From Bacteroidia bacterium (GTDB lineage Bacteria; Bacteroidota; Bacteroidia; M30B66), in the NCBI GenBank assembly GCA_018401705.1, contig JAGYKL010000001.1:98346-148472 (forward strand): 50,127 bases of DNA. Direction: 5' to 3'. Shown piece after piece: positions 1 to 50,127 of the stretch; positions within the stretch are counted from its first letter, which is position 1; every line of letters starts with the position of its first letter. Both the position numbers and the translations under genes were made by a program. The notes below the pieces were generated by a model that saw only the letters and a program-made list of their open reading frames with translations, searched no databases and had not been told where the DNA came from.

Positions 1-249
1 TATCTTTCCGAGAATAACAGGAATCATGGTATGAAAGCCGGCGAACTGACAAACAATTGCTTCACAACGACGGATGTTCATTAGAATTTGAATAAGCTGA
101 ATCAGCATAGACCAGGGAGTCTTCCATCTTGGAATAGGCTGGAAAAACAAAGAAACAACTTGAAAATACTTCTTCAATAGTTCTTCGTCTTTTAAAATAA
201 AAGACGAGCGAAAGGCTGAAATGTATATGATTTTAGGATGCTCAGCCAC
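1..249 (-). CDS. Glycosyltransferase (GT4-like), N-terminal part, cut by the window edge
   Basis: On the minus strand the frame opens with GTG at 249-247, directly after the TAA stop of the FkbM-type gene and in the same frame, and stays open to base 1, giving about 83 residues. It begins AEHPKIIYISAFRSSF and later has a hydrophobic stretch and CQFAGFHTMIPVILGK. This is the pattern of the N-terminal half of GT4-like glycosyltransferases of Bacteroidota polysaccharide loci: a first strand with the YISAF pattern, then a buried strand naming a place or layer. No ATG lies near the beginning, so GTG is the likely start, coupled to the gene before it. The catalytic C-terminal half lies outside the window, so the assignment rests on the N-terminal pattern only. 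Confidence 0.55.
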   Translation of the reverse strand, partial: MAEHPKIIYISAFRSSFILKDEELLKKYFQVVSLFFQPIPRWKTPWSMLIQLIQILMNIRRCEAIVCQFAGFHTMIPVILGKI

Positions 250-1158
250 TTAATTTCTGATGAATGGAGCTATTAAATGATGCTTGGCTGGAGTAACAAA
301 GAAGCAATCGGGGATTTCTCCAGATTTGAAAGCTACCTCGTCTATTGGCTGCAAATACTCGTTTCGGCTTTGATAAGGAATATATCCCAGAGGTTTTAAC
401 AAAACCTCTAAATCATTAGCCATTTCTTTTGAAAATACTTCACAGATGAGTATTGGCTCAAATCGCTTAAGTGTTTCAAGTCCATGACCAATAATGAGGT
501 GTTCAGTTTCTTCAGTATCGAGTTTCATCAAATCTATTCCATCAATTTTATTGATTTCAACAAAGTGATCGAGAGTTTGAGTTTGCACCTTAAACTTTAA
601 CTGAGATGTATCTGAACGAGCACCTGCTAAATGACCAGAACCTCCCAAAGTAGCCTCCTTTAGGTAAGTGTATTTTGGAGAAAAGGCAGAAATGAATTCG
701 GCAGTTCCATTTTCAGAGGAAAGTGCAGTTTTGATAGGATAAATTCTTTCTTCAAAACCATTATCTCTGATATTTGAAGCAAGGTAAGCAAATGGCCCCG
801 GAGATGGCTCAAAAGCCCAAGCTTTAGCATTTGGATTTACTCCTGCCAAAATCAGGGAATATAAGCCCGTGTTAGAACCAACATCAAAAAAACTGGATAT
901 TTTGGGAGCTAAAGCCTCAAATACTGGTGTGTATTCATAACTTCTGTATCCCTTCCATGCGATATTCCAGGTAACAAATGAAGTTTGGTTGGTATTCATT
1001 TTTATGAATCTGCCATTCTGAAGCTTAAACATCACAGAACCCGAAGGTGGGAGCAAAACTTTTTGAGGCAACAATTTTCTAAATGGAAAAATGAGGCTCC
1101 GTAATACTTTATTAATAGAAGGTATATATATAATTCTGTAAATCAGCTGCATAATCAT
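250..1158 (-). CDS. FkbM family SAM-dependent methyltransferase
   Basis: A 302-residue protein with a class I methyltransferase core. The SAM-binding loop FDVGSNTG is at residues 91-98, the acidic end of strand 2 is FEPSP at 116-120, and LMKLDTEETE at about 210-219 matches the FkbM hallmark in which a lysine and an acidic residue follow a hydrophobic strand. FkbM enzymes methylate hydroxyl groups of sugars or small molecules; in Bacteroidota they often sit in polysaccharide loci. Here the next gene downstream (minus strand) is a glycosyltransferase beginning immediately after this stop codon, so the two are probably co-translated and this enzyme may decorate the same glycan. Two ATGs, at residues 1 and 3, are both plausible starts. 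The acceptor is unknown. Confidence 0.8.
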   Translation of the reverse strand: MIMQLIYRIIYIPSINKVLRSLIFPFRKLLPQKVLLPPSGSVMFKLQNGRFIKMNTNQTSFVTWNIAWKGYRSYEYTPVFEALAPKISSFFDVGSNTGLYSLILAGVNPNAKAWAFEPSPGPFAYLASNIRDNGFEERIYPIKTALSSENGTAEFISAFSPKYTYLKEATLGGSGHLAGARSDTSQLKFKVQTQTLDHFVEINKIDGIDLMKLDTEETEHLIIGHGLETLKRFEPILICEVFSKEMANDLEVLLKPLGYIPYQSRNEYLQPIDEVAFKSGEIPDCFFVTPAKHHLIAPFIRN

Positions 1159-1315
1159 TCAAACATGATGCTAAAAGCAATCTTCCAAAGATGAAAAGAA
1201 AATTGGCTTTTTGGAAAAAGAATTCGATGGAAGTTGATTCTTCAATGAATTATCTGGAATTTCCTTTAGCAATATTATGTTTCCTAAAAACATAATACTG
1301 GAGAAATAGAATTAT

Positions 1316-1323
1316 TACATTTG
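1316..1323 (+). promoter_or_regulatory. Bacteroidota -7 promoter box (TACATTTG)
   Basis: The sequence TACATTTG matches the TAnnTTTG -7 consensus of Bacteroidota and lies 27 bases before the start of the LamG/type IX cargo gene. No TTG -33 element is seen at the usual spacing. Confidence 0.5.
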
Positions 1324-1350
1324 GGTAGCATTTAGGGATAAAAACAACCA

Positions 1351-4140
1351 ATGCATAACAAAACTATGACACAAATAAATATCTCAAAGACGTTAAGCTT
1401 TGTTTTAATGTTAATTTCTAGCCTTATGCAGAGCAAAGCACAAAATCTTTCAGATGGATTATTGCTTCATTATCCTTTTAATGGAAACACAAGCGACGTT
1501 AGTGTGAATGGTTTCGATGCTACTGGAAATGCATCCTTGACAGAAGATAGATTTGGAAATTCCAATAGTGCATATAGCTTTGATGGAATTGACCAAAGTA
1601 TCAGTTTGCCTTATGATGCAGCACTAAAGCCTCAATTACCAATAAGCGTTTCTGCTTGGGTAAAATTTGAAAACTTTATTCAATCGAATAATAACATCCT
1701 GACTACTGATTATACGGAAAATCAATATTATGGCATTTGGTTAAACACAGATGGAACCGGACGGCCAGCTATAAATTTCGGTGATGGAGACCCTAACAGC
1801 ACTAACAGCACAAGCAGAAGGTCTAAAATTGGAGATAATCAATTAGAAATTGGGATTTGGTATATGATTACCGGTGTAATAAGAGGTGCAACCGACATGG
1901 ACTTGTATGTAAACTGCGAGAATGTTGGTGGAACTTATAGTGGGACTGGTTCAAGTCTCAGCTATACAATCAATCCAGGAGCTATTGGAAGAGGTGATGT
2001 TGCTGGCTCTGCACCATACTTTTTCAGAGGAGCTATTGATGAAGTATACTATTGGGACAGAGCTTTAACTCCTCTTGACATTGAAGTGCTCATCGACACA
2101 GGATACGTTCAAACCATTTATGAAACAATTTGCCAAGGCGACACCTTCTATTATAATAACGTCCCGTATTTTACTTCAGGAACCTATACTATTAATGCTG
2201 CTAATTTAAACTTTTGCATTTCGAATGTCATACTTGAATTAACAGTGATAGAAGATTGCAAGTGTAGATTTAGCAATGACTTTAGCGATGCTGAATCAAT
2301 TCAGATAGTAGGGAATAATCTTTCTGGGATTATATCTGTTGACAACAATGATTTACAAGTTTTTAATTTGTCAAATGGGAGTCAGAACACCAGTGCTTGG
2401 TCTAATCTCTCTACCGACGAAGAAACTTTTGATTCTTTTGTTTGGTCTTTTGAATTCATCCCTGAATATTCAATTTCTCAAAGTCGCGCGTTTGTAGCAC
2501 TTGCTGATTCAAATTTAACTATTGCAAATAGAAGGGTTGGAATCAATTACATTCCGAATCAGCAAGATGCTGTTGCTGTAGTTATTCAACCAGATATTAG
2601 TCCCAATAAAGTTAATGTAACTCTATTGGTCAAAGATGAAAATAAAGCTTACATCTATGACCCTGCTATCACTACAACACAGCCGATTATATCAAACAGC
2701 CTAATTATCCCAAACTCTCCACTTTCTTTGAATAATGATGAAACTTACTTTTTAAGTGTCACAAAATTCAATGAATTAAATTATCAATTAAGTGTATTCA
2801 GTGATTCTGCAAAAACCCAGGAAATAAGTAATTCTCCTATTTGTTTATCTCTTGAATCAACTGAGAATCCACTTATAAATGGCTTAAATTATTTTCAAGT
2901 TGCTAATAATATTCAAAGCAATACTCAAGGTAACTTTCAAGGAGTTATTGATAAAGTTTGTCTTGGAGAATTCACAGCAGACTTTGTAATTGTAGGAACT
3001 GACAGTGCTTGTGCGGGCGAACTTGTGTCCTACTCCATTCCATCATTAAACTCTGGTATAGTAAATTGGGATTTTCCAGCTGATGCTCAATTGATATCTA
3101 GCACTTTTAATTCAATAGAATTAAGCATGGGAGATTTAGCAGGAACAATAACAGCAAATTTAGATTTAGGGTGTTTTCAATTGGAGCTTTCAAAAGATAT
3201 CTCCATTTCTTCTGAGTCAACTGCTCAAATCATAGGTAATACTGCAGTTTGCCCCGGAGACTCAACGTTGTTAACGGTTCCAGGTAATTTTGACTCGATA
3301 TCCTGGAATTCGATTGAAAATAATTCCAACTCTTATTATGCAAGTGAGGGAGTCGTTTTTGTAGAAGCGATAAGCAATTCAGGATGTTCCCTATTAGATA
3401 CTATAACTATAGAATTGCTTCCTGTTGCTGAAATAGAATTAAGTAGCAATCCTGTAGGTTGTGATGATGATTCAGTACTAGTTAATGCTTCCGGAGGTTT
3501 TAGCACTTATATATGGAATGATAGCATTACAGGAGGTTCTACTTTTTATACAAACCCAGGCTTAATTACAGTTCAAAACGCTCCCGGCTCTGGCTGTCTT
3601 TCTTTTGACACGCTGTTTATCGAATCAACTGTCTTAACTGCCTCGTTTTTAGTAGAACCTGACACAATAGTGCAATTAGGTACGGCCTTTTCTTTTTTGG
3701 ATCAAAGCTATGTTCAAGGATCTTCAATAAATAGTTGGAACTGGGACTTTGGTGACAATAGCGCTCAAATTGTATCTCAGTCGCCTTCCCACACCTACGC
3801 AGACACAGGAAGCTATTTGGTATCATTTACTGTATTTTCAGAAGACGGATGCGAATCATTTATCAGTAGCTATGTGAAGGTCGTAAGTGGGATAACTATT
3901 CCAAATGTTTTTAGTCCGAATGGAGATGGTATAAATGATTCTTTTGTGATAGAACTCAATGGAATCAAGGCAAAAGTGAATCTCATGTTATTTAATCGAT
4001 GGGGCAAACTTATTTTTGAAGATTCAGATTATAAAAACAACTGGGCTGGAGAAACATCTACGGATGGTGTTTACTTTTATGTAGCTGATATTGAAAATCT
4101 TGGGATTTTTAAAGGTTACCTGCATTCGTTTGATAATTAG
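1351..4140 (+). CDS. LamG and PKD domain protein with type B (gliding-motility-associated) T9SS C-terminal domain
   Basis: A 929-residue secreted protein. Residues 1-31 form a signal peptide ending in the pattern QSKAQN; Met6 is an alternative start. Residues about 36-250 look like a LamG/concanavalin-type lectin domain (YPFNGNTSDVS, FDGIDQSISLP, FFRGAIDEVYYWDRALT). The middle consists of Cys-rich Ig-like beta modules (CPGDSTLLTVPG, a later GCDDDSVLVNASGG). A PKD domain is at about 764-843 (WNWDFGD, HTYADTGSYLVSFTV). The last 82 residues (848-929) are a type B sorting domain (IPNVFSPNGDGINDSF, LFNRWGKLIFE, WAGE, DGVYFYV). Such proteins cross the outer membrane by the type IX system and stay on or leave the surface; a glycan-binding or adhesive role is an inference from LamG. 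No catalytic motif is visible. The gene stands alone, with its own -7 box and no close partner upstream. Confidence 0.85.
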   Translation: MHNKTMTQINISKTLSFVLMLISSLMQSKAQNLSDGLLLHYPFNGNTSDVSVNGFDATGNASLTEDRFGNSNSAYSFDGIDQSISLPYDAALKPQLPISVSAWVKFENFIQSNNNILTTDYTENQYYGIWLNTDGTGRPAINFGDGDPNSTNSTSRRSKIGDNQLEIGIWYMITGVIRGATDMDLYVNCENVGGTYSGTGSSLSYTINPGAIGRGDVAGSAPYFFRGAIDEVYYWDRALTPLDIEVLIDTGYVQTIYETICQGDTFYYNNVPYFTSGTYTINAANLNFCISNVILELTVIEDCKCRFSNDFSDAESIQIVGNNLSGIISVDNNDLQVFNLSNGSQNTSAWSNLSTDEETFDSFVWSFEFIPEYSISQSRAFVALADSNLTIANRRVGINYIPNQQDAVAVVIQPDISPNKVNVTLLVKDENKAYIYDPAITTTQPIISNSLIIPNSPLSLNNDETYFLSVTKFNELNYQLSVFSDSAKTQEISNSPICLSLESTENPLINGLNYFQVANNIQSNTQGNFQGVIDKVCLGEFTADFVIVGTDSACAGELVSYSIPSLNSGIVNWDFPADAQLISSTFNSIELSMGDLAGTITANLDLGCFQLELSKDISISSESTAQIIGNTAVCPGDSTLLTVPGNFDSISWNSIENNSNSYYASEGVVFVEAISNSGCSLLDTITIELLPVAEIELSSNPVGCDDDSVLVNASGGFSTYIWNDSITGGSTFYTNPGLITVQNAPGSGCLSFDTLFIESTVLTASFLVEPDTIVQLGTAFSFLDQSYVQGSSINSWNWDFGDNSAQIVSQSPSHTYADTGSYLVSFTVFSEDGCESFISSYVKVVSGITIPNVFSPNGDGINDSFVIELNGIKAKVNLMLFNRWGKLIFEDSDYKNNWAGETSTDGVYFYVADIENLGIFKGYLHSFDN

Positions 4141-4256
4141 TTCATTTGGGTAAAGAATTAGATAAGTTTATTTTTTCTTCGCCATTCTTGCCAAACTAGA
4201 ATAGCTAGCAGGGCTTAGCTCTTTTCTAACTTAATTCTTTATCATTGCCATAACTT

Positions 4257-5732
4257 ATGGGCGTTATTCAAAGACAAGGTCTGCAAAGTGCGGTGATTTC
4301 CTATGCGGGAATGTTAACGGGCTTTTTAAGTCTTCTTATTATTCAGCCTTGGTTATTAAGTGCAGAGGAGATTGGTTTAACTCGGGTACTCTATTCATTC
4401 TCTTTTCTCATTTCAACAGTCTTGCCTTTAAGCGCTGTTAATATAACCACCAAGTTTTTTCCCCGATTCAGAAATCCTGAAAAAAAACATCATGGCTTTT
4501 TAGGATTAACTCTGCTTTTCCCAATTGTTGGGGCTGCCATAGTTTTTCCTATTCTTTATCTTCTTAAGGAACCAATCATTAATAGATACATTGACGAATC
4601 TCCATTGTTTGTTGAGTATCTCTTGTATGCCTTTCCGCTTTCGCTAATGCTAGCTGCTATTAGCGTTATTAACAATTACCTTTTTGCCATATTTCGCCCT
4701 TTACTGCCTGCGCTGGCTCAGGAAGTTCTAATCAGACTATTTTTCATTCTTCTGATTGTGTTTTATGCTCAGGGATGGCTAAGTCTGGATGAATTTGTGC
4801 TTGCGTATGTGGGCACATTTCTTCTTCAAATAATTATCCTTGGAGTTCAGATTGTTAGGATTGGGAATTACTCTCTGATACCTAATTTCAAGGTATTCAC
4901 CCAACCTGTAATACGTGAAATGACCGTTTTTGGCTTTACTGTTTTTGGAGCAGGCATTGCCTCCATGGCAATTAAACTGCTGGATGCAGTAATTCTGGGA
5001 CAATATGTACCGCTGGCTTTGGTTGGTGTTTATGGCATAGCGGCATTTATTCCCACGTTTATTGAAGCTCCGGTAAATGCTCTTGATAAAGTCGCGAATT
5101 CTCGCATTGCCCACTCATGGGAAACTGGAGATATGGAGAATATCAAAGAAATCTACTATAAATCTTCACGCTACCTCTATGTACTCGGTGGGTTTCTTTT
5201 CCTGATGGTGGTGCTTAATGTGAAATTTTTGTTCACACTTCTGCCTTCTATTTTTATGGCAGGAATTCCGGTGGTAAAGATTTTAAGTCTTGCAGCTTTG
5301 TTTAATTTGATGACAGGGTCGAACACTGCAATTATTTTTAATAGCTCGAGATTCAAAGCCGGAGCTGCTGCAATTATTAGTGTAGCTGTGGTGAATCTAA
5401 TAATATTATATCTATTGATTCCAGAGTTTGGATTGGTAGGTGCTGCCTGGGCGACTTGTATTTCAAGCTTTTCTTATAATTTCTTCAAGTTTGGATTCAT
5501 TTGGCTGAGATTTAAGCTTCAGCCTTTTGATTTAAGAACTCTTTACATCACAGGAGCTATTCTGGCAAGTTATTTCGTGACTTCTTTCCTCCCACTTTTC
5601 GGAAATATGGTCTTGGATGTTCTTACGCATGCCGCACTTGGCAGTTTTATCTATGGCTTAATCATCTGGTATTCAAGAGCGGCAGATGACCTTAAGGACC
5701 TGCTGCCTTTTGCTAAAAAGAAAGTCGAATGA
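4257..5732 (+). CDS. Wzx-like polysaccharide flippase (MOP superfamily)
   Basis: A 491-residue polytopic membrane protein with roughly 12 to 14 hydrophobic segments over its whole length. The N-terminal pattern (QRQGLQSAVISYAGMLTGFL, then the strongly hydrophobic LLIIQPWLL) and internal segments such as FGAGIASMAIKLLDAVILGQY are typical of oligosaccharide flippases and related MOP exporters, which move undecaprenyl-linked oligosaccharides or lipid II-type substrates across the inner membrane. Length fits the family. It is transcribed after the type IX cargo gene, 116 bases downstream, and is followed by a hairpin terminator at 5776-5815. No polymerase or glycosyltransferase is directly next to it, so the glycan handled is unknown. 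Confidence 0.8.
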   Translation: MGVIQRQGLQSAVISYAGMLTGFLSLLIIQPWLLSAEEIGLTRVLYSFSFLISTVLPLSAVNITTKFFPRFRNPEKKHHGFLGLTLLFPIVGAAIVFPILYLLKEPIINRYIDESPLFVEYLLYAFPLSLMLAAISVINNYLFAIFRPLLPALAQEVLIRLFFILLIVFYAQGWLSLDEFVLAYVGTFLLQIIILGVQIVRIGNYSLIPNFKVFTQPVIREMTVFGFTVFGAGIASMAIKLLDAVILGQYVPLALVGVYGIAAFIPTFIEAPVNALDKVANSRIAHSWETGDMENIKEIYYKSSRYLYVLGGFLFLMVVLNVKFLFTLLPSIFMAGIPVVKILSLAALFNLMTGSNTAIIFNSSRFKAGAAAIISVAVVNLIILYLLIPEFGLVGAAWATCISSFSYNFFKFGFIWLRFKLQPFDLRTLYITGAILASYFVTSFLPLFGNMVLDVLTHAALGSFIYGLIIWYSRAADDLKDLLPFAKKKVE

Positions 5733-5775
5733 TTTTCTATGAGAAGCAAGAAAGAGTGAAGAGTTAGAAGATTAA

Positions 5776-5815
5776 AAAAATCAGAGTACTAATCTTCGCT
5801 CTCGCTCTGATTTTT
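5776..5815. terminator. Bidirectional hairpin terminator between convergent genes
   Basis: AAAAATCAGAG (5776-5786) pairs perfectly with CTCTGATTTTT (5805-5815), leaving an 18-base loop. The A run on one side and T run on the other give a U tail in both directions. It follows the flippase gene (plus); on the minus strand it lies beyond the M1 peptidase gene, after the structured repeat. Confidence 0.7.
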
Positions 5816-5820
5816 ACTTT

Positions 5821-5908
5821 GAAGCTTGCGCCAGGGATGGCAGCGGCAGCTTGTGCTTGCGTTCTTGAGCAAGCATAACTACAGCGTACAGCCCGCCCGG
5901 GCGCCCAA
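5821..5908 (+). repeat. Structured intergenic repeat element of Bacteroidota type (possible small RNA or palindromic repeat)
   Basis: This 88-base stretch is far richer in G and C than its surroundings and is highly structured. GCGCC (5828-5832) pairs with GGCGC (5900-5904); GGG (5834-5836) can pair with CCC (5892-5894); and an apical stem TTGTGCTTGC (5851-5860) pairs with GCAAGCATAA (5869-5878) with one G-U pair and an 8-base loop. The halves carry GGGATGGCAGCGGCA and TACAGCGTACAGCCC. From memory, similar GGGAT-GCAG-GG...TAGCG-A-AGCCC elements recur between genes in many Bacteroidota genomes; that recall is not checked here. The element lies between two convergent genes, 1 base from the stop of the peptidase gene. 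Whether it is a transcribed RNA, a transcript-end protector or a mobile repeat cannot be told from one copy. The orientation given is by analogy. Confidence 0.5.
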
Positions 5909-5909
5909 A

Positions 5910-8900
5910 TTAAAATGCTCTTCCTACACCCAAAAGCCAGCGAAATTGAACGTAATCTGGCGAAACATCTGGAGTTCGTGTGAGCAATAAAGGCATGTCG
6001 AACCTGATTGTGAGGGGTTTTTCCATGTTTAATGAGCCCCATTTCTTAATCGTAAATGCAGTTCCTAAACCTGCATCAGCTCTCAAATCGGTGAACGCCA
6101 TTTTCTCGCCTACTCCATTTGCCTGAATTAAACCTGCATCAGCAAAAAGATACATGTTGATTTTAAGCCAATTGCGAGTGAATTTCGGTCTAATCGGAAA
6201 TAACCTATCAAACTCAAGTTCGGCATTTACGGCTGCGCCTGAATTTCCACTGTATGCTGGAACTATAGCTCCATCGGGGCGTTCATAAGGCAACAAATAA
6301 CCGGCATAGCCACGAAGATTTAAACCACCGCCATGCTGGAAATTATTGGTAGAAGTGCCGAAACCATTCCAATCCTGAGGAAAGAATGCTGCAGATCTCA
6401 CGAATTTATTTTCCATCATTTCCTCTGGTGAAGCTCCTGCTAAGAACAATGCTGATTCGGGTGCTAGATTAGAACCAGTGCCAATCTGACCAATCACACG
6501 AGTATGAAAACCAAATTTACCCAAGTAGTTTTTGTTTACAACCTCAAATCTCAATTGAGTATAATCATAGTCAGAACCCGGAGCTGAAGACCTCAACATG
6601 AGTGTCATTTTTCCATTGCCTTTCTGATAATTATATCTGTGTTCAGCCCCAACATTTAAGGTATTATTCCATTTCTGGGTAACCCAATCGTTTCTGTAAA
6701 TGAGATAGTTAACATCTGTTGTATCAGGCCTGTACATGGCTTTGAAATATGCAAAAAGTGTATTGTTACCCTTGCGATTTTCAAGTTCAAGGCCCAATTT
6801 ACCTAGCGCTAATCCATCTAAATATCTCAATTGCGCATTAACGCTTGCCCCCTTTATAAAATTGTTAATCGGATTGGTGTATGATGCATTAAATGAAACC
6901 GGGTTATAGCTATTGAAGACCGTATCGAAATTCTTTCTAACTTTTTGAACACCAGTATTTAACCAAAAGCTAAATTCAAACTGATGCTTGTATTGCATGT
7001 AGTTTCCATTCAGATGTAGTCCGAATTTTACACCATCGTAGTAATTATACCAAACATCAGGTCTTAAGAAAAACTCATAATGCTCATTATCAGGACGATT
7101 GTAAATTCTTGAATCAAAGCTAATTACCGACTTATTCTTAAGCTTATTGTCTATGCGATAGACATCGGCCAGTCGGCCAGATGTGTCAATTTCTACGTTA
7201 GAAAGCTTGGCTGGAATCTCAATGTTGGCAGTGTATTCAGGCCTAAGCAATCCCCAACCTATCCAACGTGGAAGTGTGGTAGCTTTTGTTTCCTTTTCGA
7301 ACCAGGTATTAGGGATGTAGTAATCGTACTTTTTGCCATCCATGTCTGTTACAGTAAAATCAATAGGCATTTGCATTTCGCCTTTTCGGCGGAAGGTGAT
7401 AGCGTATTTTCCGTCGCCTTTGCGCTTAACCTTTTTAATGCTGTAGTCGACAGATTTAGTGGTTTCCAGCCACTGATCGAAGAACCAGTTCAGGTCGGTT
7501 TTTGTGTAATCGATGATTGATTGGCGGAAGTCTTCAAAATAGGGATGAGCTATTTTGTATTGATCAAAATAGTGCATAAAGGCCCTCTGAAAAAGCTCAT
7601 CACCCAGAACAAGCTGAAGGTTAAAAAGCATTGTAGCCGTTTTGTAATACACGTTTCCATATCCTCCACCATGGCGCAAGGCACCACCAAAATCATCAGA
7701 GTGTGTATTCAAAGCCGGGTCATCCTGTTTCAGTGCATCACGGAGGTAACCGTAATAAGCTCTTGAAAAGCGGATTTCGTCAGGTTTAGTATATTTTTCT
7801 ACATATTTATTGGCAAATTTCCCGTTGATTGTGTATTTGCCATCAATTCTTTCCTGAGCCCAAACTGTTAGGAACTGCGTAAAACCTTCATCGAGAGAAG
7901 CTCTGTAGGTTTCGTTGTTTCCAACCATTCCGAAGAACCAGTTATGTCCAATTTCGTGAGCAAACAATCCACGATAGCCTGGATCAGAGCCGCCATCAAG
8001 AGTAATCATTGGATATTCCATACCATCGCGGGCATCGGCTACTATCATTTTATTGTAAACGTACATGCCAATGTCGCGTGAATACACATCTACAATTTTG
8101 GCGGCATATTCAGCGGCATTTTGCCAGCGTGAAGCATGCGGTTCGCAAACCAAAGCCTGAGCTATAATCTCATCTCCGGGCAGGCCCGAAGGATTGCAGG
8201 TAACTTCTCCAATACGGTAAGTAGGGTCGGCTGTCCATGCAAAATCGTGTACATTAATTGCTCTGAATTTCCATGTTTTACGCTTCGCGGGATTGTAAGG
8301 TGTAATGATAGAAGGTTTTTCTTCCCAAGGTTTGCTTGCGAAATTCTTTATATCCAGTTTTTCTCTAAGATCGTCGGGAAATACTTCTTCGGGATTCATA
8401 AGTGCTCCGGTGGCGCCTACCACAAAGTCATCGCTAAAATTCAATTCGACTTCAAAGGAGCCGAAATCACCATAAAATTCTTTGCCAAGATGTTGGTCGG
8501 TAGTCCAGCCGAATTTGCGGTCGTATACAGATATTCGCGGGTACCAATGAACACCATTAAAATGCTTAAACCCATAGCTACCATATTCTTTCATACGGCG
8601 ACGGATATTTCCGCGGTAATCGAAATAAGTTACAAAGTCAATGTCGAAATCAACATTTGCTCCCGGAACTAAAGGTTCGTTAAGCCATACTTTTAGAATG
8701 GTGTTATCGAGCTCTGTTTTGGTTTCTTTTCCTTTAACTTTCAGGCTTTTAATTTCAGTTCCTTTGCCTTCTTTTTCATAGGGTCCCCAAACAGTTGGAT
8801 AATCGTTAGCTTCATGCAGTTCTGCATTGTAAGAGCCCGGCTGGAAAGCATTCTGATACAAATGAAAGTAAACGTAGGTAAGTGTATCAGGCGAATTATT

Positions 8901-9179
8901 GAAGTACTTTAAGTTTAGGGAAGCAACAATCTGGTCGGTTTTTTCATCGACAAAGGCTTTGATTTTATACATCACATCTTGTTGCCAGTATCCCTCGAAT
9001 GGCTTTCGGTTTTTCCAGTATTGGGCATTCTGAGGCGAATTGTAAACCGTATTTATTTGTTCATTTTCTCTTTTTGTGTGGCCAGAGTTGCCTTCTCTTA
9101 TGCCAGTTTCAATTGATTGAGCCTGAACATATAAAGTAAATAGCAAACAAAGAATTACACCTAAAAATCTTCTCATCAT
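5910..9179 (-). CDS. M1 family metallopeptidase fused to a C-terminal outer-membrane beta-barrel
   Basis: A secreted protein of about 1089 residues. The chosen start is the Met pair at 9179/9176 (MMRRFLGVILCLLFTLYVQAQ), which gives a clean signal peptide; an upstream frame start at 9230 would overlap the neighbouring gene. The N-terminal part is an M1 (gluzincin) aminopeptidase: the zinc motif HEIGH is at about 408-412, with the third ligand Glu after 18 residues (HExxH-x18-E, in ETYRASLDEGF), and DGMEYP in the place of the GxMEN substrate loop. From about residue 650 the sequence turns into alternating beta strands with aromatic girdles, Gly-rich turns (NNFQHGGGLNLRGYAGYLLP) and a final Phe, like BamA/surface-antigen barrels. 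The enzyme probably sits at the outer membrane and trims peptides. It is the last gene of the DUF4783-nadC-yihY operon, 34 bases after the YihY stop. Confidence 0.82.
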   Translation of the reverse strand: MMRRFLGVILCLLFTLYVQAQSIETGIREGNSGHTKRENEQINTVYNSPQNAQYWKNRKPFEGYWQQDVMYKIKAFVDEKTDQIVASLNLKYFNNSPDTLTYVYFHLYQNAFQPGSYNAELHEANDYPTVWGPYEKEGKGTEIKSLKVKGKETKTELDNTILKVWLNEPLVPGANVDFDIDFVTYFDYRGNIRRRMKEYGSYGFKHFNGVHWYPRISVYDRKFGWTTDQHLGKEFYGDFGSFEVELNFSDDFVVGATGALMNPEEVFPDDLREKLDIKNFASKPWEEKPSIITPYNPAKRKTWKFRAINVHDFAWTADPTYRIGEVTCNPSGLPGDEIIAQALVCEPHASRWQNAAEYAAKIVDVYSRDIGMYVYNKMIVADARDGMEYPMITLDGGSDPGYRGLFAHEIGHNWFFGMVGNNETYRASLDEGFTQFLTVWAQERIDGKYTINGKFANKYVEKYTKPDEIRFSRAYYGYLRDALKQDDPALNTHSDDFGGALRHGGGYGNVYYKTATMLFNLQLVLGDELFQRAFMHYFDQYKIAHPYFEDFRQSIIDYTKTDLNWFFDQWLETTKSVDYSIKKVKRKGDGKYAITFRRKGEMQMPIDFTVTDMDGKKYDYYIPNTWFEKETKATTLPRWIGWGLLRPEYTANIEIPAKLSNVEIDTSGRLADVYRIDNKLKNKSVISFDSRIYNRPDNEHYEFFLRPDVWYNYYDGVKFGLHLNGNYMQYKHQFEFSFWLNTGVQKVRKNFDTVFNSYNPVSFNASYTNPINNFIKGASVNAQLRYLDGLALGKLGLELENRKGNNTLFAYFKAMYRPDTTDVNYLIYRNDWVTQKWNNTLNVGAEHRYNYQKGNGKMTLMLRSSAPGSDYDYTQLRFEVVNKNYLGKFGFHTRVIGQIGTGSNLAPESALFLAGASPEEMMENKFVRSAAFFPQDWNGFGTSTNNFQHGGGLNLRGYAGYLLPYERPDGAIVPAYSGNSGAAVNAELEFDRLFPIRPKFTRNWLKINMYLFADAGLIQANGVGEKMAFTDLRADAGLGTAFTIKKWGSLNMEKPLTIRFDMPLLLTRTPDVSPDYVQFRWLLGVGRAF

Positions 9180-9213
9180 CACATTAATTTGCCCGAAAGT
9201 AATAAAAGGTAAT

Positions 9214-10155
9214 TTATTCTTGGCTATCAACCTTCACTCTACTTGCCAGATGTTTAATACCAACATTAAATTCATATCCTGCGAGTAGCAGTGAGGCATT
9301 TAGGTTAATTAACACCAAAACAGCAATGAGAGCTCCAACTGATCCGTAAATTGTGTTGTAAGTGCCGAAATTCTTTACGAAAAAAGCAAAACCTACAATG
9401 AGCAGCATCATTAACAGGGAGGTTGCAACAGAACCTATGGAAAGAAACTTTGACCGTCTATTTTGTGGAGGTCCAAGAAAGTAAAGAAAGCTTACCGAGA
9501 ACAGAATGAGTAAATAGAAGGTAATCCACTTACCAACTACAATAAGAACGTAGTTAATGCCATATGATATAAGCTCTTTTGAAATTAAAAAATCGAGGGC
9601 CAGATTGGTAAAGATCATCAATGAAATAGCCAATACCAGCAAGGTTATTAGTATGATTGTAAGCGAGAGTGAAACAAGTAGAATTTTCCAAGCTGGTCGG
9701 TTATCGTCGGTAACATCACTGGCATTGAAGGAAGCAATAATAGACTGAACTCCCGTTACGGCATAGAACAATGCAAACAAAACACCGAAAGAAAGTAAGC
9801 CATCTCGTTGTTGACTAATGATATCTAAGATGGTGTTCTTAACGGCCAAATAAGAGGCAGGCGGTAAAACTTGCTGAAGTGCATTAAGCAGTTTAAACTC
9901 AAAATCACTAATTGGCAGATATGCAATAAGGCTAAAAAGGAAGATAATTGATGGGAAGATTGCCATGAAGAAGTTAAAAGATACCGCTGCAGCCCTCATA
10001 GAAATTCTTGAGCTGGTTAAACTCGTTTTAAATTGCTTGGCCACTTCGAGCAAACTAAGCTCAGGAAAGCCCGGAAAACTTAGTCTATCGAGCAAATCAA
10101 TGAGCTGCGCAATTATTGGCAGCTTAAAAATGAATTGCAGAATTTTTGCAAGCAT
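9214..10155 (-). CDS. YihY/BrkB family inner-membrane protein
   Basis: A 313-residue integral membrane protein with about six hydrophobic helices. Family signatures seen are ISMRAAAVSFNFFMAIFPSIIFLFSL near residues 50-75 (quoted here as a region, with the AAAVSFNFFMAIFPS core), NASDVTDDNRPAWK in the middle, YGSVGALIAVLVLINLNASLLLAGYEFN near the C-terminus (key residues YGSVGA and GYEFN). The family was once annotated as ribonuclease BN, which is not supported; its true role is not settled. It follows nadC with a 1-base gap, so the two are co-transcribed and probably translationally coupled. Confidence 0.85.
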   Translation of the reverse strand: MLAKILQFIFKLPIIAQLIDLLDRLSFPGFPELSLLEVAKQFKTSLTSSRISMRAAAVSFNFFMAIFPSIIFLFSLIAYLPISDFEFKLLNALQQVLPPASYLAVKNTILDIISQQRDGLLSFGVLFALFYAVTGVQSIIASFNASDVTDDNRPAWKILLVSLSLTIILITLLVLAISLMIFTNLALDFLISKELISYGINYVLIVVGKWITFYLLILFSVSFLYFLGPPQNRRSKFLSIGSVATSLLMMLLIVGFAFFVKNFGTYNTIYGSVGALIAVLVLINLNASLLLAGYEFNVGIKHLASRVKVDSQE

Positions 10156-10156
10156 A

Positions 10157-11014
10157 TCAAACAGCCTTAAGGCTTAAATCGAGACTTCTCACTTGGTGTG
10201 TTAGTGCTCCCATCGAAATATAGTCAACTCCGGTAAGTGCATATTCTCTCAGATTGTTTTCGTTAATTCCACCAGAAGCTTCGGTTTCGAAGCGATTAGC
10301 AATGAGCTTAACTGCTTTTTCAATATCTGCCGGAGAAAAGTTATCGAGTAGAATTCTCTGCACGCCACCGCGTGCGAGGACTTGTTCAATTTCTTCAAAG
10401 GTTCTTGTTTCAATCTCTATAAAGAGATTCATCCTTTTCTCTTTAAAGTATTCATGAACTTTGTCAATAGCTTTGGCTATTCCACCAGCATAATCAACGT
10501 GATTGTCTTTTATGAGAATCTGGTCATATAAACCCATTCGGTGATTAGCACCTCCTCCGGTTTTGACAGCCCATTTTTCCATAACTCGCATTCCGGGAGC
10601 TGTTTTACGGGTGTCGAGAAGTACGGTTTTAGTATCGCTTATCAGGTTAACTAGCTTTCTGGTGTATGTTGCTATTCCACTCATGCGCTGCATACCGTTG
10701 AGTAAAAGTCGCTCAGCTGTGAGAATCGAAATAGGTGGTCCTTCTAAGTAAAATGCTATATCACCTTTACTAACTTCGGCTCCATCGCGAAGTAATTTCT
10801 CCATTCTAATTGCAGGATCAACAGCTCGAATCACTTTTTGGGCAAAACCAACGCCACATAAAACGCCATTGTCTTTAACGAGTAATCGAGCTCTTTTGAT
10901 TCCTCCCGAAGGGATGGTTGATAGTGAGGTATGATCTCCATCTCCAACATCTTCTGCAAGTGCTAATTGAATAAGTCTGTCTACTAATAAATCTTGTTCC
11001 GCGCTAAGTTCCAT
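10157..11014 (-). CDS. nadC: Nicotinate-nucleotide diphosphorylase (carboxylating), quinolinate phosphoribosyltransferase
   Basis: A 285-residue cytoplasmic enzyme that joins quinolinate to PRPP to make nicotinate mononucleotide, with loss of CO2, in de novo NAD synthesis. The N-terminal LAEDVGDGDHTS, the catalytic region LLNGMQRMSGIATYTR with LLDTRKTAPGMR, KTGGGANHRMGL and ILIKDNH are all family hallmarks, as are the C-terminal LLDNFSP, EASGGI and GVDYISMGALTH strands. Length equals the family norm. The gene lies between a DUF4783 gene (3-base gap) and the YihY gene (1-base gap). nadA and nadB are not in the window. Confidence 0.96.
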   Translation of the reverse strand: MELSAEQDLLVDRLIQLALAEDVGDGDHTSLSTIPSGGIKRARLLVKDNGVLCGVGFAQKVIRAVDPAIRMEKLLRDGAEVSKGDIAFYLEGPPISILTAERLLLNGMQRMSGIATYTRKLVNLISDTKTVLLDTRKTAPGMRVMEKWAVKTGGGANHRMGLYDQILIKDNHVDYAGGIAKAIDKVHEYFKEKRMNLFIEIETRTFEEIEQVLARGGVQRILLDNFSPADIEKAVKLIANRFETEASGGINENNLREYALTGVDYISMGALTHQVRSLDLSLKAV

Positions 11015-11017
11015 GCC

Positions 11018-11413
11018 TTAAATTTCTGTTTCTATGCTGAATTGCTGAATGAAAGATTGATTTCCGATTTTTTTAATGAGGAAATGAATCCTGAATCTTT
11101 CTCCTTTTGAGCTAAGATAAGAGCCAATGCCGTATTGAGTGCTAGTAGGGTTGCTTGAATGGTGTTTGAGCAAGAAACTTTTTGGTGGATGTTTTACGAA
11201 AAAGTCGCGAAGTATTTGCTCTGCTTGAGCTTTTGAGTATAATTCTTCCTTTCCAAGAACGGTTAAATCAACATGATTATTAAACCAGGAAGAAAGTTGT
11301 TTTGCATTACCACCTCTGATTGCAGCTGCTATATCATTGCCAATATCGCTTGATGCATTTGACATTGCAGGAATTAACAGAAGTAAAAATAATACAATCG
11401 AATTCATTCGCAT
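11018..11413 (-). CDS. DUF4783 domain secreted protein
   Basis: About 132 residues, starting at Met at 11413 (MRMNSIVLFLLLLIPAMSNASS); the second Met at 11407 is equally good and gives a typical signal peptide with ASN-A cleavage pattern. A further upstream frame start at 11473 would place charged residues before the signal peptide and run across the promoter box, so it is not used. The mature part (DIGNDIAAAIRGGNAKQLSSWF, FLLKHHSS, SYLSSKGERFRIHF) matches the small DUF4783 family of Bacteroidota, NTF2-like in overall pattern and of unknown function. First gene of the operon with nadC, yihY and the M1 peptidase. Confidence 0.8.
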   Translation of the reverse strand: MRMNSIVLFLLLLIPAMSNASSDIGNDIAAAIRGGNAKQLSSWFNNHVDLTVLGKEELYSKAQAEQILRDFFVKHPPKSFLLKHHSSNPTSTQYGIGSYLSSKGERFRIHFLIKKIGNQSFIQQFSIETEI

Positions 11414-11470
11414 AGAGGGCTCTGATTCGCAAAAACCAAGCCAGTGAAGGTTTACGGGTTTAGCAGTTTG

Positions 11471-11478
11471 CAAAGATA
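11471..11478 (-). promoter_or_regulatory. -7 promoter box of the DUF4783-nadC operon
   Basis: On the minus strand the sequence reads TATCTTTG, matching TAnnTTTG, 57 bases before the DUF4783 start at 11413. It lies between the divergent DUF4783 and rlmH genes. No -33 TTG was found at 17-23 bases. Confidence 0.5.
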
Positions 11479-11537
11479 AACTGATTTACTAATCTCATCA
11501 TAGTAACGAGAATTGAACAATGTTTATCTTGCCGATT

Positions 11538-12011
11538 ATGAAAATCAGACTGCTGCAAATTGGGAAAACCAACGAGGACTTCCTTGTTGAAGGGATAAAA
11601 AGTTTTGAGAAAAGGATTCAAGGCTATATAACTTACTCGACAGAAACAATTGCCAATGTAAAAAATGCAGCTTCGCTTACGCCACAAATTTTACGGCAAA
11701 AAGAAGCCGAACTTATTTTAGCCAAGCTAAAAAGCGATGAACTAGTTATTTTGCTTGATGAGCAAGGAAAAGAGATGCATTCAAGAGGTTTTGCAGAGTT
11801 CATGCAGCAACAAATGAATCTAAGTGTTAAGCAAGTCACCTTCATTATTGGCGGTGCTTTCGGATTCTCAGATGAAATATATCAAAGGGCAAATAAGAAA
11901 ATCTCATTGAGTAAGATGACGTTCTCCCACCAGCTTATCAGACTTATTTTTGCGGAGCAATTATATCGATGTTTCAGCATTATCAACAATCACCCATATC
12001 ATAATGATTAA
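11538..12011 (+). CDS. rlmH: 23S rRNA (pseudouridine-1915-N3)-methyltransferase RlmH
   Basis: A 157-residue SPOUT-class methyltransferase (E. coli RlmH has 155) that methylates pseudouridine 1915 in helix 69 of 23S rRNA on assembled ribosomes. The start chosen is ATG at 11538 (MKIRLLQIGK); a Met six codons earlier gives a non-conserved extension. Family signatures: LLDEQGKEMHSRGFAEF at 72-88, the SAM-binding knot IGGAFGFSDE at 104-113, SKMTFSHQLIRLIFAEQLYR at 126-145 (key residues TFSHQL and EQLYR), and the C-terminal NHPYHND. It is divergent from the DUF4783 operon and its last bases overlap the stop of the convergent GT4 gene. Confidence 0.96.
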   Translation: MKIRLLQIGKTNEDFLVEGIKSFEKRIQGYITYSTETIANVKNAASLTPQILRQKEAELILAKLKSDELVILLDEQGKEMHSRGFAEFMQQQMNLSVKQVTFIIGGAFGFSDEIYQRANKKISLSKMTFSHQLIRLIFAEQLYRCFSIINNHPYHND

Positions 12012-13225
12012 GCAATGCGGGAATAAACTCCTGCATATTTCTCAACTCCATCACTAAGAGCATAATAAGCAGATGCGCATGCCACATTAAGATGAGGGCT
12101 TTTTTTCAGCACATCCGGCAATTCTTTAATTGCCTGCAAATAAGCTTCTTTGGTGAATTCTGAAATTAGAATTCCATTCCCTCCATCTTCTAAAATACTG
12201 GCAACATCACCAACTCCCGAATTACAGATAAGTGGAATTCCGAGCGACATTAGCTCGCCCATTTTTGTTGGAGAAGAAGCTTTCTTTGAAAACACGGGTT
12301 TAATGAAAAAGATTGAAACGTCGCTTATGCTTGCAAGCAATGGCACTTCAGCCCTTTGGGCTGATAAAATCTTAAGATCGTTAGATTGGACTCCTTTTGA
12401 AATAGCAACTTTTATTATTGACTCTTGTGAATCTCCTGTAATAAATAAGAAAATTGCTTTAGGATAGTTGGCTTTAAGTAGTTTGAAGAAATCGAGCATT
12501 TCATCGAGCATATACCAAGTGCCTAAAGAGCCCAGATAGGAAATAACAAAAGCATCTTCAGGAATTTCCAGTTTTGTCTTTATCGTCTTTTTAGCTTCGG
12601 GCTTTATATTCTCTTTATTGAATAAATCTAAATCAGCACAACAAGGAACAACCTGAATAGGAACATTTTCAAAACCTTTCCAAGAGTTTATTTCTTGTTT
12701 TGCATTTTCGGTAAGCGATATTACATGAATTGCATCTTTCAGGAAAGCCTTCTCTTTTCTCTTGAAATACTTGTAAACCAGACTAAACAAGGGGTTAGAA
12801 AGATTCCAAAGTCCACCATCAACGCGCTCATCGGCCCAAAAGCCACGCATATCAAAAATCCATGGCAAGCCATGTTTCTTTTTCATGGCTTCACCAACAA
12901 GCGCAGAAATGTAACTTCTACAATGCAAAACATCAATTTTATGCTCATTGATAATTGCATCAGCCTGCTTTTTCAGGTTCCTGATATCTTTAATAGTTGA
13001 TAAAACAGGTGGTTTTGATGTGTAAAATTCAGGAATCCAGGAGATGCCTGAATCATTCAAGAGTTTTTCAATGCTTTTTTGATGCTTTCCAAAGCGTTCG
13101 GGCTTTTCGCAACTTAAAATCCACACTTCATGACCTCTATCTTTGAGTCCTTGCAAATACGGAATCACTTGAGATTGCCCTAATGGGTCGGTCATTCCGT
13201 CGTATGAGATAAAGAGAATTTTCAA
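12008..13225 (-). CDS. Glycosyltransferase family 4
   Basis: A 405-residue cytoplasmic GT-B fold enzyme. The N-terminal part has FISYDGMTDPLGQSQVIPYL and DVLHCRSYISALVG (acceptor-binding half); the C-terminal half has the donor-binding features SYLGSLGTWYMLDEMLDFF, and a GEL-SLGIP loop (KMGELMSLGIPLICNSGVGD) near residues 330-350. It transfers a sugar from a nucleotide-sugar in glycan assembly; the sugar is not predictable. The only start in frame near the conserved N-terminus is TTG at 13225, and a TAAATTTG promoter box lies 34 bases upstream of it. Its stop overlaps that of convergent rlmH, and it is divergent from the membrane protein gene at 13289. Confidence 0.87.
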   Translation of the reverse strand: MKILFISYDGMTDPLGQSQVIPYLQGLKDRGHEVWILSCEKPERFGKHQKSIEKLLNDSGISWIPEFYTSKPPVLSTIKDIRNLKKQADAIINEHKIDVLHCRSYISALVGEAMKKKHGLPWIFDMRGFWADERVDGGLWNLSNPLFSLVYKYFKRKEKAFLKDAIHVISLTENAKQEINSWKGFENVPIQVVPCCADLDLFNKENIKPEAKKTIKTKLEIPEDAFVISYLGSLGTWYMLDEMLDFFKLLKANYPKAIFLFITGDSQESIIKVAISKGVQSNDLKILSAQRAEVPLLASISDVSIFFIKPVFSKKASSPTKMGELMSLGIPLICNSGVGDVASILEDGGNGILISEFTKEAYLQAIKELPDVLKKSPHLNVACASAYYALSDGVEKYAGVYSRIA

Positions 13226-13259
13226 AATCGTTTTGAATTGGTTTCCTTTGCAGGAAGCG

Positions 13260-13267
13260 CAAATTTA
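13260..13267 (-). promoter_or_regulatory. -7 promoter box of the GT4 gene
   Basis: The minus strand reads TAAATTTG, matching TAnnTTTG, 34 bases before the TTG start at 13225. The box lies in the 63-base gap to the divergent gene at 13289, so both genes' control regions overlap. Confidence 0.5.
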
Positions 13268-13288
13268 TAAGGTTAGCAATTAGGTATC

Positions 13289-14698
13289 ATGAATGAAGCA
13301 TTGTTTTCTATAAAAGATTTCATTCTATTCCCAGTTTATTTGCTCATAATCTTCTATGCAGCTAATCAAACAAAGAATAATAACATAGAAGCTAATCCCT
13401 TGTATAAATACTATACAAGGGGATTGGCCTTAAAACTTGCAGGAGGAATGCTGGTGTGTCTTATTTATCTCTTTTATTATGGAGGGGGAGATACAATTGG
13501 TTTCTACAAATCGGCAAGCTTACTGGCCAGACTTGGTTTTGTGAATCAAGAAACTTTTTTCTCAGTTCTTGGTGGCAATCTTTCAAATCTCAATTTGTTA
13601 AGATTCATTGAAAATGATTTGTGCTGTCCCGATTATTACAGGGATCCACAATCGTTTATGGTAGTGCGGATTGCAGCTCCATTAGTACTTTTCTCGGGGC
13701 TGAGCTTTTTTGGCACCACATTATTTTTTGCATGGCTTTCTTATGCAGGTGTGTGGAGGTTATTTCTAGTTTTTAACGAAGTATATCCTGGCCTGGAAAA
13801 GAAATTTGCCATCTCGATTCTTTACATGCCTTCGGTTTTGTTCTGGGGTTCAGCTATTCTAAAGGACACGATAACATTCTCTGCCGCCTGTTGGGTAACA
13901 GTATGCATTTATTACGTGTTTATAAAACAACAGCAAAGAGCTAAGTATTTCTTTTACTTAATTATTTCAGCCTTTTTCCTAATTTCAATTAAGCCATATA
14001 TTTTTGTGGCATTACTTCCTGGAGCCACAATTTGGATACTTTATTCCAGAATCACTTCTATCAAAAGCGGATTTTTTCGCTTGCTCATTTCGCCTGCAAT
14101 TATTGCAATCGGACTTTTCGGAAGCTCTGCAATTCTTTCTGCACTTGGCAATAAACTTGGCTCCTATGCATCGGTAGATACTGCTATTGACAAAGCTATC
14201 GTAACAAAAAATGACTTAACACGAGATGCCTATGGTGAAAACTCCTTCGATATCGGCGAAATTGATGGATCCTTAGGTAGTATTGTTTCTAAATTCCCTG
14301 CGGCGCTTACAGCGGGATTATTCCGGCCTTTTTTATGGGATGTTCGAAATCCGGTTATGCTGCTTTCGGCACTAGAAAACATGGTTATGCTTTTGCTAAC
14401 TCTAAGGATTTTGCTTTCTATGGGGCCTTTCCGCTTCTTCGGAAGCATAAGTAAAGAGCCACTACTTATTTTCTCATTCGTATTTTCTGTCTTCTTTTCC
14501 TTCTCAGTTGGACTTACCACGGCAAATTTTGGAGCATTGGTAAGATATAAAATTCCTAGTATTCCGTTCTTTATGTCGCTTTTGTTGATTTTGGATGACA
14601 AGCGAAAAACTAAGGCGGTCGCATTTAGTGCCGAAACAGAGAATAATTTAGGTGAATTAAATTCAAATACTAACGATGTCCCAATCCCTGCACAATAG
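13289..14698 (+). CDS. Polytopic membrane protein of unknown function, possibly glycan related
   Basis: A 469-residue protein with about nine to eleven hydrophobic helices. I do not recognise a named family with certainty. Visible features are a short periplasmic or cytoplasmic loop with paired cysteines (ENDLCCPDYYRDPQSF, near 110-125), the motif MPSVLFWGSAILKDTITF near 180-197, which resembles a loop seen in several polysaccharide polymerase-like and EpsG-like membrane proteins, and a hydrophilic C-terminal tail. The gene is divergent from a GT4 gene and its 3' end overlaps the next gene (spermidine-synthase-like) by 23 bases, so the two are probably translated together. A role in surface glycan assembly is an inference from context and general shape. 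Confidence 0.65.
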   Translation: MNEALFSIKDFILFPVYLLIIFYAANQTKNNNIEANPLYKYYTRGLALKLAGGMLVCLIYLFYYGGGDTIGFYKSASLLARLGFVNQETFFSVLGGNLSNLNLLRFIENDLCCPDYYRDPQSFMVVRIAAPLVLFSGLSFFGTTLFFAWLSYAGVWRLFLVFNEVYPGLEKKFAISILYMPSVLFWGSAILKDTITFSAACWVTVCIYYVFIKQQQRAKYFFYLIISAFFLISIKPYIFVALLPGATIWILYSRITSIKSGFFRLLISPAIIAIGLFGSSAILSALGNKLGSYASVDTAIDKAIVTKNDLTRDAYGENSFDIGEIDGSLGSIVSKFPAALTAGLFRPFLWDVRNPVMLLSALENMVMLLLTLRILLSMGPFRFFGSISKEPLLIFSFVFSVFFSFSVGLTTANFGALVRYKIPSIPFFMSLLLILDDKRKTKAVAFSAETENNLGELNSNTNDVPIPAQ

Positions 14699-16220
14699 GT
14701 TACTCTTATCGCTTTCGTTTATTGAAGGAGGCAGCTTGATGGCAACAGAGTTAATGAGTGCCAGAATGATGGCTCCCTATTTCGGGTCGAGCCTTTTCGT
14801 TTGGGCAACAGTTTTAGCACTAACACTTGGTGGCTTAACCATTGGCTATTTTTTAGGAGGAAATATTTCTCAACACGAACGCAAAGACAAATTCCTCCTC
14901 CTCACCCTACTATACTGCGGTGTGTTGATAATGATTATGCCTTTTGTTGCCCAATGGGTTCTTAACTTTGCTCACTTACTGTCATTTAGAGATGCTGTAA
15001 TCTCTTCAGGCCTCATCATCATCATACCTCCAGTGGTCGGGATGGGAATGGTGTCACCACTTGTGGTTGCCAACCTTGACTCTTCGGCAGAAACTAGCGG
15101 AAAAAGAGCCGGTTTGGTATATGCAATTTCCACCACAGGTGGGATTACTTTTACATTCCTCTTTGGTTTTTATGTGATTCCAAATTTCGGACTTATTGTG
15201 CCAAGTATTATTACTGGATTTGTACTTGGTATCATACCAGCTATTTTAATTTTTAAAAATGGCTGGAAAAAGCCAGGTGTGTTTATGATTGCGCTATTGT
15301 TTACTGTTGGCTATCATGCCTGGCAGAAACGTTTACAGTCGGGCGTCATTGATGTATTATATCAAGAAGAAGGAATTCTCGGGCAAGTGCTTGTTGCAGA
15401 TATACCCGTTATGCACCATGATTCAATCCAAACAGATAGAACATTGTTTGTAAATAGAGTTATCCAAACCTCATTTAATACTCAAAACCAACAATATAAC
15501 GACTATGATTACTTTAATGTAACTCAAGACGTTATTACAAAATTCCCAAAAGGCTCAAGTCTGTTATTGCTGGGTTTAGGAGGGGGAGTTATTGCAAATG
15601 ATGCAGTTAAAAAGGGCTTTGTTGTAGATGCTATTGAGTTGGATAAAAGAATTATTCATGTAGCACGAGAATATTTCAACTTAAGCGATTCTGTTAATGT
15701 TATTATGGATGATGCTCGCCGATTTATTAATAATGTTGATAAGAAATATGACTTAATCATCTTTGATTTGTTTCGCGGCGAAGAAACCCCAGCACATGTT
15801 TTTACTGCCGAAAGCATGAGTAAAACTCGAAGAATGCTTAAGCCTGGAGGAATGGCTTTGATTAATTCTAACGGATACTATAAGGATGATATTGGAAAAG
15901 GGAATCGCTCACTCTTTAAAACCATAAGAGCAATGGGGTTATTTACTGAGATTTACTTAACAGACAGCATAGAAGCAAAAAGTAATTCCATTTTCGTTTT
16001 TTCAAACTCAATGGATGCTTTTGAGGATAAAGTACCGCAGTATATGCAGAACCATTTTATTTCTAAAGACAGCATTGATGTTAATGATGCAATCATTCTA
16101 ACCGATCAGCGTCCGGTTCTTGACTATTTAAACGAAGATGCTACCAGAGCCTGGAGAATGGGTTATATGGCATATATGAAAAGCTTTTACACGAGTAATC
16201 ATATACCTCTGTTTAACTAA
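14676..16220 (+). CDS. Membrane-anchored spermidine-synthase-like (fused MFS/spermidine synthase) protein
   Basis: A 514-residue protein with two parts. Residues 1 to about 210 contain six or seven membrane helices with the signature SFIEGGSLMATELMSARMMAPYFGSS near the N-terminus (key residues FIEGG, ELMSARMMAPYFG). The C-terminal part, from about 225, is a class I methyltransferase/aminopropyltransferase fold: LLLLGLGGGVIANDA (SAM or dcSAM loop), DAIELDKRIIHVAREYF, VIMDDARRFI, KYDLIIFDLFRG. This layout is that of the widespread fused MFS/spermidine synthase proteins, whose substrate is mostly unknown; true polyamine synthesis is not shown. The ATG lies inside the end of the previous gene (23-base overlap), and the last 8 bases overlap convergent asnB. 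Confidence 0.82.
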   Translation: MSQSLHNRLLLSLSFIEGGSLMATELMSARMMAPYFGSSLFVWATVLALTLGGLTIGYFLGGNISQHERKDKFLLLTLLYCGVLIMIMPFVAQWVLNFAHLLSFRDAVISSGLIIIIPPVVGMGMVSPLVVANLDSSAETSGKRAGLVYAISTTGGITFTFLFGFYVIPNFGLIVPSIITGFVLGIIPAILIFKNGWKKPGVFMIALLFTVGYHAWQKRLQSGVIDVLYQEEGILGQVLVADIPVMHHDSIQTDRTLFVNRVIQTSFNTQNQQYNDYDYFNVTQDVITKFPKGSSLLLLGLGGGVIANDAVKKGFVVDAIELDKRIIHVAREYFNLSDSVNVIMDDARRFINNVDKKYDLIIFDLFRGEETPAHVFTAESMSKTRRMLKPGGMALINSNGYYKDDIGKGNRSLFKTIRAMGLFTEIYLTDSIEAKSNSIFVFSNSMDAFEDKVPQYMQNHFISKDSIDVNDAIILTDQRPVLDYLNEDATRAWRMGYMAYMKSFYTSNHIPLFN

Positions 16221-18060
16221 TTCCGGTTCTTTCAAGATGTTTATGTAGCACAATAACCTGCCATAAACGGTTGTATAGAAAATCCTTTCCAGCCTTGAAT
16301 TCTTCGACGTATTTACTTAGGATTCTGTAGTCTACTATTCCATATTCATTACAAGTTTGCTCGTTTAAGTACTTGTCAATCAAATAAGACAAATCAGACC
16401 TTAACCACTTATCAAGTGGGATAGAAAAGCCCCATTTAGGTCTGTCGAACAACTCTTTGGGAACATAATCATAAAGCACCTGCTTGAGAAGATATTTAGA
16501 ATTTCCGTTTCTAAATTTCAAATCGGCCGATACATTTAATGCAAACTCAACAATTCTATAATCAAGCAGCGGAACTCTGGTTTCAAGTGAGAATTGCATC
16601 GTTGAGCGGTCCACTTTAGCAAGCAAATCATCTTTCAAGTAATGTCCTAAATCAAATAATGCTTGCGATTCGGCTGGACTAAGTTTACGAGGAAGTTCAG
16701 GATGAATACCTGATATTGTACTCGCATTGCTCGGATCAATCATTAATTCAGAAATCTCTCCTTCTGAGAAATAGTATATTTCTTGTGAGAAAATATGAGC
16801 TCTTATTCTTTGAAAATCCCCGTATTTGAAATGACCTGCGACTCTTTGCCTTCTGCTATCTCCAGTTCGATTTAGCAATTCATAAATAGGTTTCCTTAAA
16901 GCCTTCACCCAAGTTTTTGACATTCTTTCAGCCCAGCGATAAGAACCATATCCTAAAAACAACTCATCACCACCATCGCCCGACAAAGTCATTGTAACAT
17001 GCTTACGAGCCAGTCTCGACACCAACATAGTTGGGATTACAGACGAATCGGCAAATGGTTCGTCCATAGCATCAACCATCTTAAAAAGCAACTCTTGAGC
17101 ATCGGTTTCTGTAACTGTAAACTCATGGTGATGCGTTTTTAAATGCTTGGCTACTTGAGCTGCAAACTGCGATTCATTGTGCTTCCCTTCTTTAAAACCG
17201 ATAGAAAAGGTATTTATAGGTGTACTCGAATTCTTTTGTGCAAAGGCAGTTACAATGCTGGAATCGATTCCTCCACTCAAAAATGTTCCAAAAGGCACAT
17301 CAGAAATCATACGATAGCTTATCGAACTATCGAGTAACTTACTCAATTGTTTTTTTGCTGAAACTTCATCACTTATCACTTCTTTCTTGATGTGATTATA
17401 AATTTCCCAAAATGGCTTAATTGTAAGTTTATCGTCGATAAGTTCAGCTAAATTCCCTGAGGGAAACTTAGAAATTTCTGAACACATGCTCAATGGCTCG
17501 GGAACATAACCTAAAAGGAAGTAGTCATGAATTGCTTGACGATTTAGCGAAAGATTAATCTTAGGACGAAGAGCTAGAAGCCCTTTTAATTCTGATGAAA
17601 ATGCAAAAACACCATCTTTATGATAATAGTATAAAGGTTTGATGCCCATCCTGTCTCGAGCAATAAACATCTTCTTCTCAAGAATATCGTAAATCACGAA
17701 AGCAAACATTCCATTAAACTCATTTACACAAGCTTTACCCATTTCAATGAATGCATACAAAATGACTTCGGTATCTGAAGTAGTCTTGCATGTATGTTTG
17801 AGCTTACTTCTAATCTCTTGAAAATTATAAACCTCACCATTGTAGGCTATTACATATCGCCCATCTTCAGAATAAAAAGGTTGATTAGCAGCTTCCGACA
17901 AATCAAGAATACTCAATCTACGGTGCCCTAGCCCAACTCCATCATGAATAGCATATCCGGCAGCATCGGGACCCCGATGTGCCTGAACATCAGTCATTTT
18001 TATTAGATCTTCCTTTTGAAGAACATCCTTAACCTGAAAAAAACCAGCAATTCCGCACAT
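16213..18060 (-). CDS. asnB: Asparagine synthase (glutamine-hydrolysing), AsnB type
   Basis: A 615-residue two-domain enzyme. The start is set at 18060 so that Cys2 is the N-terminal glutaminase nucleophile (MCGIAGFF); an upstream frame extension of 18 residues would bury it. The glutaminase domain shows AHRGPDAAGY, GLGHRRLSILDLS and AYNGEVYNF; the synthetase domain has the pyrophosphate loop FLSGGIDSS at 260-268 and later LSGDGGDELFLGYG, and TMQFSLETRVPLLDYRIVEF near the C-terminus. It transfers ammonia from glutamine to an ATP-activated carboxylate, normally aspartate. In polysaccharide loci AsnB-like enzymes sometimes amidate uronic acids; here the yfhO gene is 4 bases upstream, so either role is possible. 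The C-terminus overlaps the spermidine-synthase-like gene. Confidence 0.92.
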   Translation of the reverse strand: MCGIAGFFQVKDVLQKEDLIKMTDVQAHRGPDAAGYAIHDGVGLGHRRLSILDLSEAANQPFYSEDGRYVIAYNGEVYNFQEIRSKLKHTCKTTSDTEVILYAFIEMGKACVNEFNGMFAFVIYDILEKKMFIARDRMGIKPLYYYHKDGVFAFSSELKGLLALRPKINLSLNRQAIHDYFLLGYVPEPLSMCSEISKFPSGNLAELIDDKLTIKPFWEIYNHIKKEVISDEVSAKKQLSKLLDSSISYRMISDVPFGTFLSGGIDSSIVTAFAQKNSSTPINTFSIGFKEGKHNESQFAAQVAKHLKTHHHEFTVTETDAQELLFKMVDAMDEPFADSSVIPTMLVSRLARKHVTMTLSGDGGDELFLGYGSYRWAERMSKTWVKALRKPIYELLNRTGDSRRQRVAGHFKYGDFQRIRAHIFSQEIYYFSEGEISELMIDPSNASTISGIHPELPRKLSPAESQALFDLGHYLKDDLLAKVDRSTMQFSLETRVPLLDYRIVEFALNVSADLKFRNGNSKYLLKQVLYDYVPKELFDRPKWGFSIPLDKWLRSDLSYLIDKYLNEQTCNEYGIVDYRILSKYVEEFKAGKDFLYNRLWQVIVLHKHLERTGIS

Positions 18061-18064
18061 ATTC

Positions 18065-20719
18065 TTATTCTTCTGACTGAATAATTCGCTTAGGCTTTCT
18101 GAATTCCAAGCCAATTAGAACAAAGAATAAAAGAATTAAGAAACCAGATGAAGCCATTGAAATAGTTTCGGTGGATTTGTAAAGTTCTGGTTCAAATATG
18201 AACTCAACCTTATTCTTTCCAGCCGGAAGCTTCATTGCTCTAAGCACATAATTAGCTCTAAAATGTGGTGTTTCCTTTCCATTCACGAAAGCTTTCCACC
18301 CCTTTGCGTAATAAACTTCAGAAAAAACGGCTATTCCTTCAACATCTGAATTTGACTCATATTCTAAACGATTCGGCTCGTAAGAGACAAGACTTATTTC
18401 TCCATTAGGCATTCTGCCTGATGTTATTCCTTGCCAAGAATCATGAAATCGCTTATCAACAACTGCCTCAGATGCAGGATCAAAACCAGGTTTTAAAGCC
18501 ATTATCTCTTCATCAGCAGAAGCAACCTCCTTAACATTTGAAACAAACCAAGCATTTCCTAAAGCATTCCTATTAACCAATGGAGCAGCTTTCTCATTAT
18601 AGATTATATACTTGGTATTGAGCATATTAAGCACAAATTGCCTACTCAACATTGCTTGAATGGAAGAGTCGCTTGGGCTATTTCTAAATGCTGCAAATAT
18701 TGCTTCTATTGAAGGTTGGATTTGATACTCGATTAACTCCTGATACCTTTCAAGTTTAGCGGCGCTGTAGCCACCAACAGATTTATGAAAGAAAGATGTT
18801 CCGGCATCATTAAATACATTACTGGCGATATTGAGAACCCTATAGTCTGTCAATGAAAGTAAAGCTCTAAAACGATTCTTGGCATCATCATTCTTTCGGC
18901 CAGCTTCTTTGTTTCTTACTACAGCTTCAGAAACCAATTTTTCTACCTGTGGCTTCAAAGCTGGATTCTCCCGAAGTTCTAAGCCATAGATTATCTCATC
19001 CGCCTGAGAAGGCGAGAAAGGAATCTCTAATTTACTCTCAGAAATGAAATCTTTTTTGTTTACATATCGCTTGTCTATTGACCACAAATCACCAACTGTA
19101 AGCACTAAGATGACTGCCGAAAGTAACATAACATTAAATTTCATTCTGGCATATAGAAATACAGTTCCTGCAGCTAATGCACATAAAGCAAATGCCCTCA
19201 AAGCGTCAGCTTTAAAAATGGAAATTCTCACCTCTTCAAGTTCAGCCATAAAACCTGAAAGCCATGAATTCATGGCTGCTTCATCATAGCCCGCTTGAGC
19301 CAACATCCCATTTATCTGCTCTCCAATTGCTGGATTTAAATAATCGAAACTGAAAAAAGTATCCGGTAACAGATAAAAAAGCAATGCCAATCCGCCCGTT
19401 AGGGCAAAAGCACCATAAAACTTAAACTTTTCTCCATTAAGCCTTTCAGGATTCTTAACTATTTCATTGATACCCAAAATGGCTATCAATGGAAGTAAAA
19501 AGTCGACAATAATCAAAATCATTTTCACTGCTCTGAACTTGTTATAGCCAGGGAAATAATCAAGCATAAACAAAGAAAACGACTCAAAATTCTTACCCCA
19601 GGAAAGTAGTATCGCAAATATGCAGGAAGCCAATATTGCCCATTTATAAGGACCTTCAACAAAGAAAAACCCTAAAACTGCTAAAAAACAAATTATGGCT
19701 CCAGCATAAAACGGTCCTGTTGTAGAGGTATCCCACCAATATTGTGGTAATGATTTTATTACATTCTTATATTCAGCTGAAGCTTCATCAACCGCCGATT
19801 TCTGGTCGCTCAAGGAAAGATTCGAAGCCCCTCCGTAAACATTTGGAATGAGATATGAAAAAGTCTCTCCCTTGCCATAACTATATTGAAGTGCATAATC
19901 AGCATCCAGACCACTGCCGTCAGATTTATCTTTAATAGTTAACTCCGACTTGCCTCTGATAGAATCTTTACCATAATCGTATATCGTTAGCAGGGAGGAA
20001 CTATTAGTTAAAAAGCCAAAAACCGCAGCAATAAGAAGAATTCCAGCTGATTTAAGAAATGCTGGTAATTGCTTGTCTTTTATAGATTGTATCAAAAAGA
20101 AGAGTCCAAAAAACAAGAGTATAAAACTCATGTAATAGGTTACTTGAAAGTGGGATGCTTTTATTTGTATACTCAGAAAAATAGCTGTTAACAGTCCTCC
20201 CCAAAGGTACTTGCCTTTAAATGCCAGAATAACGCCTGCCAAAACCCATGGCATCCATGATATAGCATCCACCTTAGACATGTGGCCAGCTTCCATAATT
20301 AGCAAATTATAACTCGTAAAGCAATAGGCTGCTGAGCCAATCACAGCCAAAGGCTGCCTCACCTTCATGATGAGTAATAGCACATACATACCCATCATCA
20401 GCACAAACATAGAATCTGCAGGTCGCGGCAAACCTAATTTCATAATGGCTGCACCGTAACCCATCAAATTGCCATGATACACCACCGAAATGATGTAACC
20501 AGGCATACCTCCAAACATGGCATTAGTCCAAATAGCTTCTTCACCAGTTTTCTCCCGATAATTTGAAAGTTCATTGGACATACCTTTGTGTTGCTCAATG
20601 TCATCCATTCTTAGCGTCTTATTATCGAGCAACTCAGGGAAGTACGCGAAAATAAGTACCAGAAATAGAACAGCTGCAGCAAGGTGAGGTAAAAGTGACC
20701 TCCAATTAAATTTAGGCAT
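18065..20719 (-). CDS. YfhO family GT-C type membrane protein
   Basis: An 884-residue protein starting at ATG 20719 (MPKFNWRSLLPHLAAAVLF); a TTG two codons earlier is less likely. About a dozen hydrophobic helices follow a first large loop. Family features: RMDDIEQHKGMSNELSNYRE and AMFGGMPGYIIS near residues 38-75, the acidic motif of the catalytic first loop, AGHMSKVDAISWMPW, SQIKASHFQVTYYM-type helix 5 region, SYLIPNVYGG, and a C-terminal periplasmic beta domain ending in EVYYAKGWKAFVNG, YVLRAMKLPAGKNKVEF. YfhO proteins are GT-C glycosyltransferases in Firmicutes (lipoteichoic acid glycosylation); the Bacteroidota members are uncharacterised but share the fold. It is upstream of asnB with a 4-base gap, with a TATATTTG promoter box before it. 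Confidence 0.85.
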   Translation of the reverse strand: MPKFNWRSLLPHLAAAVLFLVLIFAYFPELLDNKTLRMDDIEQHKGMSNELSNYREKTGEEAIWTNAMFGGMPGYIISVVYHGNLMGYGAAIMKLGLPRPADSMFVLMMGMYVLLLIMKVRQPLAVIGSAAYCFTSYNLLIMEAGHMSKVDAISWMPWVLAGVILAFKGKYLWGGLLTAIFLSIQIKASHFQVTYYMSFILLFFGLFFLIQSIKDKQLPAFLKSAGILLIAAVFGFLTNSSSLLTIYDYGKDSIRGKSELTIKDKSDGSGLDADYALQYSYGKGETFSYLIPNVYGGASNLSLSDQKSAVDEASAEYKNVIKSLPQYWWDTSTTGPFYAGAIICFLAVLGFFFVEGPYKWAILASCIFAILLSWGKNFESFSLFMLDYFPGYNKFRAVKMILIIVDFLLPLIAILGINEIVKNPERLNGEKFKFYGAFALTGGLALLFYLLPDTFFSFDYLNPAIGEQINGMLAQAGYDEAAMNSWLSGFMAELEEVRISIFKADALRAFALCALAAGTVFLYARMKFNVMLLSAVILVLTVGDLWSIDKRYVNKKDFISESKLEIPFSPSQADEIIYGLELRENPALKPQVEKLVSEAVVRNKEAGRKNDDAKNRFRALLSLTDYRVLNIASNVFNDAGTSFFHKSVGGYSAAKLERYQELIEYQIQPSIEAIFAAFRNSPSDSSIQAMLSRQFVLNMLNTKYIIYNEKAAPLVNRNALGNAWFVSNVKEVASADEEIMALKPGFDPASEAVVDKRFHDSWQGITSGRMPNGEISLVSYEPNRLEYESNSDVEGIAVFSEVYYAKGWKAFVNGKETPHFRANYVLRAMKLPAGKNKVEFIFEPELYKSTETISMASSGFLILLFFVLIGLEFRKPKRIIQSEE

Positions 20720-20739
20720 TTTCAATGTTTATGTTGGGC

Positions 20740-20747
20740 CAAATATA
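20740..20747 (-). promoter_or_regulatory. -7 promoter box of the yfhO-asnB operon
   Basis: The minus strand reads TATATTTG, a full match to TAnnTTTG, 21 bases before the chosen yfhO start at 20719. A start at the ATG fits a short 5' leader. No -33 TTG at the usual spacing. Confidence 0.55.
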
Positions 20748-20845
20748 AGCAAAGCTCTTAGCTTGAAACTTCGCTTTAAAAATGAGTTTTCAATAAGCTT
20801 GCTTAACAAAGCGGAAGGAATAATTTTATCTAAATAAGAAGTTCT

Positions 20846-21919
20846 CTAGAAGGCTTCGCCAATAGTAAAATACAAAGCTTGCGAACTTTTGCCTAAAGCT
20901 ACATCAAGTCTTAAGTTGAGCTTTTCTTTCCTGTCTATTCTAAATCTCAAACCTGCTCCTGCAGCATATCGTAAAGGCGAATCAGGGAAATCGCTTATTT
21001 CATGAGCCACAGCTCCTGCACTTGCAAATAAAGTATAGCCAAATCTTCCTTTGATGATGTTTCTGTATTCTGCTTGAAAGAGCAATGACTTCAGGTCTCG
21101 GAACCGGCCTTCATAATATCCTCGCATACGTCTTGTACCTCCTAATGCAGCCATTAGATTAAAAGGAGGATCTCCAAACGACCAATCAACAAGAGCATTA
21201 AATGCAAAAACACCTGAATTTCCTATAGATTGATAATGCGAAACATCTGCGAGATAACGTGTCCATGTATGTGTACTCCCCAAATCTTTTTGAAAAGTTT
21301 GCCAGGCTAATTCAGAAAACCAACCCGATTTAGGATAAAACAAATTGTCTCGGGTATCTATGTTTACTGAAATACCTAAACCAGGCGTAGTACTTCCTCT
21401 TGAACCAGAAATGTTGGCTGTATCTAACAATCCATTTGATGCAACTTGTCTTAAATCCTGCTGTTCAAACCAGAATCTCGGCCCTGCATAAATGGAATTA
21501 GACAACTTATACAATATATTGATTCTCAGCCTTGTGAAATAGGTTCTATATGATTCAGTGTAATTCCACGGTATGTTGTTTCCTATACCGTAAAAATTAT
21601 ATGTAAATCGATAATAACCGGCTTCACCATAAGCAAGGAGCTTTTCGTCATTAGCATAAACCCTAAATGGCAGGTAAAGAAGAATCTGACCATTGGTGGT
21701 ATAAGCTGCCCCAAAAGTTATTTGCGATGGAAAGCTGTTTCTATTTTCGTTTTTGAATCTAAATGAATAACTGCCCGCTGCTCCAAAACCAAGTTTGGTT
21801 TCAGGAGAATAAAAGCCTACGGGATAAGCAAAAAACCTGTTTGCTGAACTAGAATCCTTTTGTGCTAAAGCTTTAGCACAAAGCAAGAAAGAAAAAGCAA
21901 TAATTAATATCTTTTGCAT
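20846..21919 (-). CDS. BamA/D15-like outer-membrane beta-barrel protein
   Basis: A 357-residue protein starting at ATG 21919 (MQKILIIAFSFLLCAKALAQKD), which gives a good signal peptide with an ALAQ cleavage pattern; the frame extends 39 residues upstream to a GTG but the extension is unlike any conserved N-terminus. The mature protein is alternating beta strands with aromatic residues throughout: GFGAAGSYSFRF, LAYGEAGYYRFTYNFYGIGN, TPGLGISVNIDTRDNLFYPKSGWF, GGTRRMRGYYEGRFRD (the RGY-like motif of BamA-type proteins), LFASAGAVAH, GAGLRFRID, and a terminal Phe. There are no POTRA domains, so it is a single barrel of the surface-antigen family, function unknown. It is divergent from the type IX protein at 22046. 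Confidence 0.8.
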   Translation of the reverse strand: MQKILIIAFSFLLCAKALAQKDSSSANRFFAYPVGFYSPETKLGFGAAGSYSFRFKNENRNSFPSQITFGAAYTTNGQILLYLPFRVYANDEKLLAYGEAGYYRFTYNFYGIGNNIPWNYTESYRTYFTRLRINILYKLSNSIYAGPRFWFEQQDLRQVASNGLLDTANISGSRGSTTPGLGISVNIDTRDNLFYPKSGWFSELAWQTFQKDLGSTHTWTRYLADVSHYQSIGNSGVFAFNALVDWSFGDPPFNLMAALGGTRRMRGYYEGRFRDLKSLLFQAEYRNIIKGRFGYTLFASAGAVAHEISDFPDSPLRYAAGAGLRFRIDRKEKLNLRLDVALGKSSQALYFTIGEAF

Positions 21920-22045
21920 TGATGCAACGAAACTAAGCAATACCATAGCAAATCTTACAGAAAATACTGTATGAAAGATTACTAATTTGTAAAGTGTCTT
22001 ACAAACACTTTTTGTATACTTGACGCTTTCTAACACGATAATAGC

Positions 22046-24730
22046 ATGATTAATCGCTTTCTATTAGGGTTAATTCTCCTTTTTGCCTGTTCTTTAAGAG
22101 CTGTTTCTCAAACTGACACAGAATTCTGGTTTGTTGCTCCTGAAATAAGTTCAGGTCACGGCGATGAACCTATAGTGCTAAGAGTAAGCGCTTTAAGCCA
22201 GAGTGCCAACATTCAGATTAGCCAACCTGCAAATCCATCTTTTCCAATAATAAACGCCACTATTAATGTTGGTCAAACTCAAACCTTCGACTTAACCGCG
22301 TTTAAATCAACTATTGAAAATGCCCCGGTAAATACAGTGCTTAATTATGGACTATTGCTCGAATCCAGCGTACCTGTAACTGCCTATTATGAAGCTAACT
22401 CTCAGGTTAATCCTGATATTTTTGCACTTAAAGGCTCAAATGCAAAAGGAACCGAGTTCTTAACTCCTTTCCAAACTTTCTTTCCGAACGGGAGCTTTTT
22501 CCCCGTGGCTTTGTCTGGTTTTGACATTGTTGCTACCGAAAATAATACTTCGGTAACCATTACCCCTTCAATTGACATTGAAGGTCATCCTGCCGGAGTA
22601 CCTTTTACAGTAAATCTAAATAGAGGACAAACCTATTCTTGTCTTGCCATTTCAACTAACCAAATCGATCACGCCGCTGGTAGTAGAATAATTTCATCGA
22701 AACCAATTTGTGTAACGATTAAAGATGATTCTATGGTTAACTCACAATGCCGCGATTTGATGGGAGATCAGATTGTACCTATTTCTGTAATCGGCACAGA
22801 ATACATTGTCATGCGCGGATTCTTGAACACTACTGAATATGCATTTGTACTTGCTACTGAAGACGGAACTGATGTAAATGTGGCAGGTTCACTTTTTACA
22901 ACTTTAAATACAGGAGAAACAGCTACAATTCCAATCACAACGGGTCAACCAACCACTTATATTTCAACAACTGCACCTGTTTATGTATTACACGTTGCTG
23001 GTTTTGGTTGTGAAATGGGCGGAGCTTTACTCCCATCAATCCAATGCACAGGCTCTAACAGTGTGTTTTTCACACGTTCAACATCAGAGCTTTTTGGCTT
23101 GAATATCATGATTCGCAATGGCTCTCAAAACGAATTTGTGTTAAATGGTGATCCTCTTTTGATTCCGGGTTCGCTTTTTAATGTAGTTCCGGGAACAAAT
23201 AATGCTTGGGTTGCAGCGCAAGTTTCATTAAATGAATCTCAAGTTCCTGTTGGCACAACCAGCGTTCTAACAACTACTGCCACTTCAAATGAACTCTTTC
23301 ATCTTGGAATTATTAATGGAGGTGCAAATTCTGGCTGCCGATATGGCTATTTTTCAGATTTTGCAAGTACAAATCTAGGAGGCAACCGAGTTGTTTGCTC
23401 TAACGATACTCTTGAACTGGATGCAGGGCCAAATAAAGATTCGTACTTATGGTCAACTGGAGCCACCACTCAAACAATTGGAGTTATTGAAGCAGGACAA
23501 TACTGGGTTAACACCGTGAAAGATGGATGTGAAGCAAGTGATACTGTAACAGTGATTCAGGATGGTTTGCAGATAGACCTTGGACCCGACACTACTGTTT
23601 GCGGAAATTCGGCAATTACGCTTAGCGCGGGACAAGGCTTTGTGTCTTATGAGTGGTCTACAGGTGCAACAGATTCTACTATAAACGTTAACCAAGCAAA
23701 CACCTATATAGTTGCTGGAGAAACTTTCGTTGGATGTATAACTCGCGACACAATTGTAGTTCAAACCCAGGATGTTCCTCCGGCTTTGTCGGTTGTTGAG
23801 CCATCAATTATTTGCGAAGGAGACGCTTTCAGCCTTACGGCGGAAAATGCAAGTGGTAACATCATCTGGTCTGGTCCTCAAAATTTCAGCTCTCAAGAAA
23901 GCACCATTGAATTTGAAGCTGCCTCAACAAATCAATCAGGTTCATATATTGTTATTCAAACTGTTGGAGAATGCGCTTCACCTCCAGCGTCGGTGGATGT
24001 TAACGTCATTGAATTACCTCAACCTTTTATTTCGGGTGATACTCTTTTATGTGAATCTGAGCTTAGTTTATTAAGCGTAAACGGAGGTCCCTTCGATGTA
24101 ATTAATTGGTCAACAGGTGAAATCACACCTACGATTGAAGTTGGCTCGGGAGTTTTTACTGTTTCTGTTGTGAATGCAGGATGCACTGGAATTGATTCAA
24201 TTAACGTCTATCTGAATGAACCAGATGCCATTTTCACAGTACTTCCAGACACTATTATATTTCTGGGAACACAAAGTATTTTTGAAGACTCTTCAATTGC
24301 TACGCAATTTTCAGAAAACGTTCTATTTTACTGGGATTTCACCGACGGAAGCTCTGCAGAAGGGCCAAATGTTCAGTATACTTTTTCTGATACTGGAACT
24401 TATCCCGTAATCTTTACAGTAGTGAATGAAGCAGGCTGCATTGATACTGTTATCCAGAATGTAATTGTAATTAGAGAAATTATAATTCCTAATGCATTCT
24501 CACCAAACGGAGATGGTTTTAACGATTTTTTTGTTGTTAAATATTTAGAGGTTTACCCTAATTCTGAGTTGCTAATTTTTAATCGATGGGGCAATAAAAT
24601 ATATGAAAGCTCTGATTACAAAAACGATTGGGACGGTGAAAATCAACCAGATGGAACATATTTTTACGTGCTTAATTTGGGCAATGGCCAAGAGTCATTC
24701 AAGGGGTCGATATTCTTAAACAGAGATTAA
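22046..24730 (+). CDS. IgGFc-binding-like domain protein with type B T9SS C-terminal domain
   Basis: An 894-residue secreted protein. Signal peptide MINRFLLGLILLFACSLRAVSQ. The first ~420 residues begin DTEFWFVAPEISSGHGD and contain repeated blocks typical of the IgGFc-binding N-terminal domain family found in Bacteroidota adhesin-like proteins (ESSVPVTAYYEANSQ, NAKGTEFLTPFQT, SRIISSKPICVTIKDDS, TYISTTAPVYVLHVAGFGCE with key residues HVAGFGCEMGG). After it come two Ig-like repeats, SYLWSTGATTQTIGV and SYEWSTGATDSTINV, a further CEGDAFSL module, a PKD domain (FYWDFTDGSS, YTFSDTGTYPVIF) and the type B sorting domain at 812-894 (IPNAFSPNGDGFNDFF, IFNRWGNKIYES). A cell-surface adhesive role is inferred; IgG binding is only a family name. 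Next come the TonB receptor and hydrolase. Confidence 0.82.
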   Translation: MINRFLLGLILLFACSLRAVSQTDTEFWFVAPEISSGHGDEPIVLRVSALSQSANIQISQPANPSFPIINATINVGQTQTFDLTAFKSTIENAPVNTVLNYGLLLESSVPVTAYYEANSQVNPDIFALKGSNAKGTEFLTPFQTFFPNGSFFPVALSGFDIVATENNTSVTITPSIDIEGHPAGVPFTVNLNRGQTYSCLAISTNQIDHAAGSRIISSKPICVTIKDDSMVNSQCRDLMGDQIVPISVIGTEYIVMRGFLNTTEYAFVLATEDGTDVNVAGSLFTTLNTGETATIPITTGQPTTYISTTAPVYVLHVAGFGCEMGGALLPSIQCTGSNSVFFTRSTSELFGLNIMIRNGSQNEFVLNGDPLLIPGSLFNVVPGTNNAWVAAQVSLNESQVPVGTTSVLTTTATSNELFHLGIINGGANSGCRYGYFSDFASTNLGGNRVVCSNDTLELDAGPNKDSYLWSTGATTQTIGVIEAGQYWVNTVKDGCEASDTVTVIQDGLQIDLGPDTTVCGNSAITLSAGQGFVSYEWSTGATDSTINVNQANTYIVAGETFVGCITRDTIVVQTQDVPPALSVVEPSIICEGDAFSLTAENASGNIIWSGPQNFSSQESTIEFEAASTNQSGSYIVIQTVGECASPPASVDVNVIELPQPFISGDTLLCESELSLLSVNGGPFDVINWSTGEITPTIEVGSGVFTVSVVNAGCTGIDSINVYLNEPDAIFTVLPDTIIFLGTQSIFEDSSIATQFSENVLFYWDFTDGSSAEGPNVQYTFSDTGTYPVIFTVVNEAGCIDTVIQNVIVIREIIIPNAFSPNGDGFNDFFVVKYLEVYPNSELLIFNRWGNKIYESSDYKNDWDGENQPDGTYFYVLNLGNGQESFKGSIFLNRD

Positions 24731-24787
24731 TTATTTTCTTTGAGCTTAAAACCCTCAAAGAACTTTCAAGAAGTATAGTTTTACATA

Positions 24788-24795
24788 TATCTTTG
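24788..24795 (+). promoter_or_regulatory. -7 promoter box of the TonB-dependent receptor gene
   Basis: TATCTTTG matches TAnnTTTG and ends 25 bases before the ATG at 24821. The box contains the TTG at 24793 that would open the intact downstream frame, which argues that this TTG is not a translation start. No -33 TTG at 17-23 bases upstream. Confidence 0.6.
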
Positions 24796-24820
24796 ATTTC
24801 CCTTGCTCAAAAGAAGAAGT

Positions 24821-27612
24821 ATGCGGTTACCCATTATTCTATTTATTTTTCAATTTTAGGTCTCACGGCAAACGCTCAAAATTTGAGTGGTACAATTAAG
24901 GATGCCAAAACGAAAGAGCCTCTAATTGGAGCTACAGCAATAATTAAAGGCACCTCCACTGGAGCTCGTGCTGACTTAGATGGTAATTTCAGTATTCTAA
25001 ATCCTGGAAATCCTCCATTTACTCTAGTTGTGTCTTTTGTAGGATACACTTCTAAAGAAATTCAAATTACTAGTCTCTCTCAATCAGTAGATGTGAGACT
25101 AAGCACAAATGAAGAAATACTTAAGGAAGTAGAAATCATTGACACACGACTCACAGAAAAACAAAGAGAGTCTCCGCTAACTGTTGAAGCAATGGATTTG
25201 CTTGCCATTAAAGAAACCCCAGCAGCTAACTTTTACGATGGCTTAGGCTCACTAAAAGGTGTAGATCTTACTGCAGCAAGTCTCGGATTTAAGATTATAA
25301 ACACCAGAGGATTTAACTCAACCTCTCCTGTAAGATCTCTTCAAATTATTGACGGGGTTGATAACCAAGCACCTGGGCTAAACTTTTCATTGGGTAATTT
25401 CTTGGGCTCATCAGAGCTGGATGTCCAAAAAGTAGACATCATTGTTGGAGCAAGCTCGGCTTTTTATGGGCCAAATGCATTTAACGGGGTAATCAGTATG
25501 ACAACCAAGAACCCATTTGATTATACAGGATTAACCGTTCAGACTAAGGTTGGTGAAAGAGAATTATTTGAAACTTCCATTCGATACGCAGAAAAATTTC
25601 AAAATAAAAAAGGAGAAGACAAATTCGCATATAAGTTGAATATGTCGTTTATGCGCGCATACGACTGGGAGGCTGACAATATGAATCCTACAGAGCAATC
25701 GCTAACTGATGCAAGAAATCCTGGTGGATATGATGCAGTAAATCGATATGGCGATGAAGAACTAGGCGGCTATGAATTTAACTTTGCTAAAACACCTCAA
25801 GAAAAAAGCATTTTCACTGGCTTAGGAGTCATATATAGAAATGGCTATAACGAAAAAGATTTGGTGGATTATAACACCAACAACATTAAACTTAATGGTG
25901 CATTCCATTATAAAATCAAACCAGATTTAGAACTAATATTCAGCAGCAATTTTGGAACAGGAACCACTATTTATCAAGGAGAGAATCGATTCAGTTTAAG
26001 AGATATCCTGTTCTTTCAGAACAGAATAGAAATAAGTAAAAAAGATAAATTCTTCTTAAGGGCATATGCAACACACGAGGATGCAGGCAACTCCTTTGAT
26101 GGTGTAGTTACTGCGTTTGAAATGCAAAACCTATCAAAAACAAATGATGAGTTTAAAGAAGATTATCAATTTGCATGGACAAGTGGTGGCTTTAATGCAC
26201 CTAGATTTAAAATAAGAAATTTGCCAGGCTACCCCTCTCCTTTCAACGAACAGATTTACGATTCTTTGATGGTTGTATATGTTGACACATTATACAAGTA
26301 CCATGATTATGCCCGCGATATTGCTAATGCTGGTGATGGAGCTAACCAAAAAGACTTTTATCAGGTTGGTACTGCTAGATTTGATTCAGCAATGGCAGCT
26401 GTTAAATCAAGAACACTTGCTGATGGCGGAAGTAGACTTCAGGATAAATCAGCTTTATACCATATTCATGGCGAGTACAAAGCCAATTTAACGGAAACTA
26501 CAAAGCTAACCGTTGGTGCTAACGGCAGAATGTACAGGCCTAATTCCTCAGGTACGATTTTCAGCGATACACTAGTCATAGATCGCATTGAAAATGGCGA
26601 TACTTTATACAAAAGAAGGGTTATCACGAATTCAGAATTCGGCTCCTATCTTGGGCTTCAACAACAACTATTTAAGGAAAGATTAAGACTGAACGGAACG
26701 GTACGTGTAGATAAAAATCAGAACTTCGATTTGATATCCACGCAGAGTGTTTCTGGAGTTTATACAATAAATAACAATCACACCTTTAGGCTGGTTTACT
26801 CCTCTGCTATCCGAAACCCTACCCTTCAGGATCAATATCTGTTCTACAATGTAGGAAGAGCAATCCTTATAGGAAATTTAACAGGTCGGGATTCACTCGT
26901 TACTATTCCTTCTTTCTTTGCGTTTTTAGAGAACATTGACCCTTCAAAACTGGTTTATTTTAATGTTGACCCTATCAGACCTGAACGAGTTCAAACGGTA
27001 GAAATTGGATATCGAGGTACTTGGTTTAAAAGACTGTTTGTTGACATGAGTTATTATCGCTCTGTTTACAGAGATTTTATAGGTTTTAAGGTTGGACTTG
27101 ATGTAACTCCTACCGGAGGAATTCCACTAATTCAGGCATACAGGCTTGCAGCAAACACAAATGACTTGGTGTATACTCAAGGATTTTCAGGCGGACTTAA
27201 TTTCTACTTTGCAGATAAATATGCACTTAACGGGAATTATTCTTGGAATGTTCTTAGCAGACCAGATAGCACTGATGAAATTATAACCGCATTTAATACC
27301 CCAGAACACAAGTTCAATCTTGGAATTAACGGTAGAAACATCAAACTCCCGTGGATCAAGAAAGAACAGTTTGGCTTTAATCTTAGCTACAAATGGGTTG
27401 AAGGATTTACCTTTGAAGGAGCTCCTCAGTTTACCGGCTCTATACCTTCATATGGTATGGCTGATGCTCAAATAAATTGGACCGCTAGAAAAATAAAAAC
27501 CGTATTTAAGCTAGGAGCGTCTAATGTGCTCAATAATAAGGTCTTCATGGTTTATGGAGGACCTCGAATTGGTAGGTTAGCTTATTTTTCAATTACTGTT
27601 GATATTCCTTAA
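24821..27612 (+). CDS. TonB-dependent receptor with carboxypeptidase-like N-terminal domain; one-base frameshift in the signal peptide
   Basis: The ATG at 24821 opens MRLPIILFIFQF and meets TAG at 24857. One extra T in the T run at 24854-24857, or in the one at 24846-24850, would join it in frame to LGLTANAQNLSG, giving a perfect signal peptide. The open frame as it stands begins only at TTG 24793, within the promoter -7 box, and yields a poor lysine-rich N-terminus. The rest, about 925 residues, is intact: a carboxypeptidase-like domain (SGTIKDAKTKEPLIGATAII, FVGYTSKEI), a plug (TRGFNSTSPVRSLQIIDGVD, VDIIVGASSAFYGPNAFNGV), and a 22-strand-type barrel ending in RLAYFSITVDIP. It imports an unknown substrate through the outer membrane with TonB energy. 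No SusD gene follows; a secreted hydrolase-like gene does. Sequence error, phase-variable tract or recent mutation are all possible. Confidence 0.85.
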
Positions 27613-27641
27613 CTTTAGTTTTTAATACTGCTTTTTAAGAG

Positions 27642-27649
27642 TACATTTG
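27642..27649 (+). promoter_or_regulatory. -7 promoter box of the secreted hydrolase gene
   Basis: TACATTTG matches TAnnTTTG and lies 55 bases before the ATG at 27705. The hydrolase gene therefore probably has its own promoter besides any read-through from the TonB receptor gene. Confidence 0.5.
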
Positions 27650-27704
27650 CTATTGAACTTAACAAGTGATATTTTAACACTCTAGAATCAACAAACCACA
27701 ATTT

Positions 27705-29411
27705 ATGAAACACTTATTTACTTCTGCTTGCGCTTTCTTCCTGCTTATTTCGGCTGGTACACTGAACGCTCAGCGATACGTTACTGAAGTATTTTCAGAT
27801 GCTGAAATCACTATCACAAATAATGTAACTTATGCTGAAAACATTTCTATTGAAAATACCATTCTTGCTGCCTTAAGTGGTATCAACCCACCTCCAGCAC
27901 CTGATACTGTCGGAATTATGATGGATATCTATGCTCCCGGAGCTTCTGATACTGAAACAGCTCGTCCATTAATTATTTATTTACCTACAGGAAACTTTCT
28001 TCCTCCAGTAGTAAATGGAGCACCTACAGGCAGCCGCAAAGACAGTGCTGCAGTAAACATTGCAAAGCAATTAGCCAAAAGAGGCTATGTATGTGCTGTT
28101 GCTGACTACAGAAAAGGTTGGGTTCCAGTTTCTCCTTCACAAATTGTAAGAACGGGAACAATTTTGAATGCAGCATACAGAGGTATGCAGGATTCAAAAG
28201 CAGCTGTTAGATATTTTAGAGCTGATAATGCAGGTGCAAATACTTATGCAATTGACCCTAACAAAGTTGCTTTATTAGGTGAAGGAACTGGTGGATATGT
28301 TGCAATGGCTCATGCCTTTTTGGATCAACCAGGAAAAATTGGTCGCCTACCAGGTTTAGGTGATGATAAGTTTTTACGCACCCAAGCACCTGACTCATCT
28401 GTTATTGATACAAATCGTGTTGGTAACTTCGATGGAACAAACAATATCCCACTTAATCTATTAGATTTCGCAACAACAGGTGATTTTCTTAAGGTTACAG
28501 GTAATGTTGCAAATAACCCAGGATTCTCTTCTGATGTTCAGTTAGTAATAAATCTTGGTGGTGCTCTTGGTGATACTTCATGGCTTGATGCGGGTCAAAT
28601 TCCAATGTTAGGTATCCACGCTGTGCGCGACCCTAACGCACCATATCAAATTGGAGATGTAATTGTACCTACTACAGGTGACTTAGTAATTCCTTTTGCT
28701 TCAGGAGCAGGTTTCAACCTTACTAAAGCAAATGAATATGGCAACAACGCATCATTTGCAAATAAAATCTATCCTGATGCAATCACAGCAGCTATTGAAG
28801 CTCGTTACAATCAGGAAATCCCGTTTGCACCGAGCACAATTAATACCGGTTCGGGAAAAGGTCTATTACCTTTTATTCTGACTGAAGCTGCAGTTCGTCC
28901 GTTTAACCATGGTAGTCCTTGGCAATTCTGGAATTCTAATCAACCTACAGCTGCTGCTACTGTTCCTGGAACTAACCCTCCTGTTACAGCTCATCAGGCA
29001 AGCGCAGCCAGCAACCCGTTTATGGCTGCCGGCAACACCGAAGGAAGAAATGCAGCTCTTGCATACATCGACACTATTCAGCAATTCATTAATCCACGTA
29101 TTGTATGTGCTTTAGGTCTTGCTGAGTGCGATTTATATGAAACTATTGGTTTTAACGATGTAGTTAACACAAACCAATTTGTTGCTTACCCAAATCCTTC
29201 TAAGAATATCATTAACATTCAGGTTAAGGCAGGTGTTGCTTCTCTTAACTCTGTTAGATTATTTGACATGACTGGTCGTGAAGTAATGAACATCCAAGGC
29301 ATTAATGCTCCTTCTGTTCAACTAAACAGAGGCAATTTATCTTCAGGTATTTATATTGCCAGTGTGCAAACTAGCAAGGGAACTTCTCAAGTTCGTCTTG
29401 TTTTTGAATAA
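27705..29411 (+). CDS. Secreted alpha/beta-hydrolase-like protein with type A T9SS C-terminal domain, nucleophile replaced
   Basis: A 568-residue secreted protein. Signal peptide MKHLFTSACAFFLLISAGTLNA. The core looks like a carboxylesterase/alpha-beta hydrolase: DIYAPGASDTETARPLIIYLPTG at 74-96 (key residues RPLIIYLPTG), AKQLAKRGYVCAVADYRKGW, GMQDSKAAVRYFR at 160-172, and DPNKVALLGEGTGGYVAMAH. In normal relatives that last motif is GxSxGG; here it reads G192-E-G-T-G-G, with Gly194 at the serine position and Thr195 next. The protein may be inactive as an esterase, or be a binding protein. The type A sorting domain is at 490-568 (FVAYPNPSKNIINI, SVRLFDMTGREV, LSSGIYIASVQ). It follows the TonB receptor by 92 bases and ends in a strong terminator. 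Confidence 0.8.
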   Translation: MKHLFTSACAFFLLISAGTLNAQRYVTEVFSDAEITITNNVTYAENISIENTILAALSGINPPPAPDTVGIMMDIYAPGASDTETARPLIIYLPTGNFLPPVVNGAPTGSRKDSAAVNIAKQLAKRGYVCAVADYRKGWVPVSPSQIVRTGTILNAAYRGMQDSKAAVRYFRADNAGANTYAIDPNKVALLGEGTGGYVAMAHAFLDQPGKIGRLPGLGDDKFLRTQAPDSSVIDTNRVGNFDGTNNIPLNLLDFATTGDFLKVTGNVANNPGFSSDVQLVINLGGALGDTSWLDAGQIPMLGIHAVRDPNAPYQIGDVIVPTTGDLVIPFASGAGFNLTKANEYGNNASFANKIYPDAITAAIEARYNQEIPFAPSTINTGSGKGLLPFILTEAAVRPFNHGSPWQFWNSNQPTAAATVPGTNPPVTAHQASAASNPFMAAGNTEGRNAALAYIDTIQQFINPRIVCALGLAECDLYETIGFNDVVNTNQFVAYPNPSKNIINIQVKAGVASLNSVRLFDMTGREVMNIQGINAPSVQLNRGNLSSGIYIASVQTSKGTSQVRLVFE

Positions 29412-29428
29412 ACTTTTTCAAAATCCTT

Positions 29429-29463
29429 AAAAAAGTCCTTCCTTCACAGGAAGGACTTTTTTT
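29429..29463 (+). terminator. Rho-independent terminator after the hydrolase gene
   Basis: GTCCTTCCT (29435-29443) pairs perfectly with AGGAAGGAC (29448-29456) around a TCAC loop; the stem is extended by six A-T pairs and followed by a 7-T run (29457-29463). It is 17 bases past the stop codon at 29411. Confidence 0.88.
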
Positions 29464-29470
29464 GTTCATA

Positions 29471-31219
29471 ATGCTATCTAACTCTTTAAAAAAACCACTC
29501 TTTGCTTTAGCATTGCTAACTGGTCTTTTCCTGATTTGGGTTTACCCAGAATCTGATCCAGCTTGGTGGAAAAGCATTGAGGATTTACACGACGAAGTTT
29601 GGTGGGCTGAGAATGCACGTAGAAAAATCCTCTTCAACCAATGGATGTGGGATGAATATGCGGCTGCACTAGCTTCGGGACCATTAACCACCCTCTGGCA
29701 TTTTTTAAGTTTTAAAGTCTTTGGTATTCATTTTTTCAGCCTTAGATTAATAGCTCTGTTACCCGCGGCGATAATCCCCCTATTGTTAAAGAATAGTCTG
29801 ATTTTCAAGAATAAAACAACAAACTTAAGTATCCTTATTTTGATTAGTTCTAGCGCCTATTTTGCTATCAGCCGAATAGGCTATATCGAAATGATGCTGA
29901 TGCTAATTTGTTTCATTTATCTTGCTTTGCTGAAAAGGGAGTGTTTATTATTCTCAATTTTAGCAGGACTTATACTCACTGCCGGCCTGCTCTTTAAAGG
30001 TTCTTTCATCTACTTACTTGTTCCTCTTATTATTTGGACAATTTTCTCATCGATTGAGCCTAAAAAACTAGTACTAATCCTAAGTGGTTTTGTCATTTCT
30101 TCAGTAAGCATTTATTTAGTTTACTACCTACCAAACAGCGATTTATTTGAGGTATACTCAATTTACTTTAAAAACAATTTTTACGATACAATCACGCTTC
30201 TAAATCCCCTGGGAATTATTCCTAGGTTAGCATGGTTGCCAACTAAAGAATGGCTTACATCGCCATTAATGATCTGGATTAGCATCACCTACTTGCTAAA
30301 ATTCTCGAATGGTTTAAGACCTTCTTTCAAAAACACGGCTACAGGTTTGCTGATGCTATTACTAGCATTTTCTTTGTTTTCTGACTTCTCAGACCGAAGG
30401 TTAATTTTTCTCATTATCTTACTTCCACTTGCATGGTCTGATAAGTTTGAAAAAAACATGTCTTTAAGAACCAACCTAATTCTTTCGACCTTTCTTCTTA
30501 GTCCATATATTACCTTCTTCATTCAAGGTAAACTCAATGCAGATCAACTCATTGAAGCTTGTTTTTTCCCGTTTCTTGCTTTGATTACCGGGATGATTGG
30601 GCTTTACCTAATTCTTAGAAAACTAAAAATCAAAGCACCAGATATTGTTCTCTTAAAATTAGCAATTGCCGGATGGAGTCTTTTTGCAGTTCACTCAGCA
30701 TCAATAGTATTGGGCCAGTTGCAGATTTTAAGTTATTCTCAAATAATGGTTTTGCAGATATTGGTTTGCTCTTTATTGATTGCTAAGGCATATTTTAAGT
30801 ATGAAAGCTTTGTCCAGCAAAACCGAATTCTAATTGTAGTTTGTGTAGCTCAGGTTGGTTTTATTCTAAAGCATCAGCTTGATCCAGAATTCACGCTTCG
30901 TAACGAATCCAGGAATTTATCTAGAACCTTTAACAAACAGCAAGAGGTTCTTGCAAATAATGCCTCATTGGAGTTATTGTTTTTAAGCAAAGCGAGAATT
31001 CCGTTTGACTTATCAATTGCTAAGGGTTACTTAGGATGTGACAAGCTAGGTCTTATTACTAAATATTCAAACACTGCTAATGAAACTTATATTAGCAGTG
31101 AAACTGATTCAAATTGTGTAATAAAATTCAGAGAAGAAATAAACCTTTTACCATTCAATAACGAATACAGAATGAGTAGTTCATTTTTCGTGAAAGGAAA
31201 TGTTTTTTCCAACCAATGA
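29471..31219 (+). CDS. GT-C/GT39-like membrane glycosyltransferase
   Basis: A 582-residue protein with about a dozen hydrophobic helices. The start is ATG 29471; a TTG three codons earlier lies in the terminator's T run and is rejected. The first extracytoplasmic loop carries the acidic motif EDLHDEVWWAENARRKILFNQW, near residues 35-56, which resembles the DE-containing catalytic loop of ArnT/PMT-like enzymes (compare DEVWWAENAR with the DAQYAxMxRE motif of the gene at 32332). Next come HFLSFKVFGIHFFSLRLIALLPA-type helix 2 and 3 features, usual for this superfamily. It would transfer a sugar from a polyprenyl-phosphate donor to a glycan or lipid outside the inner membrane; the acceptor is unknown. 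It follows a strong terminator, so it must start its own transcript. Confidence 0.72.
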   Translation: MLSNSLKKPLFALALLTGLFLIWVYPESDPAWWKSIEDLHDEVWWAENARRKILFNQWMWDEYAAALASGPLTTLWHFLSFKVFGIHFFSLRLIALLPAAIIPLLLKNSLIFKNKTTNLSILILISSSAYFAISRIGYIEMMLMLICFIYLALLKRECLLFSILAGLILTAGLLFKGSFIYLLVPLIIWTIFSSIEPKKLVLILSGFVISSVSIYLVYYLPNSDLFEVYSIYFKNNFYDTITLLNPLGIIPRLAWLPTKEWLTSPLMIWISITYLLKFSNGLRPSFKNTATGLLMLLLAFSLFSDFSDRRLIFLIILLPLAWSDKFEKNMSLRTNLILSTFLLSPYITFFIQGKLNADQLIEACFFPFLALITGMIGLYLILRKLKIKAPDIVLLKLAIAGWSLFAVHSASIVLGQLQILSYSQIMVLQILVCSLLIAKAYFKYESFVQQNRILIVVCVAQVGFILKHQLDPEFTLRNESRNLSRTFNKQQEVLANNASLELLFLSKARIPFDLSIAKGYLGCDKLGLITKYSNTANETYISSETDSNCVIKFREEINLLPFNNEYRMSSSFFVKGNVFSNQ

Positions 31220-31252
31220 AATTCAGCATATTTGTGATTAGATTTTGAATTT

Positions 31253-31750
31253 ATGAAAACAACTACATTTTCAGTTCTATGCTCCTTCCTAATTATTTCA
31301 CTCTTTGTTTTAAGTGCGTGCAAAAAAGATACTACCAAAGGCTGCACAAACCCTGATGCTATCAATTACAGCACACAAGCAGATGAAGATAATGGAACTT
31401 GTGAATTCGAAAGAGATAAGTTTTTAGGTATTTGGAATGGTCAAAAGGACTGTATTTTCAATCCTTTAGATTCTACTGCCTCAATTGAAATTGGTCCTTC
31501 AACAGATAACGTTGCTAGAATGATAATTAATGACTTTCCAGATGTTGGCCTGAGTGCCACAGCTATAGTTAACTCTTCTGAAACATCTGAATTTATTATT
31601 GATGTTCAACAGATTACGAATGATTTGGATATCTATTCTATATCAGGTAAAGGAATAGTCTATCAAAACACCTTGGTTATTAATTATTATAAAACTTACG
31701 ATTCCTCTTCTATTGATACCTGCGGACTAGGATTAACTAAGTTTGAGTGA
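31253..31750 (+). CDS. Lipoprotein with GCTxPxAxNY motif, first of a tandem pair
   Basis: A 165-residue predicted lipoprotein: signal peptide MKTTTFSVLCSFLIISLFVLSAC with the lipobox LSAC, so Cys23 would be acylated. Directly after it is KGCTNPDAINYSTQADEDNGTC, a short Cys-framed Ca-binding-like motif (GCTNPDAINY...NGTC) common in secreted Bacteroidota proteins. The rest (FLGIWNGQKDC, GPSTDNVARMIINDF, IYSISGKGIVYQNTLVINYY, TCGLGLTKFE) is all-beta and could be a small lipocalin-like barrel closed by a disulfide, but I cannot assign a family. It shares this layout with the next gene, so the two arose by tandem duplication. Role unknown; likely periplasmic or outer-membrane. Confidence 0.75.
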   Translation: MKTTTFSVLCSFLIISLFVLSACKKDTTKGCTNPDAINYSTQADEDNGTCEFERDKFLGIWNGQKDCIFNPLDSTASIEIGPSTDNVARMIINDFPDVGLSATAIVNSSETSEFIIDVQQITNDLDIYSISGKGIVYQNTLVINYYKTYDSSSIDTCGLGLTKFE

Positions 31751-31815
31751 AACTTTATTGTTAATAAAGCGTAAAGATTTGTAAGAAAATCAATACATTA
31801 ATTCAATCCTTTTGC

Positions 31816-31823
31816 TACATTTG
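31816..31823 (+). promoter_or_regulatory. -7 promoter box of the second tandem lipoprotein
   Basis: TACATTTG matches TAnnTTTG and lies 18 bases before the ATG at 31842, so the second lipoprotein probably has its own transcription start in the 91-base gap. Confidence 0.5.
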
Positions 31824-31841
31824 TAATAGTAAGCGCATCTC

Positions 31842-32318
31842 ATGATTAATATTTTACAAAAATACACAGGCATATTTTTGCTTATTTCATCTTTCACTTT
31901 GCTACCGGCATGTGAAAAGATTGAAGGTTGTACAGATCCCACTGCCGAGAATTACAATCCTGACGCTGAGCTTGAGGATGCAAGTTGTATTACCCAAAGA
32001 AAAAAATTCACAGGATTATTTGCCTCTAACGACCAGTGCAATATTGCTCCAGCGGCACAAGGATATTTCGTTGAAGTAAGGAATTCGAATGTAAACCTTG
32101 ACGATATTATTATATTCAATTTGGGAGATTTCTTTCTCAATCCGGTTATAGCTACAGTAAACAAAACAGCTTTTACTATTGAAAGACAAGATCCCGATGC
32201 TAATGGCCATTACATTCAGGGAGAAGGTTCTATTGCTGGTAATACTATAACTCTTCAATACAGAGTTAGATATGGTTCAAGTCCTGAAAGAGTCTGTATT
32301 ACTAGTATGGTGAAATAA
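31842..32318 (+). CDS. Lipoprotein with GCTxPxAxNY motif, second of a tandem pair
   Basis: A 158-residue predicted lipoprotein. The signal peptide MINILQKYTGIFLLISSFTLLPAC ends in the lipobox LPAC. It continues GCTDPTAENYNPDAELEDASC, the same Cys-framed motif as in the previous gene, then KKFTGLFASNDQCN, YIQGEGSIAGNTITLQYRVRYG and ERVCITS, an all-beta domain that aligns along its length with its neighbour's (KFLGIWNGQKDC; SGKGIVYQNTLVINYYKTYD; TCGLGLTK). The two are diverged paralogues. The function is unknown. Its transcript would be ended by the hairpin at 32359-32386, which lies inside the tail of the convergent gene. Confidence 0.75.
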   Translation: MINILQKYTGIFLLISSFTLLPACEKIEGCTDPTAENYNPDAELEDASCITQRKKFTGLFASNDQCNIAPAAQGYFVEVRNSNVNLDDIIIFNLGDFFLNPVIATVNKTAFTIERQDPDANGHYIQGEGSIAGNTITLQYRVRYGSSPERVCITSMVK

Positions 32319-32331
32319 CCACCATTTCTCT

Positions 32332-34002
32332 TTAATTTTTTGCCTTTATAAAATATCTAGACCGGAGTGTTTCCGGTCTTTTTTTTGGGTTTCCAAAATT
32401 CATTCTAAGCAAAGTCACAGAGAAATCATCTAATTGTAACAGCGTTTCTGTCGCGTATTTAGACTCTAAAAGAGCTTTGCCTTCATCATTTGTATAAAAA
32501 TAAAGTGCGTCTTGGTTTTCTAAAACCGAATCTAACTGAGAGGGAATTACATCGGCTATGGTTCCTTGAGCATACACATCTAAGGCTCTGGAGCCAACAA
32601 GCAAATTAAAAGCTTTCTTAGTATCTATTCCAGACTCATGAATGTAAGTACCAACTTTGCCTCCTGCCTGATAAGACAATACAGAAGGATAGAATTGCAA
32701 AGCGAGTAAAATATTAATACCGATAACACTTAAAAGCGACATATAAACAAGTCTATGCCAAGCATGCTGCTTTTTGAAAAAAGCCAGATAGACGAATCCT
32801 GCAAAAGCCGAAATTCCAATAATGGCAAGCACAATTGATTTGATTGGGAAAAACCAAATAAACAGAACACAAGCAAATGTCCAACATCCAAAAAGCACTA
32901 CTGTTTGGATAATTTTAAAGGTCCTTACATCTCTTAGTTTGGACTCTCGGTACAATTGAATTAAATAGTTTGCACTTATCACTGCAGCAAAAGGAAAGAC
33001 TACATATATATAATGAGGTAACTTGTACCGAGATGCTGAAAGAGCTATAAATGGCAACCAAAATCCCGCAAGGCTTATCCATTCTAGTTTAGAAAGCAAA
33101 AACTCCTTGGTATTAGTGAATAATTGTTTACCTAAATGTAGCATCGCTCCAACAAAGAATAAAGACCATGGCAGGAATGACCATGCGAAACTGTGGACAA
33201 AGAAAAAAGGACCAGAATCATTTTTCCAAACGTTCTCACCGGTGAGTCTGCCAAAACTTTGTTCCCAAAAAAAGAATCGTAAACCAGAAACCTCTTGTCT
33301 TCCGTTTACAACTTTTTCAGGATGAATATCAAATTGTGTGTATAAGCCATACAGCATGGGAGAAAGAACTAATGCAAGAATTAAAACTCCTGCTATCCAA
33401 CGCCAGTTGAGTATCGCTTTCCAATCTTTCTTAATAAGCAAATGAGTTCCAATAGCAAGTGTAGGAGCAATTAAACCCAATGGCCCTTTAGCTAGCATAC
33501 CTATGCCAGCAAAAACAAATGCAGGAATCCACCAAAAAGATTTAGGAGCTTTTAATTGCTCACTAAGCATCCAAACACAGGCTATAACTGAATTGGTGAG
33601 GTATACGTCTGTTCTTACGTCATTGGTGAAATGAAAATATCCTTGCGTTGTAGCAAGTAAAACGGCCGCAAGAATTGCAGTTTCTCTATCATACCAAAGC
33701 TTAGTAAACTTAAATACCGAGATTAATCCGAGAATTGCAAAGAGAATAGCTGGGAACTTAAAAGCAAAATTCCCAATTCCAAAAACAGAATAAGAAAGAG
33801 TAGTTATCCAGAAAATAAACGGTGGTTTATCAAGGTATTCATTGCCTCGATCAAAAACATGCAGGAAATCGCCTCTCTCAAGCATTTCCCTGCCCATTGA
33901 TGCATATTGAGCAGCATCAACATCCATAATTTCAACCGGAATGGCAAGCATGTAAACAATAATTGCGAGCACTATTACCGGTAAAAACCTGTGGATATTC
34001 AC
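32332..34002 (-). CDS. ArnT-like GT-C/GT39 membrane glycosyltransferase
   Basis: A 556-residue membrane protein with about a dozen helices. The start is GTG at 34002-34000, which overlaps the TAG of the upstream GT2 gene (TAGTG), so translation is coupled; the next Met is 18 residues in. The first loop has the family signature IMDVDAAQYASMGREMLERGDF with the key Asp-Asp pair near residues 26-28, and YLDKPPFIFWITTLSYSVFG at 58-77 (compare EYWNKPP/LDKPPL of PMT_2 family enzymes). It takes a sugar from polyprenyl phosphate and transfers it to an extracytoplasmic acceptor (lipid A, glycan or protein). Its GT2 partner upstream would make the donor. The C-terminal basic tail (NPKKRPETLRSRYFIKAKN) contains the terminator for the opposite strand. 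Confidence 0.85.
   Translation of the reverse strand: MNIHRFLPVIVLAIIVYMLAIPVEIMDVDAAQYASMGREMLERGDFLHVFDRGNEYLDKPPFIFWITTLSYSVFGIGNFAFKFPAILFAILGLISVFKFTKLWYDRETAILAAVLLATTQGYFHFTNDVRTDVYLTNSVIACVWMLSEQLKAPKSFWWIPAFVFAGIGMLAKGPLGLIAPTLAIGTHLLIKKDWKAILNWRWIAGVLILALVLSPMLYGLYTQFDIHPEKVVNGRQEVSGLRFFFWEQSFGRLTGENVWKNDSGPFFFVHSFAWSFLPWSLFFVGAMLHLGKQLFTNTKEFLLSKLEWISLAGFWLPFIALSASRYKLPHYIYVVFPFAAVISANYLIQLYRESKLRDVRTFKIIQTVVLFGCWTFACVLFIWFFPIKSIVLAIIGISAFAGFVYLAFFKKQHAWHRLVYMSLLSVIGINILLALQFYPSVLSYQAGGKVGTYIHESGIDTKKAFNLLVGSRALDVYAQGTIADVIPSQLDSVLENQDALYFYTNDEGKALLESKYATETLLQLDDFSVTLLRMNFGNPKKRPETLRSRYFIKAKN
32359..32386 (+). terminator. Rho-independent terminator for the lipoprotein genes, inside the convergent CDS
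   Basis: AGACCGGA (32359-32366) pairs with TCCGGTCT (32372-32379) around a 5-base loop, followed by an unbroken T run to 32386. It lies 41 bases past the stop of the second lipoprotein but within the last codons of the minus-strand ArnT-like gene. Confidence 0.75.
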
Positions 34003-34721
34003 TACCTTCTAAAAATGTTGTATTTTAAAATGCAATAAATGGCTTTAAAACCATCTTTCCAGTTTATCTTTTTACCTTCTGCGTAGGTTCTTCCGTAGTA
34101 GGAAATCCCAACTTCATAAATCCTAATTTTAGGTATTCTTGAAATTTTAGCAGTTACCTCTGGCTCAAAGCCAAATCTTTTCTCTTTCAACTTTAGAGAT
34201 TGTACTGTTTCTCTTTTAAATAATTTATAACATGTTTCCATATCTGTAAGATTGAAATTGGTAAACATATTAGAGAGCATTGTAAGGAATTTATTTCCTA
34301 TAGTATGCCAGAAAAACAAGATTCGGTGAGGATTTCCACCCATAAAACGAGAGCCATAAACAACATCTGCAACTCCATCAAGCATTGGCTTTAAGAGAAG
34401 TTTGTATTCTTCAGGATCGTATTCTAAATCGGCATCCTGAATTATAATATAATCGCCAGTTGATTCCTTTATGCCAGTATGAAGGGCTGCTCCTTTACCA
34501 GCATTCTTCTCATGACTAAGATACTTTATTGGTAAATCTGGATTCTGGCTTATGTAATTATTAACAGCTTCATCTGTGTTATCTTTAGAACAATCATTAA
34601 CAATGATTACTTCTTTCCTCATTTCCTGCGGTAATGAAACAGCCTTAACCTTGTCAAGAATAAAGTGAATTGTAGGCCCCTCATTATAAGCTGGTATGAC
34701 TATAGATAAGGTCTTTTGCAT
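34002..34721 (-). CDS. Glycosyltransferase family 2, dolichyl/polyprenyl-phosphate sugar synthase type
   Basis: A 239-residue GT-A fold enzyme. It begins LSIVIPAYNEGPTIHFILDKV and contains VIIVNDCSKDNTDEAV, NAGKGAALHTGIKESTGDYIIIQDADLEYDPEEY (key residues GKGAALHTG and the DXD motif DADLEYDP), SRFMGG, and TDMETCYKLFKRE. These are the hallmarks of the DPM1-like GT2 group, which makes polyprenyl-phosphate mannose or glucose at the cytoplasmic face of the inner membrane. It lacks C-terminal membrane helices, as DPM1-type single-domain forms do. It overlaps the ArnT-like GT-C gene by one base and is upstream in the same operon, which supports a donor-maker/donor-user pair. The SRP RNA gene lies directly upstream on the same strand. 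Confidence 0.88.
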   Translation of the reverse strand: MQKTLSIVIPAYNEGPTIHFILDKVKAVSLPQEMRKEVIIVNDCSKDNTDEAVNNYISQNPDLPIKYLSHEKNAGKGAALHTGIKESTGDYIIIQDADLEYDPEEYKLLLKPMLDGVADVVYGSRFMGGNPHRILFFWHTIGNKFLTMLSNMFTNFNLTDMETCYKLFKRETVQSLKLKEKRFGFEPEVTAKISRIPKIRIYEVGISYYGRTYAEGKKINWKDGFKAIYCILKYNIFRR

Positions 34722-34754
34722 AGTATAAAGTAACTCTGTTATCTAATAAAAAAT

Positions 34755-34850
34755 GGGTAAGTTACTTACATCGCACCGCTCAACCACCTACCCTTGCTAC
34801 CTTCCGGTCCTGGGGGGATTCAGCAGGAGCTGGTCGTATAAGACTTACCC
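34755..34850 (-). ncRNA. ffs: Signal recognition particle RNA (small bacterial type, 4.5S-like)
   Basis: On the minus strand the RNA begins GGGTAAGT (34850-34843) and ends ACTTACCC (34762-34755), which pair perfectly as the closing stem. The apical conserved domain CCAGGACCGGAAGGTAGC (34813-34796) is the SRP domain IV with the GGAA tetraloop and the asymmetric loop read by Ffh; compare the AGGTCCGGAAGGAAGCA of E. coli. A TATTTTTG -7 box lies 5 bases before the 5' end, and ATTTTTTATT follows the 3' end as a terminator-like U run. About 96 nucleotides, the short form without the Alu domain. It scaffolds Ffh for co-translational membrane targeting. It has its own promoter and lies between the GT2 gene (minus) and the DUF4199 gene (plus). 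Confidence 0.93.
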
Positions 34851-34854
34851 GGCG

Positions 34855-34862
34855 CAAAAATA
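34855..34862 (-). promoter_or_regulatory. -7 promoter box of the SRP RNA
   Basis: The minus strand reads TATTTTTG, matching TAnnTTTG. Five bases downstream is the first paired base of the SRP RNA at 34850, exactly where transcription should begin; this supports the TAnnTTTG reading elsewhere in the window. Confidence 0.65.
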
Positions 34863-34950
34863 GAAAAAATTAGCATGTTTACTGAATTCTTCCATAATCT
34901 TTTACTCCAATTGTAATATTTAACAGCTAACATTCACAAACGTATTATCT

Positions 34951-34958
34951 TATATTTG
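34951..34958 (+). promoter_or_regulatory. -7 promoter box of the DUF4199-GT2 operon
   Basis: TATATTTG is a full match to TAnnTTTG and lies 17 bases before the ATG at 34976, giving a short leader. Confidence 0.6.
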
Positions 34959-34975
34959 CAAAAAAACGAAAAACT

Positions 34976-35512
34976 ATGTCTAGCACACTTAATGCGCCAA
35001 TGATGCCTTCAGCCTCTAAGCACGGAGTATTCTTAGGTCTAGCCCTCATATTGGTTCAAACCATTTTTTATCTTGCTGATATTCGCTTTGATTCAGGCCT
35101 TGGTTATTTAAGCTATTTAGTTCTAATAGGTGGTTTGTTTTTGTCAATCAAAGCATATCGCGACCAATTTAATGACGGTTTTGTCAGCTATGGAAGGGCT
35201 GTTGGCTATGGAGTTTTGGTTGCATTGCTTGCTGGTGTGATCTCCTCGGTTTTTACATTTGTGCTTTATGAATTCATTGACCCAAATCTTATCGACAAAT
35301 TGCTTCTGGAGTCTGAAAATAAAATGATTGATAGTGGTCTCGACGGCGACCAACTGGATATGGCCATGGAGATGAACAAAAAAGTTATCACTCCGGGCTT
35401 TCTTACTATTATGGGAATTTTAGGGCAAACGTTTATGGGCTTAGTTTTCAGTCTTGTTTTAGCAGTTTTCCTAAAGAAAGAAGGAAACACCTTTGAACAA
35501 GATACGCTTTGA
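34976..35512 (+). CDS. DUF4199 domain membrane protein
   Basis: A 178-residue protein with four hydrophobic helices (KHGVFLGLALILVQTIFYL, YLSYLVLIGGLFLSIKAYRD, GRAVGYGVLVALLAGVISSV, LTIMGILGQTFMGLVFSLVL) and, between helices 3 and 4, an acidic-amphipathic segment (ENKMIDSGLDGDQLDMAMEM). This is the pattern of DUF4199, a Bacteroidota family of unknown function. The motif SIKAYRDQFNDGFVSYGRA at about 56-75 is the family's most conserved part. The gene's TGA overlaps the TTG start of the next GT2 gene by two bases, so the two are translationally coupled. Confidence 0.85.
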   Translation: MSSTLNAPMMPSASKHGVFLGLALILVQTIFYLADIRFDSGLGYLSYLVLIGGLFLSIKAYRDQFNDGFVSYGRAVGYGVLVALLAGVISSVFTFVLYEFIDPNLIDKLLLESENKMIDSGLDGDQLDMAMEMNKKVITPGFLTIMGILGQTFMGLVFSLVLAVFLKKEGNTFEQDTL

Positions 35513-36468
35513 GTCCACAAATTTCTATAGTAGTTCCTCTGTATAATGAGGATGAGTCTCTTCCGGAGCTAATCAGCTGGATTAATCAAGTAATGAGGGA
35601 TAACGATTTCTCCTATGAGGTTATACTAGTTGACGACGGAAGTAATGATAAATCCTGGGAAGTAATTTCCAGTCTATCCTCCACAAACCCAGGAGTAAAA
35701 GGAATTCGTTTTAGAAGAAATTACGGAAAATCAGCTGCTTTAAATGTTGGTTTTGCCGCTGCATGCGGGGATGTGGTTATAACTATGGATGCTGATTTAC
35801 AGGATAGCCCCGATGAAATCCCCCAACTGTATCGAATGATTACTAAAGAAGGTTTTGATTTAGTTAGCGGATGGAAACAAAAAAGATTTGACCCCATCAC
35901 TAAAACGATTCCGACAAAGCTTTTCAATTGGGCTGCCAGGAGAATGAGTGGAATTATGCTTCATGATTTTAATTGCGGTTTAAAAGCCTATCGGCTGGAT
36001 GTTGTTAAAAGTGTTGAAGTTTACGGCGAAATGCACCGTTACATTCCTGTTTTGGCCAAATGGGCTGGATTTAAAAACATTGGAGAAAAAGTTGTCCAAC
36101 ACCGGGCTAGAAAATACGGAATAACAAAATTTGGCTGGGAACGCTTCGTGAATGGATTCCTTGACTTGTTAAGCATCACTTTTGTTTCGAAGTTTGGCAA
36201 ACGACCAATGCACCTTTTTGGTCTATTAGGAACTTTGAGCTTTATGATTGGATTTATCATAGCAGCGTACCTTACATTTTCAAAGTTCGCCTTTCAGGCT
36301 TATAAGATGACCGACCGTCCTGTTTTTTACTTCGGCATTTTCTTTATGATTATTGGCACTCAACTTTTTCTTGCCGGTTTTCTAGCTGAATTAATTTCAC
36401 GAAACGGTTTCGATAGAAATACGTATCTTATCCGGGAGAAAAAAGGTTTTATAGAAAAAGAAAATTAA
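35509..36468 (+). CDS. Glycosyltransferase family 2 with C-terminal membrane helices (GtrB/YfdH type)
   Basis: A 319-residue protein with the GT-A domain SIVVPLYNEDESLPELI, ILVDDGSNDKSWEVI, FRRNYGKSAALNVGFAAACGDVV, MDADLQDSPDEIPQL (DXD motif DADLQD), VSGWKQKRFDP, HDFNCGLKAYR. Residues about 230-300 hold two hydrophobic helices, the layout of undecaprenyl-phosphate glucosyltransferases such as GtrB. The start is TTG at 35509 (TTGA overlap with the DUF4199 stop); no ATG precedes the conserved VVPLYNE strand. It would make polyprenyl-phosphate sugar at the cytoplasmic face. Downstream by 10 bases is a small lipoprotein gene. Confidence 0.87.
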   Translation: MSPQISIVVPLYNEDESLPELISWINQVMRDNDFSYEVILVDDGSNDKSWEVISSLSSTNPGVKGIRFRRNYGKSAALNVGFAAACGDVVITMDADLQDSPDEIPQLYRMITKEGFDLVSGWKQKRFDPITKTIPTKLFNWAARRMSGIMLHDFNCGLKAYRLDVVKSVEVYGEMHRYIPVLAKWAGFKNIGEKVVQHRARKYGITKFGWERFVNGFLDLLSITFVSKFGKRPMHLFGLLGTLSFMIGFIIAAYLTFSKFAFQAYKMTDRPVFYFGIFFMIIGTQLFLAGFLAELISRNGFDRNTYLIREKKGFIEKEN

Positions 36469-36478
36469 TTCAAGGCAT

Positions 36479-36859
36479 TTGAAATCATTCAGTCATATAT
36501 ATATTATTGCCTTATTCTTGTTTTATTGTATTCTATCAGGATGCAGTAAAAACAAAGAAGTAGTTTGCACAACTGAAGCAAAATCAGGTTTAAATATTTA
36601 TGTAAATGATTCTGAAACATTGCAAATCTTAATTTCAGATGTTGAAGTGAAAGCAATTAGTGGCTCTCATGAAGAGATTTTGCTCCCTCCTATTTCTGAT
36701 GCTTCACCTTTTACCGGAGCTTATGAAGAACATGGAATTTATAAGATAGTTGTTAGTAAACCAGGGTATTTTTCTGATTCGCTCTATCCAATAATTGTTG
36801 GCAGAGATGAATGCCATATAATTCCACAAGTAGTATACATCAAGTTACGCAAGCAATAA
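36479..36859 (+). CDS. Small lipoprotein of unknown function
   Basis: A 126-residue predicted lipoprotein. TTG start at 36479; no ATG fits before the signal peptide. The signal peptide SHIYIIALFLFYCILSGC ends in the lipobox LSGC near residue 22. The mature part has VVCTTEAKSGLNIYVND, SDVEVKAISGSHEE, GAYEEHGIYKIVVSKPGYFSD and DECHIIPQVVYIKL, a carboxypeptidase-regulatory-like (transthyretin-type) beta-sandwich pattern often seen as a stand-alone module. No catalytic residue. It follows the GT2 gene by 10 bases, so it is probably in the same transcript. The family is not known to me. Confidence 0.65.
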   Translation: MKSFSHIYIIALFLFYCILSGCSKNKEVVCTTEAKSGLNIYVNDSETLQILISDVEVKAISGSHEEILLPPISDASPFTGAYEEHGIYKIVVSKPGYFSDSLYPIIVGRDECHIIPQVVYIKLRKQ

Positions 36860-36870
36860 GCACTAATGTA

Positions 36871-37089
36871 ATGGAAGAAATTATTACTAAAGACTCCAAT
36901 GGAAATATCCTTCAAGAGGGAGATTCAGTTACTGTTATTAAAGACCTTAAAGTAAAAGGGAGCTCAATGGTAATCAAAAGAGGAACGCTAGTTAAAAACA
37001 TTCGACTTACCGATAGCAATGAAGAGGTTGAAGCTCGTGTAAATAAGTCTGCTATGGTGCTTAGAGCAGAGTTTCTCAAAAAAGCTTAA
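36871..37089 (+). CDS. PhnA-domain protein, short form without the zinc ribbon
   Basis: A 72-residue protein starting at ATG 36871 (MEEIITKDSNGNILQEGD). It matches the C-terminal PhnA domain: DSNGN-L-EGDSVTVIKDLKVKGSS (residues about 8-30) with VIKRGTLVKNIRLTD, and MVLRAEFLKKA at the end. YjdM/PhnA proteins of E. coli carry an N-terminal zinc ribbon before this domain; it is absent here, and the short upstream region has no Cys pairs in frame. Despite the old alkylphosphonate label the family has no proven role in phosphonate use. The gene follows the small lipoprotein by 11 bases and is convergent with the GT4 gene. Confidence 0.82.
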   Translation: MEEIITKDSNGNILQEGDSVTVIKDLKVKGSSMVIKRGTLVKNIRLTDSNEEVEARVNKSAMVLRAEFLKKA

Positions 37090-37094
37090 GGGCG

Positions 37095-38360
37095 TTAGTC
37101 CATTAATATCGCTTCTGAATATTTCTTCCAACTTAGTTTGCTGGCAATTTCCCTGATTTTCTCAGGGGAAACTGGATTTAAAATAGCATTTTCCATGGCT
37201 TTTGCCATACTCTCTATATTATTGGCCTCAGCTAAATATCCATTTTCACCATCTTGAATGGCATATTTAAAATGCCCAACTGAAGTAGCTAAAATTGGTT
37301 TTCTGAAGTTGTATGCAATTGACTCTACGCCTGAAGGTGTTGCATACTCATAGAAATTCACAACTTCATCACTTACCTGAAAATACTTATACACTTCCTC
37401 ATTCGCAACGAATGAATTAACAACAACGACCTGATTTTCAAGGCCCAGTTCTTCAATCAAATTGAGAGGTCGGTATTCTTGTTCACTATCACCTTTTCTC
37501 AAAAGTAAAGCTCTAGCAGTATTAAAGACAAACTGCTTTGCTTTTGTAGACCATTGGGTTTTATCAACTGTATCCCAGAAGGATTCACCTACAATAAGCA
37601 ACGAAGAATCAGGATATTTTTTTGCTACCACTGAGAAAGCTCTAATAGCATTATGTAATCCTTTATATTTTCTGATAAACCCAAAGAATAGAAATACATG
37701 TGCATTTAAACCTAGCTCCTTCTTGGCTCTTTCAATGTCAAAGTCATCCTTAGCTTGGAACATATCATACACCGGATGAAACAATTTAATAATTGAAATA
37801 TTATCCTTGCTTCTTTTGCCCGAATCGGTGACTTCAAATTTTATTTCAGGAAGAAAATCCTTGAACTCGTCAATTGTAACTTGACCATGCATTATATATG
37901 TATCCGCACATTTAAGTGCAAATCTTGTTAGAATTCTATCAAGTTTTCCATTCTCTTTCTGAACCACATTATGGACATCAAAAATCAGTTCAGAACTAGG
38001 ATTTAACTTTTTCAATCTTTTGCAAATAAAGCCAACAGGTAAGCCTTGAATGGCTATTGCCCATTGAAACACCACAATATCAGGCTTTAGACTTGCAATA
38101 AAATCGGCTGTTGAATTCCAAGAGAAAGGGTTGTTATAATTGGTTAAATAAAAGACAGAAATATCCCTGCCCTCCAATACATCTGATCTACTGTTTCTAT
38201 CAATAAAATCTCTTGGTATTATAGCTGGATACTGCTGCGACCAAGAAACTATAGTAACTTTTGCTCCCTGATCATGAAGCGATTTTGCCAAAGAGGTAGT
38301 GAAATTGGAAATTCCGCCTTTAAACCTAGGTCCGGGACCAAAAACAACTACATGCTTCAT
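37095..38360 (-). CDS. Glycosyltransferase family 4
   Basis: A 421-residue GT-B fold enzyme. The N-terminus FGPGPRFKGGISNFTTSLAKSL has the Gly-Gly-x-SNF nucleotide-loop pattern (GGISNF), then DIVVFQWAI and FDVHNVVQKENG; the C-terminal half has FFGFIRKYKGLHNAIRAF near 225-242 (GFIRxYKGL, typical donor half), NSFVANEEVYKYFQVSDEVVNFYEYATPSGVESIAYNFRKPILATSVG (key residues PSGVESIAYNFRKP). It builds a surface glycan or lipid-linked oligosaccharide; the sugar is unknown. It is downstream of tyrS and a 76-residue protein on the same strand with a 27-base gap, so co-transcription is likely though functionally unexplained. Confidence 0.87.
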   Translation of the reverse strand: MKHVVVFGPGPRFKGGISNFTTSLAKSLHDQGAKVTIVSWSQQYPAIIPRDFIDRNSRSDVLEGRDISVFYLTNYNNPFSWNSTADFIASLKPDIVVFQWAIAIQGLPVGFICKRLKKLNPSSELIFDVHNVVQKENGKLDRILTRFALKCADTYIMHGQVTIDEFKDFLPEIKFEVTDSGKRSKDNISIIKLFHPVYDMFQAKDDFDIERAKKELGLNAHVFLFFGFIRKYKGLHNAIRAFSVVAKKYPDSSLLIVGESFWDTVDKTQWSTKAKQFVFNTARALLLRKGDSEQEYRPLNLIEELGLENQVVVVNSFVANEEVYKYFQVSDEVVNFYEYATPSGVESIAYNFRKPILATSVGHFKYAIQDGENGYLAEANNIESMAKAMENAILNPVSPEKIREIASKLSWKKYSEAILMD

Positions 38361-38387
38361 TAGATGGATGGAATCTACAGTATAAAA

Positions 38388-38618
38388 TTAATTCATCCAA
38401 GGGTTAGCTGAATGCATAGATCTAAAAACAGAAGCCGCCTTTTCGAGGAATTCATCATTAACCTTACTCTTTAAATCTTCAAGACCTAACACATCATCAT
38501 GATTCACTTTATAGGTCAACTCATAGCTTCCAGCTTCAAATTTAACAAGGTATTTATCGTTCATGCTAAAAATGCTAATTCTAAGTTGAGGATGTGGAAT
38601 CTGGTCTATAACTCTCAT
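38388..38618 (-). CDS. Small conserved protein downstream of tyrS, function unknown
   Basis: A 76-residue cytoplasmic protein, two beta strands (LRISIFSMNDKYLVKFEAG, SYELTYKVNHDD) then a helix-rich tail (GLEDLKSKVNDEFLEKAASVFRSMHSANPWM). No family name is recognised; the conserved-looking YLVKFEAG core and the two-base gap from the tyrS stop support a real gene rather than chance. The plausible explanation is a small accessory protein of Bacteroidota that is co-transcribed with tyrS. Codon use and length offer no further clue. Confidence 0.7.
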   Translation of the reverse strand: MRVIDQIPHPQLRISIFSMNDKYLVKFEAGSYELTYKVNHDDVLGLEDLKSKVNDEFLEKAASVFRSMHSANPWMN

Positions 38619-38620
38619 AT

Positions 38621-39889
38621 TTATTCAGCTATTAATAAAAAATACTGTTTCTTCCCTTTTTGCAAAAGGAGGTATTTATTATTGAGAAGAGCACTAGAAT
38701 CTATAATACCATTTGGATCTATATACTTCTGTTTATTAATTGACAAGGCTTGTTGTTGAATCATTTTGCGAGCCTCTCCTTTCGAACTAAAAACCTGAGT
38801 GTTTACAGCTAATAGATCTAGAATATTCAAACCATTTTCTAATTCAGATGCAGCAAATTTAAATTGAGTTACTCCTTCAAAAATTTGAAGGAATAAATGT
38901 TCATTCATTTGAGAAAGTTGTTCAGTAGTACCTTGTCCAAAAAGCACAGCAGTAGCTGATTGCGCTCCACTTAACTCTTCTTCCCCATGCACAAGACGAG
39001 TTATCTCCTCTGCCACTTTCTTTTGAAGATTCCGTAAATGAGGTTGTTCTAAATGCTCTTGAATTATTCTTTCAATAATATCTTTCTCGAGAAAGGTAAA
39101 AATCTTGATATACTTCGCTGCATCTTCGTCAGAACTGTTAAGCCAAAACTGATAAAATTGATAAGGGCTAGTGAGATTTGCGTCTAACCAAATATTCCCT
39201 TGTTCTGTTTTTCCGAATTTTGTTCCATCGGCTTTTGTAACTAAAGGAACAGTTAAAGCATAAGCTTCCCCCCCTCCAATACGTCTGATTAGCTCGGTTC
39301 CGGTGACAATATTTCCCCATTGATCAGAACCACCAAGCTGAAGTTTTACATCTTTATTCTTCCAAAGCCAATAAAAGTCATATCCCTGAATAAGTTGATA
39401 ACTAAACTCTGTGAAAGATATACCAGTTTCGAGTCTTTTCTTAACAGAATCCTTTGCCATCATGTAGCTAACAGAAATATGCTTTCCAACTTCACGCAAG
39501 AAACTCAAAAGGTTAAACTCCTTAAACCATTCATAGTTATTAACTAATTCAGCACCTTTATCAAAATCGATAAACTTCCTTAATTGATTCTCAACTCCAT
39601 TCACATTTTTCTGAAGTATTTCTTCACTTAGCATGCTTCGTTCTTCGGCTTTACCCGATGGATCGCCAATCATTCCAGTAGCGCCACCTACCAAAGCAAA
39701 AGGCTTATGCCCGTGTCTTTCAAGGTGCATCAATAAAATAATCTGTACCATAGAACCTATATGAAGAGATTCAGCGGTGGGGTCGAAACCTATGTAACCT
39801 TTAACCTTCTCTTTTGCTAATAACTCTTCTGTACCTGGAATAATATCATGTAAAAGTCCACGCCACTTTAACTCTTCAACAAAATTCAT
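38621..39889 (-). CDS. tyrS: Tyrosyl-tRNA synthetase
   Basis: A 422-residue class Ic synthetase that charges tRNA-Tyr. GFDPTAESLHIGSM at 34-47 holds the HIGH-like HIGS motif, GGATGMIGDPSGK at 68-80 follows, YQLIQGYDFYWL and GGSDQWGNI at 164-194 are tyrosine-binding elements, and the KMSKS-like loop is KFGKT at 224-228. The C-terminal ~80 residues (ILDLLAVNTQVFSSKGEARKMIQQQALSIN) form an S4 RNA-binding domain. Length and order match bacterial TyrRS. It begins an operon with a 76-residue protein and a GT4 gene, and a TAGATTTG promoter box with a TTG 23 bases further upstream lies before it. Confidence 0.96.
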   Translation of the reverse strand: MNFVEELKWRGLLHDIIPGTEELLAKEKVKGYIGFDPTAESLHIGSMVQIILLMHLERHGHKPFALVGGATGMIGDPSGKAEERSMLSEEILQKNVNGVENQLRKFIDFDKGAELVNNYEWFKEFNLLSFLREVGKHISVSYMMAKDSVKKRLETGISFTEFSYQLIQGYDFYWLWKNKDVKLQLGGSDQWGNIVTGTELIRRIGGGEAYALTVPLVTKADGTKFGKTEQGNIWLDANLTSPYQFYQFWLNSSDEDAAKYIKIFTFLEKDIIERIIQEHLEQPHLRNLQKKVAEEITRLVHGEEELSGAQSATAVLFGQGTTEQLSQMNEHLFLQIFEGVTQFKFAASELENGLNILDLLAVNTQVFSSKGEARKMIQQQALSINKQKYIDPNGIIDSSALLNNKYLLLQKGKKQYFLLIAE

Positions 39890-39914
39890 TAGAAAATCTT
39901 AAATAATTAGATTG

Positions 39915-39922
39915 CAAATCTA
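39915..39922 (-). promoter_or_regulatory. Promoter of tyrS (-7 box with -33 TTG)
   Basis: The minus strand reads TAGATTTG (matching TAnnTTTG) with TTG at 39948-39946, a 23-base spacer, and lies 26 bases before the ATG at 39889. It is one of only two sites in the window where a -33 element is also seen. Confidence 0.6.
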
Positions 39923-40013
39923 AGAAAATGCAGAAGTTAAAAGGCCAATTCTAAATTGGAGAATAAATATTGATTGGCGACATTTATGTACATTCGTTTG
40001 AAATAGATAAGTA

Positions 40014-41492
40014 TTGAAAGCCCTCCTTAATAGAAATAAGCTACTCCTTTGTCTTATACTAATAACAGCATCATCTATTGTCCCCATATTTGGATTCATG
40101 GATATAATACCTTTCAGGCATTATGATGAATCTAGATTAGCTTCTAATGTGCTTGAGATGTATATGGATAATAATTTCCTGGTTACTCATTATAATGGTG
40201 AACCAGAAATGTGGAACACCAAACCGCCTTTGCTAATTTGGATTCAGGTTTTTTTTGTTCATGCAATTGGGTTTAATGAATTAGCCATGAGGATTCCAGT
40301 GGCCCTTTTTGCCTTTGCGAGTTTACTTCTCATTTTTTTTTACTTCAGGAATTATCATAAAAATTATTTGCTAGGCCTATTTGCTGCTTTGATTCTATTA
40401 AGCAGCATCGGATATGTTTCAATTCATGGCGTAAGAACTGGTGATTATGATGTTCCACTTAGCTTTTTTATGCTCTGTTACGTAATAGCTTTGGATGCAT
40501 TTATACATACTTCAAAGGTTAAATTCCTATATATTTTTTTTGCTGCAATTACATTAGGTGTTTTCACAAAAAGCGTAGCAGCTCTACTTTTTATTCCAGG
40601 CATTGTAATTTATTTAATTATATCAAAGCGTTTGTTTGAATTAATTCGAAACAAGAATTTCTGGTTGGGCATTCTGATTTCATTTATTTGTATTATTTCA
40701 TATTACTTATTAAGAGAAATGAAGAATCCAGGATATCTCAGTGCAGTGATGAACAATGAGCTCGGCGGAAGATTTCTTGATGCTCTTGAAGGTCACAAAG
40801 AACCATTTAATTATTACTGGAAAAACCTAATTAACTCACGTTATTCTTATTTAATTTTCCTCGCCATTATTGGAATTCCTTTAGGATGCTGGAATGAAAA
40901 CAAAAGAATAAGAGCAAGCAGCAGACTCGTTACAATTACAGCATGTACTTTTCTACTTATTATTTCTACAGCTCAAACAAAGCTTGAATGGTACGACATC
41001 CCATTATATCCATTGATGTCTATTCTAGTCAGCATTTCCATATATGAAATTTACCTTCTTATTTCAAAAAGAATGTATGTTTTTAAAGAATACACATCGA
41101 AGATTCTAAGTTTTTTATTTATCGTTCTCTCTATCTACCCTGCTTATAGCCATGTGTTTGAATTTACCTACAAACCAAAGCATAGCGAAGGAGACAAAAT
41201 TTATTATGTAGCTAGTTACTTTCTTAAAGATGCATTAAGAGGAAAGCATGATTTATCTGGGATGAGTTATATTGAGTCAGGCTATCATCCGCATACTAGT
41301 TTATATATAAAAATGCTTCAGATAAAAGGGGTTGACATTGGTGAGAAACAGATACACGATGTTATTCCTTCCGACACAGTTATTATTCATCAATTCGAAA
41401 CAGAATATCAATTATTAGATTGTTATAATTGCAAACTATTAAATACTTTCGAAGGAGTTTCGATATATCAAGTAATAAGTTTAAAACCTTAG
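40014..41492 (+). CDS. GT-C/GT39 (PMT-like) membrane glycosyltransferase
   Basis: A 492-residue polytopic protein, about eleven helices. TTG start at 40014, since the codon two before it in frame is a TAA and no ATG occurs before Met29. The first loop carries IIPFRHYDESRLASNVLEMYMDNNF (Asp-Glu-Ser-Arg near 38-41, the catalytic acid region), then WNTKPPLLIWIQVFFVHAIGFNELAMRIPVALF (key residues KPPLLIW and ELAMRIP), the ArnT/PMT_2 signature. It transfers a sugar from a polyprenyl carrier outside the inner membrane. The next gene, a GtrB-type GT2, begins one base after this stop, so the two form the second GT-C/GT2 unit of the window. Confidence 0.83.
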   Translation: MKALLNRNKLLLCLILITASSIVPIFGFMDIIPFRHYDESRLASNVLEMYMDNNFLVTHYNGEPEMWNTKPPLLIWIQVFFVHAIGFNELAMRIPVALFAFASLLLIFFYFRNYHKNYLLGLFAALILLSSIGYVSIHGVRTGDYDVPLSFFMLCYVIALDAFIHTSKVKFLYIFFAAITLGVFTKSVAALLFIPGIVIYLIISKRLFELIRNKNFWLGILISFICIISYYLLREMKNPGYLSAVMNNELGGRFLDALEGHKEPFNYYWKNLINSRYSYLIFLAIIGIPLGCWNENKRIRASSRLVTITACTFLLIISTAQTKLEWYDIPLYPLMSILVSISIYEIYLLISKRMYVFKEYTSKILSFLFIVLSIYPAYSHVFEFTYKPKHSEGDKIYYVASYFLKDALRGKHDLSGMSYIESGYHPHTSLYIKMLQIKGVDIGEKQIHDVIPSDTVIIHQFETEYQLLDCYNCKLLNTFEGVSIYQVISLKP

Positions 41493-41493
41493 T

Positions 41494-42420
41494 ATGGAGC
41501 TTTCAGTTATTATTCCAATTTATAACGAAGAAAAAATCATCGAGGAATTATACGCTCGATTAGAAGCTGCATGCTCGAAGATAACTAAGAGCTTTGAGTT
41601 GATTTTTGTTAATGATGGCAGTAAAGACAATTCGTTTATTCGACTCATAGAATTGTGCAATACTCATGAATATGCACATTACATAAATTTAAGCAGGAAC
41701 TTTGGGCATCAAATTGCTGTAACCGCAGGCTTAGATATTAGTAAAGGTAAACGAGTTGTGATTATTGATGGAGATTTACAGGACCCTCCCGAGTTAATTC
41801 CTGAGCTAAACAATAAAATGGATGAAGGGTTTGAGGTTGTTTATGCCAGAAGGAGAAGTCGAAAAGGAGAATCCTTTTTCAAGAAAATAACTGCTAAATT
41901 CTTTTACAAAACATTAAGAAGCATCACACAAGTAGATATCCCTTTAGATACTGGTGATTTTCGGATGATTGACAGAAAGGTAGTTGAAGCCTTAAAAAGG
42001 ATGCCTGAGAAAAATAAATTTTTAAGAGGTCAGATTTCTTGGATAGGGTTTAAGCAAAGTGCAGTATTGTTTGACCGAGATGAGCGGAAGTTTGGAAAGT
42101 CAGGCTATCCATTATCAAAAATGCTAAAATTCGCTATGGATGGCATAACTGGGTTTTCTGACAAGCCGCTGGCACTTGTAACCAGAATGGGTTTGTGGGT
42201 TTCATTGATTTCATTTCTTGTAATTCTTTATGCTCTGTATTCACACTTTTTGTTAGAAAGAACAATAACAGGTTGGACTTCAATGATTATTAGTAGCATG
42301 TTCATAGGTGGAATACAGTTGTTAAGTATTGGAATTATTGGTGAGTATATAAGTAGAATAAACACAAATGTTCAAAATAGACCTTTGTATATTATCGAAT
42401 CTACTGATTTGGCAAGTTAA
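41494..42420 (+). CDS. Glycosyltransferase family 2, GtrB-like polyprenyl-phosphate glycosyltransferase
   Basis: A 308-residue protein: LSVIIPIYNEEKIIEELYAR, IFVNDGSKDNSF, LSRNFGHQIAVTAGLDISKGKRVVIIDGDLQDPPELIPE (DXD motif DGDLQDPPE), YARRRSRKGESFFKK, DTGDFRMIDRKVVEAL, FRG-type KFLRGQISWIGFKQ. Two hydrophobic helices at about 225-285 anchor it in the inner membrane; the closing segment IGEYISRINTNVQNRPLYII is typical of GtrB/ArnC-type enzymes. It makes polyprenyl-phosphate-linked sugar for the coupled GT-C enzyme one base upstream. Its stop is 12 bases from the stop of the convergent DinB-like gene. Confidence 0.9.
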   Translation: MELSVIIPIYNEEKIIEELYARLEAACSKITKSFELIFVNDGSKDNSFIRLIELCNTHEYAHYINLSRNFGHQIAVTAGLDISKGKRVVIIDGDLQDPPELIPELNNKMDEGFEVVYARRRSRKGESFFKKITAKFFYKTLRSITQVDIPLDTGDFRMIDRKVVEALKRMPEKNKFLRGQISWIGFKQSAVLFDRDERKFGKSGYPLSKMLKFAMDGITGFSDKPLALVTRMGLWVSLISFLVILYALYSHFLLERTITGWTSMIISSMFIGGIQLLSIGIIGEYISRINTNVQNRPLYIIESTDLAS

Positions 42421-42432
42421 AATCGATTCAAT

Positions 42433-42918
42433 TTATGTTTTTGGGATGCTTAATTGTGACCAATTTTTGGCACAAAAATGTTTAGCAAGGAATACAATTT
42501 GTCCGGTGTGATAAGAATAATGACCTAGCTGTCGTAGAATAGCTTGATTGACAGTATGAGCTTCATTTCTGATTAAAACGATCTTATCCAAATCATTCTC
42601 CGACAAATCATCTAATGCGGCAAAAAGACAATTCCAGCCATCATTCCACAACTTAAAAAGTTGTGGTTGAGATAAGAACTGTTCTTCAAACTCCTTGTCT
42701 CTTTCTCTCCAAACTTTCTCTCCATCAGAGATAAGAAAGTCAGTCCATCTTGAAAGCATATTACCAGCTAAATGCTGCATAATTATGGAGATGCTGTTTG
42801 AATTCTCATCGATAGCATTGTGTAAATCATCATTAGAAACTTGTTCTATTGCATTTTCGCATAATTCCTTATACTTTTTAAAAATTTCAATAACATGAAG
42901 CAGTCTCGAATCTACCAT
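42433..42918 (-). CDS. DinB-like/DUF1572 protein
   Basis: A 161-residue soluble helical protein. SISIIMQHLAGNMLSRWTDFL (about 41-61) has the HxxGNMxSRW pattern with a potential metal-binding His, and RQLGHYSYHTGQIVFLAKHF (about 129-148) has the HYSYHTGQI motif that carries the other two His ligands of the DinB-like four-helix bundle. Family members bind a divalent metal and some are bacillithiol or other thiol transferases; substrate unknown here. The gene follows the DUF389 gene with a 1-base gap (its ATG at 42918, DUF389 stop at 42920), so it is probably co-transcribed. Confidence 0.85.
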   Translation of the reverse strand: MVDSRLLHVIEIFKKYKELCENAIEQVSNDDLHNAIDENSNSISIIMQHLAGNMLSRWTDFLISDGEKVWRERDKEFEEQFLSQPQLFKLWNDGWNCLFAALDDLSENDLDKIVLIRNEAHTVNQAILRQLGHYSYHTGQIVFLAKHFCAKNWSQLSIPKT

Positions 42919-42919
42919 T

Positions 42920-44263
42920 CTAATTGGAATTTAAAGTTGAATCAGATTTAACTTTTATATCTTCAACAAAATAGGCATTCACATGCTCTTTACCCAATCT
43001 AGCTTTAAGCCAATTCTTCACTTTTTGTTGTTCAGTATCAGACATCGAGCCCGGCTCTACCGAAAAAACAATCATTCTAACTTCTGAGCTGTCATTGATT
43101 TGCTCTCCAAAAACTTTTGATATTGCAAAAGCACAAGATTTTATTTGCGGGAAAAGCGGCTTTATCTCATTATACATTTGCTGGCCCTGCTGCGGAATTG
43201 AGCGAAGGCTATCAACTTTAATTTTTGTTTTATTTAAGCTATTAATGGTAGCATTTAATTTATTTTTCAGTTGCTGGGTTTCTGATAATTCCTGAATATT
43301 TGAGGAGAAACCTTGCTCAATTTCACATTCAGCGCCGGTTAAGTCAAAATCTTTTAAACGAAGTTTGATATCCTTTTTATCCTCATTAGATAATGTATTA
43401 CCTCCATAAACGAGTGTTAACTGCCTCTTTGCCGGATTAACATCACTTTTGATTAGATAACTTCCTCCTACAATGGTAACATTGCCAATGAATCGATTTG
43501 CATTTTCAGCAAATTTCTCATTTTGAACAAGCAGGTAACCAAAATAAAAACTTGGTAATACAGTAATTAAAATCACTGCGGTTATCCACCTATTAATTTT
43601 TCGCTTCCTTAGAGCATCAACTTCCATAGTAATTGGAAACCTAAAAATGCGAGAAGCAATTAAAGATGAAATAGCTATAAATACAGTGTTAATAGTAAAA
43701 AGATAGAATGCGCCTAGAAAAAAGCTGTATTGACCTGAAGCAAGACCATAACCTGCAGTACATAAAGGCGGCATTAATGCTGTTGCAATTGCAACACCTG
43801 GTATTACATTTCCTTTTAATTTACTACTAACAGCAACGATACCTGCCAAACCACCAAACAAAGCAATGATTACATCATAGATTGTAGGGCTTGTTCTTGC
43901 TAACAGTTCAGAATAAGCCGTAGAAACAGGACTCAATAAGAAATACAAAGTTGATGTGAGCAGACTTGTCGCAACTGCGAAACCAAAATTGCTGATTGCT
44001 TTTCTAAAAAGGACAAAGTCATAAGTTGCTAAGCTATATCCCATCCCATTAATGGGGCCCATTAATGGTGATATTAACATTGCTCCGATAACGACAGCTG
44101 TTGAATTGGTATTTAATCCAACCGAAGCAACAATAATTGCAAAAACTAAAATCCAAAGATTTGTCCCTTTGAAGGTAATTCCTTTAATTATTTCATCATG
44201 TATCTTATCATAATCTTCAATCTCATTTCTAAGATCAATGTATTGGAGAAATTTCCTAATCAT
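42920..44263 (-). CDS. DUF389 family membrane protein with a C-terminal soluble domain
   Basis: A 447-residue protein. The N-terminal half holds about six helices with the DUF389 signatures TNSTAVVIGAMLISPLMGPINGMGYSLATYD (key residues AVVIGAMLISPLMGPI), ALFGGLAGIVAVSSKLKGNVIPGVAIATALMPPLCTAGYGLA (key residues GGLAGI, PGVAIATALMPPLCT). After about residue 245 comes a hydrophilic part of some 200 residues with beta strands (LTLVYGGNTLSNEDKKDIKL), a coiled-coil-like heptad region (IQELSETQQLKNKLNATINS) and a final alpha/beta segment (VFSVEPGSMSDTEQQKVKNWL). DUF389 proteins are thought to be transporter-like; the function is unknown. It is the first gene of a pair with the DinB-like protein. Confidence 0.85.
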   Translation of the reverse strand: MIRKFLQYIDLRNEIEDYDKIHDEIIKGITFKGTNLWILVFAIIVASVGLNTNSTAVVIGAMLISPLMGPINGMGYSLATYDFVLFRKAISNFGFAVATSLLTSTLYFLLSPVSTAYSELLARTSPTIYDVIIALFGGLAGIVAVSSKLKGNVIPGVAIATALMPPLCTAGYGLASGQYSFFLGAFYLFTINTVFIAISSLIASRIFRFPITMEVDALRKRKINRWITAVILITVLPSFYFGYLLVQNEKFAENANRFIGNVTIVGGSYLIKSDVNPAKRQLTLVYGGNTLSNEDKKDIKLRLKDFDLTGAECEIEQGFSSNIQELSETQQLKNKLNATINSLNKTKIKVDSLRSIPQQGQQMYNEIKPLFPQIKSCAFAISKVFGEQINDSSEVRMIVFSVEPGSMSDTEQQKVKNWLKARLGKEHVNAYFVEDIKVKSDSTLNSN

Positions 44264-44372
44264 AGGGATTTTTTAAAATAATACTTATGCAATATAATTC
44301 AATAAGTATGTCTAATGAAAATTATTACAACTTTCAAAAACACTTCATTAAACATAGAGAATCGACTTACAA

Positions 44373-45902
44373 TTAAATCTTAACTCTTTTGAGATCAAAC
44401 AAGTCTAGTCTACGATCCTTTAGATTTCTCACACTACCAAACGTATGCAGTTCTCTAAGCAGATCAATGTTTATATCAGCAATTAAAATCATTTCAGTAT
44501 TAGGCGTAGCTTCGGCTTTGACACCATTAGTAGGAAATGAAAAATCACAAGGTGTAAACACCATGGATTGGGCATATTGAATATCCATGTTGTGTACATT
44601 AGGAAGATTCCCTACGCTGCCTGCTATTACAACAAAACATTCATTCTCAATAGCTCTGGCCTGAGCACAATGTCGCACTCTAGAAAAACCATTTTGTGTA
44701 TCTGTTAAAAATGGAACAAATAGTATATCCATTCCTTCATCTGCTAATAATCGACCAAGTTCTGGAAATTCAACATCGTAGCAAATGAGAATTCCAATTT
44801 TACCACAATCTGTATCAAAGGTTCTTAAAGATGAACCACCTTTCATACCCCAAACTTTTTCTTCGTCAGGTGTTACGTGCAACTTCTCATAGCGCTCTAT
44901 CGATCCGTCTCTCTTACACAAATAGCCAACATTATAAAGAACTCCATCAATAATTTCCGGCAAACTTCCTGTAATAATATTTATATTGTAGGAGATGGAT
45001 AATTTTGAAAAGTCATCGATTATACTTGCGGTAAACCCAGCCAATTTCCTTATTGCTTCAGCACCGCTCAGATGATTGTATTCGGCCATGAGAGGTGCGT
45101 TAAAGAATTCTGGAAAAAGTGCAAAGTCACTTTTATATCCGCTTAATGCATCAACAAAATATTCAGCCTGTTGCATTAATTCTTCAGCATTCAAATAAGG
45201 TCGCATTTGCCATTGAACTAATCCCACCCTTACTTCTGTCTTATTTATTCTTGTTGCAGATGAAGGTTTTTCATAATAAATATTGTCCCATTCTAATAGA
45301 ACTGCATATTCTTTTGAAACTTCATCACCTTCTAAATAACCTTTAATTACTTTTAAAGGATGAAAATCATTTGACAACTGGAAATTTAAAACTGGGTCGT
45401 GAATTTCTCTAGTCCTTACTTTCTCAATATATCCTTTAGGTGTGAGTTCTTGGGCATATTTGTGATATTCGGGAATTCTTCCTCCAAACACTATACTCCT
45501 TAAATTAAGCTTTTCACATAGTTCTTTTCTATAGTCGTAAAGTCTTCTTCCAAGGCGTAACCCTCTATATTCCGGCTTTATAAAAACATCAATACCATAT
45601 AGTGTATCGCCTTTGTTTTTATGAGTATTAAACGTGTAATTGCCAGTAACTTCACGATATGAATGGGCATCCTCAATGACTGAATTATTAACCCGAATTG
45701 ACAAGGCACAACCAGCTATTTGTCCATTAACTTTAACAACAACTTGACCTTCGGGAAACTTATCTAATAAGGCTTTAATATGATGTATTTTCCAATAGGA
45801 ATTTGGCATGTTAGTATATGCGCTTTGCATGGCACTCTTTAATTCCTGATAATCTTCAATTGTAAGAAATTCTAATTCAATATTCTCAATTTTTTCTTCC
45901 AT
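44373..45902 (-). CDS. Bifunctional GNAT N-acetyltransferase / carbon-nitrogen hydrolase (nitrilase-like)
   Basis: A 509-residue fusion. Residues about 10-170 form a GNAT domain: the acetyl-CoA loop is RGLRLGRRLYDYR at 113-125, preceded by GIDVFIKPEYRG. From 224 a nitrilase domain begins with VRVGLVQWQMRPY; its catalytic triad is visible as Glu265 (ALFPEFFNAP), Lys340 (YEKLHVTPDE) and Cys374 (GILICYDVEFPELG). The hydrolase half cleaves an amide or nitrile-type C-N bond; the GNAT half could add or remove an acyl group on the same small molecule. This two-domain protein is widespread and its substrate is not known. It stands between the DUF389 gene and the AhpD-like gene with 109 and 67 base gaps. 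Confidence 0.9.
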   Translation of the reverse strand: MEEKIENIELEFLTIEDYQELKSAMQSAYTNMPNSYWKIHHIKALLDKFPEGQVVVKVNGQIAGCALSIRVNNSVIEDAHSYREVTGNYTFNTHKNKGDTLYGIDVFIKPEYRGLRLGRRLYDYRKELCEKLNLRSIVFGGRIPEYHKYAQELTPKGYIEKVRTREIHDPVLNFQLSNDFHPLKVIKGYLEGDEVSKEYAVLLEWDNIYYEKPSSATRINKTEVRVGLVQWQMRPYLNAEELMQQAEYFVDALSGYKSDFALFPEFFNAPLMAEYNHLSGAEAIRKLAGFTASIIDDFSKLSISYNINIITGSLPEIIDGVLYNVGYLCKRDGSIERYEKLHVTPDEEKVWGMKGGSSLRTFDTDCGKIGILICYDVEFPELGRLLADEGMDILFVPFLTDTQNGFSRVRHCAQARAIENECFVVIAGSVGNLPNVHNMDIQYAQSMVFTPCDFSFPTNGVKAEATPNTEMILIADINIDLLRELHTFGSVRNLKDRRLDLFDLKRVKI

Positions 45903-45969
45903 TTTATTGTACTAATTAAATATTACCAAAATTTTCATTAAACGCTTCCCTGACAAGCAAAATACTAAA

Positions 45970-46569
45970 TCAATAAGAGTGTTTACCTACATTCCAACCT
46001 GATGATTTTAAAAACTTCTCTCCAGATTCAATTGCTCCTCCTTCCATTTCAGTTCCAATGGAGTCGTTCCAACGATTCAAAAACCCAAACAAAGCAACAA
46101 CTCCAACTATTTCAACTATCTCCCCTTCTGTCCAATGAGATCTTAGGTTCTCAGCTATGTTGTCATCAACTGCATTAGGTATTAAGGAACTATGCAGAGC
46201 GAAATCTAACGCGACTTTCTCTGCAGAAGAAAAAGCAGGATGAGTTTTGTAATCCCAAATATTTGCAAGTTTTTCTTGACTCGCATCATATCTTTCTGCG
46301 GCTCTTATTGTATGAGCCTGACAATATCGACATCCGGCAGCATTGCTGCTAATATAACCAATCATTCTTTTTAATGCACTATCGACCTTGCCATTATTTT
46401 GCATTACAGCTTTATTTAACTCAATAAATGCATAGGCAATCGCAGGTCTATGGTACATGGTTTTTACACTATTGGGACAAAAGCCAAGTGTTTCATTATA
46501 AAAGTCGACAAGATCTTGTAAGGCTTTATCGTCTTTTTCAGCTGCAGGATAAACTAATGGTTGCTTCAT
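45970..46569 (-). CDS. Carboxymuconolactone decarboxylase / AhpD-like protein
   Basis: A 199-residue protein starting at ATG 46569 (MKQPLVYPAA); an upstream frame start at 46632 would add a hydrophobic stretch unlike the family and overlap the membrane gene. The AhpD-type active site is CRYCQAH (Cys80-x-x-Cys83-x-x-His86) with GYISSNAAG before it, and an early ETLGFCPNSVKTMYHRPAIA segment matches the peroxidase-related subgroup of the family. These proteins act as thiol-dependent alkylhydroperoxidases or peroxiredoxin partners. The C-terminal helical part (EGEIVEIVGVVALFGFLNRW) is usual. It may help in peroxide defence with the peroxiredoxin at the right edge, but that is an inference. Confidence 0.87.
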   Translation of the reverse strand: MKQPLVYPAAEKDDKALQDLVDFYNETLGFCPNSVKTMYHRPAIAYAFIELNKAVMQNNGKVDSALKRMIGYISSNAAGCRYCQAHTIRAAERYDASQEKLANIWDYKTHPAFSSAEKVALDFALHSSLIPNAVDDNIAENLRSHWTEGEIVEIVGVVALFGFLNRWNDSIGTEMEGGAIESGEKFLKSSGWNVGKHSY

Positions 46570-46615
46570 AAAGAAATTATAGGAAATTAAAAAAAATGCA
46601 TACGATTTATCATAC

Positions 46616-47926
46616 TTAAAGAAGCCTGTCAATTCTTAAAAAAACATCCCAATATTTCTCACGATTCATTTCTTCCCAATGAATTTGATTATATCGGTAT
46701 TGATAGGTTTGTATTTGACAAAGTATGATAATAACAAATAATAATGAAGTAAAAAGCAATCTATAAACTCGCTTAAGTAAATAAATATAAGTCAAGCCAG
46801 TAAGAATTATAAAGAAAGGTAAATAATCTACCATTACCCTTGATGAAAAGCTTCCTCCATAATACCAGTTCCACCAGGATGAAAGAACATAAACGACTAT
46901 TGAAAGAAAGAACAAAATTCCATATAGTAGAAATTTTGATTTTTTCCAGAAATAAAATAAGCCGAGCAATGAAAATAGGTAGAAAGGAGTGTATAAGAAA
47001 AGACCCTTCTTATAGCTAAATAAGAAATTTACTATTTGTGGATTAAAGAAGTAAAAATGCTCGTCCTTATATGAATAAACAAAAAACTCACCAATTGAAA
47101 TTTTATAGATAAAATATTGAATGCTAATGAATGAAAGAAATATCAAGACAGCCAAAAAAAACTTTATTGGTCTTTCTAAAAGCCAATAGAGGCTTTCCTT
47201 TAAATGATTAACACTTCCTGATAGAAAAGGCAAACTCAATAAGATTAAAATATTAACTGGCCTTATTAAATAAATCATAGCACTAATAAAAGCGAGCAAA
47301 TAAATATGATTCCAAGTCTTGTTCTTAAAAAATGATATAGCGAAATAGATCCAAGCAGAGATAAATGCAAATGAATAAACATGAGACATTCCAGGCTCTA
47401 CAACAGTATAATAAAAAAGATTTGTTCCAAAAACACCAGCAAATAAAACAACAGAAATATGAAGGTTTTCTACATTATAAAATCGAAGTGTTTTCTTAAT
47501 ATAAAAGAGGCCAGCAAGCAGATAAAATATAGCTGCTATATTAACAAATATGGGATAGAAAAAAGAATAGCCATCCCTATCATTTTCAGTGATGTAAGAA
47601 ATCACATGAGCGGCTATAAAGAAAGGTGAATAAGCAATTGCGGTACCTACATAATACTTATTTATACGCTTTCCATGAATATGCTGTCTATATTCAAATA
47701 AAAAATGTGTATTGTTATATTTATCTCTTTCTATTGTTTCATAAAAAGAAAAGCCCAAGTCATTATAAATAAAAATTGCCGGCAAATATGCATAATAGCC
47801 TCTTGCGTCTGACTCCAATATTCCCTTCCAAAAATCCTTGCTCCAATTTAAGTTGGCAGAAACTGCTATTAGCATCACCCCAATTAAAGGTATTATTGAA
47901 AAGCTTCGAATTCTCAGACTTAGCAT
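46616..47926 (-). CDS. Polytopic membrane protein, GT-C-like, function unknown
   Basis: A 436-residue protein with about ten to twelve hydrophobic helices. The first loop, about 36-75, has WKGILESDARGYYAYLPAIFIYNDLGFSF (key residues SDARGYYAYLP), an acid-containing loop in the place of the GT-C catalytic motif, then a YVGTAIAYSPFF helix. I recognise the type as a common uncharacterised Bacteroidota membrane protein, not a named family. The resemblance to GT-C enzymes and the sugar-rich context make glycosyl transfer a reasonable inference, but no experiment-backed motif is visible. Next genes on the strand are the AhpD-like gene downstream (46 bases) and the 86-residue gene upstream. Confidence 0.65.
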   Translation of the reverse strand: MLSLRIRSFSIIPLIGVMLIAVSANLNWSKDFWKGILESDARGYYAYLPAIFIYNDLGFSFYETIERDKYNNTHFLFEYRQHIHGKRINKYYVGTAIAYSPFFIAAHVISYITENDRDGYSFFYPIFVNIAAIFYLLAGLFYIKKTLRFYNVENLHISVVLFAGVFGTNLFYYTVVEPGMSHVYSFAFISAWIYFAISFFKNKTWNHIYLLAFISAMIYLIRPVNILILLSLPFLSGSVNHLKESLYWLLERPIKFFLAVLIFLSFISIQYFIYKISIGEFFVYSYKDEHFYFFNPQIVNFLFSYKKGLFLYTPFYLFSLLGLFYFWKKSKFLLYGILFFLSIVVYVLSSWWNWYYGGSFSSRVMVDYLPFFIILTGLTYIYLLKRVYRLLFTSLLFVIIILCQIQTYQYRYNQIHWEEMNREKYWDVFLRIDRLL

Positions 47927-48038
47927 ATCTTTATTAATAGAACAAATAAAATGAATTTAATCTTGTTGTTCTGTTTCAGAATCAGGAAGTACTGATAAAA
48001 AGATCGAAACATGTTACAAATATCACTGAAGTTCAAAT

Positions 48039-48070
48039 AAAAAGGGGAAACGAATATGTTTCCCCTTTTT
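48039..48070. terminator. Bidirectional hairpin terminator downstream of the 86-residue gene
   Basis: AAAAAGGGGAAAC (48039-48051) pairs perfectly with GTTTCCCCTTTTT (48058-48070) around a 6-base loop. On the minus strand it follows the stop at 48091 by about 20 bases and ends in a T run, so it would terminate the small gene's transcript and separate it from the membrane protein gene. Confidence 0.8.
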
Positions 48071-48090
48071 ATAATTGTCAACAAAATCAA

Positions 48091-48351
48091 TTATTTTGAT
48101 GCTGCCCATTTTCTAATTTCAGATCTAAACCACTCGTCAGCAGCTTCAGTCCATTTAAAATTCTCACGCACATATGACATTGTGTCTTTTTCAATATCAG
48201 TGTAAGAGTCACCGTCTTTAACAGCTTCTAAAAGTTGTTCAGCATCAGCTTTAGAGAGTCTTCCATCTCCACTTCCAGATGTTAATTTTTCAGCAAGTTC
48301 AATGAGTTCTCCATCATACTTTTTACCGTCGATAGTTTTGTAGTAAGCCAT
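48091..48351 (-). CDS. Small conserved protein of unknown function, EF-hand-like loop
   Basis: An 86-residue soluble protein. It starts MAYYKTIDGKKYDGELIELAE, then SGSGDGRLSKADAEQLLEAVKDGDSYTDIEKDTMSYV, then a Trp-rich end FKWTEAADEWFRSEIRKWAASK. The segment GDGRLSKADAEQLL resembles the second half of an EF-hand loop plus its exiting helix, and a second DGDSYTDIEKDTM could be a degenerate partner, but the spacing is not canonical. I recall near-identical small proteins in other bacteria annotated only as hypothetical. It has its own TATTTTTG promoter box and a strong terminator, so it is a monocistronic gene, which suggests a real and separately regulated product. Confidence 0.78.
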   Translation of the reverse strand: MAYYKTIDGKKYDGELIELAEKLTSGSGDGRLSKADAEQLLEAVKDGDSYTDIEKDTMSYVRENFKWTEAADEWFRSEIRKWAASK

Positions 48352-48383
48352 GATTAAGTATTTATATTTTTAACAGATTTTTC

Positions 48384-48391
48384 CAAAAATA
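48384..48391 (-). promoter_or_regulatory. -7 promoter box of the 86-residue gene
   Basis: The minus strand reads TATTTTTG, matching TAnnTTTG, 32 bases before the ATG at 48351. Together with the terminator it frames a single-gene transcript. Confidence 0.5.
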
Positions 48392-48459
48392 GGACTCTAT
48401 TGTTAGAAATCATAATGCTTTTAAACATTAAATTTCAACAATTAAATATTCACTAAATA

Positions 48460-49443
48460 CTATCTAATTGTTATCCACTTAAATTTATACTGCTCTGCAG
48501 GAATTGTAATTCTTTCTGCTAGTCTTTCCAACCTGTCAGGGAGTCTAAGAACGTAGTCTCTTGCTTTTTCTGCGGAGTCGTTTAATGAATCAATTTTATC
48601 GATCTTCCATTCGGTGATAAGTGACTTAAGAATAGATATATAGTCGTGAGAAGTATAAACATTAACTCTTTGAGCAGCATCTGAAAAGTGAGCAAACAGT
48701 TCATTTATTTTACCGCCAGATTCACGCATAAAATGCGCTGGCATAACAATCTTCTTTTTCATCATTTGTTCAAAAGCTAGCATCATCTGTGATGGATCTA
48801 ATTCAAAAATTCTTTTGACAAAGTCAGAATAGGCATTTGCATGTCTTGCCTCATCGGCTGCAATCTGACCACAAATTTTAGCTAATAAATTATTCCCCGT
48901 TTTCTTAGATAATGAAGCTACTCTTCTATGAGAGACATTAGTTGCTAGTTCTTGAAAACTAGTATAAACAAAATTACTGTATGGGTCATTTCCTGTTTGA
49001 ATATCAAATCCATCTCTAATTAAATATTGAGTAGAAACTTCCATCTCTTTCATATTAACTCTACCAGACAAATAAAGATATTTGTTGAGCAAGTCGCCAT
49101 GCCTATTTTCTTCTGCTGTCCAAGAACGAATCCAAGTTGCCCAACCTTTCTGCTCTCCCTGATTTACTCCAGCAAGTCCCATTAGCCAAGACTCATAAGT
49201 AGGCAAAGCTTCTTCTGTAATTGTATCTCCAATTAAGGTTACAAATAAGTCGTAGTCCATCTGAGCACATAGCTCTTTAATTTCTTCGACTTCATTGTAA
49301 AAACTATTTGAATTAACATCAGGTAAGAAATCGGCTGGCTGCCAATTTGTTTCAACTGGTTTTAAATATTTAGATATCCATTCCGGAAGGAATTTTTCCA
49401 ATTCTAGCATCACCTCTTGGCGATGTATTCGTATATCAATCAT
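48460..49443 (-). CDS. Acyl-ACP desaturase (soluble diiron type, FA_desaturase_2)
   Basis: A 327-residue soluble desaturase that inserts a double bond into acyl-ACP using O2 and reduced ferredoxin or similar. The diiron motifs are visible: TEEALPTYESWL (Glu77/78), WTAEENRHGDLLNKYL with Glu111/Glu112 and His115 (ExxH: ENRH), FQELAT (Glu165), and AADEARHANAYSDFV with Glu198 and His201. Length fits the family (plant stearoyl-ACP desaturases are slightly longer owing to transit peptides). It probably supplies monounsaturated fatty acids for the membrane. Its promoter has both a -7 and a -33 element. It is 108 bases upstream of the 86-residue gene, with the same orientation. Confidence 0.92.
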   Translation of the reverse strand: MIDIRIHRQEVMLELEKFLPEWISKYLKPVETNWQPADFLPDVNSNSFYNEVEEIKELCAQMDYDLFVTLIGDTITEEALPTYESWLMGLAGVNQGEQKGWATWIRSWTAEENRHGDLLNKYLYLSGRVNMKEMEVSTQYLIRDGFDIQTGNDPYSNFVYTSFQELATNVSHRRVASLSKKTGNNLLAKICGQIAADEARHANAYSDFVKRIFELDPSQMMLAFEQMMKKKIVMPAHFMRESGGKINELFAHFSDAAQRVNVYTSHDYISILKSLITEWKIDKIDSLNDSAEKARDYVLRLPDRLERLAERITIPAEQYKFKWITIR

Positions 49444-49495
49444 TGGACTGAATTTATTTTGGGTACGTCAAACACTAATCAAACGCTCTATGGAA

Positions 49496-49503
49496 CAAAG
49501 GTA
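49496..49503 (-). promoter_or_regulatory. Promoter of the acyl-ACP desaturase gene (-7 box with -33 TTG)
   Basis: The minus strand reads TACCTTTG (TAnnTTTG) with TTG at 49523-49521, a 17-base spacer, and lies 53 bases before the ATG at 49443. Confidence 0.6.
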
Positions 49504-49551
49504 AGAATAATAAACATCTTCAAATTAAATTAACATCAAAGCTTAAAGCGT

Positions 49552-50127
49552 TTACTGATTCAATCTTTTCAATGTATTAATAATCTCTTCGGGGTCTGCA
49601 CGTTCTCTATAATCAGCAGCAATAAAACTATATTCAATAATTCCAGATTTACCTATGACATAAGTAGCGGCTAATGGTAATTCATCTGAAGAATCTCCAT
49701 TATACTGATGCAAATTAAAAGCTTCCTGATATGACTTTGCAACTCCCGGCAAGAGCTTGTAAACGACTCCATATTGCCTGGCAACATCATTGTGCAAATC
49801 GCTTAACACTTCAAATTCAAGCGCTTGCCTTTCTTTGGTTGACATTGAACTATCTGGCAATTCAGGTGTAAGAGCAATTAAGCTAGCTTTCTCACTTTGT
49901 ATTCTCGGCAGATAAGATTGCAGATAATGAAGAGTAATATTGCAATAAGGACACCAACCGCCTCGGTACCAGGTTAGAACCACTGGACCTACTTCTAAAT
50001 AATCTGATAGCTTTACTAATTTACCTTCTGCATTTTTAAGTTCAAAAGATGGAGCAGTATCTCCATTTTCCAAAGCTGAATCTAATGTTCCTTGAGTTAA
50101 TACATACTCAATACCTTCGGCATAAAG
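49552..50127 (-). CDS. Peroxiredoxin-like protein (AhpC/TSA, thioredoxin-fold), 5' end beyond the window
   Basis: The reading frame is open to the right edge, so the N-terminus is missing. The TTG at 50073 is not the start: the frame continues upstream without a stop (LYAEGIEYVLTQGTLDSAL before ENGDTAPSFELKNAEGK), which matches the N-terminal helix that precedes this domain in related peroxiredoxin-like proteins. The fold is shown by GDTAPSFELKNAEGKLVKLSDYL, then GPVVLTWYRGGWCPYCNITLHYLQSYL with the CPYC active site, and a C-terminal YVIGKSGIIEYSFIAADYRERADPEEII (key residues DYRERADPEE). These proteins reduce peroxides or serve in thiol-based redox defence; the reductant is unknown. Confidence 0.85.
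   Translation of the reverse strand, partial: LYAEGIEYVLTQGTLDSALENGDTAPSFELKNAEGKLVKLSDYLEVGPVVLTWYRGGWCPYCNITLHYLQSYLPRIQSEKASLIALTPELPDSSMSTKERQALEFEVLSDLHNDVARQYGVVYKLLPGVAKSYQEAFNLHQYNGDSSDELPLAATYVIGKSGIIEYSFIAADYRERADPEEIINTLKRLNQ

Follow-up and report, generated by a model that had tools for sequence, protein, structure and literature searches.

A Flavo-1 (RF01705) copy between convergent genes of a Bacteroidia bacterium and the dispersed intergenic family to which it belongs

The locus and its structured element

We analysed a 50,127-nucleotide stretch from the genome of a Bacteroidia bacterium (GenBank assembly GCA_018401705.1, contig JAGYKL010000001.1, positions 98,346 to 148,472 of the forward strand), hereafter the window, in which positions are counted from its first letter. 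A flippase-like gene and an M1-family peptidase gene converge on the short intergenic segment studied here (Table 1). Signs of a Bacteroidota host are found elsewhere in the window, namely a Bacteroidales small SRP RNA (RF04183, 34751-34857, minus strand, 101 bits) and, at 1351-4140 on the plus strand, a gene whose secreted-type product carries Laminin_G_3 and PKD domains together with CHU_C, a type IX secretion domain. The nearest named loci for the flippase gene, just three and all distant, are from Bacteroidetes.

The initial annotation had described positions 5821-5908 as a GC-rich element unlike its surroundings, lying between two convergent genes and folding into an apical hairpin (5851-5860 with 5869-5878) enclosed by outer pairs (5828-5832 with 5900-5904). 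All of these features are present: the GC fraction reaches 0.60 at 5820-5899 as compared to 0.33-0.46 in nearby DNA, the apical stem comprises ten pairs, one of them G.U, the outer stem comprises five, and the flanking genes do converge. Only the extent required correction, as the exact unit runs from 5828 to 5909 on the plus strand and leaves out positions 5821-5827. The folding energy of the element, taken alone, is weak evidence. Positions 5800-5930 (131 bases) gave a z score of -0.88, with 34 of 200 shuffles folding as well, and positions 5824-5909 (86 bases) gave -1.93 when folded as RNA (11 of 200 shuffles as good) and -0.70 when folded as DNA. Strong evidence, drawn from sequence comparison, comes from homology and is presented below.

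An AT-rich hairpin adjoins the element at 5781-5822 and folds better than nearly all shuffled sequences (z -2.83; 1 of 200 shuffles as good). It is separate from the element and possibly acts as a bidirectional terminator of both convergent genes, although a simple terminator scan listed no terminator beside the element. No promoter-like site was detected between 5700 and 6000 with a scan model that does not cover Bacteroidota promoters.

Table 1. Coordinates of the Flavo-1 copy, its parts and the neighbouring features in the window.
Feature	Position	Strand	Evidence or remark
Complete class I copy of Flavo-1 (P1, arm A, arm B remnant, CCAAA tail)	5828..5909	+	RF01705 41.0 bits over 5825-5902; model R2 44.5 bits; 3' end placed at CCAAA by comparison with class I
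Outer helix P1, 5' strand GCGCC (partner 5900-5904)	5828..5832	+	Fold; P1 partner in 47/50 class I copies, window copy among them
Arm A, the hairpin of the Rfam model	5834..5894	+	Rfam alignment, covariation
Arm A helices	5834-5836/5892-5894, 5838-5839/5889-5890, 5843-5844/5884-5885, 5848-5849/5879-5880	+	Rfam alignment, covariation
5' sides of two 3x3 internal loops	5840..5847	+	G.A pairs near-invariant in family; sides of loop 2 switch together
Loop 1, GCA opposite GTA	5840-5842/5886-5888	+
Loop 2, GGC opposite ACA (GGC/AYA type)	5845-5847/5881-5883	+
Apical hairpin (stem 5851-5860/5869-5878, loop 5861-5868)	5851..5878	+	Fold
Arm B remnant (second small class I hairpin), shrunk to GCCCG	5895..5899	+	Class I comparison
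Outer helix P1, 3' strand GGCGC	5900..5904	+	Fold, class I comparison
Conserved 3' tail CCAAA, abutting peptidase stop codon 5910-5912	5905..5909	+	CCAAA in 31/47 class I copies
Flippase-like gene (PF01943, Polysacc_synt), outside element	4257..5732	+
M1-family peptidase gene (PF01433), outside element	5910..9230	-
AT-rich hairpin, possible terminator, outside element	5781..5822	+	z -2.83

Flavo-1 membership and the three-helix form of class I

In a permissive Rfam scan of 301 bases, the single credible match was Flavo-1 (RF01705), at 41.0 bits and E 1.1e-7 over the full length of the model (positions 1-76). Because this score lies 1 bit below the curated gathering threshold of 42 bits, we refer to the window copy as a Flavo-1 of a variant class and not as a textbook member. 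In order to avoid circularity, a further model, R2, was built from 28 copies found in other genomes only, with no sequence from the genome of the window. R2 matched the window copy at 44.5 bits, with E 3.2e-8 over 90 kb, and each of the six further copies in its genome at 42 to 64 bits. This genome carries at least seven Flavo-1 copies, three of them above the Rfam cut-off; the search that recovered the six others had passed over the window copy itself. These other copies were visible to structure-aware search only: within the same genome, plain BLAST matched the element to itself alone, a strict arm pattern recovered the window element alone, and an over-strict pattern scan of the genome contigs gave no match. 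Like Flavo-1, the window copy has an A.G mismatch (A5837 opposite G5891) and two 3x3 internal loops with the conserved G.A pairs. On the strength of this homology we assign the element to Flavo-1, class I, and the intergenic repeat of Bacteroidota to which the initial annotation referred can be given this name.

The short helices of arm A, separated by the A.G mismatch and the two 3x3 loops, covary strongly. Across 35 copies, taken from this genome and from others, standard pairs fill 93.5% of the pair cells, both sides have changed in 13 of the 15 pairs, and double-change cells number 108 versus 33 in shuffles. When the genome of the window was left out, the remaining 28 copies gave 95.9% standard pairs, both-side changes in 12 of 15 pairs and 88 double-change cells versus 25 in shuffles; one of five covariation measures (further pair types) was not above shuffles in this set. 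For the outermost pairs of arm A, the free-energy fold favours a register that is slipped. The G.A columns are near-invariant (35, 34, 35 and 35 of the 35 copies). Loop 2 occurs either as GGA opposite GNA or as GGC opposite AYA and its two sides switch jointly in most copies, mixed forms being a minority in G189, a genome with many copies (GGA/ATA, for instance, in 2 of 73). The motif GnAGCGGA is common to both arms, and the core is therefore two-fold symmetric.

A double-strand cruciform is expected to accumulate G.U and A.C mismatches equally. On the strand of the Rfam model, transition mismatches in G189 comprise 25 G.U and 6 A.C (p 0.0009), and those outside G189 comprise 5 and 2, the bulge pair and the last apical pair being excluded from these counts. 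The excess of G.U over A.C indicates that the selected fold is that of the Rfam strand as a single strand, either RNA or ssDNA.

Sorting of 141 copies (73 from G189 and 68 from elsewhere) by the foot of the hairpin yielded 50 copies of class I, with the foot GCGTN or a variant, 84 of class II, with TAGCC or a similar foot, and 7 of neither. Class I was picked from the 5' side only. An exact complement of the outer 5-mer was found downstream in 47 of the 50 copies, as compared to 152 of 1950 (8%) in a mismatched control pairing each 5-mer with the 3' flank of a copy bearing a different 5-mer. Some of the 50 copies are close sisters, with 20 distinct 7-base feet among them. Between the hairpin and the P1 partner lies a second small arm, arm B: the longest end helix here averages 3.9 versus 1.85 in shuffles and is individually significant in 17 of 45 cases. 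The partner is followed by CCAAA in 31 of 47 copies. The outer pairs at 5828-5832 and 5900-5904 are the P1 helix of this class; the window copy has kept P1 and reduced arm B to a few bases, arm B being likewise shrunken in a copy from a family relative (L034). Since no outer-helix partner rose above background at any offset in class II, we claim the three-helix form for class I alone.

In three other class I copies from the genome of the window (L015, L016 and L018) arm B carries GTGAGCC motifs, and in L015 and L016 it also holds GAATGGC-like tandem units, which gives the impression that another repeat has inserted itself there. A near-identical class I pair of G189 (L173:4969 and L162:2959) has in common an arm B that is almost 70 bases long and contains a long AT-rich palindrome. 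In several copies a module like GGAGTTCAGTGAACTTCGTTTGC replaces, or sits inside, part of a Flavo-1 arm (L185:2963 and L157:2975 in G189; L268, L269 and L274 near the orthologous site B described below), and looks like a composite or sister repeat.

Copy number, gene context and orthologous sites

At E <= 1e-4, with no more than 29 candidates scored per genome, Flavo-1 was found in 55 of the 149 genomes representing the class; in one genus it was found in 38 of 40. The segment is neither single-copy, unconserved nor lacking in covariation, the outcome that the initial annotation had named as telling against a repeat element. Within this genus the copies found numbered none in two genomes, one in two others and up to at least 89 (all 89 scored). 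Two one-contig genomes, G189 and G163, hold at least 78 and at least 56 copies, respectively; all counts for the genome of the window, the class, the genus, G189 and G163 are lower bounds, because scoring covered only some of the candidates. In the set of 299 genomes, 143 were not scorable. None of 14 control genomes gave a match at E <= 1e-4, and five of them gave matches below the cut-off at a looser threshold.

The copies lie between genes, as proposed in the initial annotation, without a consistent orientation relative to them, and the convergent position of the window copy is not typical. With genes called as simple long ORFs and no trained gene finder, 73 model hits in G189 fell into 46 tandem, 14 divergent and 6 convergent placements, with 3 more hits lying within an ORF call and 4 at edges, so that convergent placement accounts for 6 of the 66 scored copies. 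Tandem copies of G189 were more often antisense (32) than sense (14; n=46, p 0.011). This excess was not repeated among 69 copies outside G189, a set without contig-edge copies and without loci repeating copies in longer stretches, where tandem copies were antisense in 14 cases and sense in 18 (n=32). In the pooled class-sorted set, from which 8 further copies at an edge or inside an ORF were dropped, 30 were sense and 46 antisense (p 0.08). A best-arc search, carried out with the origin not located, gave no strand bias at the scale of replichores in G189 or G163 (permutation p 0.61 and 0.80).

At the site occupied in the window, an element is present at 2 of 23 peptidase loci, that of the window and that of genome G002, on the same side and the same strand, the G002 copy being decayed (25 bits). 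The element at this site was probably acquired before the two lineages split and inherited since, perhaps without a role for its two neighbour genes. Two further sites were examined in a 17 kb syntenic block, for which G189 was set against 20 congeners. At site A a same-strand element is found in 10 of the 14 congeners whose left flank aligned; the right neighbour differs in two of the 14, one without the element (L281) and one with it (L285). Six congener copies and that of G189 differ wholly at this site in apical stem and loop-2 type, each of them being paired. Site B displays a presence/absence polymorphism: the element was detected by the model in 3 of the 20 congeners, or in 4 when one decayed copy read by eye is added, and the other 16 carry 34-214 bases of other intergenic DNA and no element. 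The comparison of both sites indicates that copies have been long kept as well as gained or lost. Close to its two ends the element has a short inverted repeat, P1, of about 5 bases; the empty orthologous sites have diverged too far for a target duplication to be visible in them.

A link with RAYT genes, of which locus L030 had given a first sign, was rejected, as 79 loci with Y1_Tnp matches (367 kb) held no more Flavo-1 than background: five strong and two weak elements versus 8.2 expected from the density in G189, not from that of each genome. RAYT genes carry palindromes of their own that are different from Flavo-1. Genomes G017, G023 and G139 contain Flavo-1 and no Y1_Tnp match, and G013 and G015 contain 8 and 7 Y1_Tnp matches and no Flavo-1. 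Neither of the tetranucleotide tags GTAG and CGTC occurs at the foot of the hairpin, which bears GCGTN or a variant in class I and mostly TAGCC in class II. Divergent Y1_Tnp (RAYT-like) genes of about 180 amino acids with short palindromes of their own were observed at loci L194-L207, and genome G110 has 10 Y1_Tnp matches. A blastn search with one class I copy gave no match in plasmids and phages, and three patterns applied to viral contigs recovered one locus, a class I Flavo-1 (L288:8472-8537, plus strand) in a phage-like IMG/VR contig. Given how much the copies vary, these plasmid, phage and viral negatives are weak.

Readings of the repeat and comparison with known systems

Flavo-1 has been an orphan RNA family since 2010. 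It was marked 'y' under RNA and 'n' under cis-regulatory by Weinberg et al. 2010 (PMC2864571), is placed among the most abundant sRNA families in a review whose entry gives no function (PMC9029176), and is mentioned in a transcriptome study that, at that mention, could not say what it does (PMC9723704). Among titles and abstract openings, subscription journals aside, we found no description of Flavo-1 as mobile or three-helix. The family itself is known; the new parts are the three-helix form of class I, the within-genus counts and the comparison of sites.

We lean, with some reserve, to the reading that Flavo-1 is a non-autonomous repeat, dispersed through intergenic DNA, which spreads and disappears between genomes. 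Its copies would move, the folded single strand, ssDNA or RNA, would be the substrate of a putative trans-acting enzyme, and the intergenic placement would reflect tolerance. In its favour count the uneven copy number among congeners, the polymorphism at site B, the occupation of only 2 of 23 peptidase loci, the location of just 3 of 73 G189 copies inside an ORF call, the near-invariant G.A columns, the excess of G.U over A.C and the inconsistent orientation to genes. Counted against it are that no transposition, target duplication, exact insertion boundary or enzyme was found, that the replichore strand bias which a lagging-strand ssDNA element might show is missing, and that G189 has an antisense excess, one not repeated in other genomes. 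Same-strand retention at site A could mean a local function, and the preference for G.U over A.C fits RNA equally. The initial annotation had offered a transcript stabiliser, a small RNA or a mobile palindrome; the data incline to the last, without settling the matter.

The main rival, which we regard as somewhat unlikely, is an RNA element borne on transcripts, for instance a stabiliser in a 3' or 5' UTR, a processing signal or a protein-binding structure, selected where it is transcribed. Tolerance of G.U over A.C on the sense strand, conserved sheared-type G.A loops, and long same-strand retention at site A and beside the peptidase gene in G002 would all suit such an element, as would the coincidence of several 5' transcribed regions of Flavobacterium psychrophilum with Flavo-1 hits (PMC9723704). 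The same study, in the part concerned, nevertheless reports hits that are sense or antisense to transcribed regions and many that lie in none. Moreover, G.U makes up just 25 of 944 pair cells in G189, gene orientation is inconsistent, the scan of 5700-6000, made without Bacteroidota promoters, revealed no promoter-like site, and a range from 0 to at least 89 copies within a genus would be odd for a regulator. A free small RNA gene, as suggested by the Rfam type (Gene; sRNA) and by the inclusion of Flavo-1 among sRNAs in PMC9029176, appears improbable given the dozens of copies in rich genomes, their occurrence in both orientations beside genes and the lack of a promoter-like site at the window copy.

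We consider it equally improbable that Flavo-1 is a REP element which RAYT (Y1 tyrosine) transposases mobilise in trans. It is indeed a dispersed intergenic hairpin with irregular pairs in a phylum where RAYTs are common, and atypical structures have been reported beside Bacteroidetes RAYTs (PMC6006769); against this stand the 7 Flavo-1 in 367 kb of Y1_Tnp loci where about 8 were expected, the different palindromes of the RAYT genes and the mismatch, in both directions, between genomes with Flavo-1 and genomes with Y1_Tnp. Very improbable, finally, is a mutational by-product in which quasi-palindrome correction keeps the arms paired in the absence of selection. Apical stems do vary freely and, also among copies at a single orthologous site, remain paired, but such correction would erase the near-invariant G.A mismatches and leaves dispersal unexplained.

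The reading as a spreading repeat can be taken further, to a phylum-wide non-autonomous mobile family whose folded strand, three-helix with paired G.A loops in class I, would be copied by a non-RAYT enzyme through an intermediate of ssDNA or reverse-transcribed RNA. In this full form we hold the proposal to be unlikely; if true by way of reverse-transcribed RNA, Flavo-1 would be a bacterial counterpart of a SINE. Should the family be mobile at all, its sRNA label in Rfam misleads the annotation of many Bacteroidota genomes. Counts from none to dozens in a single genus, gain or loss at orthologous sites, the lack of a fixed orientation and the three-helix form raise a testable question, namely what copies Flavo-1 and from which strand.

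MITEs and ERIC-like palindromes share with Flavo-1 a non-coding, intergenic and folded nature, a size of roughly 80-150 bases and an uneven copy number, and the presence/absence polymorphism at orthologous sites is a further trait in common with MITEs. In contrast to these elements, Flavo-1 showed neither long terminal inverted repeats nor, in the much diverged empty sites, a target duplication, and no parent transposase came to light. REP/RAYT elements, as portrayed in PMC3733652 and PMC6006769, resemble it as short multi-copy intergenic palindromes with irregular pairs; Flavo-1 departs from them in lacking the GTAG/CGTC foot tag and a link to RAYT genes. The closest system remains RF01705 itself, from which the window copy differs by a score 1 bit below the cut-off and with which it shares the arm A hairpin, the internal loops, the covarying pairs, the phylum Bacteroidota and a full-length match. 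In the Rfam model the two flanks are unpaired; the P1 helix, arm B and the CCAAA tail are what class I copies have in addition.
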